Below, in pieces: positions 1 through 64,000 of a DNA stretch of 64,000 nt. A model generated the notes under the pieces. It did not search any database and was not told where the DNA came from. It saw only the letters and a program-made list of their open reading frames with translations. The stretch comes from Cnuella takakiae (GTDB taxonomy: Bacteria; Bacteroidota; Bacteroidia; Chitinophagales; Chitinophagaceae), in the NCBI RefSeq assembly GCF_001953305.1, contig NZ_MTFE01000010.1, forward strand, positions 2,849,740 to 2,913,739. The letters are read 5' to 3'. The first letter of the stretch is position 1; every line of letters starts with the position of its first letter. The position numbers and the translations under genes are program-made.

Positions 1-7
1 GCTTCAA

Positions 8-640
8 TTAAGGCAGTTGCAGGTAATGCTGGCCGTCTTCATAATCTTTATCCAGCGCATCAATGATGGTTTGCATGTGCAAAGGATTGTAGAGGAAATC
101 GGCATTGGAGGCATCCACCACCAGGGTTTTTACCGGGTGCTGCTTGATATACCGCGTATAGGTATCCTGTATATTCTGCAGGTAATTGTCTGGAATTTTT
201 TGTTCATAAGGCCTTGCTCTTTTCTTGATATTCTCCTGGAGCTTGTTCACTGGTGCATGCAGGTAAATGAGTATATCGGGCTGCACCAGTTGCTGATGGA
301 TGATCTCGAAAAGCCGCTGGTACAAGCGGTATTCATCTCCAGGTAAATTAACCTTGGCAAATAACAGGCATTTGGTAAACAGGTAATCCGAAATGGTAAC
401 CTGCTGAAACATGTCTTTCTGCTGAATGAGGTCTTTCAGTTGTTTGAAGCGCTCGGCCATGAAGAACAACTCCAGTGGAAAGGCATACTGCCCGGGGTTC
501 TCGTAAAATTTGGGCAGGAATGGATTGTCGGCAAATTCCTCCAGTATCAGGCGTGCATCAAAATGCTTTGCCAGCAGGTTGGCGAGGGTGGTTTTTCCCG
601 CTCCGATATTGCCTTCAATGGTGATAAAATTGTACTTCAT
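8..640 (-). CDS. Deoxynucleoside kinase family protein
   Basis: A 210-residue cytosolic kinase that should phosphorylate deoxynucleosides with ATP for nucleotide salvage. The P-loop GNIGAGKTT lies at residues 10-18 straight after the first beta strand, and the following helix and the FFMAERFKQ segment match the dNK/dGK/dCK family in order and length. ATG at 640 puts the P-loop where the family has it. It follows folK by 65 bases on the same strand and the pair is probably co-transcribed. Which deoxynucleoside it prefers cannot be told from the sequence. Confidence 0.88.
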   Translation of the reverse strand: MKYNFITIEGNIGAGKTTLANLLAKHFDARLILEEFADNPFLPKFYENPGQYAFPLELFFMAERFKQLKDLIQQKDMFQQVTISDYLFTKCLLFAKVNLPGDEYRLYQRLFEIIHQQLVQPDILIYLHAPVNKLQENIKKRARPYEQKIPDNYLQNIQDTYTRYIKQHPVKTLVVDASNADFLYNPLHMQTIIDALDKDYEDGQHYLQLP

Positions 641-673
641 CTACAGTGGCTTAAACAACGGCGGCAAAACTAC

Positions 674-710
674 GGTAAATAGCTCCGCACCGGAAGCCGC
701 ACTATTTACC
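674..710 (-). terminator. Intercistronic hairpin over the folK stop
   Basis: A perfect 9-bp stem (674-682 with 702-710) encloses the folK stop codon at 706-708. No T-run follows on the minus strand, so it may be an attenuating or mRNA-processing hairpin between folK and the kinase rather than a full terminator. Confidence 0.4.
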
Positions 711-1185
711 ATTTATACACATGCAAAGGATCCGTGCATTGTTCCAGCATCTGTTGTATGGAAATATGGTGTATGGGATGTACCAGCCCCGGAACCAGTT
801 GTGCAAGGGGCACCAGCACAAACCGGCGTGCTGCCATGTGGGGGTGCGGAATGGTAAGGGTGGGCGTGTGTACTATTGCATCGTTGTACAAAAGGATATC
901 AATATCCATCAACCGGGGCCCATACTGCTCCAGCCTTTCCCTGCCCATATCCTGTTCAATATGGAGCACGGCAGCCAGCAGCGCTTCAGGCTCCAGGCCG
1001 GTATCCAGTTCCAATACCTGGTTTAAAAAAGCGGGTTGGTCTTCCTTTCCCCAGGCTTCTGTTTCATATACTGCCGATTGCCGGCAGATAATGCCGCAAC
1101 GAGTAGCTATTGCACTTGCTGCTGTGTGCAGCAGTGCTTCGCGGTTGCCCATATTTCCGCCTATCAGCAAATAGGCCCTGTTCAT
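706..1185 (-). CDS. folK: 2-amino-4-hydroxy-6-hydroxymethyldihydropteridine diphosphokinase
   Basis: HPPK transfers pyrophosphate from ATP to 6-hydroxymethyl-7,8-dihydropterin in folate synthesis. The protein opens with AYLLIGGNMGNR, has YETEAWG and FLNQV in the middle, and carries the family signature GPRLMDIDILLY followed by IPHPHMAARRFVLVPL. I chose the ATG at 1185 because MNRAYLLIGGN is the usual HPPK N-terminus; an in-frame ATG lies at 1200. About 159 residues, normal length. It is divergent from sppA with only about 60 bases between the starts. Confidence 0.93.
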   Translation of the reverse strand: MNRAYLLIGGNMGNREALLHTAASAIATRCGIICRQSAVYETEAWGKEDQPAFLNQVLELDTGLEPEALLAAVLHIEQDMGRERLEQYGPRLMDIDILLYNDAIVHTPTLTIPHPHMAARRFVLVPLAQLVPGLVHPIHHISIQQMLEQCTDPLHVYKW

Positions 1186-1247
1186 CCTTTGGTGCATCAA
1201 AGGTTCAAATATCTTGAAGAATTTGCGTACAACACTTAATTTGGCGC

Positions 1248-2999
1248 ATGGCCCAGTTTTTCAAGATATTCTTCGCTTCCCTATTAGCCCTATTTGTTTT
1301 TACCCTGCTGTCCGTATTCCTCTTCTTTGGCATTGTTGCAGCTTTCAGTTCCAAGGAAAAACCAGAGATCGAAAAAGCTTCGGTGCTGGTGTTGGATCTG
1401 TCTCAACCCTTTAACGAACAGGAAAGAGAAAACCCGTTGGCAGACCTTACTTCCAGCCAGTCGTCGGCGCCCGGCCTGTTTGATGTGGTGCGCCTGATTA
1501 AGACCGCAAAGACCGATGCCAAGGTTTCCGGTATTCATATCCGCGCCAACGGCAATGCTAATTCCTTTGCCTCCAGCAACGAACTGCGCAATGCCCTGTT
1601 GGATTTCAAAACCTCGGGCAAGCCTGTACTGGCCTATGCCGATGTGATGAGCCAGGGCGCTTATTTTGTAGCCAGCACGGCCAACAAAGTTTACATCAAC
1701 CCGGCAGGCGGACTTGATTGGTCGGGTTACAATATTGATTTTGTTTTTTTCAAAAACCTGCTGGACCGTTTGCAGATAGAGCCGCAGATTTTTTATGCAG
1801 GTAAATTTAAAAGTGCTACCGAGCCATTCCGTACCACGCAAATGACGCCTGAGAACAAGGTGCAAACGGTGGAGTGGCTGGGCGACCTGTACCAGCATTT
1901 CCTGCGTTCTGTGTCCAAATCCAGGAACATTGATACCGCATCCCTGCACAAACTGGCTACCATTGCCGCCATACAGAGACCTGAAGATGCCCTCACCTTC
2001 AAATTGGTGGACGGGCTGAAGTACGACGATGAGGTGCGCCAGGAATGGAAGCGCCTGCTGAAGGCAAAAGAAAATGAACAGCTTAACTTGCTGGAAATGT
2101 CGAAGTATGCCGATGCAGCGGACTTCCGCGTATCGGGCAAAGACCGGATTGCCGTGGTATATGCCCAGGGCGATATTGTGGATGGCAACGGTACAGACGA
2201 CAATATCGGAGGTGACCGTTTTGCGGCCCTTGTTCGCAAGGTTCGGCAGGACCGCACCATCAAAGCCATCGTGGTACGGGTAAACAGCGGCGGCGGCAGT
2301 GCCCTTGCCAGCGAACTGATGTGGCGCGAACTGGAACTTGCGAAAAAAGACAAACCCGTGGTGATGAGCTTTGGTGATGTTGCCGCTTCGGGTGGGTATT
2401 ACATGGCTGCCGGTGCAGACAGCATCTTTGCACATCCCAATACCATTACCGGTTCCATCGGGGTATTTACACTCATTCCAAATATGCAGGGCTTTTTCAA
2501 CAATAAGCTGGGCATCACCTTCGATGGCGTGAAGACCGCGGAGTTTGCCGATGCAGGCGGCGTGTACAAGCCTTTAAATACCACAGAAAAACAAATCATC
2601 CAATCGGGTGTGGACCAGATATATGACCGGTTTAAACAAAGGGTAGCCACCGGCCGCAAACGCAGCATTACTTATGTAGACAGCATAGCTCAGGGACGTG
2701 TTTGGAGCGGCGAGGATGCCCTCCGGCTGGGTCTTGTTGACAAGTTAGGCGGGCTGCAGGACGCCATTGATTGTGCTGCCCGTATGGCTAAAACAAACAA
2801 CTACCGCCTCCGTGAATACCCGGAACAGGGCGACTGGTTCAACCGCCTCCTGAATAAGGCCACCAACGACCAGCCCGGCATCCAGATCCGTGAGCAGGTA
2901 GGGCAGGAGAACTACGAAGTATTCAAGCAATTGGTGCAGATCCGCAGCTGGACAAAAGGCGTTCAGGCCCGCATTCCGTTTTATTTTTTGGCAAAATAA
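1248..2999 (+). CDS. sppA: Signal peptide peptidase SppA, 67K type
   Basis: A 583-residue membrane-anchored serine protease that degrades cleaved signal peptides in the membrane. One N-terminal transmembrane helix spans about residues 8-33. Two ClpP-like repeats follow, as in the long (E. coli-like) form: the first holds the general-base lysine in GKFKSATEP (about K188), the second the nucleophile in DVAASGGYYMA (about S381). The Ser/Lys pair is therefore split between repeats, as expected. It is monocistronic with a terminator just after the stop. Confidence 0.95.
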   Translation: MAQFFKIFFASLLALFVFTLLSVFLFFGIVAAFSSKEKPEIEKASVLVLDLSQPFNEQERENPLADLTSSQSSAPGLFDVVRLIKTAKTDAKVSGIHIRANGNANSFASSNELRNALLDFKTSGKPVLAYADVMSQGAYFVASTANKVYINPAGGLDWSGYNIDFVFFKNLLDRLQIEPQIFYAGKFKSATEPFRTTQMTPENKVQTVEWLGDLYQHFLRSVSKSRNIDTASLHKLATIAAIQRPEDALTFKLVDGLKYDDEVRQEWKRLLKAKENEQLNLLEMSKYADAADFRVSGKDRIAVVYAQGDIVDGNGTDDNIGGDRFAALVRKVRQDRTIKAIVVRVNSGGGSALASELMWRELELAKKDKPVVMSFGDVAASGGYYMAAGADSIFAHPNTITGSIGVFTLIPNMQGFFNNKLGITFDGVKTAEFADAGGVYKPLNTTEKQIIQSGVDQIYDRFKQRVATGRKRSITYVDSIAQGRVWSGEDALRLGLVDKLGGLQDAIDCAARMAKTNNYRLREYPEQGDWFNRLLNKATNDQPGIQIREQVGQENYEVFKQLVQIRSWTKGVQARIPFYFLAK

Positions 3000-3021
3000 A
3001 GTGCCGCATCATATTGTATTT

Positions 3022-3052
3022 GCCGGTGAAGAGGTCCTTCACCGGCTTTTTT
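3022..3052 (+). terminator. Rho-independent terminator of sppA
   Basis: Perfect 10-bp stem (3022-3031 with 3037-3046), 5-base loop, then six Ts. Its position argues against the upstream TTG-like extension of the following kinase at 3014, since that reading would contain the hairpin. Confidence 0.9.
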
Positions 3053-3124
3053 ATGGGGACAGAAAAACGAGCGCCTGCCCCGATTGGCTTTGCCGCCTAT
3101 CTTTGGCTTCAACTGTTGCTCCTC

Positions 3125-4081
3125 ATGAACAAGATCCTCTGCATTGGTGAAGCCCTGATTGATATGATTTGTACCGACCGCGATACGCCGTTGTCGCAGG
3201 GGGAGCAATTTTTGAGCAAACCCGGTGGTGCACCTACCAATGTTGCGGCTGCTATTGGCGCACTGGGTGGGCAGGTAAGCCTTGTTGCCAAAGTAGGGCA
3301 GGATCCCTTCGGGCAAAAATTGGTGGATGTGATGGAAGGCTTTCAGGTGGACACCCGGTTGGTGCTCCGGGACCCGGAACGCTTTACCACCTTTGCCTTT
3401 GTGTCGCTGCTGGGCAATGGAGAAAGGGATTTTGTATTCAACCGCGGCGCTGATGGACAGCTTTCAGTCGCGGACCTGCAAGGGCTTGATTTTTCAGATT
3501 ATGCCATTGTCCATTTTGGATCTGCTACCGGTTTCCTGCCCGGACCCCTGCAGGAATCCTACCGCTATGCATTGGCGCAGGCAAAGGCTGCGGGTTCTTT
3601 TATCTCTTTTGATCCCAACTTCCGCAAGTTGTTGTTTCCGGGAGATACAGCCCCCTTTGTAGCACATTCTATTGATTTTATCCGGCAGTGTGATTTTTAT
3701 AAAGTAAGCGATGAGGAAGCCTTGTTATTAACCGGCGCATCCAAAATTGAAGAAGCTGTCGTGCAATTGCAGGAATTATCGAAGGCAGCCTTCGCTATCA
3801 CCATTGGCAGCGAGGGAACGATATTTCGATTAGGCCAGGACGTTATTACCGTTCCATCCATTAGGGTGGCACCTGTTGATACCACTGGTGCCGGCGATGC
3901 ATTTGTAGGGGCTTTGCTGTACCAGTTGAGCACTTTGGATAAAAATGCACGCAACAATCTTGGTTTTGACCAATGGCAGGTTCTTGTAGCCAATGCCAAC
4001 AAGGCTGGCGCCCGCACCTGTACCTATATGGGAGCCATGGAAGCATTCAGGCACCTGAGTGCAGGCATTTTCGAAGCATAA
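3125..4081 (+). CDS. PfkB-family carbohydrate kinase (fructokinase-like)
   Basis: A 318-residue ribokinase-fold sugar kinase. N-terminal CIGEALIDMI and GGAPTNVA (about 34-41) form the sugar-binding region; the C-terminal DTTGAGDAF (about 252-260) is the PfkB anion-hole signature with catalytic D258. The overall sequence is closest to fructokinases, but substrate cannot be fixed. The start at 3125 is preferred over 3014: upstream residues are not kinase-like and would overlap the sppA terminator. No sugar transporter or hydrolase sits in the same transcript. Confidence 0.88.
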   Translation: MNKILCIGEALIDMICTDRDTPLSQGEQFLSKPGGAPTNVAAAIGALGGQVSLVAKVGQDPFGQKLVDVMEGFQVDTRLVLRDPERFTTFAFVSLLGNGERDFVFNRGADGQLSVADLQGLDFSDYAIVHFGSATGFLPGPLQESYRYALAQAKAAGSFISFDPNFRKLLFPGDTAPFVAHSIDFIRQCDFYKVSDEEALLLTGASKIEEAVVQLQELSKAAFAITIGSEGTIFRLGQDVITVPSIRVAPVDTTGAGDAFVGALLYQLSTLDKNARNNLGFDQWQVLVANANKAGARTCTYMGAMEAFRHLSAGIFEA

Positions 4082-4094
4082 AACCATTTTATCA

Positions 4095-4140
4095 ACACCA
4101 ACAAAAAAGCACCGGTTTCCTGGTGCTTTTTTGTTGGTGT
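4095..4140. terminator. Bidirectional terminator
   Basis: A perfect 19-bp inverted repeat (4095-4113 with 4122-4140) with an 8-base loop. Runs of six As and six Ts inside the arms give a U-tract on both strands, serving the convergent kinase and haloperoxidase-like genes. Confidence 0.92.
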
Positions 4141-4150
4141 AAAGAAATTA

Positions 4151-5515
4151 TTACCTGGCAGCAACAGGTTGGGTTGCCTGAACAGCGCTACTGCTTTTGC
4201 GTTTCAGTTCCAATTTAGTTACTACATACTTACCCAGTTGATAACCTACTTTCTGGCCTTCTTCCAGGTCGCAGCGGTAATGAATGCCGCCGTACAACCG
4301 TGACATGGAAGCCTCATCGGCTGCCTGCCGGAATGATTTAAAACTGCGCTCCTTAATCCCAAATTCTACCAGCGAAGTATCGGTATACTGAAAAGGCTCG
4401 CCGAAAAAATGCGTCATCACTTCAGCTGATGCCGCGGAGATTACAGAGTGACCACTGATATAGGAAGGGAAGGGCGGTGTCTGGATAAAGGGACGCCACT
4501 CTGGGTCGATGTTTTTATTGATCACGGTCTCGGGCCGAACTGTGTTGGATGAAAACTTGGCCTTCCAGCAGGAAATAAAACCATCAAAAAGCGCAATGGA
4601 AGTTTGGGTGTAGGCCGCAACAGTAGTGTTGAAATCGGCACCTGCTTTTTTGGCGGCAATGCCCACTATGTTCATCCAGTGACCCGGAGGCGAAAACTTC
4701 TTGGTGGCAAACATTACGTGTCCCTGCACATTCATCTTGAATGGATTGTCGTCGAAGAATTCAGCAATATGCTTTTGTTCTTCGTTTAGCGAGTCCACCG
4801 TAGTTTTTACCTCCATCAGGTCTTTGTAGAACGCACTGTTTTTATTACTGAGGTCAAATTTGGGCGGCGCAGGCGGCATAAACTGGGTACAGGTATCCAG
4901 CACCAGCGGCCTGATGTCGCACCAATGCGGTTCCATTGCCTGTGCATACATGGGAGGCGTAGGTACCCAGCGGCCATCTTCGTTCAGCACCGTAAATTTT
5001 TCGGAGCTGCGGGTTTGGGCATACTGGTCTTTTTTACTCCATTGCATGATTGTGGCAGAAATGGTATCAGAAAAAGCAACAGTGGCATCCAGCATATCGG
5101 AAGACATACCGGCACTGTCGGCGCCATTCTTCAGTTGCTCGTAATAATCCATCAGCACCCCTTCGGGAAAGGTAACCGCATTGCCCACTTTTACAAAAGA
5201 AAGCAGTGCCGCCAGTTGGTAGTCAACCTGCTGGCCGGCAGCTGGGCGGGGCATCTGGGGCAGGTGCCTGATCTGGCCATGCAGGGTGCGATAGCTGCTG
5301 TCGCCGGCAGCGATGCATTCGTATGCCGCAATGTTGGCATACGCATAATTGCGGGAGGCCACCACGGGTGAAAAGTTGTTTTGCAGCACCACATCATTGA
5401 GCTGCTTAACGGTTTTGGCATACAGGAAAGGATCGTGGGTATATTTCGTGTAGTCCTTTGGCTTACAGGCAAACAGGCTTACTGCCACCAGGCAGCACCA
5501 TACAATTTGTTTCAT
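4151..5515 (-). CDS. Vanadium-dependent haloperoxidase / PAP2-type phosphatase lipoprotein
   Basis: A 454-residue lipoprotein (lipobox ending at C17) of the vanadium chloroperoxidase superfamily. The oxyanion pocket motif set is complete: K320-x6-R327-P328, SYISGHS (S354, G355, H356), and S405-R406-x5-H412-xxx-D416. Members either hold vanadate and oxidise halides with peroxide, or are acid phosphatases; these motifs alone do not separate the two. It is exported and anchored, so it would act at the envelope. The gene is followed on the minus strand by the bidirectional terminator; the next gene upstream is a small exported protein 31 bases away, possibly the same transcript. Confidence 0.85.
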   Translation of the reverse strand: MKQIVWCCLVAVSLFACKPKDYTKYTHDPFLYAKTVKQLNDVVLQNNFSPVVASRNYAYANIAAYECIAAGDSSYRTLHGQIRHLPQMPRPAAGQQVDYQLAALLSFVKVGNAVTFPEGVLMDYYEQLKNGADSAGMSSDMLDATVAFSDTISATIMQWSKKDQYAQTRSSEKFTVLNEDGRWVPTPPMYAQAMEPHWCDIRPLVLDTCTQFMPPAPPKFDLSNKNSAFYKDLMEVKTTVDSLNEEQKHIAEFFDDNPFKMNVQGHVMFATKKFSPPGHWMNIVGIAAKKAGADFNTTVAAYTQTSIALFDGFISCWKAKFSSNTVRPETVINKNIDPEWRPFIQTPPFPSYISGHSVISAASAEVMTHFFGEPFQYTDTSLVEFGIKERSFKSFRQAADEASMSRLYGGIHYRCDLEEGQKVGYQLGKYVVTKLELKRKSSSAVQATQPVAAR

Positions 5516-5546
5516 AACAGGGTTGATTTGGTGGAAAGAACAAGGT

Positions 5547-6116
5547 TCAGCAATACAATGATTTGCTTACCTGTTCCGGAGGCTGGCTGGGTTGCGCACG
5601 AAAGGGTTCGGGGCTGATAGCGGAATTTGCATATCCCACATGCATGGCCAGTTTATTTGTAAAACAAATTGTTTCCCAAACCGGCCCGGGGCAATATTCG
5701 AGCATCAGCGGCTTTACAGGCGTTTGTTGTTTTGCCTTGCCTGCCTTAAGGGTTTGCAGGTCGTAGGCAAGCTGGAAGAACTGGTCCCTTGCTCCTTGCA
5801 GCCTTGTGGAGGCCACATCGCGCAGGCAGAGGTATTCGATGGAATCGTTGTAAATGCGCCGCTTTACATATTGATAAACCGTTCCTTCAATGGTAACGGC
5901 ACCGCTGATGTGCTGAAACTGTTCCGAGTTGGTGTAATACGGCAGGGAAACCGGCACTTTGAGGGAGATGAGTTGCTCCTGCTGGTAAGCTTCTTCATTA
6001 ATGGCGGTCACCATGGTTTGATCGGCCCGGCTTTGCAGCAGGTCTATGACCACCCGGTAGCCACAAAGGCTAAACAGGAGGATTCCGGCAAACAATATGG
6101 AGAGCAACCGTTTCAA
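5547..6116 (-). CDS. Exported protein of unknown function
   Basis: A 189-residue protein I do not recognise. A short signal or anchor segment at residues 3-20 (LLSILFAGILLFSLCGYRVV) is followed by a mainly beta-rich domain of about 150 residues and a polar C-terminus rich in Pro and Gln. No lipobox in the standard position, although a Cys is at 18. It lies 31 bases upstream of the haloperoxidase-like gene on the same strand, so a joint role in the envelope is possible but not shown. Confidence 0.65.
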   Translation of the reverse strand: MKRLLSILFAGILLFSLCGYRVVIDLLQSRADQTMVTAINEEAYQQEQLISLKVPVSLPYYTNSEQFQHISGAVTIEGTVYQYVKRRIYNDSIEYLCLRDVASTRLQGARDQFFQLAYDLQTLKAGKAKQQTPVKPLMLEYCPGPVWETICFTNKLAMHVGYANSAISPEPFRAQPSQPPEQVSKSLYC

Positions 6117-6185
6117 TCAGAAGCAATTTACAGATTCAGGAGCAGAAACTGGGAAGGCTGAGTAAGATCAGGGATTTTACCTAAG

Positions 6186-8225
6186 CTATTTGGCCTTGTT
6201 CGTAAAAGTTTTCCGGTCCGGGCCAACACCCGTGATCGTTACCTGCTTCCAATGGGGCGGCAATGCGGTATTAATTTGCCTGATGCCTGCAGGGGTTATG
6301 TCCACACCCCCAAAGCCCATGATCACCGACTGCAGGATGCCGCCTGCGCCGGTGGCAAAGTAGGGATTAGTGCCTCCCTTAGTTTCCGCAATCACCCGGA
6401 AGGGTGCATTGAGGTTGGGGAGGTAGGCATCTTTGAACCACTCGTAAGCTTTAGCGCCATTGCCCAACCGGGCATACAGCAGGGTAAACACTGCCTGCGT
6501 CATAGCGGGCGTGCCCTCGTTGGGTACCCGCTTTTCGTAGTATTCCAGGTCACGGCGGACCTGTGCCGGGTCGGTGATCTCTTTCAGCGGGTAAGCCAGC
6601 AGGTTTACATCTGCCTGCTTGATGCCTTCGCCTTTATAGGTGGCATGTTCCTGCGTTACGCCATCGGCCATTTTCAAAATGGGAATGTTGGCCGCCACCT
6701 GCGTCCAATCGGTATTGGCCTGAAAGCCCAAGATCCGGGCGGCCTCGGCAGCATATTGCAGGTTGGCTTTGGCAGCAGCATTGGTAAATGCATTGTTGTC
6801 CACGTTCTCCGCCCACTCGTCGGCGGCCACTACGTTTTTGATTTCGTACTTGCCCGGTCCATTGCGCTCCACCCGGCTTGCCCAGAAATCGGCAGTTTCC
6901 TTTAATATTGGCCAGCCGCGATCGCGCAGCCAGGCTTTATCCTGGGTAACCAGGTAATAACTCCAGGCAGCATGGGCAACATCGGCGGTAATATGGTGCT
7001 CGAAGGGGCCACTCAGCGCCCAAACGGGTGTTTCCTCAACACCGGTTTCGGCGCTCTCCCAGGGAAACATGGCGCCTTTAAATCCTTTGCTGAATGCATT
7101 TCTCCGGGCTGCTTCGAGGCGGTTGAACCGGTATTCCACCAGGCCTCTTGCAATTTGTGGCTGCATCACCAGCAGGGCGGGGTACATCCACAGTTCGGTA
7201 TCCCAGAACACGTGGCCGTTGTAACCAAGACCACTCAGTCCCATGGGTGAAAGCGAAAAGGCTGAACCTTCGCGGGCAAAGGAATACAGGTGGTACAACA
7301 TGCTGTGCACATCCTGCTGCGCCTGTGCGTCGCCTTCAATCTGGATATCGCTTTTCCACAGCTCCTGCCATGCCTGCCGGTGAAACTGCAGCAGCCTGTC
7401 TCTGCCTTCTAGTTTGGCATAGATGGTCAGGCGCTCGGCTTCGTTCAGCGGGTCGTCGTGGTGGGCGGAGGTGATGGAAGAGCCCGCAACCGAATAGGTA
7501 TATGTTTCACCAGCCCGCAGCTTGCGGCTGAACTTCATCAGGTGCATATTATTGTCCCACATTTCATGGATGACACGGGGTTCCTGTCCATGCTGTTCGG
7601 GAAATAAAAAACTGTTGGAGGCGCACATCAGCAGTTTGCCCGTGGGACTTTTGGCCGCCGAGGTAAGCAGGGAGATTACCACATGCGGGCGGTCTATTTC
7701 ATTGTAATAATTCTGTACATCACGCAGGGCATCGGGTGCTTCCATCACCGAGGAACCGGTGATGTTGATGTCTTTTTTGGCTTTAACGGTTACATCCATC
7801 AGCACCGTAAAAGGCAGGTGGCGTAACGAGTAATAGCTATAGCTTACGGTGGCTTCATCGCCGTATTCAATACTGGTGTTAAAACGGGCCTCCTGCATGT
7901 TCAGCTCCTGCTTCAAGGCGGTGGTATTTTGACCGCTGATGCGTTTGCCGTTGATGTCGAGGTACATATTCAACAGGTTAAAGGAGCGCAGGAAATTGGA
8001 TACCCTGCCGCGGCCATACTGGTCGTATGCGCCAGCCAGAACAACGTCTTTGATTTTAAACGGCTCGGGAGCTGAAACAATACCCAGCATGCCATTGGCA
8101 ACCGTAATGCCGTAATAGTTGGCAGGATCAATCTTGTCGGCTTTGATGACCCAGGGATCAGGGGTTTGGGCAAGACTCTGTAACAGGCAAAGGCTTGCAA
8201 GCAGGCAGGCAATCAGTTGTTTCAT
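6186..8225 (-). CDS. Exported glycoside hydrolase family 65 protein
   Basis: A 679-residue (alpha/alpha)6-barrel enzyme with a Sec signal peptide (cleavage likely after SLAQ, residue 20). The N-terminal beta-sandwich domain is followed by the barrel with GYNGHVFWDTELWMYP (about 334-349), ADEWAENVDNNAFTNA with the general acid E470, and GIKQADVNLL. GH65 contains trehalose, maltose and kojibiose phosphorylases and hydrolases. Phosphorylases lack a catalytic base; here E614 in AETKGGTNPYF is placed where the hydrolytic members have their base, and the enzyme is exported to where phosphate is scarce, so hydrolysis of an alpha-glucoside (for example kojibiose or trehalose type) is the better guess. 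Substrate is inferred only. Confidence 0.87.
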   Translation of the reverse strand: MKQLIACLLASLCLLQSLAQTPDPWVIKADKIDPANYYGITVANGMLGIVSAPEPFKIKDVVLAGAYDQYGRGRVSNFLRSFNLLNMYLDINGKRISGQNTTALKQELNMQEARFNTSIEYGDEATVSYSYYSLRHLPFTVLMDVTVKAKKDINITGSSVMEAPDALRDVQNYYNEIDRPHVVISLLTSAAKSPTGKLLMCASNSFLFPEQHGQEPRVIHEMWDNNMHLMKFSRKLRAGETYTYSVAGSSITSAHHDDPLNEAERLTIYAKLEGRDRLLQFHRQAWQELWKSDIQIEGDAQAQQDVHSMLYHLYSFAREGSAFSLSPMGLSGLGYNGHVFWDTELWMYPALLVMQPQIARGLVEYRFNRLEAARRNAFSKGFKGAMFPWESAETGVEETPVWALSGPFEHHITADVAHAAWSYYLVTQDKAWLRDRGWPILKETADFWASRVERNGPGKYEIKNVVAADEWAENVDNNAFTNAAAKANLQYAAEAARILGFQANTDWTQVAANIPILKMADGVTQEHATYKGEGIKQADVNLLAYPLKEITDPAQVRRDLEYYEKRVPNEGTPAMTQAVFTLLYARLGNGAKAYEWFKDAYLPNLNAPFRVIAETKGGTNPYFATGAGGILQSVIMGFGGVDITPAGIRQINTALPPHWKQVTITGVGPDRKTFTNKAK

Positions 8226-8286
8226 ACAGGGCGAAAGTACGGAACAGGTGATTAGGAAGATTTGGAAAGGATTGATAGGGAGGGAA

Positions 8287-8328
8287 AGCTACAAGTTTTG
8301 AGCTGCAAGCTGCAAGCTACAAGCATCA
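8287..8328. repeat. Heptameric array A (AGCTNCA-type)
   Basis: Six successive 7-base units, each starting AG: agctaca, agttttg, agctgca, agctgca, agctaca, agcatca. It is the inverted partner of the array at 8491-8532, with the pyk terminator hairpin roughly midway between them. Confidence 0.75.
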
Positions 8329-8396
8329 ATACAGATGTTGCAAAGGGTAGCAAATAGGTAATGAGAACGGAAGGTGCGCAGTGGAAGTACCGTTGT

Positions 8397-8442
8397 TATA
8401 AACAGAAAAGGCTACCCATGTGGGCAACCTTTTCTGTTTATA
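8397..8442 (-). terminator. Terminator hairpin downstream of pyk
   Basis: A long stem pairing 8397-8411 with 8428-8442, extended inward with two mismatches, ends in A/T-rich arms. The 304-base gap between the GH65 gene and pyk contains this hairpin plus the two flanking heptameric arrays and nothing else I can recognise. Confidence 0.7.
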
Positions 8443-8490
8443 AATTGGCAGTTTAAACAATCAATATCGTTGTAAACCAATTTGCCTTGC

Positions 8491-8532
8491 AGCTTGTAGC
8501 TTGAAGCTAAAAGCTTGCAGCTAACAGCATTA
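8491..8532. repeat. Heptameric array B (AGCTTNN-type)
   Basis: Six units each starting AGC: agcttgt, agcttga, agctaaa, agcttgc, agctaac, agcatta. The last unit includes the complement of the pyk stop codon (8530-8532). The reverse complement resembles array A unit by unit. Confidence 0.75.
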
Positions 8533-10032
8533 ATCTACTTTAGTAACCTTGATCACGTTGGTAGGCAGGTGCAGGTCTACGGGAGTAGAGCCGGTGTTTA
8601 CCACCACGTCGCTGGGTTTGATAAAGCCACGTTCCTTCAGAATATCGATCTGGTCTTTCACGATATCATCCAGGCTTTCTTCTTCGCCGTAGTAAAAAGC
8701 GCGCACACCCCAGCTCAGGCTCAATTGGTTTACCAGCGAACGTTCTTTGGTAAAGATGTAGAGCGGTGATTTGGGACGGTAGGAAGAGAGCATAAAGGCG
8801 GTATAGCCGCTCTGGGTCATACCCAAGATGGCATCTGCACGTACGTCGCGGGCCAGCTTACAGGCATTGTAGCAGATGGCATCGCTGAGGAAAGAAGGGG
8901 AGTGGGGCTGGGGCACCAGGTCTTCTTCGCGGTTGTAGCGGTACTCGGTACGTTCCACCTCGCCAATGATCTTGCGCATGGTTTGCACTACCAGCGCCGG
9001 GTGCTGGCCGGTAGCGGTTTCGCCACTCAGCATTACGGCGTCGGCACCTTCCAGAACGGCATTGGCAACGTCGGTGATTTCGGAGCGGTTGGGTTTCACG
9101 CGGTCGATCATGCTTTCCATCATTTGCGTAGCCACAATTACGGGCTTGGCACGGTGGATACACTTGCGGATGATATCGCGCTGGGCCATGGGTACCTTCT
9201 CTACCGGCAGTTCCACACCCAGGTCGCCACGGGCTACCATTACGGCATCCGACTCCACCACAATATTGCGGAGGTCTACCATCGCTGAGGGCATCTCGAT
9301 TTTAGCGATCACCTTAATGGTGCTGTTGCGTTCGGCCAGCCGGCGCTTCAGGTCGATGATGTCTTCGGCTTTGCGCACAAAAGAAAGGGCAACCCAGTCG
9401 ATCTGCTGATCGATGATGAAATCCAGGTCAATGATGTCCTTTTCCGTCATTGAAGGAAGCGAAATCTTGGTATCAGGCAGGTTTACCCCTTTTTTGGGGC
9501 GGAGGGTGCCGCCATAGGTTACCTGTACCTTCACCTCGTCCTGGGCAGTGATCTCGGTAACCACTACTTCCAGTTTACCATCGTCAATCAGGATCTTGTT
9601 GCCTACTTCCACGTCCTTGTGCAGGTCGGGGTAGCTTACATAAATCTTTTCCTTCGTGCCTACTACTTTTTCCTTTGAAGTAAAAGTGAGGATATCGCCG
9701 GGAGCAATTTCCAGTGCACCGTTCTCGATTTCACCTACCCGTAGCTTGGGGCCTTGCAGGTCGCCGAGAATGGAAATATTGTAAGGTTCGGTTTTGTTGA
9801 TGTTGCGGATATGCTCAATGATCTGGGCCTTGTTTTCATGATCGCCGTGCGAGAAGTTGAGGCGGAAAACGTTTACACCGGCTTTAACCAGTTCGAGCAG
9901 CTTTTCATAAGTATCGCATGCAGGGCCTACGGTGGCTACGATCTTGGTACGGTGTCCCACATGATCGAGGCCGGCCTGCACATCCATTTCCTTATGCAGG
10001 TATTTGGAAAGATTTTGTGACATATACTTCAT
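8530..10032 (-). CDS. pyk: Pyruvate kinase
   Basis: Converts phosphoenolpyruvate and ADP to pyruvate and ATP, the last step of glycolysis. The 500-residue protein has the TIM-barrel start RTKIVATVGPA, the strand motif VFRLNFSHGDH, the B domain, the active-site stretch VIAKIEMPSAM with the catalytic Lys (signature of pyruvate kinase), MVARGDLGVELP, and the C-terminal domain ending VIKVTKV. I take ATG 10032 (MKYMSQN); ATG 10023 is also possible, and a TTG at 10047 lies inside a hairpin. pfkA lies directly upstream on the same strand, but a terminator separates them. Confidence 0.96.
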   Translation of the reverse strand: MKYMSQNLSKYLHKEMDVQAGLDHVGHRTKIVATVGPACDTYEKLLELVKAGVNVFRLNFSHGDHENKAQIIEHIRNINKTEPYNISILGDLQGPKLRVGEIENGALEIAPGDILTFTSKEKVVGTKEKIYVSYPDLHKDVEVGNKILIDDGKLEVVVTEITAQDEVKVQVTYGGTLRPKKGVNLPDTKISLPSMTEKDIIDLDFIIDQQIDWVALSFVRKAEDIIDLKRRLAERNSTIKVIAKIEMPSAMVDLRNIVVESDAVMVARGDLGVELPVEKVPMAQRDIIRKCIHRAKPVIVATQMMESMIDRVKPNRSEITDVANAVLEGADAVMLSGETATGQHPALVVQTMRKIIGEVERTEYRYNREEDLVPQPHSPSFLSDAICYNACKLARDVRADAILGMTQSGYTAFMLSSYRPKSPLYIFTKERSLVNQLSLSWGVRAFYYGEEESLDDIVKDQIDILKERGFIKPSDVVVNTGSTPVDLHLPTNVIKVTKVD

Positions 10033-10036
10033 TATT

Positions 10037-10055
10037 CCCGTGGGCAACCCACGGG
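10037..10055 (-). promoter_or_regulatory. 5'-UTR hairpin before pyk start
   Basis: A perfect 8-bp G+C-rich stem (10037-10044 with 10048-10055) with a 3-base loop ends four bases upstream of the pyk ATG at 10032 on the minus strand. Its position suggests control of ribosome access; this is inferred. Confidence 0.45.
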
Positions 10056-10080
10056 TTGTTGCGAAAAAATCTGATTATAC

Positions 10081-10115
10081 AAAAAGAAAAAGGCATACCA
10101 CACTGGGCTGCCTTT
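10081..10115 (-). terminator. Terminator of pfkA
   Basis: A 7-bp stem (10089-10095 with 10109-10115) is followed on the minus strand by a T-rich tract (10081-10090), ten bases beyond the pfkA stop. It would uncouple pfkA from pyk or allow read-through control. Confidence 0.65.
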
Positions 10116-10124
10116 GCAAAATGC

Positions 10125-11108
10125 TTAGCTGGCGAGGATCTTCACGATCTTCATCCACTCTTCGCTGATGGTACCTTTTTTCTTGCCAATGTTTTCGAGG
10201 GGCACGTAGTTCATGCGGTTGTTCATGATGCCTACAAACACATTGTGGCGGCCTTCGAGCAGGCTTTCCACGGCGTGGTAACCCATGCGGCTGGCAATGA
10301 GGCGGTCGATAGCGGAGGGAGAGCCACCACGCTGGATGTGACCGAGGATACAAACGCGGGCATCGATCTGGGGCATGCGGGCACGAACGGCCTTTGCCAC
10401 TTCGTTGGCACCACCAAATTCGTCGCCTTCGGCAACTACGATGATGTTTACCAGCTTTTTGCGGCGCTCTTTTTCAACCAGCGAGTTGATTACTTCCTCG
10501 ATGTCTGTTTTGCGTTCGGGAATGAGGATGCTTTCGGCACCGGTGGCAATACCACTGTGCAGGGCAATATACCCGGCATCGCGGCCCATCACTTCCACAA
10601 TGAAGAGGCGGTCGTGGGCATCCGCGGTATCGCGGATTTTGTCGATGGCTTCAATGGCGGTATTCACAGCTGTGTCGAAGCCAATGGTGAAGTCGGTACC
10701 AACAATGTCTTTATCGATGGTGCCGGCCAAACCTACACAGGGGATATTGTATTCTTTACTGAGGGCAAGTGCGCCTTTGAACGATCCGTCGCCACCAATA
10801 ACAACGAGGCCGTCGATGCCTCTTTTTGCCAGGATATCATATCCTTTTTTGCGGCCTTCGGGAGTGTAAAATTCCTTGCAACGGGCGGTTTTCAGGATGG
10901 TACCACCACGCTGGATGATATTGGCTACTGAGCGGGATTCCATCTTGAAGAGATCATCTTCAATCAATCCCTGGTAGCCACGCATAACGCCGTATACTTC
11001 CAATCCATTGTACAACCCCGTCCGAACCACCGCTCTGACAGCTGCGTTCATACCGGGTGAGTCGCCTCCGGAGGTCAGCACAGCAATGCGGCTAACTTTT
11101 TTTTGCAT
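10125..11108 (-). CDS. pfkA: 6-phosphofructokinase, ATP-dependent type
   Basis: A 327-residue phosphofructokinase, the committed step of glycolysis. TSGGDSPGMNAAVRA opens the protein; GGDGS (105-109) with Gly at the position that is Asp in PPi enzymes marks ATP dependence; MGRDAGYIAL, GGSPSAIDR and other substrate-site motifs are present. The catalytic loop reads AGTIDKD (128-134) where most family members have PGTIDND, so Pro and Asn are changed while the catalytic Asp (D132) remains. The DNA supports this reading. Placed directly upstream of pyk, coupling the two irreversible glycolytic steps. Confidence 0.95.
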   Translation of the reverse strand: MQKKVSRIAVLTSGGDSPGMNAAVRAVVRTGLYNGLEVYGVMRGYQGLIEDDLFKMESRSVANIIQRGGTILKTARCKEFYTPEGRKKGYDILAKRGIDGLVVIGGDGSFKGALALSKEYNIPCVGLAGTIDKDIVGTDFTIGFDTAVNTAIEAIDKIRDTADAHDRLFIVEVMGRDAGYIALHSGIATGAESILIPERKTDIEEVINSLVEKERRKKLVNIIVVAEGDEFGGANEVAKAVRARMPQIDARVCILGHIQRGGSPSAIDRLIASRMGYHAVESLLEGRHNVFVGIMNNRMNYVPLENIGKKKGTISEEWMKIVKILAS

Positions 11109-11510
11109 TTCTTAATTAATTTCTAAAGAAACTGGTCTACAGTTAGTGATTATTCAGTGTCTTGCGGGCTCAAAAATAAGGTTTTGTGTTTAGCTAACGC
11201 ATTTAATAAACCAGCATTTGATAAATACGAAAAACCCGTCACGCATAAACCGGTAGAAGCACTTATTGCTGTTTTGGAAAATAAATATATGGGCCCAAGC
11301 CGACATTGGTTTTTCGTTTTCATCGCTGCAAAACTGCCTGAATGTTTGGAATTAATGCATGGTGAAAAAATGGGGTCTGTAAAAATGGCAATGAGGTAGG
11401 TACACCACAGATTAGTAGTTTTGAAGCAGCCGAGGTGCAAGGCATTGGCATCTTAGACCTTATATAATATGGCATGGTTCATGGGAAAAGAAGCAGGAGA
11501 ACCTAAAGGC
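11109..11510. other. Intergenic region without confident gene
   Basis: About 400 A+T-rich bases between the divergent pfkA and lipoprotein starts. An 80-codon plus-strand ORF (11157-11399) and a 96-codon minus ORF (11150-11440) overlap each other; neither has a recognisable domain, signal or start context. The region probably holds the two promoters. I see no clear TAnnTTTG box. Confidence 0.5.
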
Positions 11511-12047
11511 ATGAAAATTCCCTGGAAATACGTGGCATTGTTAACAGCTGTAGTCGTGGTGGCCTGTACCAAAGAGTGGCCGGCGCGAAAAGCCGCATCT
11601 CTGAACGGGAAGGGCGGTGATGGGAATGCCGTGTTCGCATCCGAATGGACCACCATTTCAAAATGGAAAAAAGACCAAAAGGGTTTCTTTGCCGAACAGT
11701 CGTTGAAAAGCAATGCCCAAAAAGGCAAGGTCCTGCTGTTTGCCCGCAACCTATGGGCTGCCGACTCTGGGTACAACGGCGATGATATGCCACTGCAACT
11801 GCCTTTAAACTTTCTCCCTTACAACGATCAGCCCGGTCTTACCGAAACCTGGCAATACGAACTTCAGGGTAATAAACTCCGTGTAAACCTGGAAGTTGCC
11901 GGCGTAGAAAAAGCCGAACCCCGCGAAGTAGCTGTACGCTACGTGGTTATTCCTGATGAAATGTGGCAGGAGCTTTCCGTTGCCAACCCCGATACGGCAA
12001 GTATGCCTTACGAGGATTTGGTAGCCAAGCTGGATATCAAACCCTGA
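11511..12047 (+). CDS. Lipoprotein of unknown function
   Basis: A 178-residue lipoprotein. From the ATG at 11511 the sequence MKIPWKYVALLTAVVVVACT is a textbook type II signal with lipobox VVAC; the ORF's upstream ATG at 11469 would bury it behind 14 extra residues. The mature part has a beta-rich segment including QYELQGNKLRVNLEV. No family recognised. It stands alone between pfkA and an RmlD-like gene. Confidence 0.7.
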   Translation: MKIPWKYVALLTAVVVVACTKEWPARKAASLNGKGGDGNAVFASEWTTISKWKKDQKGFFAEQSLKSNAQKGKVLLFARNLWAADSGYNGDDMPLQLPLNFLPYNDQPGLTETWQYELQGNKLRVNLEVAGVEKAEPREVAVRYVVIPDEMWQELSVANPDTASMPYEDLVAKLDIKP

Positions 12048-12077
12048 TGCGCAATTAATCCTATTAATAGGGTAAAA

Positions 12078-12119
12078 AGCTGTTGGCCCTTTGCTGTTAG
12101 CTTTTAACCTTGTGCTTTC
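12078..12119. repeat. Weak heptameric array
   Basis: Six phased units: agctgtt, ggccctt, tgctgtt, agctttt, aaccttg, tgctttc. Weaker than the others, but it lies 30 bases after a stop codon like the rest of the class. Confidence 0.4.
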
Positions 12120-12217
12120 ACCTGACCATTTTAGCAAAGCATAGGTAACCAACAACAATAAACCCCTTCACTGGCTATTACAAAAGCAGGTGAACTGAAT
12201 ACCAAAATTAAAAACGG

Positions 12218-12254
12218 AAGGCTGCTCCTGATTCAGGGTGCAGCCTTTATTTTG
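12218..12254 (+). terminator. Terminator-like hairpin abutting a start codon
   Basis: Stem 12218-12225 with 12240-12247, plus an inner 4-bp stem, is followed by TTATTTTG. Only about five bases separate it from the ATG at 12260, so it is either the terminator of the upstream lipoprotein transcript or a leader attenuator of the reductase gene. Confidence 0.5.
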
Positions 12255-12259
12255 CCTTC

Positions 12260-13159
12260 ATGGAAACCGTACTGATTACCGGCGCCAATGGCTTTGTAGG
12301 ATTTTACCTCACCCGTCACCTGCTGCGCAAAGACTACCGGGTAGTGGCTACCGGGCAGGGCGCCAACCGCCTGCCCTATGCACAAGCTAATTTCGAGTGC
12401 CATACCATGGATTTTACAAATCCCTCCGATGTAGCGGAAGTATTCAGGGCTACACAACCCGCCATTGTTGTACATGGTGGTGCCCTGACCAAACCCGATG
12501 ATTGTGCCCTGAACCCGGATGCCGCAGTGACCGTAAATGTGGAGGGCACCCGCAATATGCTCCTGGCTGCAGCTGGTGTCAATGCCTATTTTCTATACCT
12601 CTCTACCGACTTTGTTTTTGCCGGCAACCAGGATACTTATGCAGAAAATGATCGGCCACAGCCGGTAAATTTTTATGGCGAAACAAAGGCAGCAGCCGAG
12701 CAACTGGTGCAACAGTACGCCGGTACATGGGCCATAGCCCGTCCCATCTTATTATATGGTGTGCCGCAAACAGGCAAGCAAAATATCCTTACCATGGTGG
12801 CTTCTGCCTTAAAGGAAGGCCGGATGCTTAAGCTGTTTACCGATCAGCAACGTTTGCCCACCTATATCGAAGATTTCACCTGGGGATTGGAACAAATGAT
12901 AGCCAAACAAGCTGCCGGCATTTATCATTTCTGCGGAACGGATGCCCTTTCACCATTTGATATGGGCATCAGGGTAGCCCATTACCTTGGTTATGACAAA
13001 AGCCTGATAGCAACCGCTACTGCCGCCGATTTTCACCAGCCTGCCGCCAGGCCACCGCGCACCATGTTCAGGCTGGAAAAAGTAATAAAAGAGTTTGGCT
13101 ACAGGCCGACTTCATTTGCTGAAGGCATGCGGAAGACTTTGGAGGGTTGGAAGCGGTAA
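12260..13159 (+). CDS. Extended SDR, dTDP-4-dehydrorhamnose reductase-like
   Basis: A 299-residue NAD(P)-dependent sugar-nucleotide reductase/epimerase. GANGFVG (8-14) is the Rossmann GxxGxxG; the catalytic set is ST at about 115-116 and Y139-G-E-T-K143. The RmlD-like order VVHGGALTKPDDCALNP, FYGETKAAAEQ and LPTYIEDFTWGL fits the RmlD substrate-binding family. There are no rmlABC genes beside it, so the true substrate is open; some Bacteroidota paralogues act on other deoxysugars. Confidence 0.82.
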   Translation: METVLITGANGFVGFYLTRHLLRKDYRVVATGQGANRLPYAQANFECHTMDFTNPSDVAEVFRATQPAIVVHGGALTKPDDCALNPDAAVTVNVEGTRNMLLAAAGVNAYFLYLSTDFVFAGNQDTYAENDRPQPVNFYGETKAAAEQLVQQYAGTWAIARPILLYGVPQTGKQNILTMVASALKEGRMLKLFTDQQRLPTYIEDFTWGLEQMIAKQAAGIYHFCGTDALSPFDMGIRVAHYLGYDKSLIATATAADFHQPAARPPRTMFRLEKVIKEFGYRPTSFAEGMRKTLEGWKR

Positions 13160-13174
13160 GTGTTATTGTTTTTC

Positions 13175-13207
13175 ACGCAAAGGCGCAGAGGAGCAAAGAG
13201 CGCAAAG
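13175..13207. repeat. Octameric repeat, CGCAAAG type
   Basis: Units acgcaaag, gcgcagag, gagcaaag, then a looser agcgcaaag, 15 bases after the stop of the reductase gene. Same family as the array at 53331 in the opposite sense. Confidence 0.6.
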
Positions 13208-13279
13208 GTTTTTGATAAATTTTGAATGCCTTCATTAATTACCCATTTCAGTTAAGTTTTATAAGTACTACTTGCTATA

Positions 13280-13323
13280 AAGAAAAAGTCCGGGCGCTCA
13301 TAACCATACCCGGACTTTTTCTT
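13280..13323. terminator. Bidirectional terminator
   Basis: Perfect 15-bp inverted repeat (13280-13294 with 13309-13323), 14-base loop, with five As and five Ts at the outer ends. It separates the convergent reductase and arginase genes. Confidence 0.92.
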
Positions 13324-13355
13324 ATAAATCCTTTTAAAATCCTGTAAATCAACGG

Positions 13356-14303
13356 TTATGACATCATCAGCACATTTACGCTCCTTTGTAAAATATTAAA
13401 GGCAATCTCAGCCATCAGGTTTTCCTTGTCCAGTGTGGGGTTTACTTCCGTTACCTCAAGACAGCAAACCTTGCGGTTTTGCATCAGCTTGCTCACCAGG
13501 TCTTCGGCTTCGCGTTCGCGGAGGCCGTTGCCTACAGGTGTACCCGTGCCTTTTGAAATTGAAGAGTCCATGGAGTCCACATCAAAAGACACATAGATAT
13601 CGGTACAGTCGCTCAGGTAGCGGGTTACCACTTTAAAGATGCTTTCCACGCCTTTGTTGCGCACTTCTTTAACCGTGATCACCTTGATGCCGTACTTCTC
13701 GATCAGCGCCCGCTCTTCTTTTTCATAATCACGCAAGGCAATAAAAACAACATCTTCAGGTAACACCTTCGGAGCGATCTTGCCCAGGTTCTTCAGCTTG
13801 TTCCAAAGTTTGGCAGTCTCGGGGTCCAGGTCGTGGACCGCCATTTCGGGGTTGTCTTCGTTGATGGTTGCCGCCAGCGGCATGCCATGCATATTGCCCG
13901 AAGGTGTGGTATAAGGTGTATGCAGATCGGCATGCGCATCGATCCAAACCACACCCAGCTTGCTTTCGGGCTTGGCCATTTTGATTCCGGCGATGGTGCC
14001 GCCTGCATTGGAGTGGTCGCCGCTGATCACCACAGGAAAAAAGCCCTGGCGCAGGGTATCGTGTACGGCCTTGCTGATCTTTTCGTACATGGACACCACA
14101 CCCTTGATCCTTTTGGCATATGGCGATTCGATGGGTTCGTACAGCAGCTTGTTTTCGTGTGGAATTTTTTCACAGGGAAAATGAATGAAAAAAGAACTCA
14201 TGAAATCGAGCGATGCAATCTTGATGGCTTCAATACCCAGGGAAGCGCCACGGGTGCCGGCGCCGATTTCGGATGGAACTTCGATGATTTTTATATTCTT
14301 CAT
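13356..14303 (-). CDS. Arginase family protein
   Basis: A 315-residue ureohydrolase that hydrolyses arginine to ornithine and urea. The binuclear manganese ligands are all visible: H97 in SGDHS, D122-H124-D126 in DAHADLHTP, and D241/D243 in SFDVDSMD. The C-terminal TPVGNGLREREAE is typical of arginases rather than agmatinases. It is monocistronic; no ornithine pathway or urease gene is beside it. Confidence 0.9.
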   Translation of the reverse strand: MKNIKIIEVPSEIGAGTRGASLGIEAIKIASLDFMSSFFIHFPCEKIPHENKLLYEPIESPYAKRIKGVVSMYEKISKAVHDTLRQGFFPVVISGDHSNAGGTIAGIKMAKPESKLGVVWIDAHADLHTPYTTPSGNMHGMPLAATINEDNPEMAVHDLDPETAKLWNKLKNLGKIAPKVLPEDVVFIALRDYEKEERALIEKYGIKVITVKEVRNKGVESIFKVVTRYLSDCTDIYVSFDVDSMDSSISKGTGTPVGNGLREREAEDLVSKLMQNRKVCCLEVTEVNPTLDKENLMAEIAFNILQRSVNVLMMS

Positions 14304-14409
14304 GCAACCGTATTTGGTGAGGGAAGCATGGCGGTATGCCGGTGCTTGCCGGCAGAAATGAAAAGCCTACGCGGGAGTGGGATCATACGGAACAATTGGC
14401 AAATACCGA

Positions 14410-14444
14410 AGACCATGGTTCATCGTACATAGACCATGGTCTTT
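14410..14444. repeat. Heptameric array C (NNNNCAT)
   Basis: Five units: agaccat, ggttcat, cgtacat, agaccat, ggtcttt. Four end in CAT. The outermost units also pair as an inverted repeat. Confidence 0.65.
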
Positions 14445-14698
14445 GGCAGTGCAAATCTTTATTTCCCCTGGAAGCGCAGGCTGCTTGCTTCCGGATGGTG
14501 GTGCAATATCGGTAATCGGGCCTAAAGGCAAAACCAGCACCGCCAGGGTGGGTTGTGGGTTTATACAAATATGCTATGGCGCAGGTGCCGGTACTGCAAT
14601 AAAGCCGGGTTCGTTTTGAACAAACCTTTTTTTAAATACGCTTTCAGTGGATAAATGAAAAATCTATTGGCTGCTTTCTTTTCAATCCAAAAAGAGCA

Positions 14699-14731
14699 AA
14701 ACCTATAAGGTTTAAAAAACCTTATAGGTTT
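14699..14731. repeat. ACCT-ATA-AGGT palindrome
   Basis: Perfect 15-bp inverted repeat (14699-14713 with 14717-14731). Each arm contains ACCTATAAGGT, itself a near-palindrome. The same element occurs at 19461. On the minus strand a T-rich tail follows, so it may end the stress-protein transcript. Confidence 0.8.
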
Positions 14732-14801
14732 ATCTACCAGCGCCAAGCTGCCCGCACCAGAAATCTAATATGGCAAATAGGTAAGCAGCCCGCTGCGAGC
14801 C

Positions 14802-15584
14802 CTATTCGTGTGCCGCCAAAATGGGCACAGGGCTTTCGTAAGCCAGCTTGCGGGTAGTGCTGGTTTTGTACAGGCTGGAGAAGATATTGCGTTGGCGCGG
14901 TACCGTGATCAGCAGGTCGATATTCTTATCGGTCACAAAGGTCTGTATCATCTCCTCCACATTGTAGGTGCCAATGAAGTAAAACTCAGGTTTGAACTCC
15001 TGGAACATCTCGGTGAGCTGGTTGCGTTGCGCCAGGAACTCCTCGGTGAGCGATACATAATGTTCGCTATTGACGTTTACCACATGGAGCGAAGGCTGGA
15101 ACAGTTGCAGCACTTTGCGAATGGGCACCACCGGGATAGAATGAGCCACATCTTTAAAATCGGAAGTCAGCGCCACATTTTTCAACTGCGTAAATTGGGC
15201 TGCCGGGGGCACAATCAGTACCGGGCACACGTTGCGCTCTGCAATTTTCAGGGTGTTGGAACCAAAAAATACCTGTTCGATCTTGCTTTTACCGGTAATA
15301 CCCATTACAATCAGTTCGGCGGCCAGGTGGCGGGCAAGCCGGTCGAGGCTATTGATGAAATCAGTGCTTTGCTCCGTACGGGTTTCCATTTTCACAGGCA
15401 CCAGCGCTGCCAGGTCTTTCTTCAACAGGTCCAGGTTTTCTGCAACCTGGGTCGCATCTTCTGATTTGTCGTACACATGAAACAGCACCAGGGTGGTATC
15501 GTAAGTGCCGTTTACCATACGGGCTGCGTAGCGGGCTGCGTTGTTGGCGGTGTCGGAAAAATCGGTCGGTACAATGATCGTCAT
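14802..15584 (-). CDS. Universal stress protein, tandem UspA domains
   Basis: A 260-residue cytosolic protein of two Usp domains. The first carries the ATP-binding pattern G-2x-G-9x-GSN in GITGKSKIEQVFFGSN and ends in CPVLIVP; the second is degenerate, with no such loop. Start at 15584 (MTIIVPTDFSD) matches the family; the ORF extends 15 codons upstream to 15629 without family support. The role is stress survival, exact partner unknown. Transcribed alone, away from smc. Confidence 0.88.
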   Translation of the reverse strand: MTIIVPTDFSDTANNAARYAARMVNGTYDTTLVLFHVYDKSEDATQVAENLDLLKKDLAALVPVKMETRTEQSTDFINSLDRLARHLAAELIVMGITGKSKIEQVFFGSNTLKIAERNVCPVLIVPPAAQFTQLKNVALTSDFKDVAHSIPVVPIRKVLQLFQPSLHVVNVNSEHYVSLTEEFLAQRNQLTEMFQEFKPEFYFIGTYNVEEMIQTFVTDKNIDLLITVPRQRNIFSSLYKTSTTRKLAYESPVPILAAHE

Positions 15585-15835
15585 ATTGGTTTCGGTTATT
15601 AATGGAAGGAAAAGATAGGTAAAAAACAATACAGAAGTGGTAGGGTTGCAGGTGCAGGCAGGCGCAACAGGTTTGCTGTAAAAACAGGCAGATGCTTTTC
15701 GGTAGCCAATGGGTTTTGAATTTAACCTACAGAATTACCCTTACAGTGCTAAAATATTCCGCATTTTTCCACTATAAGGCTTGCCTGGTGGATTTGGGGC
15801 AACGTTAAAAAAGGCAGGGGTTGAACCCTTTAATT

Positions 15836-15843
15836 TATATTTG
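15836..15843 (+). promoter_or_regulatory. Candidate -7 box of smc
   Basis: TATATTTG fits the Bacteroidota -7 consensus TAnnTTTG and sits 22 bases before the GTG chosen for smc. No convincing -33 TTTG at the usual spacing. The inferred transcript start excludes the upstream in-frame codons. Confidence 0.5.
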
Positions 15844-15864
15844 CACGTTCCAAAAAAATCCATA

Positions 15865-18800
15865 GTGCGTTTAAAATCACTGGAAATAAAAGGCTTCAAG
15901 AGTTTTGCCGACAAAACCGTGGTCAGTTTTGACGAGAATATCACAGGTATTGTTGGGCCCAACGGTTGTGGCAAAAGCAATATCATCGACAGCATCCGTT
16001 GGGTGATCGGGGAGCAGAAAATTTCCCAATTGCGTTCGGAGGACCTTTCGAGCCTCGTGTTCAACGGTTCCAAAAACCGGAGTGCATCGGGCATGGCCGA
16101 AGTGAGCATCACCTTTGAAAATACCCGCAACCTGCTGCCTACCGAGTTCAGCACGGTGACCATTACCCGCAAGTTTTTTAAAAGCGGGGAGAGCGAGTAC
16201 CGCCTCAACGACGTGCAGTGCCGCCTCAAGGATATCCAGAACCTGTTTATGGATACGGGTATCTCTACCGACTCCTACGCCATCATCGAGCTGGGTATGG
16301 TGGACGACCTGATCAAGGATAAAGACAATAGCCGCCGCCGGATGCTGGAACAGGCAGCCGGTATTTCCATTTACAAGACCCGTAAAAAGGAAGCCCGCCA
16401 GAAGCTGGATGCAACCGAACAGGATCTTTCGCGTATCGAGGACCTCCTGTTTGAGATCAACAACCAGTTGAAAACCCTAGAGAACCAGGCCAAGAAGGCG
16501 CAGAAATACTACGAGATCAAAAAGGAGTACCGCGAAGTGAGCATCGAGCTTGCCAAGGCGGCCCTTGAAGGGTTTAATATTACCTATAAGGATCTCAACG
16601 AAACAGCCGATCGCGAAACGGATCGCCGCCTGCGCCTGGATGCGGAGATCGCCACCTCGGAAGCATCCCTGGAACAGGAAAAAGTAGGTTTTGTAGAAAA
16701 GGAGCGTGCGCTGCATAGCATGCAGGCATCGTTCAACGAACTGGTGCAACAGGTGCGTACCCGCGAAAATGAAAAGAACCTCGCTGCCCAGCGCCTCGAA
16801 TACCTGAAAGAAAGGGAAAGCAGCCTCCAGCAGTTCCTGTCGCAGGCAGGCAGCCAGGCAAGCGGTATTGCCGAAAGTATTGCCTTTACCCAAAGCCAGC
16901 TGAAAGATGAAGAGGCTGCCCTTGAAGGGCTTACCGAACAACTGGAAGAACTCCGCGAACAGGTAGATGAAAAGCGCCAGGTGCTGGACCGAAACCGTTC
17001 CACGCTCAATAACCTGCGCAATTCTTACCAGCAGGTACAGCGCGGCCAGTTTGAGGCCGAGAAAAAAGTAGCCGTTGCCGATACCTCTATCCAGAACATC
17101 CAGCGTACCATACAGCAAATAGAAGAGGAGCGCGACAACCGCGACACCCAGATACAGCAACTGGAGCAGGAGCGGGTGTCCAAAGAAAAGCAGCTGGGCG
17201 AAAAGACCTTAGAGCTGGAGCACCTCCAGGACCATCAAACCCGCACCAAGGAGCAGATACTCCAAACCCAAAGCGTGGTGGAAGGCCTGCGGGTAAAGCT
17301 GGCCGAAGAAACACGTAAGCTCGACTCCAAACGAAACGAACACGACCTGCTGAAAAGCCTCATCGACAAGATGGAAGGCTACCCCGAGAGCGTAAAGTTT
17401 TTGCACAACAACAAAGGCTGGAACCACACGGCACCCATCCTTTCCGATATCATTTATGTAAAAGAGGAATACCGTGCAGCCGTGGAAAACGTGCTGGAGC
17501 CTTACCTCAACTACTATGTGGTGAGCGACTTGCAGGAAGGCATGCAGGCGGTACACCTCCTGGACAATGCCAAAAAGGGGAAGGCCAATTTCTTCCTGCT
17601 GGACAAGGTAAAGGGAGATGCAAAAGCTGGCCACCAGCCTGCTGGTACCATTGCTGCCATGGAAGTAATCGAGGTGGATACGCAATACCGCACCCTTGCC
17701 GAGCAACTGCTGGGTAATGTATTTATTGCCGAAGACGAAGCCGCACTGGCCAACAGCAATGGCGCTGTGATCCTGGAGAAGACGGGTAAGTATGTAAAAG
17801 GTGCCTACAGCCTTTCGGGTGGCAGCGTGGGTATGTTTGAGGGTAAAAAGATCGGCCGAGCCAAGAACCTCGAAAAGCTGAAAGAACAGATCGACAAGCA
17901 GAAAGCCATTGTTGATGATTTCGCCGCACAGATCAAGGCCCGGCAGGAAGAGGTGCAGCACTTCAACAGCAACCTGAAAGAATCCCTGATCCGCGAAACG
18001 GAGCGGGAAATACAGCAGATGAACAATGCTGTGTTTGGTTTGCAAAACAAGGCCGAAAACCTGATGCATGCCCAAAGCCAGGGCCGCCGCAGGCTGGAAG
18101 ACCTGAACGACCAGTTGGAGCAAACCCAGGGTTCTATTGAAGGCGTACGATCGGAACTGAAGCAACTCAGCGAACAAATGGCTGGTTATGCCGACCAGTT
18201 GCAGACTGCTGAAAACGAGTACCGCAACATCGAACAGGCATATAACGAAGTAAATGCACTGTACAACGATAATAACCTGCGTCTTACCCGCCAGCAAAGC
18301 AAGGTAAGTGGATTGAAGCAGGAGTTGAACTTCAAAACCAACCAGTTGAATGACCTGAACACACAGGTACAAAGCAATACCAGGCAACTTGCGGAAACCA
18401 CGACCAATATAGAAGAATCGGCAAGCAAGCTGAAACAGGTAGAAGAAGTGCTGCTGGAACTGATCCGCCGCCGCGAGGACGAACAACAGGCACTCAATGA
18501 AGCCGACCAGGCCTATTATGTTTTGCGCAATGAACTGAGTGCTAAAGAAACTGAGCTGCGCCAAAAGACCAAGGAAAAAGACGCCCTGGAGCAAATGCTC
18601 AATGGCATCAAGGATAAACTGAACGAACTGAAACTGCAGCTCGCTGGGATGAAGGAACGCCTGAAGGTGGAGTTCCGCATCAACCTGGAGGAAATTTTGG
18701 ACGAAGCCCGCACCGGCACCACACCTGTGGAGGAACTGCAGGAAAAGGCTGACCGGATGAAAAAGCGGATCGAGAACCTGGGTGAAGTAAACCCTACGGC

Positions 18801-19386
18801 AATTGAAGCATACGACGAAATGAAGAAGCGATACGACTTTATCGTGGAGCAAAAGAATGACCTCGTATCTGCCAAAGATAGCCTGTTGCAAACCATTGCC
18901 GAAGTGGAAGCCACTGCCAACCAGAAGTTCCTTGACACCTTTAACCGGGTGCGGGAAAACTTTCATAAGGTGTTCAAGGCGCTCTTTACCGAAGACGACC
19001 AGTGCGACCTGATTCTGGAGAACACAGATAACCTGGCGGAAACCGGTATCGATATTATGGCCAAGCCCAAGGGCAAGCGACCCGCATCCATCGGGCAGCT
19101 TTCGGGTGGAGAGCGTACGCTTACGGCAACCGCCCTGCTCTTTGCTATCTACCTGATTAAGCCTGCGCCGTTCTGTATCCTCGATGAGGTGGACGCCCCG
19201 CTGGATGATGCCAACGTAGGTAAGTTTACCAAGATGATCCGGGAGTTCTCTGCCAATTCGCAGTTCATCATTGTTACGCACAACAAGACCACGATGAGCA
19301 CCGTGGATGTTATTTATGGTGTAACCATGCAGGAACCCGGTGTGAGCAAACTTGTGCCGGTGGATTTTAGGAGTCTGAAGAATTAA
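15865..19386 (+). CDS. smc: Chromosome segregation protein SMC
   Basis: A 1173-residue condensin ATPase that organises and separates the chromosome with ScpA/ScpB. The head begins LEIKGFKSFADKT with Walker A GPNGCGKS (31-38); two long coiled-coil arms flank a hinge around residues 490-650 (GYPESVKFL to YSLSGGS); the C-terminal head has the ABC signature LSGGERTL and Walker B CILDEVDAPLDDAN. The ORF runs back to 15781, but GTG at 15865 starts exactly at the conserved MRLKSLEIKGF and lies after a -7 box. Neither scpA nor scpB is nearby, and the gene is followed by a cluster of palindromes. Confidence 0.96.
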   Translation: MRLKSLEIKGFKSFADKTVVSFDENITGIVGPNGCGKSNIIDSIRWVIGEQKISQLRSEDLSSLVFNGSKNRSASGMAEVSITFENTRNLLPTEFSTVTITRKFFKSGESEYRLNDVQCRLKDIQNLFMDTGISTDSYAIIELGMVDDLIKDKDNSRRRMLEQAAGISIYKTRKKEARQKLDATEQDLSRIEDLLFEINNQLKTLENQAKKAQKYYEIKKEYREVSIELAKAALEGFNITYKDLNETADRETDRRLRLDAEIATSEASLEQEKVGFVEKERALHSMQASFNELVQQVRTRENEKNLAAQRLEYLKERESSLQQFLSQAGSQASGIAESIAFTQSQLKDEEAALEGLTEQLEELREQVDEKRQVLDRNRSTLNNLRNSYQQVQRGQFEAEKKVAVADTSIQNIQRTIQQIEEERDNRDTQIQQLEQERVSKEKQLGEKTLELEHLQDHQTRTKEQILQTQSVVEGLRVKLAEETRKLDSKRNEHDLLKSLIDKMEGYPESVKFLHNNKGWNHTAPILSDIIYVKEEYRAAVENVLEPYLNYYVVSDLQEGMQAVHLLDNAKKGKANFFLLDKVKGDAKAGHQPAGTIAAMEVIEVDTQYRTLAEQLLGNVFIAEDEAALANSNGAVILEKTGKYVKGAYSLSGGSVGMFEGKKIGRAKNLEKLKEQIDKQKAIVDDFAAQIKARQEEVQHFNSNLKESLIRETEREIQQMNNAVFGLQNKAENLMHAQSQGRRRLEDLNDQLEQTQGSIEGVRSELKQLSEQMAGYADQLQTAENEYRNIEQAYNEVNALYNDNNLRLTRQQSKVSGLKQELNFKTNQLNDLNTQVQSNTRQLAETTTNIEESASKLKQVEEVLLELIRRREDEQQALNEADQAYYVLRNELSAKETELRQKTKEKDALEQMLNGIKDKLNELKLQLAGMKERLKVEFRINLEEILDEARTGTTPVEELQEKADRMKKRIENLGEVNPTAIEAYDEMKKRYDFIVEQKNDLVSAKDSLLQTIAEVEATANQKFLDTFNRVRENFHKVFKALFTEDDQCDLILENTDNLAETGIDIMAKPKGKRPASIGQLSGGERTLTATALLFAIYLIKPAPFCILDEVDAPLDDANVGKFTKMIREFSANSQFIIVTHNKTTMSTVDVIYGVTMQEPGVSKLVPVDFRSLKN

Positions 19387-19390
19387 ACTC

Positions 19391-19421
19391 CACCTAACAG
19401 GTCTCCAAGACCTGTTAGGTG
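19391..19421. repeat. ACCT-AAC-AGGT hairpin
   Basis: Perfect 14-bp inverted repeat (19391-19404 with 19408-19421), five bases after the smc stop. Arms contain ACCTAACAGGT. It may act as the smc terminator although no long T-run follows. Confidence 0.8.
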
Positions 19422-19438
19422 TTCGCCTCTTCGCCTAT

Positions 19439-19449
19439 ACCTTGAAGGT
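19439..19449. repeat. Single ACCT-TGA-AGGT half-element
   Basis: One ACCTTGAAGGT followed by five Ts, without a partner arm. Likely a decayed copy of the hairpin at 19512. Confidence 0.55.
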
Positions 19450-19460
19450 TTTTGACATAT

Positions 19461-19493
19461 AAACCTATAAGGTTTTCAAAACCTTATAGGTTT
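19461..19493. repeat. ACCT-ATA-AGGT palindrome
   Basis: 33-base near-perfect palindrome (16-bp arms around one central base). Same element as at 14699. Confidence 0.8.
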
Positions 19494-19511
19494 TAATAGC
19501 CGCTAACCCCT

Positions 19512-19545
19512 AAACCTTCAAGGTTACTAAGAACCTTGAAGGTTT
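19512..19545. repeat. ACCT-TCA-AGGT hairpin
   Basis: Perfect 14-bp inverted repeat (19512-19525 with 19532-19545) with 6-base loop, then a T-run. It lies 28 bases before the DUF486 start. Confidence 0.8.
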
Positions 19546-19572
19546 TTCCTTTTTACACCCAAAACCCTTTTC

Positions 19573-19902
19573 ATGCGCACCATCCTGCTGCTGCTCGCTT
19601 CCAATATCTTCATGACCTTTGCCTGGTATTACCACCTCAAACACGAAGGGTGGCCCTTGTGGAAAGCCATTGTACTGAGTTGGGGCATTGCATTTTTTGA
19701 ATACCTGTTGATGGTACCTGCCAACAGGTTGGGTTATGCTGGCGGGTTCAGTGCTTTCCAGTTGAAGATCATACAGGAAGTGATCACCCTGTTTGTTTTT
19801 GCCGTTTTTGCCGTAACCGTTCTCAAAGAACCATTTCACATACGGTACCTATTGGCTTTTGCTCTTTTGCTAGGTGCAGTGTATGTTATGTTCCGCAAGT
19901 AG
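19573..19902 (+). CDS. DUF486 / small DMT-like membrane protein
   Basis: A 109-residue protein with four predicted membrane helices, at about 2-18, 29-49, 64-84 and 90-107. LLLLASNIFMTFAWYYHL and the C-terminal GAVYVMFRK match the DUF486 family, distant relatives of drug/metabolite transporters. Substrate unknown. Transcription may have to pass the palindrome cluster or start within it. Confidence 0.82.
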   Translation: MRTILLLLASNIFMTFAWYYHLKHEGWPLWKAIVLSWGIAFFEYLLMVPANRLGYAGGFSAFQLKIIQEVITLFVFAVFAVTVLKEPFHIRYLLAFALLLGAVYVMFRK

Positions 19903-19932
19903 GATTGTGGGTGATTATTGCTTGTTCCTGAA

Positions 19933-19967
19933 TTGATTTCAATAATCAATAATTAATAATCATTAAT
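19933..19967. repeat. Heptameric array I (NAATAAT)
   Basis: Five units: ttgattt, caataat, caataat, taataat, cattaat, about 30 bases after the DUF486 stop. Confidence 0.65.
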
Positions 19968-20058
19968 CCTTATAAGCAAGGCATTGCCTCCAAGTAATTT
20001 CCCCCCGGCCAGCGCCCTAATATCCTGTTAACATACTTCCCGCCATTTTCTTCCGTTT

Positions 20059-20066
20059 TATTTTTG
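20059..20066 (+). promoter_or_regulatory. Candidate -7 box of peroxiredoxin-like gene
   Basis: TATTTTTG matches TAnnTTTG, 17 bases before the ATG. No clear -33 element seen. Confidence 0.45.
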
Positions 20067-20082
20067 GATCATACCCAAGAAC

Positions 20083-20673
20083 ATGAAAAAAATAGCTGCA
20101 TTCTTTATCGCCCTCTTCGCCATAAGTATAAGCTTTGCCCAGGGCAAACCTGAAGGCCTTTTTCTCAACGCAAAGGCGCCTGAATTTAAACTGAAAGACC
20201 AGAGTGGGGCAGAGGTTAGCCTCCGCGACCTGCGGAAGAAAGGACCTGTAGTGGTGATGTTCTACCGTGGGTATTGGTGCCCTTACTGCAACCGCCAGTT
20301 GCGCCAATTCCAGGATTCCCTCAACATGATTACCGAAAAAGGCGCTACACTCGTCGCCATCACGCCTGAAATGGCGGGTGGTGTCAGCAAAACGGTTGAA
20401 AAGACAGGTGCCGTTTTTCCCATCCTTTCCGATGTGGATATGAAGATGGCAAAAGCTTACCAGGTAGGCTTCGAAGTGGACGAGCGCACCCTGGAACGCT
20501 ACAAAAAAGGCGCTGTAGACCTGCTGGAAAATAACGGTCAAAAGGGGAAAGCTTACTTGCCGGTACCTGCTGTGTATATCGTCAACAAAGAAGGCTCCAT
20601 CGTTTACCGCTATTTCAATGATGATTATAAAAAACGTGTTTCAGTGCGGGAGATTTTAAATGAAATAAGATGA
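20083..20673 (+). CDS. Exported peroxiredoxin-like (AhpC/TSA) protein
   Basis: A 196-residue thioredoxin-fold protein with a signal peptide (cleavage near SFAQ, residue 20). APEFKLKDQSG opens the domain and RGYWCPYCNRQLRQF gives the active site, C66-P-Y-C69. This group is annotated as peroxiredoxin-like; the CxxC form may equally act as a thiol-disulfide oxidoreductase. The C-terminal cis-Pro loop is LPVPAVYIV. It would work in the periplasm. The stop is followed within a few bases by heptameric repeats. Confidence 0.85.
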   Translation: MKKIAAFFIALFAISISFAQGKPEGLFLNAKAPEFKLKDQSGAEVSLRDLRKKGPVVVMFYRGYWCPYCNRQLRQFQDSLNMITEKGATLVAITPEMAGGVSKTVEKTGAVFPILSDVDMKMAKAYQVGFEVDERTLERYKKGAVDLLENNGQKGKAYLPVPAVYIVNKEGSIVYRYFNDDYKKRVSVREILNEIR

Positions 20674-20674
20674 T

Positions 20675-20702
20675 AGGTTTTTTGTTTTTGGTTTTTAGTT
20701 TG
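20675..20702. repeat. Heptameric array D, left arm
   Basis: Units aggtttt, ttgtttt, tggtttt, tagtttg, directly after the stop at 20673. Inverted partner of the array at 20741. Confidence 0.7.
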
Positions 20703-20740
20703 TCCAGGTGCAAGTTCATAAAGGAAGGTTTTTGAACGAC

Positions 20741-20775
20741 AGCTAAAAACCAAAAACTAAAAACTTCCAACCAAC
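20741..20775. repeat. Heptameric array D, right arm
   Basis: Units agctaaa, aaccaaa, aactaaa, aacttcc, aaccaac. The stop codon (20757-20759) and last codons of the convergent BNR gene lie inside it, so the array is partly coding. Confidence 0.7.
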
Positions 20776-21785
20776 TTTCCAATTCGACCGTTTCCTCCAC
20801 AAAAGAAAACAGCTGTGCCGTCTTTGGCTTTGGCCACGGTATGAAAACCAATATTGGAAATGCCGCTCCAGTTGCGGCCGCCATCGGTAGAAAGATCAAC
20901 GCCGGTGAGCCCGCAGGTAACCAGTTTATTCTTACCCAGGTATTCCACACAACTACGGTAACCCCTTGGGCCTTTTGCAGGTGCCTGCCAGGTTTTGCCG
21001 CCGTTATTGCTCCAAAAACAATTAAGGGAATCTGATGCGGGCTTATTGAAATCGCCACCAACTACTACCAGTTTACTGCCGCTCTTGCGGTTGCCGGGGT
21101 CCATTAAGGCTACGGAGTTGGCACCGGCAGTACTGCTACCCTGTACCAGCGGCAGGGTAATTTTTTGACCACGGATAAAGATACTGGAACGCATACCGCC
21201 CGACACCATTACCGATTCATCGCGGTCGAGGGAGCGCACATTGGTACCGCTGGCAGCAAAAAAGGCTTCGCCGCTATCAGCAACCGGCAGGTAGCGTTGC
21301 GGTACTGCCAGCCAGCTATTGCCTTCATCCAAACTGCGGGCAACAAATACTTTTCCATCTATAGGATCGCCGATCACCATACCGGCCTGATTGTTCCAAA
21401 AAGACATGGCATCGAGAAACATGCCGGGTTGATGGTTTTCATACACCACTTTCCAGGTTTCGCCACCATCCACCGTTTTCAAGAGGTAAGCCGGTGTGTC
21501 TATGGCCATGATGATGGCCCTTGTTGCATCGAAAGCTTCAATGTCGCGGAATTCCTTTTTTTCATACCCCTTTACCTGTACCCATTTCCAGGTTTTGCCA
21601 CCATCGGTGCTGCGGGCCACCATACCTCCCGATCCACTGGCCCAAACTATTTTATCGTTTACCACGCTTAAACCGCGCAGGCTGGTTTTGGTGCCTTCAG
21701 TAAGCAGTTCAACAGTAGGTATAGCATGCTGGGCAAAAGTGGTGGCTGTCAGCAGCAGGAATATCAGGCTGAACAAAGGTCTCAT
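20757..21785 (-). CDS. Exported BNR / Ycf48-like beta-propeller protein
   Basis: A 342-residue protein with a signal peptide ending near TTFAQ (19). Five Asp-box motifs are visible: STDGGKTW, TVDGGETW, SLDEGNSW, SNNGGKTW and STDGGRNW, spaced as in a sialidase-fold propeller. Such proteins are often annotated as oxidoreductases or Ycf48-like; I see no sialidase arginine triad, so glycosidase activity is unlikely. Probably a periplasmic binding or assembly protein. Its last four or five codons fall within a heptameric repeat. Confidence 0.78.
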   Translation of the reverse strand: MRPLFSLIFLLLTATTFAQHAIPTVELLTEGTKTSLRGLSVVNDKIVWASGSGGMVARSTDGGKTWKWVQVKGYEKKEFRDIEAFDATRAIIMAIDTPAYLLKTVDGGETWKVVYENHQPGMFLDAMSFWNNQAGMVIGDPIDGKVFVARSLDEGNSWLAVPQRYLPVADSGEAFFAASGTNVRSLDRDESVMVSGGMRSSIFIRGQKITLPLVQGSSTAGANSVALMDPGNRKSGSKLVVVGGDFNKPASDSLNCFWSNNGGKTWQAPAKGPRGYRSCVEYLGKNKLVTCGLTGVDLSTDGGRNWSGISNIGFHTVAKAKDGTAVFFCGGNGRIGKLVGSF

Positions 21786-21842
21786 GTGTTGGGGAATTAG
21801 GCCCGGAAGTTAAGGCAAAGCTTACTGGCAAACCGGTGCAAC

Positions 21843-21867
21843 AAAAAAGGGAAGCTGACGCTTCCCT
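21843..21867 (-). terminator. Terminator of msrA
   Basis: Perfect 8-bp stem (21848-21855 with 21860-21867), 4-base loop, six Ts on the minus strand. Confidence 0.88.
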
Positions 21868-21890
21868 CTTCTTCACTCAATCAACGGTAC

Positions 21891-22538
21891 TTAGAAAGTC
21901 TTGAGCTTATTGGCAAATGCTTTTTGAAACTTTTCCATCTTGGGCCGGATCACAACGGCGCAATAGGGGTTGGTATTTTTATTATTGGCGTAGTACTCCT
22001 GGTGGTAGTCTTCGGCGGGGTAAAACTTGGCAAATGCAGCGATCTCTGTTACAATTGGCTTGGGAAAAGCGCCACTTTTTTCCAGTTCGGCTTTGTAGTG
22101 CTCGGCTTTCTGCTTTTGCTCGGCATTGTGAAAAAACACCACGCTCCGGTACTGGGTACCCACGTCAGCACCCTGGCGATTGAGGGTGGTAGGATCGTGT
22201 ACCTGCCAGAATACTTCCAGCAGTTCGTCGTAAGAAATTTTATTGGGTTCGTATTGCACCTGCACACACTCGGCATGGCCGGTGGTGCCTTCACAAACAG
22301 CCTTGTAAGAAGGGTTGGCAACATGGCCGCCCGAGTAACCCGATGTTACTTTGAGTACGCCATTCAATTGTTCAAAGAGGGCCTCCGTACACCAGAAGCA
22401 TCCGGTACCAAAGGTAGCGGTGTCAATTTTTTCGGTTGTGGGAACAATCGATGCACTCATTGCATTGTATTTATTCTCCGAGGTGCAGGCAAAAAGACCT
22501 ACAGACACTAATGCTCCTAGTAACAGTTTCATCATCAT
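21891..22538 (-). CDS. msrA: Peptide-methionine (S)-S-oxide reductase, lipoprotein form
   Basis: MsrA reduces S-epimers of methionine sulfoxide in oxidised proteins. The catalytic Cys is C47 in GTGCFWCTE; SGYSGGHVANPSY, HAECVQVQYEP and DVGTQYRS complete the signature. The first 18 residues (MMMKLLLGALVSVGLFAC) are a lipoprotein signal, so the enzyme is membrane-anchored outside the cytosol, repairing envelope proteins. No MsrB fusion. Three ATGs in a row make the exact start uncertain by two codons. Confidence 0.94.
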   Translation of the reverse strand: MMMKLLLGALVSVGLFACTSENKYNAMSASIVPTTEKIDTATFGTGCFWCTEALFEQLNGVLKVTSGYSGGHVANPSYKAVCEGTTGHAECVQVQYEPNKISYDELLEVFWQVHDPTTLNRQGADVGTQYRSVVFFHNAEQKQKAEHYKAELEKSGAFPKPIVTEIAAFAKFYPAEDYHQEYYANNKNTNPYCAVVIRPKMEKFQKAFANKLKTF

Positions 22539-22630
22539 CGGGGATTGAGGTACAAATTTGGTGGCTTAATGGTTGCGGAAAATAGAAAAAAATCAGTTTA
22601 ACACAGTCTTAGGTGCAGGTTTTGCAGTTT

Positions 22631-22660
22631 TTTGGGAGAAGGCGGCGTCTTGTACCTTTG
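22631..22660 (+). promoter_or_regulatory. Promoter of the mutS2-like gene
   Basis: TTTG at 22631-22634, an 18-base spacer, then TACCTTTG at 22653-22660: a full Bacteroidota-type -33/-7 pair. It predicts a leader of about 70 bases before the ATG at 22740. Confidence 0.65.
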
Positions 22661-22739
22661 CGCTCTTCCTAATTATACCGGAAGCAAACAGCAGGCAACC
22701 AAATTGAAACCCTTGTTGGAGCAAGAAGCAACAAACTAA

Positions 22740-24851
22740 ATGAAATTATTTCCCGAATCGGCCACGGTACAACTCGAGTTCGATAAAATTAAAGAACTGC
22801 TGCATGGCAAGTGCCGCACCGAGTATGCCCGTAACAAGGCCAGCGAATTACGTATACATACCCATAAGGCTTATATCGAAAAGGAACTGAAGCAAACCCA
22901 CGAGTTTCGCCAGATCCAGCAAAATGGCATTTATTTTCCCAACGATTATGTGCTGAACCTGTCCAAGGACCTCCGCCTGCTGGCCATTCCCGGTGCTGTG
23001 TTCACCGGCGACCAGCTGGTGAACCTGCGCAAGCTGGCACTCAGCATGGAAGCCATTTTCCGTTGGTTCGACAAAGAGCGGCGCGAAGCCTACGAGGCAC
23101 TTGCGCTGGTAATTGAAGGTAGTTATTACGAAAAGGCCATTCTCCAGCTGATCAACGATGTGGTGGATGAAACCGGCGCGGTAAAAGACAATGCCTCCTC
23201 CGAACTGCAGGAAATCCGCACCCAGCTCTTTCGCAAACGCAACGAGTTGCGGCGGGTGTTCGACCGCATCATTGGCAAACTGAACAAACTGGGCTACCTG
23301 TCCGAAATTGAAGAAAGCTTTATGAACGGTCGGCGGGTTGTGGCCGTTTTTGCGGAGCAAAAGCGTACGGTAAAAGGCATCCTGCATGGGGAAAGCGATA
23401 GCCGCCGCACCTCTTTCATTGAACCTGAAGAAACCATCGACCTCAACAACCAGGTTTATGAACTGGAGAACGAGGAACGCAAGGAAGTGTACCGCATCCT
23501 CCGCGAACTGACGGCAAGGCTCTCCGGTTATGCGCCCCTGCTCACCACCTACCACGGCATCGTTGGCGAATACGATTTTATCCGGGCAAAAGCAACTTTT
23601 GGAATCGACATCAATGCAGAGTACCCCGTATTGACCGATAAGGCGCATATTCACCTGGTAAGGGCTTACCACCCCTTGCTCCTGTTGTACAACCAGCGAA
23701 GTGGCAAATCCACCATTCCGGTTGACCTCACGCTGGACGCAGCCAACCGCATCCTGGTAATCAGCGGTCCTAACGCGGGTGGTAAAACGGTGACCATGAA
23801 AACCGTTGGCCTGCTGCAGATGATGGTGCAAAGCGGACTCCTGGTGCCAGTACATCCCTCATCACAGTTTGGCATTTTCAAACAGCTGATGATCCATATC
23901 GGCGATACCCAAAGCCTGGAGTTTGAGCTGAGTACCTATAGCAGTCACCTGCTCAGCATGAAGCAGTTCATGGAAACGGCCAATGGCAGAACCCTTTTCT
24001 TTATCGATGAACTGGGTAGTGGTTCCGACCCCAACCTGGGCGGAGCTTTTGCCGAAGTGATCCTGGAAGAGCTGGCCCGCAAGCATGCCATGGGTATTGT
24101 TACCACCCACTACCTCAACCTGAAGGTAATGGCCAACAAAACTCCCGGTATTTTCAACGGCGCCATGGCGTTCAATGAAGAGAGCCTGATGCCGATGTAT
24201 AAACTCAATATCGGCAAACCCGGTAGCTCATACACCTTTGCTATTGCCCAACGCATTGGTTTGGATAAAAGGCTGATAGACCGTGCCCGCCAGCTGGTGG
24301 ATGAGGACCATTTTAAGTTGGACAAGCTGCTAAACCGTACCGAACAGGACCTGCGCCAACTGGAAGTAAAACAAAAGGAACTGAACAAACTGCTCAAGGA
24401 AAACGAACGCCTGAAAAAGGAAATGGAGCAGTTGATGGATAAGGAAAAGCACCGCCAGCAGGTTGAACTGCTGAAGCAGCAAAACTTCATTAAAGAGGAA
24501 CGGCTGGCTTACCTGAAAGACATGGAGCGCAAGCTCAAACAAATCATTCTCGACTGGCGCAAGGCGGAAAGCTCGGAAGACAAACGGGAACTGCTCCGGC
24601 AAATGCAGGTTTTGCTCTTCAAGCAAAAGGAGAAACAATCAGCAGAAAAAGTTGCCAAGAAGATCAACTCCAAGTACCAGGAAGTGGGTGGGGAGATCAT
24701 TCCCGGCATCAAGGTGCTGATGAAGAAAAACCATAAGGTAGGAGAGGTGAAGGAAGTGCGGGGCAAGAAAGCCGTTGTGCAACTGGGGGTGATTCCTATT
24801 ACCATCGATATTGACCAATTGATACCGGTTAAGGAGAAGGCTGTGGAGTAG
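22740..24851 (+). CDS. MutS2-like ATPase without Smr domain
   Basis: A 703-residue MutS-family ATPase. Order: N-terminal lever/clamp region (1-290), MutS V ATPase domain with Walker A GPNAGGKT (343-350) and Walker B FFIDELGSGSDP (about 420-431), then a long Lys/Glu coiled coil (about 515-640) and a small KOW-like end (VLMKKNHKVGEVKEVRGKKA). MutS2 proteins of Firmicutes add a C-terminal Smr nuclease of about 80 residues; here there is none, and the stop is followed at once by heptameric repeats. It may act on branched DNA or collided ribosomes without the nuclease. No mismatch-recognition domain, so not MutS1. Confidence 0.88.
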   Translation: MKLFPESATVQLEFDKIKELLHGKCRTEYARNKASELRIHTHKAYIEKELKQTHEFRQIQQNGIYFPNDYVLNLSKDLRLLAIPGAVFTGDQLVNLRKLALSMEAIFRWFDKERREAYEALALVIEGSYYEKAILQLINDVVDETGAVKDNASSELQEIRTQLFRKRNELRRVFDRIIGKLNKLGYLSEIEESFMNGRRVVAVFAEQKRTVKGILHGESDSRRTSFIEPEETIDLNNQVYELENEERKEVYRILRELTARLSGYAPLLTTYHGIVGEYDFIRAKATFGIDINAEYPVLTDKAHIHLVRAYHPLLLLYNQRSGKSTIPVDLTLDAANRILVISGPNAGGKTVTMKTVGLLQMMVQSGLLVPVHPSSQFGIFKQLMIHIGDTQSLEFELSTYSSHLLSMKQFMETANGRTLFFIDELGSGSDPNLGGAFAEVILEELARKHAMGIVTTHYLNLKVMANKTPGIFNGAMAFNEESLMPMYKLNIGKPGSSYTFAIAQRIGLDKRLIDRARQLVDEDHFKLDKLLNRTEQDLRQLEVKQKELNKLLKENERLKKEMEQLMDKEKHRQQVELLKQQNFIKEERLAYLKDMERKLKQIILDWRKAESSEDKRELLRQMQVLLFKQKEKQSAEKVAKKINSKYQEVGGEIIPGIKVLMKKNHKVGEVKEVRGKKAVVQLGVIPITIDIDQLIPVKEKAVE

Positions 24852-24907
24852 GAGGTTTTTTGGTTTTTGGTTTCTGGTTTGGAGTTTGGAGTTTGGAGTT
24901 TGGAACA
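24852..24907. repeat. Heptameric array E (NNNGGTT / TGGAGTT)
   Basis: Eight units begin at the first base after the stop: gaggttt, tttggtt, tttggtt, tctggtt, tggagtt three times, tggaaca. The cleanest array in the window. Confidence 0.85.
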
Positions 24908-24950
24908 AACTTTATAAGGTATGGAAGAATGCTGGGTGCTACCTGGGTCT

Positions 24951-24975
24951 GTCATGCCGAACTTGTTTCGGCATC
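24951..24975. repeat. GTCATGCCGAA-type palindrome, copy 1
   Basis: ATGCCGAA (24954) and TTCGGCAT (24967) pair across a 5-base loop. Related copies are at 52916, 57036 and 61968. Confidence 0.75.
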
Positions 24976-25016
24976 TCCAGCTATTAAAAAAGACCTGCTT
25001 TGATCAAATAGGATAT

Positions 25017-25058
25017 AAAATAGAATAGCCGCACTTACAAGTGCGGCTATTCTATTTT
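25017..25058. terminator. Bidirectional terminator
   Basis: Perfect 19-bp inverted repeat (25017-25035 with 25040-25058), 4-base loop, A/T outer ends, between the convergent mutS2-like and CBS genes. Confidence 0.9.
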
Positions 25059-25077
25059 ATATAAAAGCAGGCTTGCT

Positions 25078-25512
25078 TTACAATCCCGAATGCATATAAT
25101 CTTTCAATGAGCTAATGGTCTCAGCTTGCGCAGCAATGGTTTCTTTTACTACATCATTGATGGATACAATACCGGCAAGTGCACCGCTTTCATATACCGG
25201 CAGGTAGCGGATATTGTTTTCCGACATCAGTTCCATGCAATGTTCAATCGAGTCTTTGGGTGAGATTTTTGGAAAGTTGGTTGACATGATCTCCGATACG
25301 GGAGTGTCGGTTGAGGACTTGCCTTTCAGGATCACTTTGCGGGAGTAATCTCTTTCCGTCATAATCCCCTTCAGTTCACCATGCTCCATCACCATCACGG
25401 AGCCAATATTGTGGTTGGCCATGATGCTTAAAGCTTCCAATACGGTAGTGGCAGGCGCAACGGTTACGGTGTTGCGGCCTTTGCGGCCCAGGATGTGTGC
25501 GACACTTCTCAT
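25078..25512 (-). CDS. CBS-domain pair protein
   Basis: A 144-residue protein made only of two CBS domains, which bind adenine nucleotides and sense energy state. The repeats are VTVAPATTVLEALSIM...GIMTERDY and PKISPKDSIEHCMELM...GIVSINDVV. ATG 25512 (MRSVAHILGRKG) matches the usual start; upstream codons to 25572 are not conserved in character. No enzymatic partner in the same transcript; in other bacteria such stand-alone pairs regulate unknown targets. Confidence 0.85.
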   Translation of the reverse strand: MRSVAHILGRKGRNTVTVAPATTVLEALSIMANHNIGSVMVMEHGELKGIMTERDYSRKVILKGKSSTDTPVSEIMSTNFPKISPKDSIEHCMELMSENNIRYLPVYESGALAGIVSINDVVKETIAAQAETISSLKDYMHSGL

Positions 25513-25601
25513 TTGAATTTGTTTTATGGCAATAGGAATCAGGAATTTAATACATATAAATAGCCTTTGCAAATAGCTTGTGCTGAAAGGTTTAGATTTT
25601 T

Positions 25602-25632
25602 TTTGTTGGGAAATAGCTTTCCCCTACTTTCG
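25602..25632 (+). promoter_or_regulatory. Candidate tRNA-Ser(UGA) promoter
   Basis: TTTG at 25602, 19-base spacer, TACTTTCG at 25625 (one mismatch to TAnnTTTG), just before the tRNA. Confidence 0.45.
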
Positions 25633-25636
25633 CGCC

Positions 25637-25721
25637 GGAGAGATGGCAGAGCGGTCGAATGCGGCGGTCTTGAAAACCGTTGACTGTTACAGGTCCGGGG
25701 GTTCGAATCCCTCTCTCTCCG
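25637..25721 (+). tRNA. tRNA-Ser (anticodon UGA)
   Basis: An 85-base cloverleaf: acceptor GGAGAGA pairs with TCTCTCC, T-loop GTTCGAATC, 7-base anticodon loop CTTGAAA with TGA, and a long variable arm as serine tRNAs have. Discriminator G; CCA is not encoded. Confidence 0.95.
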
Positions 25722-25730
25722 CCCAAAATC

Positions 25731-25767
25731 AACAATAAAGGCCTGCACATCGCAGGCCTTTATTGTT
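25731..25767 (+). terminator. Terminator after tRNA-Ser(UGA)
   Basis: Perfect 16-bp stem (25731-25746 with 25752-25767), 5-base loop, ten bases after the tRNA. Confidence 0.85.
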
Positions 25768-25825
25768 CGCATGCCTTTGCAATACGCCGCTGCCAGCCTA
25801 ACTTGCCGCAAGCCCCATCCGCATC

Positions 25826-26839
25826 ATGTTCCGTTTAAACAAACAAATACCTTATCTGCTTTGGCTGCTGATCATCCTTTGTATAATGGTCATCGGCATC
25901 GTAGGTTTTATGATCCTGGAAGGGTACCGTTTTTTGGATGCGGTGTATATGGTGGTGATCACCATTACCACCATCGGCTACCACGAGGTGGCGCCTTTAT
26001 CCGATGCGGGCAAAGTGTTCAATATCCTCCTGATCCTGGTTTCCTTTTCTACCTTCACTTATGCCCTTGCCCGCCTTACGCAGTACGTGGTGAGCGGCGA
26101 GTTATCCAATTATTTTAAGAGCCGGAACATGATGCAGCAACTGGCAAATATGCAGGAACATGTGGTGATCTGTGGCTTTGGCCGCAATGGCCAACAGGCA
26201 GCTAAAACCCTGCGTGCCCAAAAGATTCCTTTTGTGGTGATCGATAAAAATGAAGGCAGCCTCAAAATTGGTCAAACCGACCAACCCGGATTGGTATACC
26301 TGCATGCCGATGCCACCGAAGACGAGGTGTTGATACAGGCCGGCGTGGAGCGTGCCCGTGCCCTGCTGGTAACCCTGCCCGAAGATGCCGACAATGTATT
26401 CATTGTATTATCAGCCCGATCGCTCAATGCCTCTTTGCGCATCATCAGCCGTGCTTCGCATGCAGGCGCTTCTGCAAAATTGTACAAGGCCGGCGCCAGC
26501 AACGTGATCATGCCCGATATGATTGGCGGTACCCATATGGCTACCCTGGTGTCCAAACCCGATGTGCTGGAATTTATCGATTTCCTTTCAGGAGAAGATG
26601 GCGAGTCCATCCATATTGAATCGGTGTCTTATGATAGTTTGCCCCAAACCATAAAAGACAAGCAGCTGGGGGTGGTGATGGATTGGAAAAGAACCGGAGT
26701 TAATTGTATCGGCATTAAAGACGCCAATGGCAAATTCGTAATCAACCCGCCTGCCACTACGGTGGTGCAAAAAGGCATGAAGGTGATTGTGCTGGGCACC
26801 CGTGAGCAGATATCGGAGATGAAGGCGAATGTTGGATAG
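25826..26839 (+). CDS. Potassium channel with RCK (TrkA-N/TrkA-C) domains
   Basis: A 337-residue two-helix K+ channel. TM1 spans about 8-31, the pore loop reads TTIGYHEV (48-55) and TM2 about 64-88; then a TrkA-N Rossmann domain with CGFGRNG (116-122) and a TrkA-C domain at about 250-337. The filter TIGY is preserved but the following GD of TVGYGD is HE, a variant found in some bacterial channels. It stands alone between two tRNA-Ser genes. Ligand not predictable. Confidence 0.88.
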   Translation: MFRLNKQIPYLLWLLIILCIMVIGIVGFMILEGYRFLDAVYMVVITITTIGYHEVAPLSDAGKVFNILLILVSFSTFTYALARLTQYVVSGELSNYFKSRNMMQQLANMQEHVVICGFGRNGQQAAKTLRAQKIPFVVIDKNEGSLKIGQTDQPGLVYLHADATEDEVLIQAGVERARALLVTLPEDADNVFIVLSARSLNASLRIISRASHAGASAKLYKAGASNVIMPDMIGGTHMATLVSKPDVLEFIDFLSGEDGESIHIESVSYDSLPQTIKDKQLGVVMDWKRTGVNCIGIKDANGKFVINPPATTVVQKGMKVIVLGTREQISEMKANVG

Positions 26840-26843
26840 GAAG

Positions 26844-26899
26844 GGTGATTGGTGAGTATTGAGTGGTGATTGGGTATTGGGTGTTAGGTATTGGAGCGG
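26844..26899. repeat. Heptameric array F (GGTGATT type)
   Basis: Units ggtgatt, ggtgagt, attgagt, ggtgatt, gggtatt, gggtgtt, aggtatt, ggagcgg, starting four bases after the channel stop. Confidence 0.7.
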
Positions 26900-26923
26900 A
26901 TCGGTTTCTAAATAAAACGATAC

Positions 26924-26953
26924 TTGGAAAATTGGCTGCAAATCCTATTTTTG
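26924..26953 (+). promoter_or_regulatory. Promoter of tRNA-Ser(CGA)
   Basis: TTG at 26924-26926, 19-base spacer, TATTTTTG at 26946-26953 (exact TAnnTTTG), 26 bases before the tRNA. Confidence 0.65.
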
Positions 26954-26979
26954 CAGCCCGCTATAATTAAGGTGCAATT

Positions 26980-27066
26980 GGAGAGGTGCCAGAGCGGTCG
27001 AATGGGACGGTCTCGAAAACCGTTGTATGGGTAACTGTACCGAGGGTTCGAATCCCTCCCTCTCCG
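26980..27066 (+). tRNA. tRNA-Ser (anticodon CGA)
   Basis: An 87-base cloverleaf: GGAGAGG pairs with CCTCTCC, anticodon loop CTCGAAA with CGA, T-loop GTTCGAATC, long variable arm. Discriminator G, no encoded CCA. Confidence 0.95.
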
Positions 27067-27067
27067 C

Positions 27068-27098
27068 AAAAAGGACAAGTATCGCTTGTCCTTTTTTT
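27068..27098 (+). terminator. Terminator after tRNA-Ser(CGA)
   Basis: Perfect 12-bp stem (27068-27079 with 27085-27096), 5-base loop, seven Ts. Confidence 0.9.
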
Positions 27099-27210
27099 GT
27101 GCCCCAAACGGTCCACTGTTGTGCTGGTTTGATTTTTTCTGTTCCCCAAGCTAAGTAGCTGCACTTGCAGTATTTTTCACCCATAGACCCCATCTCCTTA
27201 ACCAACCTGT

Positions 27211-28095
27211 ATGATCGAAGCCGTTAAGTTCTGGAATGAACCCAACAACAAATCGCATTGGGATTTTGAAATTGATACCGACTGGAGCCGTTTTGCCGAT
27301 ATGGTAAAACTTTCCGCAGCTGCCGTGAAGGCAGAAAAGCCACAGCTTACCCGTGTACTGGGAGGCATTTCGCCCATTGATGCCTCTTTTATCCATCGCC
27401 TGCAGCAGTATGATACACTTCGGGATATTGATGCGGTAGCTGTACACGGGTTTCCGCTCGACTGGAACCACTGGCAAATACACGAATGGCCCAGTAAGAT
27501 TGCCGAAATAGAAGCTGCTACCAACTTACCGGTATGGGTAACCGAAGTAGGCGTTTCCACCTTCGGAGCCGAAGAAGTGCAGGAGTTTGGCATCCGCCGC
27601 ACCGCCGAACTGTTGCGCGGCCGTGTACCTCGTATTTTCTGGTACAGCCTCTACGACCTGCCCCGTGCCTGGGAAGCTACTACCCGCCACAGGGAAGCGG
27701 AAGGTTCCTCTTACTACCGTCATTTTTATATGGGCATCCTGCGTGAAGATGGTACGCCCAAACTGTCGATGAAACATTTTGCCGATTACACCCCCGAGAT
27801 GGGCATTTGTCAGTGGTTCCACTTTGAAGACCACCGGCTGGACGAAGCGGTAGAATGGCTCAAGCGCCTGGGGGTACGTTACCTGCGCACCGGCCTGAGC
27901 TGGGCCGACTGGCTGCGGCCTGATGCGGAACGTTGGTTCGACCGGGTGATGAAAGCCATTGAGCCTTTCGACACCACGGTAACTTTCTGTTTTACACCTG
28001 AAGCAAAAGGCATTGCACCCCACCATACCAGCCCGCCACAAAACAACCAGGAGTTCGCCGACTTCTGCGTGGAAATGATGCGCAGGTATGCGTAA
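27211..28095 (+). CDS. Glycosidase-like TIM barrel, apparently circularly permuted
   Basis: A 294-residue protein with clan GH-A character (beta-xylosidase / GH39-like). It begins abruptly with the fourth barrel strand: VKFWNEPNN (acid/base E10), then AVAVHGFP (strand 6), PVWVTEVGVS (nucleophile E112, strand 7) and IFWYSLYDL (strand 8). Only after this, at residue 197 on, come segments that normally open such barrels: MGICQWF (strand 1), VRYLRTGLSWADW (strand 2), TVTFCFTP (strand 3) and EFADFCVEMMRRYA, which in ordinary members leads straight into the NEP strand. So all eight strands appear once, in order 4-8 then 1-3. No signal peptide; no upstream N-terminal half exists, since a tRNA terminator is there. 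Activity is inferred. Confidence 0.7.
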   Translation: MIEAVKFWNEPNNKSHWDFEIDTDWSRFADMVKLSAAAVKAEKPQLTRVLGGISPIDASFIHRLQQYDTLRDIDAVAVHGFPLDWNHWQIHEWPSKIAEIEAATNLPVWVTEVGVSTFGAEEVQEFGIRRTAELLRGRVPRIFWYSLYDLPRAWEATTRHREAEGSSYYRHFYMGILREDGTPKLSMKHFADYTPEMGICQWFHFEDHRLDEAVEWLKRLGVRYLRTGLSWADWLRPDAERWFDRVMKAIEPFDTTVTFCFTPEAKGIAPHHTSPPQNNQEFADFCVEMMRRYA

Positions 28096-28130
28096 GGGGA
28101 GCAAGTTTGCAACCGTCGAAAGGGAAGGAA

Positions 28131-28165
28131 GAACGACGGACCACTGACGATGGACGATGGGTCAC
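28131..28165. repeat. Heptameric array G, left arm
   Basis: Units gaacgac, ggaccac, tgacgat, ggacgat, gggtcac, 35 bases after the glycosidase stop. Inverted partner at 28251. Confidence 0.65.
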
Positions 28166-28250
28166 TCATAACTTAAGCAGTGTTTTTAGTTACAGTGTAA
28201 TTTGAACCTGTGCTAAGTATGAAAACTAAAAGTCGATTGTATACGGCTTT

Positions 28251-28285
28251 ACCCCGTCGTCTGTCGCCCGTCGTCTAACCCTCGT
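28251..28285. repeat. Heptameric array G, right arm
   Basis: Units accccgt, cgtctgt, cgcccgt, cgtctaa, ccctcgt. Reverse complement resembles the left arm, giving a large imperfect stem with about 85 bases between. Confidence 0.65.
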
Positions 28286-28326
28286 CTTCCAAAATCAAAA
28301 CCATTTCACCCGCTTACCTTTTTTCC

Positions 28327-29232
28327 ATGTCTTTATCCTGGGACAAACTGATGCGGCAGGGCAACTTTGCCGCTGCCTGGCAACTATCTGATGCTGATCT
28401 GGAAAAACGCAAGGGCGTGCCTTGCTGGCACCTGCCCCGGCATTTTCAATACATTTGGAATGGTGAAACGCTGGCAAATAAAATAGTATTGGTGCGATGC
28501 TATCATGGTTTGGGTGATACCATCCAGTTCATACGCTATATGCCCCTGCTGAAAAAGGTGGCCGCAAAAGTGATGGTTTGGGCGCCAGTTCAAATGATCC
28601 CGCTCTTACAACATGCAGCAGGTATTGATGAATACTGGCCCCTGCACGATGGGACCCCCGAAATGCCCTATGATATTGATGTGGAACTGATGGAGCTGCC
28701 GCATTATTTCCGTACAACACTCGATACAATTCCCAACGCCGTACCCTACCTCGATATAACTGCAAAACAATTTCCGTATACCAACCAGTTATTGAAAGTT
28801 GGCCTGGTGTGGCGTTCGGGCGATTGGGATGAAAGCAGGAGCCTGCCTTTTGCCCTGGTAAAACAGTGGGCAGATGTTCCAGGTGTTGCCTTTTACATTG
28901 TACAGGCTGGGGCTGAAAAAGCAGGCTGGGATGGAACACTCGGACAGCTTGCCGGCGGCAATGACCTGCTTGAAGATGCACAAACCATCAAGGGCATGGA
29001 CCTTGTTATTTCAACCGACACCATGGTGGCACATCTTGCAGGTGCATTGGCAGTTCCTATTTGGACCCTGCTACCTAACCCCTGCGACTGGCGGTGGATG
29101 GATCACCGCAACGATTCGCCCTGGTATCCTACCATGCGCCTTTTCCGGCAGGAAGAGCCGGGCATTTGGCAAACCGTGATCAATCAGGTAAAAGAAGAAC
29201 TGCTAAAGCTTACCCTTGCTAGGCATCGGTAA
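28327..29232 (+). CDS. Glycosyltransferase family 9-like protein
   Basis: A 301-residue protein like the C-terminal part of TPR/heptosyltransferase-type proteins. KIVLVRCYHGLGDTIQFIRYMPLL is the family opening, and GMDLVISTDTMVAHLAGALAVP with WTLLPNPCDWRWM is the nucleotide-sugar site. No TPRs are attached. It probably transfers a sugar onto a surface glycan or lipid. Its 3' end overlaps the convergent FrhB-like gene by 14 bases and carries an embedded hairpin. Substrate unknown. Confidence 0.78.
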   Translation: MSLSWDKLMRQGNFAAAWQLSDADLEKRKGVPCWHLPRHFQYIWNGETLANKIVLVRCYHGLGDTIQFIRYMPLLKKVAAKVMVWAPVQMIPLLQHAAGIDEYWPLHDGTPEMPYDIDVELMELPHYFRTTLDTIPNAVPYLDITAKQFPYTNQLLKVGLVWRSGDWDESRSLPFALVKQWADVPGVAFYIVQAGAEKAGWDGTLGQLAGGNDLLEDAQTIKGMDLVISTDTMVAHLAGALAVPIWTLLPNPCDWRWMDHRNDSPWYPTMRLFRQEEPGIWQTVINQVKEELLKLTLARHR

Positions 29233-29244
29233 GCTTTAGCTTTT
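29202..29244 (+). terminator. Terminator-like hairpin inside overlapping gene ends
   Basis: Perfect 13-bp stem (29202-29214 with 29228-29240) with a 13-base loop, then TTTT on the plus strand. It spans the last codons of both the GT9-like gene and the convergent FrhB-like gene, whose stops overlap inside the loop and right arm. Confidence 0.65.
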
Positions 29245-30601
29245 GCACCAGTTTGCCCAACTTGCCCCGTTGGTAAGCCAGGGCATGGTACATGGCCGCA
29301 GCCATACGTGCCCATTTTATATAGATATTGGGTTTGCCTGTCTTCCGGGCCAAATGAAAAAAGCGGTGGCTTCCTTCCGAAATCCAGTACCGCATCCGGT
29401 AGATCAGTTTTCGGTTACGGGTAGGCGTAAGGGCATCAGGTGGCAGTCGTTTGATGGGTTGTACGCCTTTATTGCCCCACGATAGGCGGTAAGCCATGCC
29501 TTCCCGGCGCTGGCGGAAACCTGCAGCCTGTGTTTGCACCACGGTGGCGGCATCCACAGGCGTAAGGTGCAGGTCGCCATGAGCAATGCCTTCTTCAATC
29601 ATTTGTTGAACCAGCGCATGCCTGATCACCACCACGTTATTGCCCCCGCTGTCGGAAGCATATGGTTCGATCCAAGCATCACCAAAAGAAATGTCCGCTG
29701 TTTCGCCCACTACATCATCGCAGAAGTTGCAGGCAGGGTTCATAAAATAACCGGCGCCCCAGTCGCCATCGGCAAGGTGCCACCAATCCTTATTTACACT
29801 GCTGCCGTCTTTCAATGTTAGCCGGGCATTGTACCAGTTGGCAGGTCTTTCGGGATGCTTGGTGCGGTAAGCAACCTGGGTCACGTCCTCTATCGGCACA
29901 TCCATCTGCCAGGCAAAGCTTTCCACGAAACGGGCGCTTTTCATATGCCCGCAGAAAAGGCCAAGGGTGTAAACGATCCGCTCCTGTAACACCGGGTCTT
30001 CCCTGCGCAGCAGGTGCACCGCTTTTATAAAACAGGGGATGCCTACAATGGCATACCGGCCAGGTACCTGCCTGATCTCTTCCAATATTTCGGACATGTC
30101 GATAGGGTAGTACCTTGACTGGGCACCCTGGTTGATGGCTTCCAGCGAGCGGGAAATACGGAACTTGAAAAAGCGGCCGTCTTTTTCAGGGTCGGCTGGC
30201 ACCACGTGTGCCACACCATCTATCAGTCCACGCCGCATCAGTTCGGCAGCAACCCAGCTTACCATTCCACCCGAACTGCCCTGCATCCGGAACCCGCCAG
30301 TGGCAACATAACCTATATAGGATTGGGTAAACCGGCCAATATAGCCGTCGGTATGCGGAGCCGCTGGGTAGCGTTCCGCAGCAAGCTCGTTTTCATTTTT
30401 TGCCGCAGGCGAAAAAGGGCAGGTAAGGGTAAACTGGCTGGAAGGTGTTTGCAAAAACTGCCTGCTGCCTTTGGGTTTCAATTGGCCATAGGGGTCAAAT
30501 TCCATTCTTGCTTCCAAAGCCTTGTTCTGGGCTACGCAACTGCCGCAGCCAATGCACAATCCTGACTTAATGATATCCTTAGGTGCGAGTGTTTCCTTCA
30601 T
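29219..30601 (-). CDS. Coenzyme F420 hydrogenase beta-subunit (FrhB/FdhB) family protein
   Basis: A 460-residue cytosolic flavin/iron-sulfur protein of the FrhB family as found in polysaccharide clusters. C16-xx-C19-xx-C22 in LCIGCGSC and a TCPFSP Cys further on suggest a cluster; GIPCFIKAVHLL, GLFCGHMKS, ACNFCDDV and DISFGDAW are family motifs. It overlaps the pyruvyl transferase start/stop by four bases (30598-30601), so the two are translationally coupled. No F420 genes are near. In this context it likely supplies reductant for modification of a pyruvylated glycan; that is inference. Confidence 0.82.
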   Translation of the reverse strand: MKETLAPKDIIKSGLCIGCGSCVAQNKALEARMEFDPYGQLKPKGSRQFLQTPSSQFTLTCPFSPAAKNENELAAERYPAAPHTDGYIGRFTQSYIGYVATGGFRMQGSSGGMVSWVAAELMRRGLIDGVAHVVPADPEKDGRFFKFRISRSLEAINQGAQSRYYPIDMSEILEEIRQVPGRYAIVGIPCFIKAVHLLRREDPVLQERIVYTLGLFCGHMKSARFVESFAWQMDVPIEDVTQVAYRTKHPERPANWYNARLTLKDGSSVNKDWWHLADGDWGAGYFMNPACNFCDDVVGETADISFGDAWIEPYASDSGGNNVVVIRHALVQQMIEEGIAHGDLHLTPVDAATVVQTQAAGFRQRREGMAYRLSWGNKGVQPIKRLPPDALTPTRNRKLIYRMRYWISEGSHRFFHLARKTGKPNIYIKWARMAAAMYHALAYQRGKLGKLVQKLKLTDA

Positions 30602-31689
30602 GCGTACTGGTATTGTTTGAGTTGCAGGGCTCTTTGTAAATAAGCCTGCGAGCTTTGGCGCAACTGCCCGATACGGTGCAACAGGTAGGGCGCAAGGGGT
30701 TGGGTAAGCGCATCTTCAAATGCGGTATAAGGACTGCCTTCGTGCACCAGGTGGTTGAGGCCACCCAGCTTGTCCATCAGGCTGATTACCTTGATGCTGC
30801 GATAGGGCGTGGCAGCACAGGCAAAGGGCCGGTGGTAGCGGAGCGCAAATACACAACCATGAAAAAAGTTGGTGATCACTGCGGCACTGTTGCGCATAAA
30901 CCCGTCAAATTCGATCGGGCCAGCTTCAATCCAGTGCTGATCGGCCCAATCGTTCCGGTAGCCGATGCTTACCAGGGGCAGTCCGCTGCGGCGGGCAAAC
31001 TCCTTTGCATGTTCGATAAAATGAGGTTCAAAATTATGGCCGTAAACCGCCAGGTAGCGCTCGGGTACCGGTTGGTCCGTATCGGGTGCACCGGGCTCCT
31101 CGGTCAGCAGGCAGGGATCCACTACCAGTTCGGGATCGATGCCGGTAGCACTTTGTACCAACTGGCGGCTGTTTTGATCGCGCACAGCAATCAGGTCAAA
31201 CTGCCGGAGCTTTTCCGCCCATTCTGCTCCAAGCCCCTGTTGTGCGGGGTAGCTGCCAAAGCTGGCTGCATAACTCACCAACATCTGGGTGTTGACGCCG
31301 TCGCCCCAAAAAAGGGAAGCGCCGCCATACCATGGGTGGAATAAATTCCATACTTCATCACTGCCCACCACTACCAGGTCGGATGGGGGCATTTGACCTG
31401 CATCTTCAAGCGGAAAGGGTTCGGAGCAGGGCATCTGTTCGAAAGCCTCCATAAAGGCGTTTAACCTTTTCCGGTAAAAGGGTCGGTCGGAAGGGGGGAC
31501 GGGTGTGGGCAATACTGGTTGCAGCCCGCATTTCAGCTCTGCAAACAATACCCTTCCCGATTGGTGCTCCAGCAAACGAACGGCTGCGCCTTCCTTTGCC
31601 AGGAAGCGAACCAGGTGCATGGCCTGCCAGTAACTACCATAATTAAAACTTTTGTGCAAAGTGAGTACGCCGATCTTCAGTGGGTTCAT
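30598..31689 (-). CDS. Polysaccharide pyruvyl transferase family protein
   Basis: A 363-residue GT-B-like enzyme that places a pyruvate ketal on a sugar residue from PEP. KIGVLTLHKSFNYGSYWQAM opens the domain; VVGSDEVWNL, YGHNFEPHFIEHAKEF, and AAVITNFFHGCVFALRYHRPF are the family's substrate-site motifs. ATG 31689 gives the standard start; an ORF to 31776 is longer but without support. It is the first gene of a two-gene transcript with the FrhB-like protein. Confidence 0.85.
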   Translation of the reverse strand: MNPLKIGVLTLHKSFNYGSYWQAMHLVRFLAKEGAAVRLLEHQSGRVLFAELKCGLQPVLPTPVPPSDRPFYRKRLNAFMEAFEQMPCSEPFPLEDAGQMPPSDLVVVGSDEVWNLFHPWYGGASLFWGDGVNTQMLVSYAASFGSYPAQQGLGAEWAEKLRQFDLIAVRDQNSRQLVQSATGIDPELVVDPCLLTEEPGAPDTDQPVPERYLAVYGHNFEPHFIEHAKEFARRSGLPLVSIGYRNDWADQHWIEAGPIEFDGFMRNSAAVITNFFHGCVFALRYHRPFACAATPYRSIKVISLMDKLGGLNHLVHEGSPYTAFEDALTQPLAPYLLHRIGQLRQSSQAYLQRALQLKQYQYA

Positions 31690-31839
31690 GTTTGCCGGTA
31701 TTTTGCGGATGGTGCCGGGAAGCTTTGCCCCGGCGGCTATTTGCCGGATGCAAAAGGCGGTCCAGCAGGGGTGCATGGATGGGCTTTATTATTGCAAAGC
31801 TTTGTAGCTGTACATTTTTACCTCAACCACCTTTTTCAA

Positions 31840-32442
31840 ATGACCACATTTATCCTGATCAGGCATGCTACCACCATCGATGTGGGTACCCGGCTTTCCG
31901 GCCGTAAAGAAGGTGTTGTGCTTACCGAAACCGGTGTGGCCGAAGCCGATGCCCTGGCGCAAAGACTTTCCGGTTTGCAGGTAGCTGCACTTTACAGCAG
32001 TCCCATGGAAAGGGCGCAGGCTACTGCAGCACCGCTTGCGCAAGTTTGGGGAAAAGAAGTAGCGGTGATGGAAGCCTTCAATGAAATTGATTTTGGCGCG
32101 TGGACCCAGGCTCAATTCAGCGGGCTGCATTCCGATCCACAATTTGCTTTGTTCAACCAGTTTCGAAGCCATACCCGCATACCCGGGGGCGAAACCATGC
32201 TGGAGGCGCAGTGTCGTATGGTGCAGGGGCTTCAACAATTAATGCAGCAGCACCCGCAGCAGAAAGTTGCCATCGTTAGCCACTGCGATATGATCAAGGC
32301 TGTAGTTGCCTATTACCTTGGAATGAGCCTCGATCACCTGCTTCGCCTGGATATAGAACCGGCTTCGGTTACGGTGCTCACCGTTTATCCTGAAACAACG
32401 CGTTTGCAATTATTAAATCATAGGGGAGCGGTGGTGTTGTAA
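31840..32442 (+). CDS. Histidine phosphatase (phosphoglycerate mutase-like)
   Basis: A 200-residue branch-2 type histidine phosphatase. ILIRHATT (R8-H9) holds the phospho-accepting His; SSPMERAQATA, EIDFGAWT and VAIVSHCDMIKA supply the remaining phosphate-pocket residues. I start at ATG 31840, where family similarity begins; the ORF is open far upstream. Substrate could be phosphosugar, phosphoglycerate or cobalamin-type ester. It precedes the inositol-phosphate synthase by 150 bases, but inositol monophosphatases are a different family, so a joint path is unproven. Confidence 0.83.
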   Translation: MTTFILIRHATTIDVGTRLSGRKEGVVLTETGVAEADALAQRLSGLQVAALYSSPMERAQATAAPLAQVWGKEVAVMEAFNEIDFGAWTQAQFSGLHSDPQFALFNQFRSHTRIPGGETMLEAQCRMVQGLQQLMQQHPQQKVAIVSHCDMIKAVVAYYLGMSLDHLLRLDIEPASVTVLTVYPETTRLQLLNHRGAVVL

Positions 32443-32592
32443 ACCAAGACAAAAAATTTACGGCAATAGAACGCTTTTCTTATCCTGCAAACCACTTTGC
32501 AACATGCAACCACAACCGAATAAAGGAAGGTGGTAACATAATTGCATGCAGCTAAGTACAACCTGTAAGCCCTCACCTTTAAATGCTTTTTC

Positions 32593-33918
32593 ATGCGCAA
32601 TGCCATTGCACCCGCCCAGGGAAAACTGGGTGTATTAATTCCCGGACTGGGGGCGGTAGCCACCACCCTTATTGCCGGTGTAGCTGCTGTAAAAAAAGAC
32701 CTCGCTCAGCCTGTTGGCTCGCTCACCCAGATGGGTAGCATTCGTTTGGGTAAAAGAACGGAAGGCCGCTCACCCAAGATCAAAGATTTTGTTCCCCTCG
32801 CCAACCTCGATGAACTGGTATTTGGCGGATGGGATGTATATGCCGATAATGTTTTAGAAGCGGCTATGAAAGCCAAAGTGCTGGAGCCCATGATGCTGCA
32901 TGCTGTAAGAGCAGAACTGGAAAGCATCAAACCAATGAAGGCCGTGTTTGACCGCAGCTATGTGGCCAATCTCGATAGCACCCATGTAAAAGAAGCACCA
33001 ACCAAGGCTGAACTTGCCAAGGCTTTAATGGATGATATTGAAAACTTCAGGGATGCCAACGATTGTACCCGTGTGGTAATTGTTTGGTGCGGATCTACCG
33101 AGAAATACATTGAAGTTTCCGAAGTCCACGAATCCATTGAAGCATTTGAAGAAGGCCTCCGCAACAACGACCCGCAGATTTCACCTTCCATGATCTATGC
33201 ATATGCGGCCATTAAGCTCGGTGTGCCCTTTATGAATGGTGCGCCTAACCTTACCTGCGATATTCCGGCATTGATGGAGCTGGCCAGGCAAACCGGTACA
33301 CCCATTGGCGGTAAGGATTTTAAAACCGGTCAAACGCTGATGAAGACCATCCTGGCACCTGGACTGGCCGCAAGAGCGCTGGGCATCAAGGGTTGGTTCT
33401 CCTCCAATATCCTGGGCAACAGGGATGGGTATGTGCTGGATCATCCGGATAATTTCAAAACCAAGGAAGTATCGAAGCTCAGTGTGCTGGAAGATATCTT
33501 GCAGCCCGATGCCAATCCCGAGTTGTACGGTGATATTTACCACAAGGTGCGGATCAACTACTATCCGCCGCATGGCGACAATAAGGAGAGCTGGGACAAT
33601 ATCGACATCTTTGGCTGGCTGGGTTACAGCATGCAGATCAAGATCAACTTTCTTTGCCGCGACTCCATCCTTGCAGCGCCCATTGTACTGGACCTTGCCC
33701 TGTTTGCCGACCTGGCCAAGCGGGCCAATATGTCGGGTATCCAGGAATGGCTGTCTTTTTATTTCAAAAGCCCGCAAACTTTACCCGAGCTGCGGCCCGA
33801 ACATGATATTTTCAAACAGTTGATTAAGCTGCAAAATACCCTGCGCCACATGATGGGTGAAGACCTGATCACCCACCTTGGGCTGGATTACTACCAGGAC
33901 CTGGTAGAAACCCTGTAA
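32593..33918 (+). CDS. ino1: Inositol-3-phosphate synthase
   Basis: A 441-residue NAD-dependent enzyme that turns glucose 6-phosphate into myo-inositol 3-phosphate. VLIPGLGAVATT is the Rossmann loop; NGAPNLTCDIPAL, IGGKDFKTGQT and SWDNIDIFGWLGY are conserved active-site regions. It supplies inositol for phosphoinositol lipids known in Bacteroidota. Unlike the Bacteroides cluster, no CDP-alcohol transferase or phosphatase of that set is adjacent; only the histidine phosphatase upstream. Followed by a strong terminator, so monocistronic or bicistronic. Confidence 0.93.
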   Translation: MRNAIAPAQGKLGVLIPGLGAVATTLIAGVAAVKKDLAQPVGSLTQMGSIRLGKRTEGRSPKIKDFVPLANLDELVFGGWDVYADNVLEAAMKAKVLEPMMLHAVRAELESIKPMKAVFDRSYVANLDSTHVKEAPTKAELAKALMDDIENFRDANDCTRVVIVWCGSTEKYIEVSEVHESIEAFEEGLRNNDPQISPSMIYAYAAIKLGVPFMNGAPNLTCDIPALMELARQTGTPIGGKDFKTGQTLMKTILAPGLAARALGIKGWFSSNILGNRDGYVLDHPDNFKTKEVSKLSVLEDILQPDANPELYGDIYHKVRINYYPPHGDNKESWDNIDIFGWLGYSMQIKINFLCRDSILAAPIVLDLALFADLAKRANMSGIQEWLSFYFKSPQTLPELRPEHDIFKQLIKLQNTLRHMMGEDLITHLGLDYYQDLVETL

Positions 33919-33945
33919 GTTTTTCTGCTAGTTTTATTTTGTATA

Positions 33946-33985
33946 AAACCAGGGCCTGTTATCGACACAGGCCCTGGTTTATTTT
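33946..33985 (+). terminator. Terminator of ino1
   Basis: Perfect 14-bp stem (33946-33959 with 33967-33980), 7-base loop, then ATTTT. Confidence 0.9.
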
Positions 33986-33993
33986 GAGTAGTT

Positions 33994-34062
33994 CTCACAG
34001 ATGACACCGATAGCACAGATGATCCTTGCGATAAAATCTGTGTTACCTGTGTCATCTGTGAG
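33994..34062. repeat. CTCACAGATGACAC inverted repeat
   Basis: Perfect 14-bp arms (33994-34007 with 34049-34062), and an inner CACAGAT / ATCTGTG pair. Between ino1 and the methyltransferase gene. It looks like a dispersed repeat rather than a terminator, since the ino1 terminator is already present. Confidence 0.6.
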
Positions 34063-34105
34063 CACAATATTCATTCTCCCAAGAGCAACTACTGTTTTCT
34101 AACAA

Positions 34106-34750
34106 TCAATTTGTGAGCATCATTCCTCTTAAAACAAACACACTAGTCGCTGTTTCGCTTCCATCGAGGTTGATGATCTCATTGTGCTGTGCAATGCAAA
34201 AGGGGAGCAGCCGCTCAATAAAAGGTTTGGCCATCAAACGCTGGGGCGTACTTAACATGATCAAAGTGCCTTTATCTAAAAAGCTGGTGAGCACCTTGAA
34301 AAGCGTTTCAAATACTGCGGGCTCATAATTGATATCGCTTAAGAGCAATACATCTGCATGTATATCCTCAGGCAGGTAGTTCCAATCCATTTCGAGTGCA
34401 GCAAAGTTGGTACAACCATTTGCCTTGGCCGACAACTGCATCCAGCCAATGGCTTCGGGTGCATAATCAGTACAACAAACTTCACTGGCCCATTGTGCTG
34501 CAACAAGCGATGGCAAGCCAAGGCCACCTGCCAGTTCCAATACCTTTTTGTTCTGAATTAGTTTTGGGTGGGTGTCTACAAAACGGCTCAAAGCAAGGGC
34601 AGCCGGCCAAAGCCTAGCCCAATAAGGAAAATCCTTTCCGGGCATCTGTTCATAACGCGATTTCACCGCCTGCAGATCGGGCAGGTGCAAGGCAACAGGC
34701 CTATGATCAAATTGTATATGTTGAATATGTACAGGATAGGCCAGGTGCAT
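34106..34750 (-). CDS. Lysine methyltransferase-like (Methyltransf_16) protein
   Basis: A 214-residue Rossmann methyltransferase. Motif I is VLELAGGLGLPSLVAA, and LLLSDINYEP after motif III is the D-x-x-Y-type motif typical of the METTL21/Methyltransf_16 group that methylates protein lysines. FPYWARLWPAALALS precedes motif I as usual. Target protein unknown. It stands opposite the sialate O-acetylesterase gene, with a 109-base gap containing both promoters. Confidence 0.78.
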   Translation of the reverse strand: MHLAYPVHIQHIQFDHRPVALHLPDLQAVKSRYEQMPGKDFPYWARLWPAALALSRFVDTHPKLIQNKKVLELAGGLGLPSLVAAQWASEVCCTDYAPEAIGWMQLSAKANGCTNFAALEMDWNYLPEDIHADVLLLSDINYEPAVFETLFKVLTSFLDKGTLIMLSTPQRLMAKPFIERLLPFCIAQHNEIINLDGSETATSVFVLRGMMLTN

Positions 34751-34859
34751 GCAATTAGTTTAGCCGGTGCAAAGGGCAAATTTAGTTTGACCGAATTAGC
34801 TATAAGCCCAAGTGGTTTTTTTATTTCCTTACCTTCCGCAGGCAAATAAATACCCTGCC

Positions 34860-36251
34860 ATGTACCGCGTCTCTTTCCTTGTTCTTCTTTGTTTATTTCA
34901 ATTGTGCGCCGCCGCCCGCATTGAATTGCCCTCCGTTATCGGCAACAACATGGTCGTTCCGCAAAATACCCGCATACGCTTGTGGGGCTGGGCTTCGCCA
35001 TCAGAAAAAGTTTTTGTAACGCCTTCCTGGAGTAACCGCACCGATTCTGCAGTGGCAACCCGTGATGCGAAATGGGAGCTTTGGGTAGAGTCGCCTGCAG
35101 CGGGTGGTCCGCACCAGGTCACCTTTCGCGGCAGCAATACCATCGTGGTAGATAATATCCTCAGTGGTGCCGTGTGGCTTTGCTCGGGACAAAGCAATAT
35201 GGAGTGGAATTACTACAACGGAATAGAAGGGATGCGCTCGGAAATAGAAAAGGGCAACCAGCCGCAGATCCGCTTTTTCCAGGTAGATCGCAAAACAGCA
35301 TTGCATCCACAGGACGATGTTCGGGGCAAATGGGTAGTGTGTGATTCCAATACCCTCAAGTCCTTTAGCGGCGTAGGATATTTCTTTGGCAGCCGGCTGC
35401 ACGATAGCCTGCATGTACCTGTTGGTTTGATCAATGCAAGTTGGGGCGGCACGCCCGCCGAAGTGTGGATGCCCGATACACTGGTATTGAAAAATGATAC
35501 CTGGAAGAAGGACCTGGAAAAGTTGAGCAATACGCCTTACTGGACCATTACTCCCGGCCTCGCATTCAATGCCATGATCGCACCGCTCACGCCCTTTGTG
35601 CTTGACGGCGCAATCTGGTACCAGGGCGAAAGCAATGTGGGCGCCGCCAACAGTTATGGTTCCCTTTTCAGCACCCTGATCAATTCCTGGAGAAAAGCCT
35701 GGAGCAAGGAACTTCCTTTCTACTTTGTCCAGATTGCTCCTTATACTTATGGACCGCATTTTGGTGCAGCCTTGCTGCGTGAGCAGCAGGCAAGGGTTGC
35801 TGCAACGCTTCCGCACACCGGCATGGTGGTGGTTAGCGACCTTGTACATGATACCACCAATATCCATCCCGTCAACAAACGTGATGTTGGCTACCGCCTG
35901 GCAGCCCTTGCATTAAGCGATGCATATGGGAAAGCATTGCCGGTAACTAGTTCCAAGACTTTTCAACGAGCCGAGACAAAGGGCAATAAAATGGTGGTTT
36001 CTTTTACAGGAAATGATGGCAAACTGGTACTAAAGGGCAAAACACCGCAGGCTTTATTGATTGCTGGTGCTGATGGCGTTTACCTGCCAGCGCAGGCCAA
36101 GGTGGTGGGTAATAACCTGGAAGTTTGGCACCCGCAAATCAAAGTGCCGCAAAGTGTGCGCTACCAGTTTAGCAGCGCTGGTGTAGGTAATATGGTCGAT
36201 AGCTATGGTTTGCCCTTAGCTCCGTTCCGTACCGATAACCTGGAGCTTTAA
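34860..36251 (+). CDS. Sialate O-acetylesterase-like SGNH esterase
   Basis: A 463-residue exported esterase. From ATG 34860 there is a signal peptide (MYRVSFLVLLCLFQLCAAA) and the start of the mature domain IELPSVIGNNMVVPQ. The SASA-type active site is WLCSGQSNMEW with nucleophile S112, then GAIWYQGESN (block III) and NIHPVNKRDVGYRLA with the catalytic His. It removes acetyl groups from sialic acid or xylan-type glycans in the periplasm. It is followed by a tiny lipoprotein gene. Confidence 0.9.
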   Translation: MYRVSFLVLLCLFQLCAAARIELPSVIGNNMVVPQNTRIRLWGWASPSEKVFVTPSWSNRTDSAVATRDAKWELWVESPAAGGPHQVTFRGSNTIVVDNILSGAVWLCSGQSNMEWNYYNGIEGMRSEIEKGNQPQIRFFQVDRKTALHPQDDVRGKWVVCDSNTLKSFSGVGYFFGSRLHDSLHVPVGLINASWGGTPAEVWMPDTLVLKNDTWKKDLEKLSNTPYWTITPGLAFNAMIAPLTPFVLDGAIWYQGESNVGAANSYGSLFSTLINSWRKAWSKELPFYFVQIAPYTYGPHFGAALLREQQARVAATLPHTGMVVVSDLVHDTTNIHPVNKRDVGYRLAALALSDAYGKALPVTSSKTFQRAETKGNKMVVSFTGNDGKLVLKGKTPQALLIAGADGVYLPAQAKVVGNNLEVWHPQIKVPQSVRYQFSSAGVGNMVDSYGLPLAPFRTDNLEL

Positions 36252-36323
36252 TAACCAGGATAAAGAAGCGCACCTACAATTTTTATAATTTCAATTTTCT
36301 AAAAATTCAAAATCAACAACACC

Positions 36324-36488
36324 ATGAAGCAGATGAAATACTTTTTTGCAGCCCTCACCATCGTAGCACTTGCAGCAGCATCTTGTGGCAACTCAGGCGA
36401 AACCAGCACTACCACACCAACGGACACCGTAACCCAGCCTGTTGATACCATCAAGTCTGATCCTTCCACTTTCTCTGATCCACACTAA
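36324..36488 (+). CDS. Small lipoprotein, 54 residues
   Basis: A short gene: MKQMKYFFAALTIVALAAAS then Cys 21 gives a clear lipobox (AAASC). The mature 34 residues are rich in Thr, Ser and Asp, with TTTPTDTVTQPVDTI and end SDPH. No folded domain. Such short Thr-rich lipoproteins are common in Bacteroidota. It lies 72 bases after the esterase gene and before an unusually long hairpin. Confidence 0.75.
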   Translation: MKQMKYFFAALTIVALAAASCGNSGETSTTTPTDTVTQPVDTIKSDPSTFSDPH

Positions 36489-36576
36489 AAACTTGTTGCA
36501 GGTTTTGGGTTTGGATAGGATTCTAAGCCTGGAGCTTTGAATTATGATTGGATAGATACTTGATTGTACAATCAAC

Positions 36577-36641
36577 TTAAAACACCTGCAATGAAAATGC
36601 CCTTGCTTTTAGCAAGGGCATTTTCATTGCAGGTGTTTTAA
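36577..36641. terminator. 31-bp perfect bidirectional hairpin
   Basis: Arms 36577-36607 and 36611-36641 are perfectly complementary over 31 bases with a 3-base loop. The right edge lies three bases from the stop of the minus-strand lipoprotein gene. Works as terminator for both convergent genes. Confidence 0.9.
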
Positions 36642-36644
36642 CCA

Positions 36645-37013
36645 CTATTGTTGTTTTAAAATTAATTCACGTATGTCGGCTCCTTCTTCCTGCCAGCAAC
36701 GTAAGGATCCATCTGCGCTGAATTCATATCGGTAAGCCCCATTTAAATCCAGTTGTGAAGTGTTGCTTTTTTGCTGGAATACCAGTGAAGCCTGGTCGGA
36801 CTGGAACATGCCCGTAGTCTCCGGAAGAGCAGCCTGGTCGTAAGGCGCGGCTGCAAAATAATTACCTTCAAATACCAGCGTAACCTGAGTAGTATCCTGG
36901 TTATTATGGTGGTAATAACCAATATAAGCTCCTTCCCATTGATTTTCCGGTACACTATTATCCAGACAACCCGTAAGCAAGGTGGCCAGGAACAACCAAC
37001 ACAGCTTTATCAT
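36645..37013 (-). CDS. Small lipoprotein, unknown function
   Basis: A 122-residue lipoprotein: MIKLCWLFLATLLTGC carries a lipobox ending at C16. The mature part is beta-rich, with the segment QVTLVFEGNYFAAA and a C-terminal RELILKQQ. An ATG three codons further upstream (37022) is also possible. No recognised family. The stop is almost in contact with the long hairpin. Confidence 0.68.
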   Translation of the reverse strand: MIKLCWLFLATLLTGCLDNSVPENQWEGAYIGYYHHNNQDTTQVTLVFEGNYFAAAPYDQAALPETTGMFQSDQASLVFQQKSNTSQLDLNGAYRYEFSADGSLRCWQEEGADIRELILKQQ

Positions 37014-37144
37014 GGATAGCAAATTTGCCCTGCATAGACAAATACTATGCTAGATTTTAAATTGTTGCAACACCAACAGGGAAAGCTGCAGCATCTGGCT
37101 TGAAAATCATTAGGAAGAACTAACGGTAATTCTGAAAAAAAAGT

Positions 37145-37194
37145 AAAAGGTAAAAGAATGGATGCCTGCTTTTGCATTGATTCTTTTACCTTTT
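37145..37194 (-). terminator. Terminator of araC-type gene
   Basis: 15-bp stem (37145-37159 with 37180-37194) 40 bases beyond the regulator stop on the minus strand, with A/T-rich ends giving Ts. Confidence 0.75.
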
Positions 37195-37232
37195 TTATGT
37201 TGGCTTACGTCCATGAGCATTTTAAAAAAGCT

Positions 37233-38102
37233 CTAAATACTAAGGAACTCCCTCTTGTACTGCACCGGGTTCTGGTGCATGATCTCCCTGAAATGTTTAT
37301 TAAAATTGGATAAGGTACTATAGCCACATTCATAACAAACCTGGGCAACGGTTGCTTCGGTATTGGTGAGCAGCTTGCAGGCATGGCTGATCCTGATCTC
37401 CGCCAGGAAGCGGCTGAAGGGACGACCGGTTTTGCTGGTAAAATAGCGGCTAAACGATGTGGGCGTCATGTGCAGCAGGGCAGCTATTTCCTCCAGGCTG
37501 ATCTTGTTTTTGAAATTGCGCAGCAGGTACGCATATACCAGGTTTACCCGGTCTTTTTCCTGTTCCGTTTCGTGCCCTTCGTAGGTACGCGATGAGACAT
37601 AGTCAAATTCGTGGGTGGATGCCAGCAGGTCGAGCATTTGCAACAGCAGAATCACACTGGGCAAACCATGAAGGGTGCAAAGGTTTTGAAGCATTCGTGC
37701 AACCTTGCTGCGCACGGTACCTTGAAATTGTAGCCCCCGCAGCGATCGTTCGAAAAACTTCTGCAGGCCAACCATCTCCGTTTTCTTCAGGATGTCGTTG
37801 CCCAGAAAATGCTCGTTCAGGTACACCACAATACCTTCTACTTCCAGATTGCTGCCGGGGCGGAAATAAGCTTCATCGCTGCGCCACAGGTGGGGAAGGT
37901 GTGGCCCGGTAAATACCAGTTCGCCCGGACCAAAATGCGTGATGCTGTCGCCAATAAACCGGGTGCCGCTGCCCTGCAATACCAGGAACAGCTGGTACTC
38001 GCTATGCGCATGCCATACAGGGTCGAAATGTGGGTCGCGTAAATGGCGCACCTGGAAAATTTGTGTTTCAGGAATGGCCGACTTGTGTAGGGCTGCTTTC
38101 AC
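37233..38102 (-). CDS. AraC-family transcriptional regulator
   Basis: A 289-residue regulator. The N-terminal cupin-like sensor has HAHSEYQLFLVLQGSG and GPGELVFTGPHLPH; the C-terminal two-helix-turn-helix region (about 185-285) runs ISLEEIAALLHMTPTSFSRYFTSKTG and ATVAQVCYECGYSTLSNFNKHFREIMHQNP. It sits divergent from the SusC/SusD locus, so it most likely controls that locus in response to a sugar or its breakdown product. The 413-base gap contains nested inverted repeats. Confidence 0.9.
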   Translation of the reverse strand: MKAALHKSAIPETQIFQVRHLRDPHFDPVWHAHSEYQLFLVLQGSGTRFIGDSITHFGPGELVFTGPHLPHLWRSDEAYFRPGSNLEVEGIVVYLNEHFLGNDILKKTEMVGLQKFFERSLRGLQFQGTVRSKVARMLQNLCTLHGLPSVILLLQMLDLLASTHEFDYVSSRTYEGHETEQEKDRVNLVYAYLLRNFKNKISLEEIAALLHMTPTSFSRYFTSKTGRPFSRFLAEIRISHACKLLTNTEATVAQVCYECGYSTLSNFNKHFREIMHQNPVQYKREFLSI

Positions 38103-38247
38103 GGTTGGTTCTCGTCTTGGATATCTTAAATATAAGCTTGCTGAATGACAAAATACAGTCAGACATGGATAAAAAAGTAATGGATGATGGCGGTATTTAT
38201 TTCCATTTTTATTGTGCGACTAACGATTAAAAGCCAATACTATGTTT

Positions 38248-38354
38248 TACGTATTACTACCTCGTAAACCTTCTATTTCATTGAGTGGCATATTGCGGGA
38301 AACTACACGCTGGCGATCCCGCCAGCACTCCCGCAAATGACTCAGTATTACGTA
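38248..38354. promoter_or_regulatory. Nested inverted repeats upstream of susC
   Basis: Three concentric inverted repeats: TACGTATTACT (38248-38258) with AGTATTACGTA (38344-38354, one mismatch), TTGCGGGA (38293-38300) with TCCCGCAA (38329-38336), and GCTGGCG (38309-38315) with CGCCAGC (38320-38326). The region 38103-38515 otherwise shows no gene. It may be an operator for the AraC protein or a leader structure. Confidence 0.5.
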
Positions 38355-38515
38355 TTTGCCATCCAAGATCAAAAAATACGAGATAGCAGCACCTGGTAAG
38401 ATTTTACATCTTCTACCTACAGCTTCAATCATCCGCTGCCATTATTAACCGTCAGTTTGATCTTTTTATTAGGGCCTCTTTGCCATGCTTTTCTAACGGT
38501 TCAAAATTGTTTGCC

Positions 38516-41500
38516 ATGAAAATTTGCTTTACCCCGCAAAACAGCGGGACTGTTTCGCATGCCTATAGCGGCAGACGCCGCTACCTCTGGCAGGTTTTAC
38601 TACTCCTTTTTTGTTGTAGCATCCAACTTTCCCTCAATGCCCAGAATGTAGTTACCGGTAAGGTTAGCTCGGGAGATACCGCCCTTGCCGGTGTGTCGGT
38701 GCAGGTAAAGGGTTCAGCTGTTACCACCCAAACCAATGGGCAGGGTGTGTATAGTATCAATGCGGCACCCAACGCTACTTTGGTTTTTACCTTTGTAGGT
38801 TTTGCCACCCGCGAAATGCCGGTCAACAACCGCTCGGTGCTCAACCTGAGCCTTGAATCGAACAGCCAGCAGATGAGCGATGTAGTGGTAGTTGGGTATA
38901 GCACCCAAAAGAAGGCCACAGTAACGGGATCCATCAGCAGCATCAGTGCCTCCGACCTCACCACCACACCTGCAACCACCACCTCGGGTGCCCTTGTAGG
39001 TAAGGTGCAGGGCGTAACCACCCGGTCGCCCGACAGCCGCCCCGGCCGTGGTGTCAATATCCAGATCCGCAACATGGGCAACCCGCTGTTTGTAGTGGAT
39101 GGCATTCCCTTTACCGGGGGCAGCACCACGCCAACGGCTTTTGGCTTTGCACAGGGTGCCGGCTCGGATGTGTTCAATACCCTGGGGTTGGAAGACATCG
39201 AAAGCATTACCATCCTCAAAGATGCTTCGGCTTCCATCTATGGTTTGCGTGCCGCCAACGGCGTGGTGCTCATAACCACCAAAAAAGGCAAGCGCGAACA
39301 GCCCACCATCAATGTGTCGGGGTATTATGGCTTGCAAAACTTTACCCGCTATCCAAAACCTGCCAATGCCGGCCAGTATGTGCGGGCACTGGTGGAATCG
39401 GAGCAGAATGCCGGCCGCAACCCCGCTTTGTTGTATACCAAAGAAGAACTGGCCAAGTGGGAAGCCGGTACCGACAGCGCTTACCGCAGCTACGATTATT
39501 ATAAAATGGTGATCCGCCCCAATGTGCCGCAGCGCTATATCAATGCCAGTGCATCGGGAGGAACCCAGCGCTCGACCTATTATTTCTCTATCAGCCACCT
39601 CGATCAGGATGCCCTGCTGAAGGATTTCAAATACCAGCGTACCAACCTCCAGGCCAACCTCAACACGCAACTGGCCAACCGGCTGCAGATTGGCACCCAG
39701 ATCAGCATGCGCCTGGAGAAAAACTTCAACATTGGCGTACCAGGCCTGGATGATTATTTCAATCCATTCCTGAGCATCTTCAGTATGTGGCCCACCGAAA
39801 GCCCTTATGCCAATGGCAACACCAATTATATCAACCAAACCCACAACGTAAACGTAAACCCCGCCACTTATAAGGAAGATGTTACCGGCTGGATCAGGAA
39901 CGACTGGCACGGGATGAATATCAACCTGAACGCCCAGTACGATTTCAAATTTGGTATGACGGCAAAGGGTACACTTTCGTACAACTACCAGAACGAAGAT
40001 TTCGACGGCATGGAATATACCTATGCCGCTTATATCTACAACCCGCAAACAGGAAAGTATGAAGACCGGCCTGCTGGCGGTGGTACGCCTTACGGCAACC
40101 AGAACCCCTGGCGGGAAAAGCACAAACGCAATGTGATCAACCGGTATGCGCAGTTCCAGCTCAACTACAACAAGCAGCTCGGGTTGCACAACATAGCCGC
40201 TGTAGCTGCTTACGAAAGGTCGGATTACGACAACTCTTATTTTGTAGTGCACACCATTCCCTCCAACAACTTCGTATCGCAGATGGGCTTTGCCGAGCAG
40301 GACATCCTGCAGGACAACTGGGCGGTGGAAGCACGTGCCGGTTATATTGGCCGCCTCAACTACAACTACCGCCAGAAATACCTGCTGGAACTGTTGGGCC
40401 GCTACGATGGTTCTTACCTCTATGCACCCGGCAGCCGCTGGGGTTTCTTTAGTGGTGTATCGGGTGGCTGGCGTATATCGCAGGAGGATTGGTTTCAGAA
40501 TGTAAAATTCATCTCCGACCTGAAGTTGCGTGCCTCTTATGGCGAAACCGGCAGCGAAGCCGGTGTTGCTGCCTTCGATTACCTGCCCGGGTACAATTTC
40601 TTCTCAGGCAGCTCCATCTTCAACGGTGCTTATACCATTGGCCTGCGGCCCCGCGGTTTGCCCATCACCAAACTTTCCTGGGTGATGAACCGCACCAAGA
40701 ACGTAGGTGTGGATTTCAGCCTGCTGAAAGGAAAGATCAGCGGCCAGTTCGACCTCTTTGAGCGCAAGCGCACCGGGCTGCCCGCAGGCCGCTACGACGT
40801 GTTGCTGCCTACCGAAGTAGGTTACCAGTTGCCCAACGAAAACCTTAATGCCGACGCTACCCGCGGTATGGAAGCCATCATCAACTACAACAACAAAGCT
40901 GGCGAGGTTACCTATTCCATTGGGGTTAACGGTTCGCTTGCCCGGCAGCGCAGCCTGTACACCTACAAGCCCAGGTTTGGCAACTCCTGGGATGAATACC
41001 GCAACTCCATCGAAGACCGTTGGTCCGGGGTTGTAGGATCGGGCGATAACAATGCTTTTGGTTACCATGTGATCGGCCGTTTCCAAAGCCAAACCGATAT
41101 TGATAACCATCCCGTGAACATCGACGGACAGGGCAACCGCACCATGATGCCCGGGGATTTTATTTACGAAGACGCCAACGGCGATGGCATCATTAACGAT
41201 ATGGACCGCAGGCCCATTGGCTACCCCCGTGGCGGAAACCCCTTCCTTTCTTTTGGTTCCATGATCAATGCCAGCTGGCGCGGCTTCAGCCTGGCCATTG
41301 TGTGGGCCGGTGCCAGCATGCAATCGTTCCAGCGCAATGTGGAGTTGATGTTCCCCTTCCAGAACAATGGCAACTCACCCCATTATATGCTCACCGACCG
41401 GTGGCGCCGGGAGGATCCATACGATCCCAACAGCAAGTGGGTTGCAGGTACTTATCCCGCCATCCGCAGGGACAATACCAGCCATATCAACTACCAGCTC

Positions 41501-41746
41501 AATGATTTCTGGTTGATCAATATCAGCTACCTGCGCCTGCGCAACCTGGAGATTGGCTACGACCTGCCCAAGAGCTGGATCCGGAAAGCCGGTATGTCGC
41601 GGGCGAGGTTCTATGTAAATGGTACCAACCTCTTCACCGTGGACAATGTAAAACACCTGGAAATCGATCCGGAGATTACTTCGGGCAGCGGCCTGGTGTA
41701 CCCGCAGCAGAAGCTGTACACCTTTGGTTTCAACGTTTCATTTTAA
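38516..41746 (+). CDS. SusC/RagA family TonB-linked outer membrane protein
   Basis: A 1076-residue TonB-dependent importer. An N-terminal signal (RRRYLWQVLLLLFCCSIQLS, cut near NAQ) precedes a carboxypeptidase-like CarboxypepD_reg domain (about 45-115), then the plug DVVVVGYSTQKKATVTGSIS, with FVVDGIPF and ILKDASASIYGLRAANGVV, and a 22-strand barrel ending in an aromatic residue (NVSF). ATG 38516 is chosen over 38480 because it gives the normal charged n-region. It works with the SusD lipoprotein to capture and import large ligands. Confidence 0.95.
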   Translation: MKICFTPQNSGTVSHAYSGRRRYLWQVLLLLFCCSIQLSLNAQNVVTGKVSSGDTALAGVSVQVKGSAVTTQTNGQGVYSINAAPNATLVFTFVGFATREMPVNNRSVLNLSLESNSQQMSDVVVVGYSTQKKATVTGSISSISASDLTTTPATTTSGALVGKVQGVTTRSPDSRPGRGVNIQIRNMGNPLFVVDGIPFTGGSTTPTAFGFAQGAGSDVFNTLGLEDIESITILKDASASIYGLRAANGVVLITTKKGKREQPTINVSGYYGLQNFTRYPKPANAGQYVRALVESEQNAGRNPALLYTKEELAKWEAGTDSAYRSYDYYKMVIRPNVPQRYINASASGGTQRSTYYFSISHLDQDALLKDFKYQRTNLQANLNTQLANRLQIGTQISMRLEKNFNIGVPGLDDYFNPFLSIFSMWPTESPYANGNTNYINQTHNVNVNPATYKEDVTGWIRNDWHGMNINLNAQYDFKFGMTAKGTLSYNYQNEDFDGMEYTYAAYIYNPQTGKYEDRPAGGGTPYGNQNPWREKHKRNVINRYAQFQLNYNKQLGLHNIAAVAAYERSDYDNSYFVVHTIPSNNFVSQMGFAEQDILQDNWAVEARAGYIGRLNYNYRQKYLLELLGRYDGSYLYAPGSRWGFFSGVSGGWRISQEDWFQNVKFISDLKLRASYGETGSEAGVAAFDYLPGYNFFSGSSIFNGAYTIGLRPRGLPITKLSWVMNRTKNVGVDFSLLKGKISGQFDLFERKRTGLPAGRYDVLLPTEVGYQLPNENLNADATRGMEAIINYNNKAGEVTYSIGVNGSLARQRSLYTYKPRFGNSWDEYRNSIEDRWSGVVGSGDNNAFGYHVIGRFQSQTDIDNHPVNIDGQGNRTMMPGDFIYEDANGDGIINDMDRRPIGYPRGGNPFLSFGSMINASWRGFSLAIVWAGASMQSFQRNVELMFPFQNNGNSPHYMLTDRWRREDPYDPNSKWVAGTYPAIRRDNTSHINYQLNDFWLINISYLRLRNLEIGYDLPKSWIRKAGMSRARFYVNGTNLFTVDNVKHLEIDPEITSGSGLVYPQQKLYTFGFNVSF

Positions 41747-41758
41747 ACTATTGCTTGT

Positions 41759-43693
41759 ATGAAAAAGAAATATATCGGGCTTGCCCTTGTTTCCTTGCTG
41801 GCGCTGTCTGGCTGTAAAAAGGACTGGCTGGAGCGGGAGCCCAAATCATTGGTTGTAGAGGAAAATGTATGGAACGACTCCAGGCTGATCACCTCCCTGC
41901 TGGCCAACTACTACGACCGCCTGCCTACCGAATCGGGTTTGCAGGACGTGAACGATACTTATCCTGATGGCTCCCTGCGGGATGGCCGCCTGTCGCAGTG
42001 GCGCAATATGGCCGATTATGACGATGCCATGTGGTCGGGACAATCCAATCAGGATGGCCGCAACAACATTACATCCTACGCTACCAACCGCTGGTTTTTG
42101 TGGAACTACTCGCTCATCAGGGACCTGAACAAATCGCTGGAAAATATCCAGCAACTGGGCACCAACCTTGATGCAAATGTGCGCAACCAATTCATGGCCG
42201 AGTTCCGCTTTTTGCGGGCCTTTGCCTATTTCGAAATGGTAAAGCGCATGGGTGGCGTGCCCCTCATCACCAAGCAGCTGTTGTACGATTACAGTGGCCA
42301 TGCAGGCTCGCTGCGCCAGGCCCGTGCAAAAGAGGCGGACGTGTATGATTTCATTGCCAGGGAGATGGATGAAATAAAAAGCCTGCTGGGCAACGAAACC
42401 AATGGCGCACCCAGCAACAGCCGTGCAAACAGGTTTACTGCCATGGCGTTGAAGAGCCGTGCCATGTTGTATGCCGGTTCCATTGCCAAATACACAGCGC
42501 TCAACACGCCGCAGCTGAACCTGCCAGGTGGCGAAGTGGGTATTCCGGCCAGCAAAGCGGCCGAGTACTACCAGAAATCGCTGGAGGCTTCCCGAGAGAT
42601 CATCAATAGCGGTGTGTACAGCCTGAAGTCGGGCAGTGATGCAGGCCTTGCTTTTTACGAAGCGGTAAGCAAAAAGGCAAACAATAAGGAAGTGATCCTC
42701 GTCAAGGACTTCCTTATTTCCAAAGACAAACGGCACCTGTTTACCTACGACAATATCGCCCGTAGTGTACGCGAGGATAACCTTTCTTCTTCTTCGGTTA
42801 CGCCTTCGCTCAACCTGGTGGAAAGCTTTGAATACCTAGATGGAAGTGCCGGTACCCTTAAAACCCGTACTGCCGACAATTCGGATTTTATTTACTATGA
42901 CAAACCCGAAGACATCTTCGCCAACAAGGACGCAAGGCTTGCCGGAACGGTACTGTATCCTGGCAGTAATTTCAAAGGCGCCACCATGCAGATGCAGGCG
43001 GGGGTGATGGTGTGGAGCGGTACGGGCTACCAAACCGTTGAAGGCACCCAGCTGGGGGCCATGTGGGGTGGTACGGCTTACCCCAATGGGGACGGCAAGT
43101 TGCTAACGGGTGCAGCCGGCCCGCACCGCTCCATCCAGGAAGTTTCCAACACCGGCTTTTACATGCGTAAGTACGTGGATGACGGCCCGCTTACCAGCAC
43201 ACGTGGTATCCGCAGCGATACCTGGTGGGTATGGTTCCGGCTGGGTGAAATGTACCTGAACGCTACAGAAGCGGCCTACGAGCTGGGGCTCACCAGCGAA
43301 GCCCTGGTTTATATCAACAAGTTGCGCGAAAGGGCAGGTTTCCCGGCAAACAGCATCACTGCTGCTGGCCTGGATATGGCCCGCATCCGAAACGAGCGCC
43401 GCGTGGAACTGGCTTTTGAAGACCATCGTGTATGGGACCTCATCCGCTGGCGTATTGCCGACCAGGTTTGGAATGGCAACACCACCAACCCCAACGCCAT
43501 GGTGTCGGCACTCTACCCATACCGTGTGGTACGTCCCGGCGACCCTGCAAGAGATGGTAAGTATGTATTTGTAAAAATGGTGGCACCGCGTTTCCGGGCG
43601 CCCCGTTTTTTCCAGATACAGAACTACTACACTTTTATTCCGCAGAATGTGCTGGACAATAACCCGCTGATTGTGCGCAATCCTTTCCAATAA
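41759..43693 (+). CDS. SusD/RagB family nutrient-binding lipoprotein
   Basis: A 644-residue outer-membrane lipoprotein (lipobox LSGC, C19) forming the lid of the SusC importer. KDWLEREPKSLV is the usual opening; helical TPR-like region with FLRAFAYFEMVKRMGG and DFIAREMDEI is followed by the RagB C-terminal RNERRVELAFEDHRVWDLIRW. Twelve bases separate it from the susC stop. Its ligand is not predictable from the sequence. Confidence 0.94.
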   Translation: MKKKYIGLALVSLLALSGCKKDWLEREPKSLVVEENVWNDSRLITSLLANYYDRLPTESGLQDVNDTYPDGSLRDGRLSQWRNMADYDDAMWSGQSNQDGRNNITSYATNRWFLWNYSLIRDLNKSLENIQQLGTNLDANVRNQFMAEFRFLRAFAYFEMVKRMGGVPLITKQLLYDYSGHAGSLRQARAKEADVYDFIAREMDEIKSLLGNETNGAPSNSRANRFTAMALKSRAMLYAGSIAKYTALNTPQLNLPGGEVGIPASKAAEYYQKSLEASREIINSGVYSLKSGSDAGLAFYEAVSKKANNKEVILVKDFLISKDKRHLFTYDNIARSVREDNLSSSSVTPSLNLVESFEYLDGSAGTLKTRTADNSDFIYYDKPEDIFANKDARLAGTVLYPGSNFKGATMQMQAGVMVWSGTGYQTVEGTQLGAMWGGTAYPNGDGKLLTGAAGPHRSIQEVSNTGFYMRKYVDDGPLTSTRGIRSDTWWVWFRLGEMYLNATEAAYELGLTSEALVYINKLRERAGFPANSITAAGLDMARIRNERRVELAFEDHRVWDLIRWRIADQVWNGNTTNPNAMVSALYPYRVVRPGDPARDGKYVFVKMVAPRFRAPRFFQIQNYYTFIPQNVLDNNPLIVRNPFQ

Positions 43694-43713
43694 TTTTTTG
43701 AACTGAATAGATT

Positions 43714-44391
43714 ATGAAAAAGATATTTCTCCTACCTGCCCTCGCATTCTTTGTATTGCTGGCGGGATGTGAAAAGGATAATAAAGAAGCTCCCGGCGCC
43801 ACACTTACCGGCCGGGTAGTTTACCAGGGCCAGCAATTGGGTTTGCGTTCCAATGGTGTGCAACTGGAGTTGTGGCAGAAAGGTTACCAGCTGTATACCA
43901 AAATCCCGGTATTTGTGGCTCAGGACGGTAGTTTCTCTGCCAAGCTTTACGATGGCAATTATAAACTGACCCTGCTGAAAGGCAATGGCCCCTGGGCGGA
44001 CAAAACAGATTCCCTAGATGTGCAGGTAAAAGGCGGCGCACAGGTAGATGTAAGCGTGGACCCGTTTTTCCTAATTAAAGACGCGAGCTTTTCGCGCAGT
44101 GGCACTATGGTAAATGCCAGCTTTAAAGTGCAGCAGGTAAACAATACCAAACCGCTGGAACTGGTGCGGATGTTTATTGGGCAAACCCTGATCACCGACC
44201 AAACCAATAACGCCGGCAATGCACAAAAACTGGCTGCTGCCCTCACCGACCTGAGCCAGCCTCAAACCCTGAGTGTGGCCGTGCCGGCATCTCTGGCCAG
44301 TAAGGAATTTGTATATGCAAGGGTAGCCGTAAAAGCGGTTGGCGTAGCCGAACTGGTGTACTCAGCGCCGCAGAAAATTATGCTCAAATAA
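43714..44391 (+). CDS. DUF3823 domain lipoprotein
   Basis: A 225-residue lipoprotein (lipobox LAGC, C19) with an N-terminal CarboxypepD_reg-like fold (LTGRVVYQGQQL, VFVAQDGSFSAKLYDGNYKLTLL) and a second beta domain. DUF3823 proteins usually follow SusD and are thought to be surface glycan-binding. Twenty bases after susD, same operon. A terminator follows. Confidence 0.82.
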   Translation: MKKIFLLPALAFFVLLAGCEKDNKEAPGATLTGRVVYQGQQLGLRSNGVQLELWQKGYQLYTKIPVFVAQDGSFSAKLYDGNYKLTLLKGNGPWADKTDSLDVQVKGGAQVDVSVDPFFLIKDASFSRSGTMVNASFKVQQVNNTKPLELVRMFIGQTLITDQTNNAGNAQKLAAALTDLSQPQTLSVAVPASLASKEFVYARVAVKAVGVAELVYSAPQKIMLK

Positions 44392-44435
44392 AAGTGCTTT
44401 CATTTTTAGTGCTCACATAGCAGTTTTTATGGCAG

Positions 44436-44466
44436 GCCCGGTGTTTTTACACCGGGCAAATTTTTG
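44436..44466 (+). terminator. Terminator of the SusCD operon
   Basis: Perfect 9-bp stem (44436-44444 with 44449-44457), 4-base loop, then AAATTTTT. Confidence 0.85.
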
Positions 44467-44505
44467 CTTGCCATAATGCCTTACATGTTCCGGGTTGGTG
44501 GAAAT

Positions 44506-44540
44506 AAAAGAGCTGTCCCGGTAAAAGGACAGCTCTTTTT
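44506..44540. terminator. Bidirectional terminator
   Basis: Perfect 13-bp stem (44506-44518 with 44527-44539) with 8-base loop, A/T outer ends, between the SusCD operon and the convergent oxidoreductase gene. Confidence 0.88.
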
Positions 44541-44554
44541 ATGTTCAATACCAA

Positions 44555-45709
44555 TTATAAACTGGCATGGCTGGCATCTGCCGGTATAGCAAACTCCTTA
44601 CGCAGCGTAAACTCCGGAAGAGGAATTTGTTTGCCCCCTTGCATGGCTGATTCATGTGCCAGGATACCCACACAAGTGATGTTAGCTGATTCCTGCGCAT
44701 TGGGGAAAGGCTCCCTTTTTTCTACCAGTGCGCTGATGAAGGCATGCACCAGGTGGGGATGCGAACCGCCATGACCGGAACCCTGGATAAAGGAAAGGTG
44801 CTGGTTGCTGTCGGCATCATAAACACCCCCGGTGGTAAAGGACTGAATGGGTTCGGGTAACAGGTGAGCATAATCGGGCACTTTTACCCGCTCTGGCTTT
44901 TCGCCGGTATGCACCACGGGGTCTTCGTGTTCTACCTGGCTCCACTCAAAACTTTTCTCAGATCCATATACATCAAAACTTTCGCGGTACTGCCGGGCGG
45001 TATTGAATAGGGAACGGGTTACTTCGGCCGCCAGGTCCGAATCCCTGAACTTGATGTGACAGGTTTCGATGGCAAAAGGAGAATTGTATTTGGGAATCAG
45101 TGCTTCATCTATCCGGCCCGATCCAAGGCAGGAAACATACTCCGCCTCTTTGCCGGCAAGGGCCACTACCGGTCCCACGCAATGGGTAGCATAATGCATG
45201 GGTGGCAGACCTTCCCAATAGCCGGGCCAGCCTTTCATTTCCTGCTGGTGCGATGCACGGAGAAATTGCAGTTTACCCAGCTCTCCTTTTTCATATAGCT
45301 CTTTTACAAACAGGAACTCGCGGCTGTATACCACGGTTTCCATCATCATATAGGTGAGGCCGGTTTCTTTAACGGCGGCAACAATCTGGCGGCACTCTTC
45401 TACGGTGGTGGCCATGGGTACGGTACAGGCCACATGTTTACCGGCACGCAAAGCTTTCAGGGATTGCTCTGCATGGTTCTGGATGGGTGTATTGATATGC
45501 ACCGCATCGATATTGGGGTCTTTCAGTAATTCATCGTAATCGGTATAACGAACGGAAATGCCAAAAGCATCGCCCACTTCATTGAGCTTTTCTTCATTGC
45601 GCTGGCAAATGGCGTACATATTGGCATCGGGATAGCGCTGGTAAATAGGAATAAACTCTGCGCCGAAGCCCAGGCCAATGATGGCCACGTTGATTTTTTT
45701 TGGTTCCAT
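44555..45709 (-). CDS. Gfo/Idh/MocA family oxidoreductase, catalytic EKP replaced
   Basis: A 384-residue NAD(P)-binding protein. GLGFGAEF (12-19) is the dinucleotide loop; the substrate-domain part has GPVVALAGKEAEYV and the SHPHLVHAFI region. In most members GKHV(L/C)CEKP supplies the catalytic Lys; here the stretch is GKHVACTVPMATT (91-103), so that Lys is missing. The enzyme could use another residue or have a non-redox role. It is the second gene of a transcript with the epimerase (two bases apart) and faces the SusCD locus. Confidence 0.87.
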   Translation of the reverse strand: MEPKKINVAIIGLGFGAEFIPIYQRYPDANMYAICQRNEEKLNEVGDAFGISVRYTDYDELLKDPNIDAVHINTPIQNHAEQSLKALRAGKHVACTVPMATTVEECRQIVAAVKETGLTYMMMETVVYSREFLFVKELYEKGELGKLQFLRASHQQEMKGWPGYWEGLPPMHYATHCVGPVVALAGKEAEYVSCLGSGRIDEALIPKYNSPFAIETCHIKFRDSDLAAEVTRSLFNTARQYRESFDVYGSEKSFEWSQVEHEDPVVHTGEKPERVKVPDYAHLLPEPIQSFTTGGVYDADSNQHLSFIQGSGHGGSHPHLVHAFISALVEKREPFPNAQESANITCVGILAHESAMQGGKQIPLPEFTLRKEFAIPADASHASL

Positions 45710-45711
45710 AC

Positions 45712-46611
45712 TCAGGTGGTTAAAAGCGTTTGATTAGGAATAGATGTTTTAGCTGCAGTCCACTGTTTTAAAAATGCAAGGCCTTCGCTGGCAAACTGGT
45801 CCTGGCTGGGTGCCAGCGGGTGCCAGATGCAAACAGCTCCTGCCAGTTCCTGGTTGTTGGGGGTAAAGCTTTCTATGGAAATGGTACCACTGTAGCCAAT
45901 GGCTTCGATACCCTTGCGCCATGCTGCCCATGCCGTAGTGCCGGTGCCGGGAATGCCGCGATGATTTTCGGAAACCTGCAGGTGAATGAGCCGCTGGCCA
46001 ATTTGTTGGAGTGCAGCCTCGGGGTTGGCTTCTTCGATGTTGCTGTGGAAAAGATCGAGCATGATGCGGGCAGCCGGATGGTTGATATCTTCCGCCAACC
46101 GGCATACATCGGCAGCGGTATTTACCAGGTCCGACTCGAAGCGGTTCAAAGGCTCCAGGGCTATTTGAAGTCCTTGTGCCGTGGCCATATCACATACGGT
46201 GCGCAGGTTGTTAACCGCAAGTTCCCATTCTTTTTTCCGCTGATCGGGCGGCACCATGCGGGCCTTGCCAACCGCCGAATACATGGGCCCGGCAAAGAAA
46301 CCGGCACCCCACGCAGTACATAAGTCCATACACTGCCGGATATATTCAAAGCAGTTGCGGTGCACAGCGGGGTCTTCATGTGTCAGGTCGCGGGTAGGGC
46401 CGAAAGCGCCACACACAATGGCTTTGAGGTTGTAGCGCTGCAGGCCTTTCCGCACTACCTCTTTGTCGATGATGGCCGGATCCTCTACGGCAATTTCTAC
46501 CGCATCAAAACCCATAGCAGATATTTTGGGAAATAGGGTTTCCACATCCCTGGTACTGAAAGGAGAAGTCCATAGCCAGGTGCTGGCACTAAATTGAAAT
46601 TGCTGGAACAT
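45712..46611 (-). CDS. Sugar phosphate isomerase/epimerase, TIM barrel
   Basis: A 299-residue xylose-isomerase-like epimerase related to D-tagatose/D-psicose 3-epimerases. The catalytic glutamates are E153 (ALEPLNRFE) and E247 (ISIESF), and D186 (LDLFHSN) is a metal ligand. The His expected in HVH-x-SE is Gln here: IHLQVSENHRG, Q212. The first gene of the pair with the oxidoreductase. It is probably cytosolic and acts on the imported ligand's sugar. Confidence 0.83.
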   Translation of the reverse strand: MFQQFQFSASTWLWTSPFSTRDVETLFPKISAMGFDAVEIAVEDPAIIDKEVVRKGLQRYNLKAIVCGAFGPTRDLTHEDPAVHRNCFEYIRQCMDLCTAWGAGFFAGPMYSAVGKARMVPPDQRKKEWELAVNNLRTVCDMATAQGLQIALEPLNRFESDLVNTAADVCRLAEDINHPAARIMLDLFHSNIEEANPEAALQQIGQRLIHLQVSENHRGIPGTGTTAWAAWRKGIEAIGYSGTISIESFTPNNQELAGAVCIWHPLAPSQDQFASEGLAFLKQWTAAKTSIPNQTLLTT

Positions 46612-46791
46612 CAGGCAATCGCTTTAAGTTTTGCGGAGCAGTTTGCTGGTAGTGCACTCCCGATGGATAGCCACCCAGCTCCGAAAGTAAAAGATAAGGA
46701 GTAAATAGGCGTCCGGCATCACGGTGGAAAAACACCACTTTGACAACGAATTTTTTTTTCGCCTTTTCCTGAACGCTACAAAGGAAAGGAC

Positions 46792-46835
46792 TGGTCCTGC
46801 AGCTAATACTATGAGACAATTATGCAGCAGGACCA
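46792..46835 (-). terminator. Possible terminator of the ThuA-fusion gene
   Basis: A 9-bp inverted repeat (46792-46800 with 46827-46835) with a 26-base loop, 28 bases beyond the stop of the ThuA gene. No long T-run, so weak. Confidence 0.35.
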
Positions 46836-46862
46836 GGTCGCTAATAGCTAATTATTCAGGCA

Positions 46863-49800
46863 CTATTTAGTTACCCGCAATACTCCTTTCATAATCCGCC
46901 AGTGCCCTGGGAAGGTGCAAACAAAAGGATAGTCGCCGGGTGTGTCGGGCACTTTGATGGCCAGGTTATAGCTGCCTTCAGGGTTGATCAATGGTGTACT
47001 GTACAATACATCAGATGTTTTAGGTACATAACTCATCTTGGCACCGTTGGGATCCCTGGCGAGTTTGTCGGCAGCAGCACCTACCTTCTCGGTAGTGCCA
47101 GGTTTCAGGATCACCAGGTTGTGTTGCATGAAATCAGGGTTGGCCAGTTTGATCAGTACCGTAGTACCTGCTTTTGCAGTCAGCAGTTCCTTGTCGTATT
47201 TCATCACATCTTTTACCACGCGCAGGTTGATGGTCTGGTCGAACTTGCCTGTTTTCTCCGCTGCCGATTTTACGGTGCCGGGTTCCAGCAATTCGATCTT
47301 GGCTGCCGACATTGCGGCACGGAGGAAAAACGTATCGGGGTAAGCGGCAAGCTTGGCATCGCCGGTGCCATTTTCCAAGCCGGTGCGGAAACCTGTTTTC
47401 AGGGGTTGTTTGAACAGCCCGGCTGTCGTGGCCTTGCCGGCTTCCTTATCATCGATCAGGAGGCTCATGCTGCCATCGCGCTGCAGCGAAGCTTCAAAAC
47501 TGAACTTGGGCGGCAGCGCTGCCTGGGAGGTAATTGCATAAGCTTTACCCTGTTGGTTTACGAGGTAGGTGAGTTTGTTGTCCTGCAGGTAAAGACCGTA
47601 GCCGTTGTTTTTATCGCCCTGGGCCACAATGAGTCCCTGGTAAGGAAAACTGCGGTTCTTTTCCAGCGTACCGCTGATGGTCAGTTCCTTTCCGCTCACC
47701 TCAGGTGCCTTTTCACCGGCCAGCATCAGCCGGGGCCTCAGTGCCAGCGAAGTAATGCGGGAATCCAGTGCAATACGTTGCGCTAAGGTTGCATCACTCA
47801 GGGCCACGTTTTCAGAAACGCCTTTTTTGCGGAGGGCTGCAAGGAAACCTGCCTGGTGCACTTTGGCACCCGCAACGATGGCGCTGCGCATCCAGGGATC
47901 ATTGCTGTTGGCAGCATTTTCGGCCATTTGAAATAGGGTGGCACCCACCTGGGCAGCGGCCTTCATATCGGCAGTGGCCAGTACAGCGGCGAGTCGTACC
48001 CTGCCGTCCGCATCATTGAAAGATTTAGCAGCTGTCATTGCCTGCAAGGCAGCGGCGTTGTGGGGCAGCACCTGGATGGCGGCCCGGCGCACACCCGCAG
48101 CGGGGTGGGTGAGGGCCTTGGTGGCAACCGCCGTAGCCTGTGCATTGGTGCCATTGAGTGCACCCAGCCCATGCAGGGTCCACAAGGCATGTATGGCAGG
48201 GGCATTGATGCCAATTTCATCCACGCTGCGATCCTGAACGAGTTTGTACAATGCAGGGATCACCGATTTGTCGCCTTTTTCTACCAGCAGTCTTTGGGCT
48301 GTGGTACGCCAGAACATATTGTCGTGCGACAGGGCTGCAACCAGTGCTGCACTATTGCTGGCGTCCAGGCGCATGGGCGAAGCGGCTTTGGCACCGCCAT
48401 ACTTGATCTTGTAAATACGACCTCTTTCATGGTCGCGCATGGGGTTTTCGTATGCATTGCCTTTACCATTGGTAAAGCCAGTAGGAGTGGGGTTGTGCTG
48501 GATGATGAAATCGTACCAGTCTACAACCCACACATTGCCATCGGGACCAACTTCGGCCTGTACTGGTCCGGCCCATTCATCGGCAGAAGCCAGGAGGTTC
48601 CAGCCATCGCTATCTTCTTTGAAACCGGCACCCTGTTGTTTTAGATTTACCCGGTGAACAAGCCGGCCAGTTGGCTCGCACACAAAAGCTGCGCGGTTCC
48701 AGTAGTCTTTGGGATAGGTGCGTGCGGTGTACAGGCTATGGCCCGCAGCAGCTGTAAAGCCTCCCCACACATCTACCTGGCGCAGGTTCTTGGTCATCAC
48801 GTGCATGCCGTAGTGGGCGTCGATCTTTTCTGCTCCGGGGTCGGGAAGGCCGGCGGCAGTGAGGTATTTTTTGGGAATACCAAAGAACACACTATGCGTG
48901 TTGTTGGCAGTGGAAGCAAACACATCAAACTCCTCGGAGAAGCCAAGACCCCAGGTATTATTGCTGGTGCTGGCCAGGTATTCCATGTCTTTAACCTTCT
49001 TGCTGTCCGGCTTAAAGCGGTACAGTCCCTGGCTGAACTTGAGCGAATCGGTGGTAAACTTACCCTGGAAGCCCGAGTAGCCTACGGTACCCCATATCTG
49101 GTTGTCCAAACCATAACGCAGGTTGGAAGGACCTGCATGGGTATCGTAAGTGCCCCAGCCTGTCATCAGGGTATCTTTTACATCGGCCTTGTCATCGCCG
49201 TTGGTGTCTTTCAGGAACAGGAAATAGGGCGCTTGTGAAACAACGATGCCGCCTTTTGCAAAAGTGAAGGAAGTAGGTATATTAAGTTTTTCGGCAAATA
49301 GTGTAAACTTATCAGCCCGTCCGTCGCCATTGGTATCTTCCAGTATCTTGATGCGGTCGTCGCCAGATTCCTTGTCGTCCCGAACGGTATTGGGGTAATC
49401 CACGGTCTCAATCACCCAGAGCCGGCCCTTTTCGTCCCAGTTCATGTAAATAGGGTTGATGATATCGGGCTCGGCAGCGAAAAGCTCCAGCTCAAAACCA
49501 ACTGGCACCTGCATCAGCGACATGCTTTCTTCAGGAGTCAACGGCGCCTGCAGTTTTGGTGCCGGGTTTCTTTTTTCGTAGTTGGGAATGGTAGCTTCCG
49601 AATAGGAAGGATTGGCAATTTTAAACGACTCCAGCCTTTTGCGGGCATCATCGCCCACAGCCCAAAGGATGCCATTGCGTACCAGCTTCAGGAATTCCTT
49701 GTTGTTGAAAGTGTTTTCATCGTGACCGTAGGCGGTGTAGAAAACGCGTCCCTGACCATAGTTGCGCACCCATGTATAAGGCTCGCGGTGATCACCTTCA

Positions 49801-50357
49801 ACTCTTTCCGTAAGCACTTCGATGCTTTTGCTCAATTTATCGTGCACATAAGTTTCATCGAGGGTAGTAAAAGTGGGAACGTCTTTCAGGATGGGGTGCT
49901 GCGGTTTGGCAATCACGGCAGGGAAAGAATCGTACTTATGGCGTTTAAACTGGCCGCCGATCAGTTCTACCACTTCGGGAGCATTGCGAAAACACCAGGA
50001 AGCGGAGTGAAGCGGGATAAAGCCTTTGCCCTTGCGCACAAAGTTGAGCAGGGCTTTTTCCTGGCTTGCGGTAATGGAGTCGTGGTTGGCGTACAAAATC
50101 AATCCATCGTACCTGGCCAGGAGGTCATCATTCAGGTCATCGGGATTGGTTGTATAACTGATGTTGATGCCTTCTTTGAAGTATTCTTTCGACAGGATAT
50201 CAGCCAGTTGCTCGCTGTTGTGGTGCTGGCTTTTGTGGCCAAGGAAAAGCAGTTCAAGCCGTCCGGGCGGTGGCGATTCTTTTAGCTTCCACGATAAGGT
50301 AAGGGCAATAGCAAATAAGCCCGTCAGGGCTAGAACCGTTAGTCGTTTAACATTCAT
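46863..50357 (-). CDS. ThuA / membrane-bound dehydrogenase / cupredoxin fusion protein
   Basis: A 1164-residue exported protein. After a signal-anchor (6-22) comes a ThuA-like class I amidotransferase fold (about 33-240, LHSASWCFRNAP), then a PVC-type membrane-bound dehydrogenase propeller (about 280-700) with DTNGDGRADKFT- and DTNGDDKADV-type calcium sites, a HEAT-like repeat region, a ConA/LamG-like beta domain (about 880-1030), and a plastocyanin/azurin-like C-terminal domain with H1079, C1147, H1152 and M1156 (CTFPGHWRIM). Members in other phyla carry a CxxCH cytochrome c; none is seen here. It would oxidise a sugar in the periplasm and hand electrons to copper. Confidence 0.85.
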   Translation of the reverse strand: MNVKRLTVLALTGLFAIALTLSWKLKESPPPGRLELLFLGHKSQHHNSEQLADILSKEYFKEGINISYTTNPDDLNDDLLARYDGLILYANHDSITASQEKALLNFVRKGKGFIPLHSASWCFRNAPEVVELIGGQFKRHKYDSFPAVIAKPQHPILKDVPTFTTLDETYVHDKLSKSIEVLTERVEGDHREPYTWVRNYGQGRVFYTAYGHDENTFNNKEFLKLVRNGILWAVGDDARKRLESFKIANPSYSEATIPNYEKRNPAPKLQAPLTPEESMSLMQVPVGFELELFAAEPDIINPIYMNWDEKGRLWVIETVDYPNTVRDDKESGDDRIKILEDTNGDGRADKFTLFAEKLNIPTSFTFAKGGIVVSQAPYFLFLKDTNGDDKADVKDTLMTGWGTYDTHAGPSNLRYGLDNQIWGTVGYSGFQGKFTTDSLKFSQGLYRFKPDSKKVKDMEYLASTSNNTWGLGFSEEFDVFASTANNTHSVFFGIPKKYLTAAGLPDPGAEKIDAHYGMHVMTKNLRQVDVWGGFTAAAGHSLYTARTYPKDYWNRAAFVCEPTGRLVHRVNLKQQGAGFKEDSDGWNLLASADEWAGPVQAEVGPDGNVWVVDWYDFIIQHNPTPTGFTNGKGNAYENPMRDHERGRIYKIKYGGAKAASPMRLDASNSAALVAALSHDNMFWRTTAQRLLVEKGDKSVIPALYKLVQDRSVDEIGINAPAIHALWTLHGLGALNGTNAQATAVATKALTHPAAGVRRAAIQVLPHNAAALQAMTAAKSFNDADGRVRLAAVLATADMKAAAQVGATLFQMAENAANSNDPWMRSAIVAGAKVHQAGFLAALRKKGVSENVALSDATLAQRIALDSRITSLALRPRLMLAGEKAPEVSGKELTISGTLEKNRSFPYQGLIVAQGDKNNGYGLYLQDNKLTYLVNQQGKAYAITSQAALPPKFSFEASLQRDGSMSLLIDDKEAGKATTAGLFKQPLKTGFRTGLENGTGDAKLAAYPDTFFLRAAMSAAKIELLEPGTVKSAAEKTGKFDQTINLRVVKDVMKYDKELLTAKAGTTVLIKLANPDFMQHNLVILKPGTTEKVGAAADKLARDPNGAKMSYVPKTSDVLYSTPLINPEGSYNLAIKVPDTPGDYPFVCTFPGHWRIMKGVLRVTK

Positions 50358-50424
50358 GGCAAAGCTTTTTGGTTAGAAGCTGTTTGAAAGTAAAAAGCTA
50401 TGGCCACAATCTTTCGCCTTTTTG

Positions 50425-50439
50425 TCTCAAATTTTGAGA
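50425..50439. promoter_or_regulatory. Palindrome upstream of the ThuA-fusion gene
   Basis: TCTCAAA-T-TTTGAGA, a perfect 7-bp dyad about 70 bases before the start of the fusion gene. A possible operator; no family of regulator can be assigned. Confidence 0.35.
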
Positions 50440-50540
50440 TTAATTGTATTTATAACGTTTATTAACGGATGGTAGTTTCTTTCCCACCCAAACCACCGCG
50501 GAATGGAGGGCGCAGCAGGGAATAAAAATGCTAAGGCATA

Positions 50541-50568
50541 AAAAAAGCCGGGCCTATACAGCCCGGCT
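50541..50568 (-). terminator. Terminator of purB
   Basis: 8-bp G+C-rich stem (50546-50553 with 50561-50568), 7-base loop, six Ts on the minus strand. Confidence 0.9.
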
Positions 50569-50588
50569 CCAGCAAAATTTTCAGCTTA

Positions 50589-51938
50589 TTAAAAGTCGGG
50601 GTGCACACCGGTATAATTGCCAGGTGTTATCGCTTTCAGTTCTTTTTTGATCTTGGCAGAAACTTCCAGGCCGTCAATAAACTGGTGCATCGAAGCTTTG
50701 TCAATCTTCTGGTTGCCACGCGTAAGGTCTTTCAGTGCCTCATAAGGATTGGGGTACTGTTCGCGGCGCAGGATGGTTTGAATAGCTTCAGCCACCACCG
50801 CCCAGTTGTTTTCGAGGTCTTCCTTGATTTTGGCTTCGTTCAGCAGCAATTTGCCTAAACCCTTTTCGATGCTGCGGATGGCAATAATGGTGTGTGCCAC
50901 AGGCTGTCCTACATTGCGCAACACGGTGCTATCGGTAAGGTCGCGCTGCAGGCGGGAGATGGGCAACTTGGCCGACAGGTGCTCGAACAGGGCATTGGCC
51001 AGACCCAGGTTGCCCTCGGCATTTTCGAAGTCGATCGGGTTAACCTTGTGCGGCATTGCGGAAGATCCCACTTCGCCAGCCTTGATCCGCTGCTTGAAAT
51101 AATCCATGGAGATATAAGTCCAGATATCGCGGCAAAGATCGATGAGGATATTGTTGATGCGCTTCATGGCATCAAAGAAGGCAGCCAGGTTGTCGTAGTG
51201 TTCAATCTGGGTTGTAAACTGCGAACGTTCCAGTTCCAGCACCTCGTTTACGAATTCATTTCCAAATGCAATCCAGTCTATTTCGCCAAAGGCAATATGG
51301 TGTGCATTGAAATTACCAGTGGCGCCACCAAACTTGGCGGAGAAAGGAATATGCATCAACTGGGCTACCTGCTTGTCGATGCGCTCCACAAACACCATGA
51401 GCTCCTTGCCCAGGCGGGTGGGAGAGGCGGGCTGCCCGTGGGTACGGGCCAGCATGGCCACTTCTTTCCATTGCTGCGCCAGTTGCTTAAATTGGTTGTT
51501 GAGGTTGAGCAGTGAAGGCAGGTATTCGTTTTCTACCGCGTGTTTAAAAGAAAGCGGGATGGCGGTATTGTTCACGTCCTGCGAGGTAAGGCCAAAATGG
51601 ATCCACTCACGGGCCGGCGATTCTTCCTCTACCTTGTCCAGTTCCTTTTTCAGGAAATACTCCACGGCCTTCACATCGTGGTTGGTGGTAGCCTCAATAT
51701 CCTTTACATGCTGGGCATGCTCGGGGTTGAAGTTGGCTTTTACGTTGTTGAGGTGTTTTTGCGCTTTTGGCGAAAGGGTAAAAAAACCTTTGGAGGCCAG
51801 GAAAAACAGGTATTCAATTTCAACCAATACACGGTACTTGATCAAACCAAATTCGGAGAAATACTCGTCGAGGTGCTGTACCTGTTTGCGGTAGCGGCCA
51901 TCTATAGCCGAAATAGCGGAGAGCGAAGTCAATTCCAT
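50589..51938 (-). CDS. purB: Adenylosuccinate lyase
   Basis: A 449-residue fumarase/aspartase superfamily enzyme acting twice in purine synthesis (SAICAR and adenylosuccinate cleavage). The signature GSSAMPHKVNPIDFENAEG and the catalytic region HGQPASPTRLGKEL are present; MELTSLSAISAIDGRY is the normal N-terminus. It is transcribed alone, divergent from mqnA with about 120 bases between the starts. Confidence 0.96.
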   Translation of the reverse strand: MELTSLSAISAIDGRYRKQVQHLDEYFSEFGLIKYRVLVEIEYLFFLASKGFFTLSPKAQKHLNNVKANFNPEHAQHVKDIEATTNHDVKAVEYFLKKELDKVEEESPAREWIHFGLTSQDVNNTAIPLSFKHAVENEYLPSLLNLNNQFKQLAQQWKEVAMLARTHGQPASPTRLGKELMVFVERIDKQVAQLMHIPFSAKFGGATGNFNAHHIAFGEIDWIAFGNEFVNEVLELERSQFTTQIEHYDNLAAFFDAMKRINNILIDLCRDIWTYISMDYFKQRIKAGEVGSSAMPHKVNPIDFENAEGNLGLANALFEHLSAKLPISRLQRDLTDSTVLRNVGQPVAHTIIAIRSIEKGLGKLLLNEAKIKEDLENNWAVVAEAIQTILRREQYPNPYEALKDLTRGNQKIDKASMHQFIDGLEVSAKIKKELKAITPGNYTGVHPDF

Positions 51939-52034
51939 AGCTTGTTATTGGGAGCAGGCCGGCGTAGGCAAAGGGCAGTAATTCTTAGCAAAACTTTCGT
52001 TGCGCCACTTGCCACACGGTTGCCGGAACGCTTT

Positions 52035-52042
52035 TACCTTTG
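52035..52042 (+). promoter_or_regulatory. Candidate -7 box of mqnA
   Basis: TACCTTTG, an exact TAnnTTTG match, 19 bases before the TTG chosen as start. It argues against the longer ORF that starts at 52040. Confidence 0.5.
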
Positions 52043-52060
52043 CGGCCAAAATTAGCCCTT

Positions 52061-52822
52061 TTGAAGCAGATACGAGTTGCGGCGGTGAGCTACCTCAATA
52101 CCAAACCTTTATTGTATGGTATCCGGAGGCACCCGGTGATGGAAGAAATCAGTTTAGTGGAAGACTACCCGGCAAGTATTGCCCGCATGCTCCTCAACGA
52201 TGAAGTGGACCTGGCCCTTATACCGGTGGCCATGATCCCGAAACTGCCCAACCCGCATATTGTTTCCAACTACTGTATTGGTGCCGAAAGCCCTGTTGCC
52301 TCCGTTTGCATTTTCAGCGAAGTGCCCATGGAGCAGATCACCGAAGTGTACCTCGATTACCAAAGCCGCACCTCGGTTAACCTGGCCAAAGTGTTGTTGG
52401 AAGAGTACTGGAAAAAAGACCTGCGCTTTATTGATGCCACCGGCGAAGACTACCGCGAGGCCATCAAAGGCACCACTGCGGGTGTGGTCATTGGCGACCG
52501 TGCCCTGGAACAAAGGCTGCGCTCCACTTATATCTATGATCTTGCTGAAGCCTGGATCGATCATACCGGGTTGCCTTTTGTGTTTGCAGCCTGGGTGGCC
52601 AACAAACCCCTTCCTGCAGCATTTGAACAGGCGTTTAATGAAGCCAATGCCCTTGGCCTTGCGCATGTAGATGATGTGATTGCAAGTATTACTTACCCTA
52701 CCTATAGTTTGGAAACTTATTACAAGCAGAACATCTCTTATAACCTGACAGCGCCTAAGCGGAAAGGATTGGAGTTGTTTCTGCAGAAGCTCGCCCTGCT
52801 GAACCAGGCGGCTGTGAAATAA
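52061..52822 (+). CDS. mqnA: Chorismate dehydratase (futalosine pathway)
   Basis: MqnA converts chorismate to 3-enolpyruvylbenzoate, the first step of futalosine-dependent menaquinone synthesis. The 253-residue protein starts IRVAAVSYLNTKPLLYG and has the periplasmic-binding fold motifs EDYPASIARMLLNDEVDLALIPV and YQSRTSVNLAKVLL. The TTG at 52061 fits the family start and lies just after a -7 box. No other mqn gene is beside it. Confidence 0.92.
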   Translation: MKQIRVAAVSYLNTKPLLYGIRRHPVMEEISLVEDYPASIARMLLNDEVDLALIPVAMIPKLPNPHIVSNYCIGAESPVASVCIFSEVPMEQITEVYLDYQSRTSVNLAKVLLEEYWKKDLRFIDATGEDYREAIKGTTAGVVIGDRALEQRLRSTYIYDLAEAWIDHTGLPFVFAAWVANKPLPAAFEQAFNEANALGLAHVDDVIASITYPTYSLETYYKQNISYNLTAPKRKGLELFLQKLALLNQAAVK

Positions 52823-52915
52823 GTATAGGCCTTGTATTGATGCATGTTAGATATATACAGGTCTGAGTTAAAATATAACTAATCAGCATAGCTTTCATGT
52901 GCAACACGGCAGTGT

Positions 52916-53000
52916 GTCATGCCGAACTTGTTTCGGCATCCCCTTTTTTATGCAACAGTCTGCATATATGTAGGAGATGCCGACATGCGTCGCCATGACA
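52916..53000. repeat. Composite GTCATGCCGAA element, copy 2
   Basis: Two hairpins in inverted array: GTCATGCCGA-loop-TCGGCATCCCC (52916-52942) and GGAGATGCCGA-loop-TCGCCATGAC (52973-52999), separated by about 30 bases. Outer arms and inner arms also pair with each other. The 554-base region between mqnA and the next gene holds this, the repeat at 53134 and an octameric array, but no gene I can support. Confidence 0.75.
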
Positions 53001-53133
53001 ATTCCCGAACGTTGAAACTGGTTTCAGCCAGGATTTTAGAACTGGATATCAACATTACCATTAGTAGGAACCAAACGAAAGTATACCGTCCTTGTGAAGT
53101 TCCAGTAGTTGCTTGGAATTTCAGGTTGATAGC

Positions 53134-53218
53134 GGCGCTGAAGCAATCTCCTGCCGCTGTAGTACCCTAAATGCTGTGCTCTTAAAACCTCCTGTTTGAT
53201 GGAGATTGCTTCGGCGCC
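53134..53218. repeat. GAAGCAATCTCC inverted repeat
   Basis: Arms 53134-53151 and 53201-53218 match over 17 of 18 bases. Sequence resembles the dispersed CGCAATGA / GAAGCAATCTC repeats seen in many bacteria; downstream TCGCAATGAGG at about 53254 supports that. Confidence 0.65.
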
Positions 53219-53330
53219 GCACATTATCGTTGTAGGGAAGTTATTGAGGGCGCCTCGCAATGAGGATACTTCATCGGCGATGCAGAATATAAAATGAATT
53301 CATCTTCAATGATGAAAGCTTTTGTTTTTT

Positions 53331-53363
53331 CCTCAGCGTCCTCTGTCCCTCTGTGCCCTCTGC
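53331..53363. repeat. Octameric repeat, CCTCTGTN type
   Basis: Units cctcagcg, tcctctgt, ccctctgt, gccctctg just beyond the stop of the minus-strand glycosyltransferase. Inverse sense of the octameric array at 13175. Confidence 0.6.
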
Positions 53364-53376
53364 GGGAAACAAAACC

Positions 53377-54177
53377 TTAATTATATTTCTTCGTCACCCT
53401 ATTTTTCAACAACTCCGCAATTACCTGGTACGAGATGCGGCTATGTTTGTAAAAGACCGCTTCTCCTGTAATCAGCTCTTTCAACTTTTGGATATACCAA
53501 TCTTTGTGCTTCTCCACGATATAATCTACAAGGCCAGCCCTGTTGGGAAGGGTGTCATTCTTGTGTGTTGATTTTTTTGTTTGGCGGTAGAAGAAAAGTT
53601 TTTCTTTAATCACGTGGATGTTCCACTTGCGCTGGGTGATGCGGATATAAAACTCCCAGTCCTCATATCCATTCCGCATGGCTTCATCGTAACCGCCTAT
53701 GGCATCCCAGCACTCTTTGCGCACCATGGCGCAGGCAGGACACTGGCTGGAGAACAGGAAGTTGTACTCGTTGCCACCTCTTGGTTTTGCCACCTTGCTG
53801 AACTCGCCAAACAACTGCATATAGCTGGTAACAACGGCGGTGTCAGGGTCTGCATCCAGCACTGCCACTGCTTTGGCAAAAAAGCTGGGATGGTAGTAAT
53901 CATCGGCATCCAGTGCAGCAATGAACTTTCCCCTTGCATGCTGAACCCCATGGTTGCGGGCAGCAGACATGCGGCCGTTTTCTTTGTGCAAAACAATGAT
54001 GCCTTCCTGCTCCAAAGTTTTTAATATGGATAGGGTGGTAGCATCTGTCGAACCATCGTTTACGATAATGGTTTCAAAATCCTGCAGGGTTTGCCTGCGC
54101 AGCCATGCGATTGTTTCAGGCAGGTAAATACCATCATTATAGCAGGGAATGACAACCGAAATCAGGGGAGTGGACAT
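53377..54177 (-). CDS. Glycosyltransferase family 2
   Basis: A 266-residue GT-A transferase. ISVVIPCYNDGIYLPETI opens the domain, FETIIVNDGSTD binds the nucleotide, AALDADDYYHPS contains the DxD, and YEDWEFYIR is the acceptor-site ED-W. ATG 54177 (MSTPLISVVIP) leaves five bases after the upstream FkbM stop; the ORF's ATG at 54198 would overlap. Same transcript as FkbM. Sugar donor unknown. Confidence 0.85.
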   Translation of the reverse strand: MSTPLISVVIPCYNDGIYLPETIAWLRRQTLQDFETIIVNDGSTDATTLSILKTLEQEGIIVLHKENGRMSAARNHGVQHARGKFIAALDADDYYHPSFFAKAVAVLDADPDTAVVTSYMQLFGEFSKVAKPRGGNEYNFLFSSQCPACAMVRKECWDAIGGYDEAMRNGYEDWEFYIRITQRKWNIHVIKEKLFFYRQTKKSTHKNDTLPNRAGLVDYIVEKHKDWYIQKLKELITGEAVFYKHSRISYQVIAELLKNRVTKKYN

Positions 54178-54182
54178 AGGGT

Positions 54183-55007
54183 TCAGGCTTTGAAGCAATA
54201 CAGGTTCAGTTGTACGTCGTAGATGGTACCGGTTGTTTTTTGCAAAAAAGGCCGGGCAAGATTATCGGCGGCATTTTGTACATACACCGAATAACCTGCT
54301 TTTTCCAGAATCTGCATGATGCCGGTGAGCTTTGAAGTCTCTGTTGTTTTGCCATGATACTCCAGGAACAGGTTGTCCACCTTGCCCAGGTAAGGAGCAC
54401 AATCCTGTATTACCGGCCACTCGGCGCCTTCAATATCAATCTTGAGAAAATCAATTTTGTCTTCTGCTGCCAGTATATCGGCCAGGCGTATCGCCGTTAC
54501 AATCTGGCCGCCGCTGCCATCTTCTGCAATATGGCTGGCTTCGGAAGCTTCGGAAGCAAAGGAGATGGTGCCGTTGCTGGTCCACACGGCAGCCTGGTGC
54601 AGGGTTACGCCTTCCAGCTTATTGTGTTTGATATTCTTTTGCAGGAGTGCAAAATTGCCCTTGTCCGGTTCAAAGCCAATGATGCGGGCTTGCGGGTATT
54701 GGGCTTTATAGTTCAGCAATCCAATACCAATATTGGACCCGCAGTCAATGATCAGTGGATTTTCGCGGGAAGCACGAAAATGGTAAATGCCATTGGTAAA
54801 GATCTCGCTATAAGTATGGAGCAACTCGTAAGGTCTTTGGTAAAAAACCTTGTACGGGTCAAGTTGTAGATGTTTCTCCAACTGGTCGTCCTGGTGCTTA
54901 AGCACTTTAACGGTGTACCAAGTGAGTGCACCATTGTGAACGGCCTTTTGCGAAACAGGCATCCTGCCTAGTGTTGCTTTAAGTATATTTGTCGCTGTTT
55001 TTTTCAT
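54183..55007 (-). CDS. FkbM family methyltransferase
   Basis: A 274-residue SAM-dependent methyltransferase. LIIDCGSNIGIGLLNYKA is motif I, IIGFEPDKGNF motif II, and IDFLKIDIEGAEWPVI is the FkbM signature. It probably O-methylates a sugar of the surface glycan. The start is uncertain: ATG 55007 (MKKTATN) overlaps the ATG of the divergent gene, and ATG 55019 lies just beyond. It forms one transcript with the GT2 gene downstream. Confidence 0.84.
   Translation of the reverse strand: MKKTATNILKATLGRMPVSQKAVHNGALTWYTVKVLKHQDDQLEKHLQLDPYKVFYQRPYELLHTYSEIFTNGIYHFRASRENPLIIDCGSNIGIGLLNYKAQYPQARIIGFEPDKGNFALLQKNIKHNKLEGVTLHQAAVWTSNGTISFASEASEASHIAEDGSGGQIVTAIRLADILAAEDKIDFLKIDIEGAEWPVIQDCAPYLGKVDNLFLEYHGKTTETSKLTGIMQILEKAGYSVYVQNAADNLARPFLQKTTGTIYDVQLNLYCFKA
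54984..54991 (+). promoter_or_regulatory. Candidate -7 box inside the FkbM gene
   Basis: TATATTTG, exact TAnnTTTG, on the plus strand 34 bases before ATG 55018 of the divergent transferase and inside the 5' coding region of the FkbM gene. Confidence 0.5.
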
Positions 55008-55017
55008 GGATGTAAAC

Positions 55018-55968
55018 ATGGCGCAACCACTGATCTCTATATGCATTCCGGCGTACCGAAAACCGCAGTATGTAATTCGTTGCATCCAATCGGTGCTGCA
55101 ACAGGATTACCGGAACGTGGAGGTCGTTATTTCTGACGATTCGCCGGACGAAGATATAAAAGAAGCCATAGCGCCCTACCAGGAGCGTTTGCCCATCCGG
55201 TATTTTCACAATTTGCCCGCATTGAAAAGCCCGCGCAACTGGAATAATGCACTGGATAAAGCCAGGGGCGACCTGGTGATTTTATTGCACCAGGACGACT
55301 GGCTGCACGCACCCGATGCGCTGAGCAGCTATGTGCAGGCTTTTGAGGATCCCGCCATTGACTTTGTTTTTTGCCGCAATACGGCGGTTGATGAACAGGG
55401 CAGGATCACCATTTTGCAGGAACGCAAATACCTGCTTACAGAAATGAGCCAAAAGCCCAACCACCTTTTGTTGTCGCAGATCATCGGGCCACCCAGCAAT
55501 ACCATGGTGCGGGCCAGTATTCCTACCCGCTACGATGAACAGTTTATTTGGGTTGTGGATGTGGACTACTACGCCAGGTTGCTGAAGGCAGGATATAAAT
55601 ACAAGTATATCGACCGGCACCTGGTAAGCATTGGTTTGCACGAAGACCAAACCACCGTTTTTTGCCGCACCAATACCGATCTTATCTTCCGGGAAAATAT
55701 CAGGCTGGCAGCCAAGGTAGAGAAGGAAGCTTTTGATGATCCTGTCTACTTTGATTATTTCTGGCGCCTCTTGCGCAACTATAGCATCCGCAGCATGGCC
55801 GATGTTCAGGCCAATGGTTTGCAGGAAAGCGAGCTGCCTGCCGTAATCCGTCATATGATGCAGTGGCAACAACGCTTGCCGCTGAAGGCACTACAGGTTG
55901 GACCCATCTCCAAATCAATCATGTTGCTTTGCTATACCGGTTGGCAGGCTAAAAAAGAAAAGGCATGA
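55018..55968 (+). CDS. Glycosyltransferase family 2
   Basis: A 316-residue GT-A transferase: ISICIPAYRKPQYVIRCI, VEVVISDDSPDEDI, LHQDDWLHAPDAL with DxD-like DDW, and IWVVDVDYYARLLKAG. I start at ATG 55018 (MAQPLISI); ATG 55006 would overlap the FkbM start codon on the other strand. The stop overlaps the next gene's ATG by four bases, so the two are co-translated. Confidence 0.85.
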   Translation: MAQPLISICIPAYRKPQYVIRCIQSVLQQDYRNVEVVISDDSPDEDIKEAIAPYQERLPIRYFHNLPALKSPRNWNNALDKARGDLVILLHQDDWLHAPDALSSYVQAFEDPAIDFVFCRNTAVDEQGRITILQERKYLLTEMSQKPNHLLLSQIIGPPSNTMVRASIPTRYDEQFIWVVDVDYYARLLKAGYKYKYIDRHLVSIGLHEDQTTVFCRTNTDLIFRENIRLAAKVEKEAFDDPVYFDYFWRLLRNYSIRSMADVQANGLQESELPAVIRHMMQWQQRLPLKALQVGPISKSIMLLCYTGWQAKKEKA

Positions 55969-56987
55969 TGCCGGAGCAAAAGGGTTTGTTGTCCATCATC
56001 ATCGTCAACTACCACTCGGGAAACCTGGTCCTGAATTGCATTCAATCCATTTTGGATCACCATGTTGCTCCCAATTTTGAATACATCGTTGTGGACAACA
56101 GCAACAGCCACCAGGATGAGCTAATGATCTGCAACCGTTTCCCATTTGTACAATGGGTTGACATGGGCTATAATGCAGGTTTTGCAAGGGCCAATAATGC
56201 CGGCATGCGGCTGGCCAAGGGGGATGCTTTTCTCTTGTTGAATCCTGATACCATAGCCCTGGATCAAAGTATTGCCGTTTGCTACCAACAGCTGAAAGCA
56301 GGAAATTTTTGTGCTGCAGGCGTGCAGCTGCTGGATGCCGCACACGCTCCACAAATTTCGGGTAGCCGCTTTGTACAAGGCGGACTGAACCACCTGTTAC
56401 CCATACCTTATTGGGGTGCTTTTATCCGTTGGGCAGCTTATAGTGCGGGATCAAAAGCTCCCGGTGTACAGGATGTAGCCAGTGAGCAGCAGGTGGACTG
56501 GATCAGTGGGGCCTTCCTGATGGTGCAGCGGAACGCTGTTGCAACAGCAGGCCTGATGGATGAAGACTTCTTCCTGTATGGAGAAGAGGTGGAATGGTGC
56601 AGCCGCTTGAAAAAAGTGGGGCAACTGGTACTTTTCGGCAATCTGAAAATTATACACCTGGAAGGCGCTACCATCAATAAAAGCCAGAATATACAGGAGC
56701 AGGGATACTATAATTTGTACGACCGTAAAGGTCTGCAGTTGATGGTAAGCAATCACCTGCGGGTGCGCAAACAGTATGGTGTTGGCTGGTTTCTCTTTCT
56801 TTTGCTCAATTATACCTGGGGTTGGTTGTTTTTTCTGTTATGTAGTACAGTTTATGAAACCATACGTGCGGCAAATCCCTTTAAGCAAGGGAAAAAGGTG
56901 TTTGCATTTGGAAGGAATGTGGCAAGGCTTTGGTTCCTTACGCCTGCCATTATGCGCAATAAGCCAAGGTTTTATAAGATGTTCTGA
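55965..56987 (+). CDS. Glycosyltransferase family 2, rhamnosyltransferase-like
   Basis: A 340-residue GT2 with a C-terminal membrane part. LSIIIVNYHSGNLVLNCIQSIL, YIVVDNSNS, GYNAGFARANNAGM and LLLNPDTI are the typical motifs of this subgroup, followed by DWISGAFLMVQRNAV and DEDFFLYGEEVEWCSRL. A hydrophobic segment at about 268-292 may anchor it. ATGA overlap with the gene upstream. Confidence 0.85.
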   Translation: MMPEQKGLLSIIIVNYHSGNLVLNCIQSILDHHVAPNFEYIVVDNSNSHQDELMICNRFPFVQWVDMGYNAGFARANNAGMRLAKGDAFLLLNPDTIALDQSIAVCYQQLKAGNFCAAGVQLLDAAHAPQISGSRFVQGGLNHLLPIPYWGAFIRWAAYSAGSKAPGVQDVASEQQVDWISGAFLMVQRNAVATAGLMDEDFFLYGEEVEWCSRLKKVGQLVLFGNLKIIHLEGATINKSQNIQEQGYYNLYDRKGLQLMVSNHLRVRKQYGVGWFLFLLLNYTWGWLFFLLCSTVYETIRAANPFKQGKKVFAFGRNVARLWFLTPAIMRNKPRFYKMF

Positions 56988-57035
56988 TACCATAATAAAA
57001 TGTGCAGTACATAATTAAAGTGCAACACAGTATGG

Positions 57036-57064
57036 TATCATGTCGAACTTGATTCGGCATGACA
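57036..57064. repeat. GTCATGCCGAA-type palindrome, copy 3
   Basis: ATGTCGAA (57040) pairs with TTCGGCAT (57053). The upstream flank GTGCAACAC is also shared with copy 2, so the repeat unit is longer than the palindrome. Confidence 0.7.
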
Positions 57065-57124
57065 GTCTCCAATTAAACCAATTCTTTTTGTTACTGTTTT
57101 GTAATTGGTAGATAATCTATTTGG

Positions 57125-58042
57125 TCACTCCAGCAATCCTTTCAATGCATCAATCCGAAACCGGATCACCGGCCAGGTTTGGGCAGGTTTCCCTTTGAGT
57201 GCATAACCCAGGCCCAGCACCATTGCTGCCCCTAGCTTGAACCCGTATTCCAGGATCTTTTTCCAGTAAGCAGTTTTGCCTATCGCCAGTGTGCGCACCT
57301 TTTCGCCACGACCATACCCCGAGGCCACCCGGTACAGGTAATGGGGGGTGAGTTTTTTTACTTCCACAACATGGTGTACCACGAGTTTGGGATCGTAATA
57401 TACAGGCGCACCGTCTTGCTGCAGGCGGAGGAAAAAATCTTTCCCTTCGCCACCAACCCTTAACTCACCAGCCACACCCGGAAGTGCAGTGTTGAATCCC
57501 CCAATTGTATCAAAAGCATTTTTTCGCACTGCCATATTGGACTCCAACGGGTATTTGCCCGCGGCAAAGGGTACAAGGGTAGGACTGTAATCGAAATTGC
57601 CCACCATGCTCGATACGTAGTAAGACATCCATTTGGGTTCGGCAGGAATGTAGCGGGGAATGATGCGCCCACCCAATCCAACCGCGTCGGGATACTGCTC
57701 AAAAAACCGGAGCATGCGCTCCAGGTAATCGGGCGCTGCAACGGCGTCATCATCCATAAAACACAAGATGGTACCTGTAGCAAAACTGGCTCCCGTATTT
57801 CGGGCAAAAGAAGCACCTTGTTTTTGTTCGCTCAGGTAGTGCAGGTGAAAACCAGGATGCGCCTGCATATAGTCCTGTACCAGTGCTCCGGTATTGTCGA
57901 TGCTGTTATTGTCTACCACAAACACTTCAAAGAGTTCTTTGCGCAATGTTTGCTTGTTGAGGCTTTCAACTGCATCAATGATATAATCGGCCCTGTTGTA
58001 AGAACATACAACTACCGAAATCTGGGGCTTCAGCGTATCCAT
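57125..58042 (-). CDS. Glycosyltransferase family 2
   Basis: A 305-residue GT2. ISVVVCSYNRADYIIDAVESL, VFVVDNNSIDNT, GASFARNTGASFA and ILCFMDDDAVAAPDYLE (DxD) are clear; EGKDFFLRLQQDG is the acceptor region. A C-terminal hydrophobic stretch (GFKLGAAMVLGLGYALKG) may sit on the membrane. It follows the YfhO gene's start on the same strand in the opposite direction of reading, i.e. it is downstream of no gene in this window. Convergent with the two plus-strand transferases. Confidence 0.85.
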   Translation of the reverse strand: MDTLKPQISVVVCSYNRADYIIDAVESLNKQTLRKELFEVFVVDNNSIDNTGALVQDYMQAHPGFHLHYLSEQKQGASFARNTGASFATGTILCFMDDDAVAAPDYLERMLRFFEQYPDAVGLGGRIIPRYIPAEPKWMSYYVSSMVGNFDYSPTLVPFAAGKYPLESNMAVRKNAFDTIGGFNTALPGVAGELRVGGEGKDFFLRLQQDGAPVYYDPKLVVHHVVEVKKLTPHYLYRVASGYGRGEKVRTLAIGKTAYWKKILEYGFKLGAAMVLGLGYALKGKPAQTWPVIRFRIDALKGLLE

Positions 58043-58071
58043 ACAGGCCTTTGATCTTTTTTAAAATAATA

Positions 58072-58120
58072 AACCACGGAAACCATACGGCACTGATGGT
58101 GCGGTAAAGCTTCCGTGGTT
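58072..58120 (-). terminator. Terminator of the yfhO-like gene
   Basis: 9-bp stem (58072-58080 with 58112-58120) with a 31-base loop, T-rich on the minus strand below 58072. Confidence 0.55.
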
Positions 58121-58136
58121 ATTTCTGGCAGGATAA

Positions 58137-60611
58137 TTAAGCGCTTTGTTCTTTTTTGCTCCTCTGGTAAACTTTAAAGGCTGCAAAAAGCAGGAACAGG
58201 AGGATGAGGATATTTACCACCAGGGATACCGATTCTCCCGTTTTGTAAGCCGTTGGCTCAAAGGCAAAACGGATATCGTGTTTGCCTGCCGGTACATTCA
58301 GTCCACGCAACACATAGTTGGTGCGGATGATGGGCACTTCCCTGCCATCGATATAGGCTTTCCAGCCGCGATCGTAAAATATCTCGCTGAACACCGCAAA
58401 GCCATTAGCAGCGGCATTACTCTGGTAGATCATTTCCTCATTGTCGTGACGCACCAATTGGATGCTGGCAGCACTATCGGTTTGCGGCTGTTGTACCTGC
58501 GCCTTGCTGGAAGCTTCCAGAATTGCTGTATCCCCTGGATTAAATTGGTCCATGGCCTTCATCACCCCCAGCCAGTTGTTTTCAAAACGGACCGCTTTTA
58601 CAAACCAGGCGGCACCCAGTGCTTCGGGGTTGGCCTGAACTTGTGGCTGGTTGTTCTGCCCGGGTGTAATTACATACTTGGTGTTCAGCATATTGAGCAC
58701 CGCTATATTCATGGGCTGCTTGCGCAACTGGAAGGAAAGGAGGTCTTCTACGATGCTCAGCTTGGCAGGATGGTAACCACCAACCGCACGATGGTGGTAA
58801 GAAGTGATGGCGTCGTTGAACACATCGCGCGTCAGGTTGAGCACGCGGTAATAACCAGTGTCCTGTTTGATCTGCTGGTCGGCAGGAGTGAGGGCAAACT
58901 CCTGTTCGTATTGATCGGACTCCACAAAGTTGCGTTCATTGAGGTAGCGCTTACCAACACCCGCCAAGTCGAACAGGTTGAGCACGATCAGGGCACCCAG
59001 GGCAACCGTAGCTTTTACCCGGTCTTTCAGGTACAACCAAAGCACACCGGCTGCCAGTGCAATCAGCACCAGGCTGCGCAACAGGTCGCCGCCAAACATG
59101 CCCTTGCGGTCTGCTTTGAGCGAAGCGTATAAGTCCTGTGCGGCAGCTTCTCCGCCCAGCGACTGCGCAAAGTACTGCAACAGGCTCTCATCGTTGGGCC
59201 CGCGGAAATCAAACGACAGGTAGGCGAGGACAGCAAGTGCCAGGAGGCCGCCGGTTACATAAAGGCTGTTCTTAAAACCTTTCCATTGCGCTTCGGGCTT
59301 GTCTTCACCTGAAAAGAAACGCGTGAGGGCCATGCCTCCCAGCAGCGGGAACAGCAGCTGTGGCACCACCAGGATCATGGCAGGAGCACGGAACTTATTG
59401 TAGTAGGGCAGGAAATTGAATACAAAGCTGTTGAAAGCTTCAAAGTTCTTACCCCAGCTCATAAGGATTGCGAGGATGATGGCCGCCAGCATCCACCAGC
59501 GGTGGCCTGTTTTCAGGTACACCATGCCCAGCACAAAAAGGAAGCACATGATGGCGCCCAGGTACACAGGGCCTGCGTGGCCGGGCTGGGTACCCCAATA
59601 GGTGGGCATGGACGCGGCAAACTGTGCTGCCTGGTCTTCTGGAACGCCTTTAGCAGTTAAGTTTTTGGCCACCCTGCTGTCGCCGTCCAGCTCGCCGCCG
59701 CTGCCGCCACCATACATGCCGGGCACCAGCATGGTCATGGTTTCGGCCTGGCCATAGCTGCCATAGGTAAAGGCATAGTCAATGGAAAGCCCCGACTTTT
59801 TGGAACCTGCGTTGGCCGTCGTATCCAGGCCCAAGGTGCCATTGCGCATGGTGGCCTTGGAATAGTCGTAGGTAGTGAAAATATTGGTAGCATTGGACAG
59901 TACACCCGATATGCCGGCAACCAATGCAATACCCAAGGCAAGGGCCAGGTGTTTGTAGTCCTTAGCCTTGATCCACTCCACGGCATAATATATGGTCATA
60001 AAGCCAGCCACCAGCAGGAAGTAATAGGTAATCTGCAAATGGTTCATGCCAATGAGCAGGGCACTAAAGAGGGCAGTAAGCGCACCACCCAGCCAGTAGT
60101 TCCGGTTGTACAGCACCACCAGTGCGCCTAAAAGCGCAGGCATGTAGGCAATGGCCAGCATCTTGGTATCGTGGCCCACGGCAACGATGATGGGATCGTA
60201 AGTGGCATAGGCATAACCAATAGCGGTGAGCACACCGATCCAGGGACGCATACGGAAGGCCTGGCTCAGGAAATAAAACATCAGCGAAGCCAGGAAGAAA
60301 AAGGAAATGGGCTTGGGCAATCCCAGGGTAAATATCTGGTGGAAGAAGCCAGTGCTTACCACGTTCTGGCTTTCCAGCGCAATCTGGTACGACGGCATAC
60401 CGCCAAACATATTGGTGATCCACAAAGGAAAATGGCCGTGTTGCTCTTTATATTGCAAGGCCTCCTGGGCCATACCTTTCCAATGGATAACATCACTCTG
60501 GCTGATTTGCTTGCCGCTTAATGCCGGGCTACAGAAGATTACGGCTACCAGCAACAAAACAATAATCGCAACCAGGTTGGGAAGGACTTTTTGAAAGATC
60601 CCTTTTTTCAT
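58137..60611 (-). CDS. YfhO-family membrane protein
   Basis: An 824-residue polytopic protein: about 12-13 hydrophobic segments, from VAIIVLLLVAVIFCSPAL (13-30) to a C-terminal helix near 790-812 (SLVVNILILLFLLFAAF), with a large soluble part before the last helix (QYEQEFALTPADQQ, FYDRGWKAYIDGREVPI). FYDRGWKAYIDG is typical of YfhO proteins, which modify teichoic acid or lipid-linked glycans in other bacteria. Fits the glycan block. Substrate unknown. Confidence 0.85.
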   Translation of the reverse strand: MKKGIFQKVLPNLVAIIVLLLVAVIFCSPALSGKQISQSDVIHWKGMAQEALQYKEQHGHFPLWITNMFGGMPSYQIALESQNVVSTGFFHQIFTLGLPKPISFFFLASLMFYFLSQAFRMRPWIGVLTAIGYAYATYDPIIVAVGHDTKMLAIAYMPALLGALVVLYNRNYWLGGALTALFSALLIGMNHLQITYYFLLVAGFMTIYYAVEWIKAKDYKHLALALGIALVAGISGVLSNATNIFTTYDYSKATMRNGTLGLDTTANAGSKKSGLSIDYAFTYGSYGQAETMTMLVPGMYGGGSGGELDGDSRVAKNLTAKGVPEDQAAQFAASMPTYWGTQPGHAGPVYLGAIMCFLFVLGMVYLKTGHRWWMLAAIILAILMSWGKNFEAFNSFVFNFLPYYNKFRAPAMILVVPQLLFPLLGGMALTRFFSGEDKPEAQWKGFKNSLYVTGGLLALAVLAYLSFDFRGPNDESLLQYFAQSLGGEAAAQDLYASLKADRKGMFGGDLLRSLVLIALAAGVLWLYLKDRVKATVALGALIVLNLFDLAGVGKRYLNERNFVESDQYEQEFALTPADQQIKQDTGYYRVLNLTRDVFNDAITSYHHRAVGGYHPAKLSIVEDLLSFQLRKQPMNIAVLNMLNTKYVITPGQNNQPQVQANPEALGAAWFVKAVRFENNWLGVMKAMDQFNPGDTAILEASSKAQVQQPQTDSAASIQLVRHDNEEMIYQSNAAANGFAVFSEIFYDRGWKAYIDGREVPIIRTNYVLRGLNVPAGKHDIRFAFEPTAYKTGESVSLVVNILILLFLLFAAFKVYQRSKKEQSA

Positions 60612-60796
60612 GTGTCTGTTTTTTCCTTTACCCTTTGACTGCAGTAAAAAGCCAAAGGCTCAATTTTCTAGGCTGGGCAAATTAATGCTATTTTACACGA
60701 TTAAACGAAGGCGGGGTCAAAAAGGGAAAGCTTAACGCGCAACCTTTTCACCGCTTTCTTGTTGTTGAGGACTAGCTGTTTATAAAATCAAGATTC

Positions 60797-61090
60797 ATGA
60801 AGGGCCTGGGCTTACTGGCTAAGTTGGCATTTATCTGCAACCTGTTCTTTCTTGCCTGTGTGGTCATGCAACGAAGCGCCGGAAATGCGCAGGGCAGTAT
60901 GGTTTCGCTTATTGCCATCCTTGGGCTCGTGATGGGCATGGGCATTTTCAATCCTGTTTCCAATATTATGAATGGCCTGCAGCTTTTGCGTAAGCAACCC
61001 ATCACAGCCACTGTACCCCTATGGCTGGCCATTACCAATGGCGTTTTCCTAATTTTTCAAATCGCTTACCTGCTACATACATTGTTATGA
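60797..61090 (+). CDS. Small membrane protein, unknown function
   Basis: A 97-residue protein with three predicted helices (about 7-25, 32-53, 70-94). No family recognised. It overlaps the following transporter gene by four bases (ATGA at 61087-61090), so the two are co-translated and may work together. Confidence 0.7.
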   Translation: MKGLGLLAKLAFICNLFFLACVVMQRSAGNAQGSMVSLIAILGLVMGMGIFNPVSNIMNGLQLLRKQPITATVPLWLAITNGVFLIFQIAYLLHTLL

Positions 61091-61896
61091 TCAACGCTAT
61101 CATCAAAGACAAACCAACCAAGCTGTTTATTTCCTTTGCTGCCTTCTTTGTTGCCAATGCACTTATTGCCGAATGCATCGGCGGCAAAATCTTTTCCCTG
61201 GAAAAGCTACTGGGTATTGCGCCGGCCAATTTCAGCCTGCTGGGACAGACAGGGCTTTCCTTCAATCTTACCTGCGGGGTTTTATTGTGGCCACTGGAGT
61301 TTATCATGACGGATATTGTCAATGAGTTTTACGGTCCAAAGGCAGTGCGCCGCATCAGTTATACCGCGGTGGCGCTGATCTCCTATGCTTTTGTCATGTT
61401 TTATATGAGCATGCATATTCCTGCTGCCGACTGGTGGGTAAGTTCCCGTACGGCTGAAGGCATACCCGATATGCAGCTGGCTTTTGGTGGTGTGTTTGGA
61501 CAGGGCATGTGGATCATCGTGGGTAGCCTGGTAGCCTTCCTGGTAAGCCAGCTGATTGATGTTTATGTATTTCATCGCATCAAAAAAGTAACAGGGGAGA
61601 AGAAAGTGTGGCTGCGGGCAACGGGCTCCACCATGGTATCGCAGTTCATCGACTCCTTTGTGGTGCTGTTTATTGCCTTCCGTATAGGCAACAACTGGCC
61701 CGTTGCGCAGGTGGTAGCCATAGGCCTGGTAAACTATGCGTATAAATTTACCGTAGCCATCCTGCTTACCCCTGTTATTTACTTAGCCGAACAAAGAATT
61801 GAAAAATACCTGGGACGTGATACTGCCCAACGTATGAAAAGAGCCGCCATGGGGCAGGGCGAAGATGCCTATACCAATATCCCTGCGGCGGGTTGA
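61087..61896 (+). CDS. Queuosine precursor transporter (YhhQ/VUT family)
   Basis: A 269-residue protein of six hydrophobic helices. FVANALIAECIGGKIF, LEFIMTDIVNEFYGPKAVRR and LRATGSTMVSQFIDSFVVLFIAF are VUT-family signatures. It imports a 7-deazaguanine precursor for queuosine in tRNA. ATG 61087 matches the family; the ORF runs upstream to 61021 inside the previous gene. No queuosine enzyme nearby. Confidence 0.92.
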   Translation: MINAIIKDKPTKLFISFAAFFVANALIAECIGGKIFSLEKLLGIAPANFSLLGQTGLSFNLTCGVLLWPLEFIMTDIVNEFYGPKAVRRISYTAVALISYAFVMFYMSMHIPAADWWVSSRTAEGIPDMQLAFGGVFGQGMWIIVGSLVAFLVSQLIDVYVFHRIKKVTGEKKVWLRATGSTMVSQFIDSFVVLFIAFRIGNNWPVAQVVAIGLVNYAYKFTVAILLTPVIYLAEQRIEKYLGRDTAQRMKRAAMGQGEDAYTNIPAAG

Positions 61897-61967
61897 TTTT
61901 AATAGATCTGCTGTCTCTTCTAAACCTGGTTTTATTAATTCATAGGCCCTTAATAAGAACAGCGACT

Positions 61968-61994
61968 GTCATGCCGAAACGAGTTCGGCATGAC
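61968..61994. repeat. GTCATGCCGAA-type palindrome, copy 4
   Basis: Perfect 11-bp inverted repeat (61968-61978 with 61984-61994), 5-base loop: the most symmetrical copy in the window. Between the transporter and NUDIX genes. Confidence 0.8.
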
Positions 61995-62106
61995 CATACT
62001 CCGGAAGTGAGGCTTGGTTTCTTACCATGCCAAAACCCTACTATTATTTGGAAGTGTACAGTTGTAGCAAAGATGGCAGATCTGGATAATAGGTGGCCTA
62101 CGCAGA

Positions 62107-62574
62107 TTATCTGCTATGATCTATTATCTGTCTTACTACCAACTTGTCAATCGGCAGGGTCAGGCATTCATCTGAAAGTTCTGCCCAATCAATAAAACGG
62201 AAGGACTCTGTTTCCCTCCGTTCTTCATACAGTTTCATCTGGTCTGCATCAAAGTCGAAAGGGGTAGTGCTGATGCGTACCTTGATGGGTTCCAGTGCAC
62301 GCACTTTATAGTAAATTGAAATGATCTGGTCGCCGGGACGGAAAGCAGACTCCTGGAAAAAATCGGTGGTGTACAGGTGTTCCAGCACTTCTACTTTGAG
62401 GTTCATTTCTTCCATGAACTCGCGTGCCAGGCAGTTGCGGGTACCTTCGCCAAACTCGAGCCCGCCACCCGGGAATTTGGTGATCCGCATGCCGCGGATC
62501 AGTTCGTCGGTTACCAGCAGTTGGTTTTGTTCGTTGATGAGGATGCCATATACCCGCAGGTTCAGTTGGCCCAT
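62107..62574 (-). CDS. NUDIX hydrolase
   Basis: A 155-residue nucleoside-diphosphate-linked hydrolase. The NUDIX box GGLEFGE-x7-REFMEEMNL (about 37-59) has all metal-binding Glu residues; the Gly of EExGU is Asn. Substrate cannot be called. Two bases after corA, last gene of the dapF-corA-nudix transcript. Confidence 0.9.
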   Translation of the reverse strand: MGQLNLRVYGILINEQNQLLVTDELIRGMRITKFPGGGLEFGEGTRNCLAREFMEEMNLKVEVLEHLYTTDFFQESAFRPGDQIISIYYKVRALEPIKVRISTTPFDFDADQMKLYEERRETESFRFIDWAELSDECLTLPIDKLVVRQIIDHSR

Positions 62575-62576
62575 GC

Positions 62577-63515
62577 TCAGAATATTTTTTTGCGTAAAAA
62601 GAAATAACCAATGGCCAGCGATACACCCAGGGATAGGATGGCTACAATATAAAAGGCATAAGGCGAGTGCTCAAAACCACTGGGCACATTCATGCCAAAC
62701 AGCGAGGAAATCAGTACCGGGAAAGTGAGTACAATGGTGATCACCGACAGCCTTTTCAATACATCGTTCTGGTTGTTGGCGATGATGGAGGCAAATGCAT
62801 CCAGGGTGCTGCTCAGGATATTGGTATAGATATTCGCCATTTCAAGGGCCTGCGCATTGTCTACAATCAGGTCGGCCAGGAACTCTTTTTCATGGTCATT
62901 CAACCCAAGAAAATTGGTACGCTCCAGCTTCATAAACAACAGTTCGTTGGAGCGCAGTGCCGTTACAAAGTATACCAGGCTTTTTTGTATCCGCATCAGC
63001 TGCAACAGGTACTCGTTGCGGTTGGCGGTATAAAGCTTTTGTTCCAGGCCATTCCGGCGCGAGTTGATTTCCTTCAGGTTTTCCATGAAGTTCTGCACCA
63101 CCTTTTCAAACACTTTCAGCACCATCATGTTTTTCTTGTCGGGATGACGGTTTTGAAACGTGTTTAAGAATTTCTTCATGGCGGCATTCTCAAAGGAGTT
63201 TACCGTTACAATCTGGTCGTCGGTGAGGATGATACATACCGGGATGGTGATATAGTAGGCATCACTTTCGTTGAACGAGTTGTTCTCCGTTGGTGTTTTG
63301 ATCACAATCAGCCTTACGTTCCCTTCTTCTTCAAAACGGGTTCGTTCATCAATATCCAGCGAGTCGGTCAGGAAGTCGATGGGAATGTTCAAAGTTTCCG
63401 ACAGTTCGGTAAACTCCTCCTGTTTCAGCGGGGGCAGCACATTCACCCAGGTACCGTGTTCGGGCTTGGGCGTTTGCACGGTTTTCTGGTTGATATTGAT
63501 AAAGTATTGGATCAA
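62577..63515 (-). CDS. CorA-type magnesium/cobalt transporter
   Basis: A 312-residue CorA family protein: a cytosolic alpha/beta domain, a long stalk helix (about 180-245), and two C-terminal helices (about 255-275 and 287-307) joined by FGMNVP, the family's (Y/F)GMN filter. It forms a pentameric Mg2+/Co2+ channel. Nineteen bases after dapF. Confidence 0.92.
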   Translation of the reverse strand: MIQYFININQKTVQTPKPEHGTWVNVLPPLKQEEFTELSETLNIPIDFLTDSLDIDERTRFEEEGNVRLIVIKTPTENNSFNESDAYYITIPVCIILTDDQIVTVNSFENAAMKKFLNTFQNRHPDKKNMMVLKVFEKVVQNFMENLKEINSRRNGLEQKLYTANRNEYLLQLMRIQKSLVYFVTALRSNELLFMKLERTNFLGLNDHEKEFLADLIVDNAQALEMANIYTNILSSTLDAFASIIANNQNDVLKRLSVITIVLTFPVLISSLFGMNVPSGFEHSPYAFYIVAILSLGVSLAIGYFFLRKKIF

Positions 63516-63534
63516 AGCAGTTACTTGTGTTTAA

Positions 63535-64000
63535 TCAGATGTCAATGGTACCGGTAAATACTCTTTGCGCGGGTCCGTTCAGCCATATATTTTTAAACGA
63601 TTCGCCCACCTTGTCGTAGTCCACGCTTAAAGGTCCGCCCAGGGTTTTGATTTCCACCCTGTTGAAGCCATTATCATTGTGATAACAAACCAGGGCAGCA
63701 GCGGTAACGCCGGTGCCACAGCTATAGGTTTCGCCTTCAACGCCCCGCTCGTAGGTGCGTACAATGATCTGGTCGGTGTCGCGGGTTTGCTCCACAAAAT
63801 TTACATTGATGCCTTCTGCTTTATACGCATCGCTGTATCGTATATCGCGGCCTTTACGGGCCACGTCTTCGGCCATCACATCGTTGCTGAAGGTTACAAA
63901 ATGCGGCGACCCGGTATTGAGTACAAAGTGGCCATTGCGTTTTTCAAAGCCATCTACGTCTACCATTTTCAAAGCCACAATACCATCCAGTCCTACCGAT
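63535..64000 (-). CDS. dapF: Diaminopimelate epimerase, 5' end outside window
   Basis: The C-terminal part (about 154 residues) of DapF, which makes meso-diaminopimelate for peptidoglycan and lysine. The second catalytic Cys is in YSCGTGVTAAAL; HFVTFS and LGGPLSVDY are typical. The frame is open to the window edge (GLDGIVALKMVDVDG), so the GTG near 63978 is not the true start. First gene of the corA-nudix transcript as far as visible. Confidence 0.92.
   Translation of the reverse strand, partial: SVGLDGIVALKMVDVDGFEKRNGHFVLNTGSPHFVTFSNDVMAEDVARKGRDIRYSDAYKAEGINVNFVEQTRDTDQIIVRTYERGVEGETYSCGTGVTAAALVCYHNDNGFNRVEIKTLGGPLSVDYDKVGESFKNIWLNGPAQRVFTGTIDI

Follow-up and report, generated by a model that had tools for sequence, protein, structure and literature searches.

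Clan GH-A is among the best-studied enzyme groups, and in its glycosidases the acid/base glutamate follows an asparagine at the end of strand 4 and the nucleophile glutamate lies at the end of strand 7 of an eight-stranded (beta/alpha)8 barrel whose chain starts at strand 1. One of them is PslG of Pseudomonas aeruginosa (PDB 4zn2, 5bx9 and 9g17, the last with a pentasaccharide bound), which we take to be a member of family GH39 and which is unpermuted, with a chain of 416 aa. Residues E165 and E276 are described as key for PslG activity in PMC9075953, and the involvement of its hydrolytic activity in Psl synthesis is described in PMC6813494; the enzyme is reported to be encoded within a glycan-biosynthesis cluster, and its part in Psl synthesis sets a precedent for a glycosidase in a biosynthetic pathway. 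A natural permutation of a glycosidase TIM barrel has been recorded in the GH70 glucansucrases (clan GH-H), whose barrels, according to PMC11046441, are a permuted version of the GH13 barrel in which the chain begins with helix 3 and strand 4 and ends with strand 3. Among proteins of glycan biosynthesis, PgaB has also been reported to contain a permuted barrel, its CE4 domain (PMC13366581; also a title cited in PMC10485009), but that domain is a deacetylase of another fold family, (alpha/beta)7, and no glycosidase; a title on a permuted lectin is cited in PMC12137362. The kind of event is thus known from GH70, and among the open-licence literature matches listed no naturally permuted glycosidase of clan GH-A was noticed.

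The window, that is, the whole stretch of 64,000 nucleotides of Cnuella DNA that was analysed, contains an ORF at 27211-28095 (+ strand, ATG start) which encodes a protein of 294 aa. Sequence comparison shows a clan GH-A barrel that has undergone natural circular permutation and is conserved in this form; it resembles PslG most, and its putative strand order is 4-5-6-7-8-1-2-3. NEP stands at residues 9-11 and WYSL at residues 144-147, with E112 as the glutamate of strand 7, and the C-terminal third carries GICQWF (198-203), RTGLSWADW (226-234) and TFCFTP (258-263). Residues 197-294 (27799-28092, + strand) form the segment of strands 1-3 which, as judged from the cut scan and the swapped alignments described below, stands before strand 4 in unpermuted relatives. 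No half-barrel was found before the ORF. Once rejoined, the protein is collinear with PslG and has the same acid/base and nucleophile positions; PslG differs in being unpermuted and longer, whereas the window protein is barrel only, is permuted and has other neighbours.

The ORF is no chance reading frame, and the permuted family is large and conserved rather than a local oddity. A scan of one genome each for 84,980 species gave 446 stretches that matched the search pattern, among which 434 encode relatives; the statement of the initial annotation that similar full sequences occur in other bacteria is thus correct. The best 80 of the 434 relatives (70-81% identity) were kept and read; they are proteins of 293 to 343 residues, and 80/80 share the permuted order of the window protein, which they match from residue 1-2 up to 286-294. 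A total of 135 permuted sequences were collected for comparison, of which 117 remained after identical or short ones had been dropped, and N9, E10 and E112 are invariant in all 117. The codon of E10, the predicted acid/base in the NEP of strand 4, lies at 27238-27240 and that of E112, the predicted nucleophile in strand 7, at 27544-27546 (both + strand). Both assignments are drawn from this invariance and from the alignment with PslG, in which E10 falls on chain position 139 and E112 on 250 (counted by eye), positions that are 26 below E165 and E276 of the full protein (likewise by eye). In the structure model described below, N9-E10 comes right after strand 2-7 and E112 lies within strand 108-113, which is the catalytic pattern of clan GH-A.

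The similarity to PslG was compared between the native order and a rejoined order consisting of residues 197-294 followed by 1-196. As a single native sequence the protein did not find PslG in the PDB at E values up to 10, the best match being the beta-xylosidase 6uqj (E 0.021, residues 6-85), and the rejoined single sequence matched PslG at E 2.9e-6 over residues 4-235. A five-sequence profile in native order matched PslG with 25.5 bits (E 6.8e-5) over residues 3-153 only, and the same five sequences rejoined gave 43.9 bits (E 1.8e-10) over residues 4-251; a 31-member native profile also finds PslG, yet only over 3-153 (31.1 bits). Significant similarity to a GH39 member is therefore found via PslG, in part in the native order and over nearly the whole barrel on rejoining, and the fact that rejoining makes the match full-length supports a permutation. 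As a sequence relationship, the similarity to PslG is remote. The Pfam family PF11790 (Glyco_hydro_cc) scores above its cut-off in native order (26.6 versus 21 bits) and rises only slightly on rejoining, to 27.7 bits, and no GH39 Pfam model was among the matches listed at E values up to 10. The sequence matches of the protein are PslG and other GH-A glycosidases; neither GH13 nor GH70 was among them, and the GH13/GH70 catalytic motifs were not found.

An AlphaFold2 model of the 294-aa protein, built on an alignment of 31 permuted members, reached a pLDDT of 85.6 and a pTM of 0.88. The predicted fold is an eight-stranded (beta/alpha)8 barrel, with strands at residues 2-7, 47-50, 75-79, 108-113, 142-145, 197-200, 224-230 and 254-260 and helices between them, and its chain starts at strand 4 instead of strand 1. 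The weak regions of the model are residues 11-20, 81-90 and 261-270 (mean pLDDT 58-60), which include loops beside the active site. According to the model, the chain would close the usual barrel and bring E10 and E112 together at the strand ends. By sequence, the new start is at strand 4, in what was the beta3-beta4 loop; helix 8 is connected with strand 1 by some three residues (194-196), and the chain now ends after helix 3. In structure searches with VIA, TIM-barrel matches cover residues 1-294 (best Z 13.4), and the de novo barrel 7uek matches from residue 3 (Z 12.7); Foldseek TM-scores to whole barrels are low (about 0.2-0.5). Generic TIM barrels head the results of both Foldseek and VIA, and PslG was not among the 50 matches listed, a result which fits a permutation if both tools align in chain order, as is assumed here, and which by itself proves nothing.

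The cut is nearly the same as that of the GH70 glucansucrases, the permuted GH-A family running from strand 4 round to helix 3. GH70 enzymes are described as related to GH13, with other catalytic motifs, and as large multidomain enzymes; given these differences, the two permutations would be independent. From the near-identity of the cut, the chain may well tolerate being broken in the beta3-beta4 region.

An unpermuted sibling of the enzyme was recovered by a tblastn search of plasmids, which returned 147 records, of which 97 share 60-80% identity and the other 50 less than 60%; the two records of the latter group that were opened are fusions with a GH domain ahead of an NAD-dependent epimerase. 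The sibling fusion belongs to the same cluster type as the permuted enzyme, from which it differs in having the normal strand order, in being fused to the epimerase-type protein SDR1 and in being often catalytically altered where the permuted enzyme co-occurs. The native window protein aligned with the Rhizobium etli fusion WP_011427519.1 in two swapped HSPs, 2-185 on 118-299 (84.3 bits) and 194-294 on 13-115 (57.0 bits), and the rejoined protein in a single one, 2-283 on 17-299 (131 bits, E 1.8e-38), with 31% identity over the GH domain. This GH domain had no Pfam match at E 0.01. The epimerase halves of five fusions are 53-62% identical to the stand-alone SDR1 of the Cnuella genome (L094, 3337-4473), whose frame contains no GH domain. 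With a profile built from eight siblings, PslG comes first and aligns collinearly (E 3.5e-6). A PDB search with the sibling sequence of locus L067 alone gave no sensible match; a low-confidence model of that domain (two sequences, pLDDT 63.8) has the normal strand order, and its top three structural matches are PslG.

An HMM was made from 21 unpermuted domains, 18 fused and three outgroup, and the non-permuted rows L093, L162, L130, L131, L134 and L135 were left out of both HMM and tree as weak, truncated or duplicate. Against this HMM all 117 distinct permuted members scored better rejoined (mean 216.7 versus 139.8 bits), and a scan of 147 cut points in the window protein peaked at residues 186-196 with 219-222 bits, the native order scoring 142. 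The initial annotation had read the order of motifs as a circularly permuted TIM-barrel glycosidase with the NEP strand first and strands 1-3 last, to be checked by structure prediction and by comparing the rejoined with the native order; the predicted full set of eight strands and the rejoined alignments, which are far better than the native ones against both PslG and the unpermuted siblings, agree with it. Its further points, that each strand occurs once, which speaks against duplication as well as fragment, and that the termini lie between strands 3 and 4, are borne out by a model with exactly eight strands, a chain that starts at strand 4 and a C-terminus after helix 3.

In a tree of 138 sequences, rooted on the distant outgroup of three, the permuted members form one clade (117/117) with a moderate support of 0.893 and the fused domains another (18/18, support 0.998). 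The single permuted clade fits one permutation event, which probably came about when a GH gene was duplicated in tandem and then acquired a new start and a new stop. The outgroup sequences (L120, L121 and L122) are stand-alone Bacteroidota frames of 482-495 codons with a distant unpermuted GH domain in which NEP and the second glutamate are intact.

The genes next to the permuted gene point to the pathway in which it may act. A GT9-like (heptosyltransferase-type) gene follows at 28327-29232 (+; Pfam PF01075, 22.1 bits at a cut-off of 22) and was matched in 42 of the 80 relative loci (best 80 of 434), in 40 with over 150 bits. It is followed by an FrhB/FdhB-type protein resembling coenzyme F420 hydrogenase beta (29219-30601, -; PF04432 and PF04422; 27/80 loci), a polysaccharide pyruvyl transferase (30598-31776, -; PF04230; 27/80 loci), whose true start is probably inside the ORF as judged by eye, and a histidine phosphatase-like gene (31840-32442, +), 43% identical (112 bits) to the histidine phosphatase of a Paracoccus cluster; the ORF of the last opens at 31519, and its start was placed at MTTFIL by eye. 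A myo-inositol-1-phosphate synthase lies at 32593-33918 (+; PF07994 and PF01658), with close relatives in 18/80 loci (e.g. L017, L038 and L045; best 80 of 434), and shares just 24% identity, over part of its length, with the Paracoccus-cluster Ino1. A cluster carries one of these two distinct inositol-phosphate synthase types, either that of the window or that of Paracoccus. Acquired DNA usually lands at tRNA genes, and Rfam places one at 26980-27066, just upstream of the part of the cluster that the window contains.

The pathway genes of the Cnuella genome are divided between two places on the same contig, six in the window and nine about 715 kb away (L094, G000:C1, approximately 2,152,197-2,161,961), the latter comprising two SDRs, a Zn-dehydrogenase, a Gfo/Idh/MocA protein, four glycosyltransferases and a TIGR04290 methyltransferase. 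Most of them are grouped together in other genomes in varying sets (e.g. L067). Matches above 150 bits were counted within about 6 kb in the 80 best loci, some of which are cut short, and amounted to 40 for GT9, 38 for the methyltransferase, 27 each for FrhB and the pyruvyl transferase, 26 each for GTa, GTb and the Paracoccus-type Ino1, 25 for SDR2 and 21 for SDR1, where cross-matching is possible between GTa and GTb and between SDR1 and SDR2. Another recurrent neighbour, found in 15 of the 80 best loci, is a 584-aa protein without a Pfam match at E 0.001 (L083:12969-14723), and a TIGR04295 B12-binding radical SAM protein ('B12_rSAM_oligo') occurs in some clusters (L083:6714-8021 and L076:10269-11549), the type being matched in 3/80 best loci with an Azospirillum query.

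The neighbouring genes were taken to make up a mobile pathway that builds a glycan with inositol and pyruvate, and because of them a biosynthetic role is suggested for the permuted enzyme. It would be a cytoplasmic retaining beta-glycosidase or transglycosidase and act, by trimming or transferring a sugar, on an intermediate in a dedicated pathway that comprises the inositol-1-phosphate synthase, a phosphatase, the pyruvyl transferase, several glycosyltransferases, two SDRs and the methyltransferase. Its step may be the one that, in other genomes, falls to the unpermuted GH domain of the SDR1 fusion. An ordinary catabolic beta-xylosidase, cutting plant-derived xylosides after uptake, is an improbable alternative: several plasmid records bear the annotation 'beta-xylosidase' and some clusters have an annotated UDP-glucuronate decarboxylase (UDP-xylose type), but the annotated neighbours in four permuted clusters, whose gene tables are incomplete, are mostly biosynthetic (glycosyltransferases, Ino1, pyruvyl transferase and methyltransferase), and the name itself appears to be a transferred annotation.

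The state of the sibling was compared between genomes with and without the permuted enzyme. Both the permuted enzyme and the fused sibling are present in 12 scorable genomes or contigs, and a catalytic glutamate of the sibling is altered in 11 of them: the nucleophile in G119, G1380 and L067, the acid/base in G1651, L076, G916 and G1062 (Glu to Asp in the last two), and both in G117, G471, G1652 and G1653. The remaining case, G1457, which belongs to the family of the Lysobacter genome G118, keeps all catalytic residues in both proteins. G328, which has the permuted gene, was left out of the scoring with its sibling cut by a contig edge, and the intact siblings of R. etli and X. sacchari were left out as plasmid records rather than whole genomes. 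The sibling occurs without a permuted match in 16 whole genomes, intact in 13 and altered in three (G1393, G1409 and G1446); G1400, of the same family as these three, has only a truncated permuted remnant. The Fisher value is 0.0008 without L067 and L076 and 0.0003 with both, kinship being ignored and the cases not being phylogenetically independent. The altered residues differ by clade, so that the alteration arose at least three separate times. In L067 the altered sibling lies about 4.3 kb from the intact permuted gene in one cluster, and in L076 the two genes also lie within one cluster. Candidate pseudo-glycosidases among the fused GH domains are L067:770-1720, L095, L096, L111, L132, L133, L185, L212, L213 and L238.

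From these comparisons of residues, the permuted enzyme probably took over the catalytic step of the sibling, with G1457, G1393, G1409 and G1446 standing as exceptions. A different relationship, with the permuted protein serving as a binding or scaffold barrel that does no catalysis and the altered sibling as its partner, not as the enzyme it replaced, might be suggested by the persistence of the altered sibling domain, which hints at a structural role of that domain, and by the sharing of one cluster in L067 and L076; the invariance of N9, E10 and E112 in the permuted members, unlike the sibling, makes it about as improbable as the xylosidase. Taken as a whole, the reading of a conserved natural permuted GH-A barrel, PslG-like and of single origin, which serves as a glycan-pathway glycosidase and replaces the fused sibling, is considered fairly likely. 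The fuller history, in which one ancient permutation gave rise to a free-standing GH-A enzyme that passed from phylum to phylum along with the pathway, displaced the catalytic domain of the fusion and left decaying pseudo-glycosidase domains behind, is more tentative, its chances being put at somewhat under even.

If the replacement is true, the system would be a natural experiment in which an enzyme gave way to a permuted homologue of itself, the cut being GH70-like and of separate origin. The permuted and unpermuted homologues share a pathway and sometimes a cluster, which makes the effect of permutation on stability, specificity and partner binding directly testable, and one may ask why the epimerase-fused catalytic domain decays when a permuted copy is present. 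Automatic names such as 'beta-xylosidase' may hide a biosynthetic glycosidase.

The N-terminus of the permuted protein is real and fixed, since the TIGR04290 methyltransferase gene upstream overlaps its start by 4 bases on plasmids of Azospirillum, Roseomonas and Paracoccus. In 22 relatives the frame stays open for more than 200 codons ahead of the permuted gene, and these long open frames are taken as GC-rich noise. An in-frame fusion upstream was considered and rejected: among 16 upstream loci checked, the methyltransferase was a separate gene in 12, in another frame in 11 and in the same frame with one stop between in one (L053), with no added half-barrel, and it was not found upstream in the other four (L017, L022, L025 and L161). 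A fragmentary, misassembled, partly duplicated or wrongly started ORF is highly implausible. The start at strand 4 is odd and the myxobacterial G1400 has just a C-terminal remnant, but the termini are identical in 80/80 read loci (best 80 of 434), each strand is present once in the model, the 4-base overlap recurs in three annotated clusters and the upstream methyltransferase stands apart in those 12 of 16 loci.

The relatives come from Bacteroidota, Pseudomonadota, Myxococcota, Acidobacteriota, Verrucomicrobiota, Gemmatimonadota and other phyla (assigned by hand), and the distribution of the permuted gene is patchy; Sinorhizobium meliloti 1021 is one laboratory strain that has it. There were three strong full-length matches among 117 genomes of the taxonomic family to which the window genome belongs, the window genome included, and the two listed genomes of the same genus gave no such match. 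A sample of 395 genomes from its phylum contained only the window genome's own copy. The permuted gene was present in 5/369 genomes of the class of Ramlibacter and in 26/193 of a myxobacterial phylum sample, and it is full length in G1653 (72%) and G328 (70%). A short myxobacterial frame (L162, G1400:C1:1519541-1519828) covers residues ~200-294 only and is apparently a deletion remnant.
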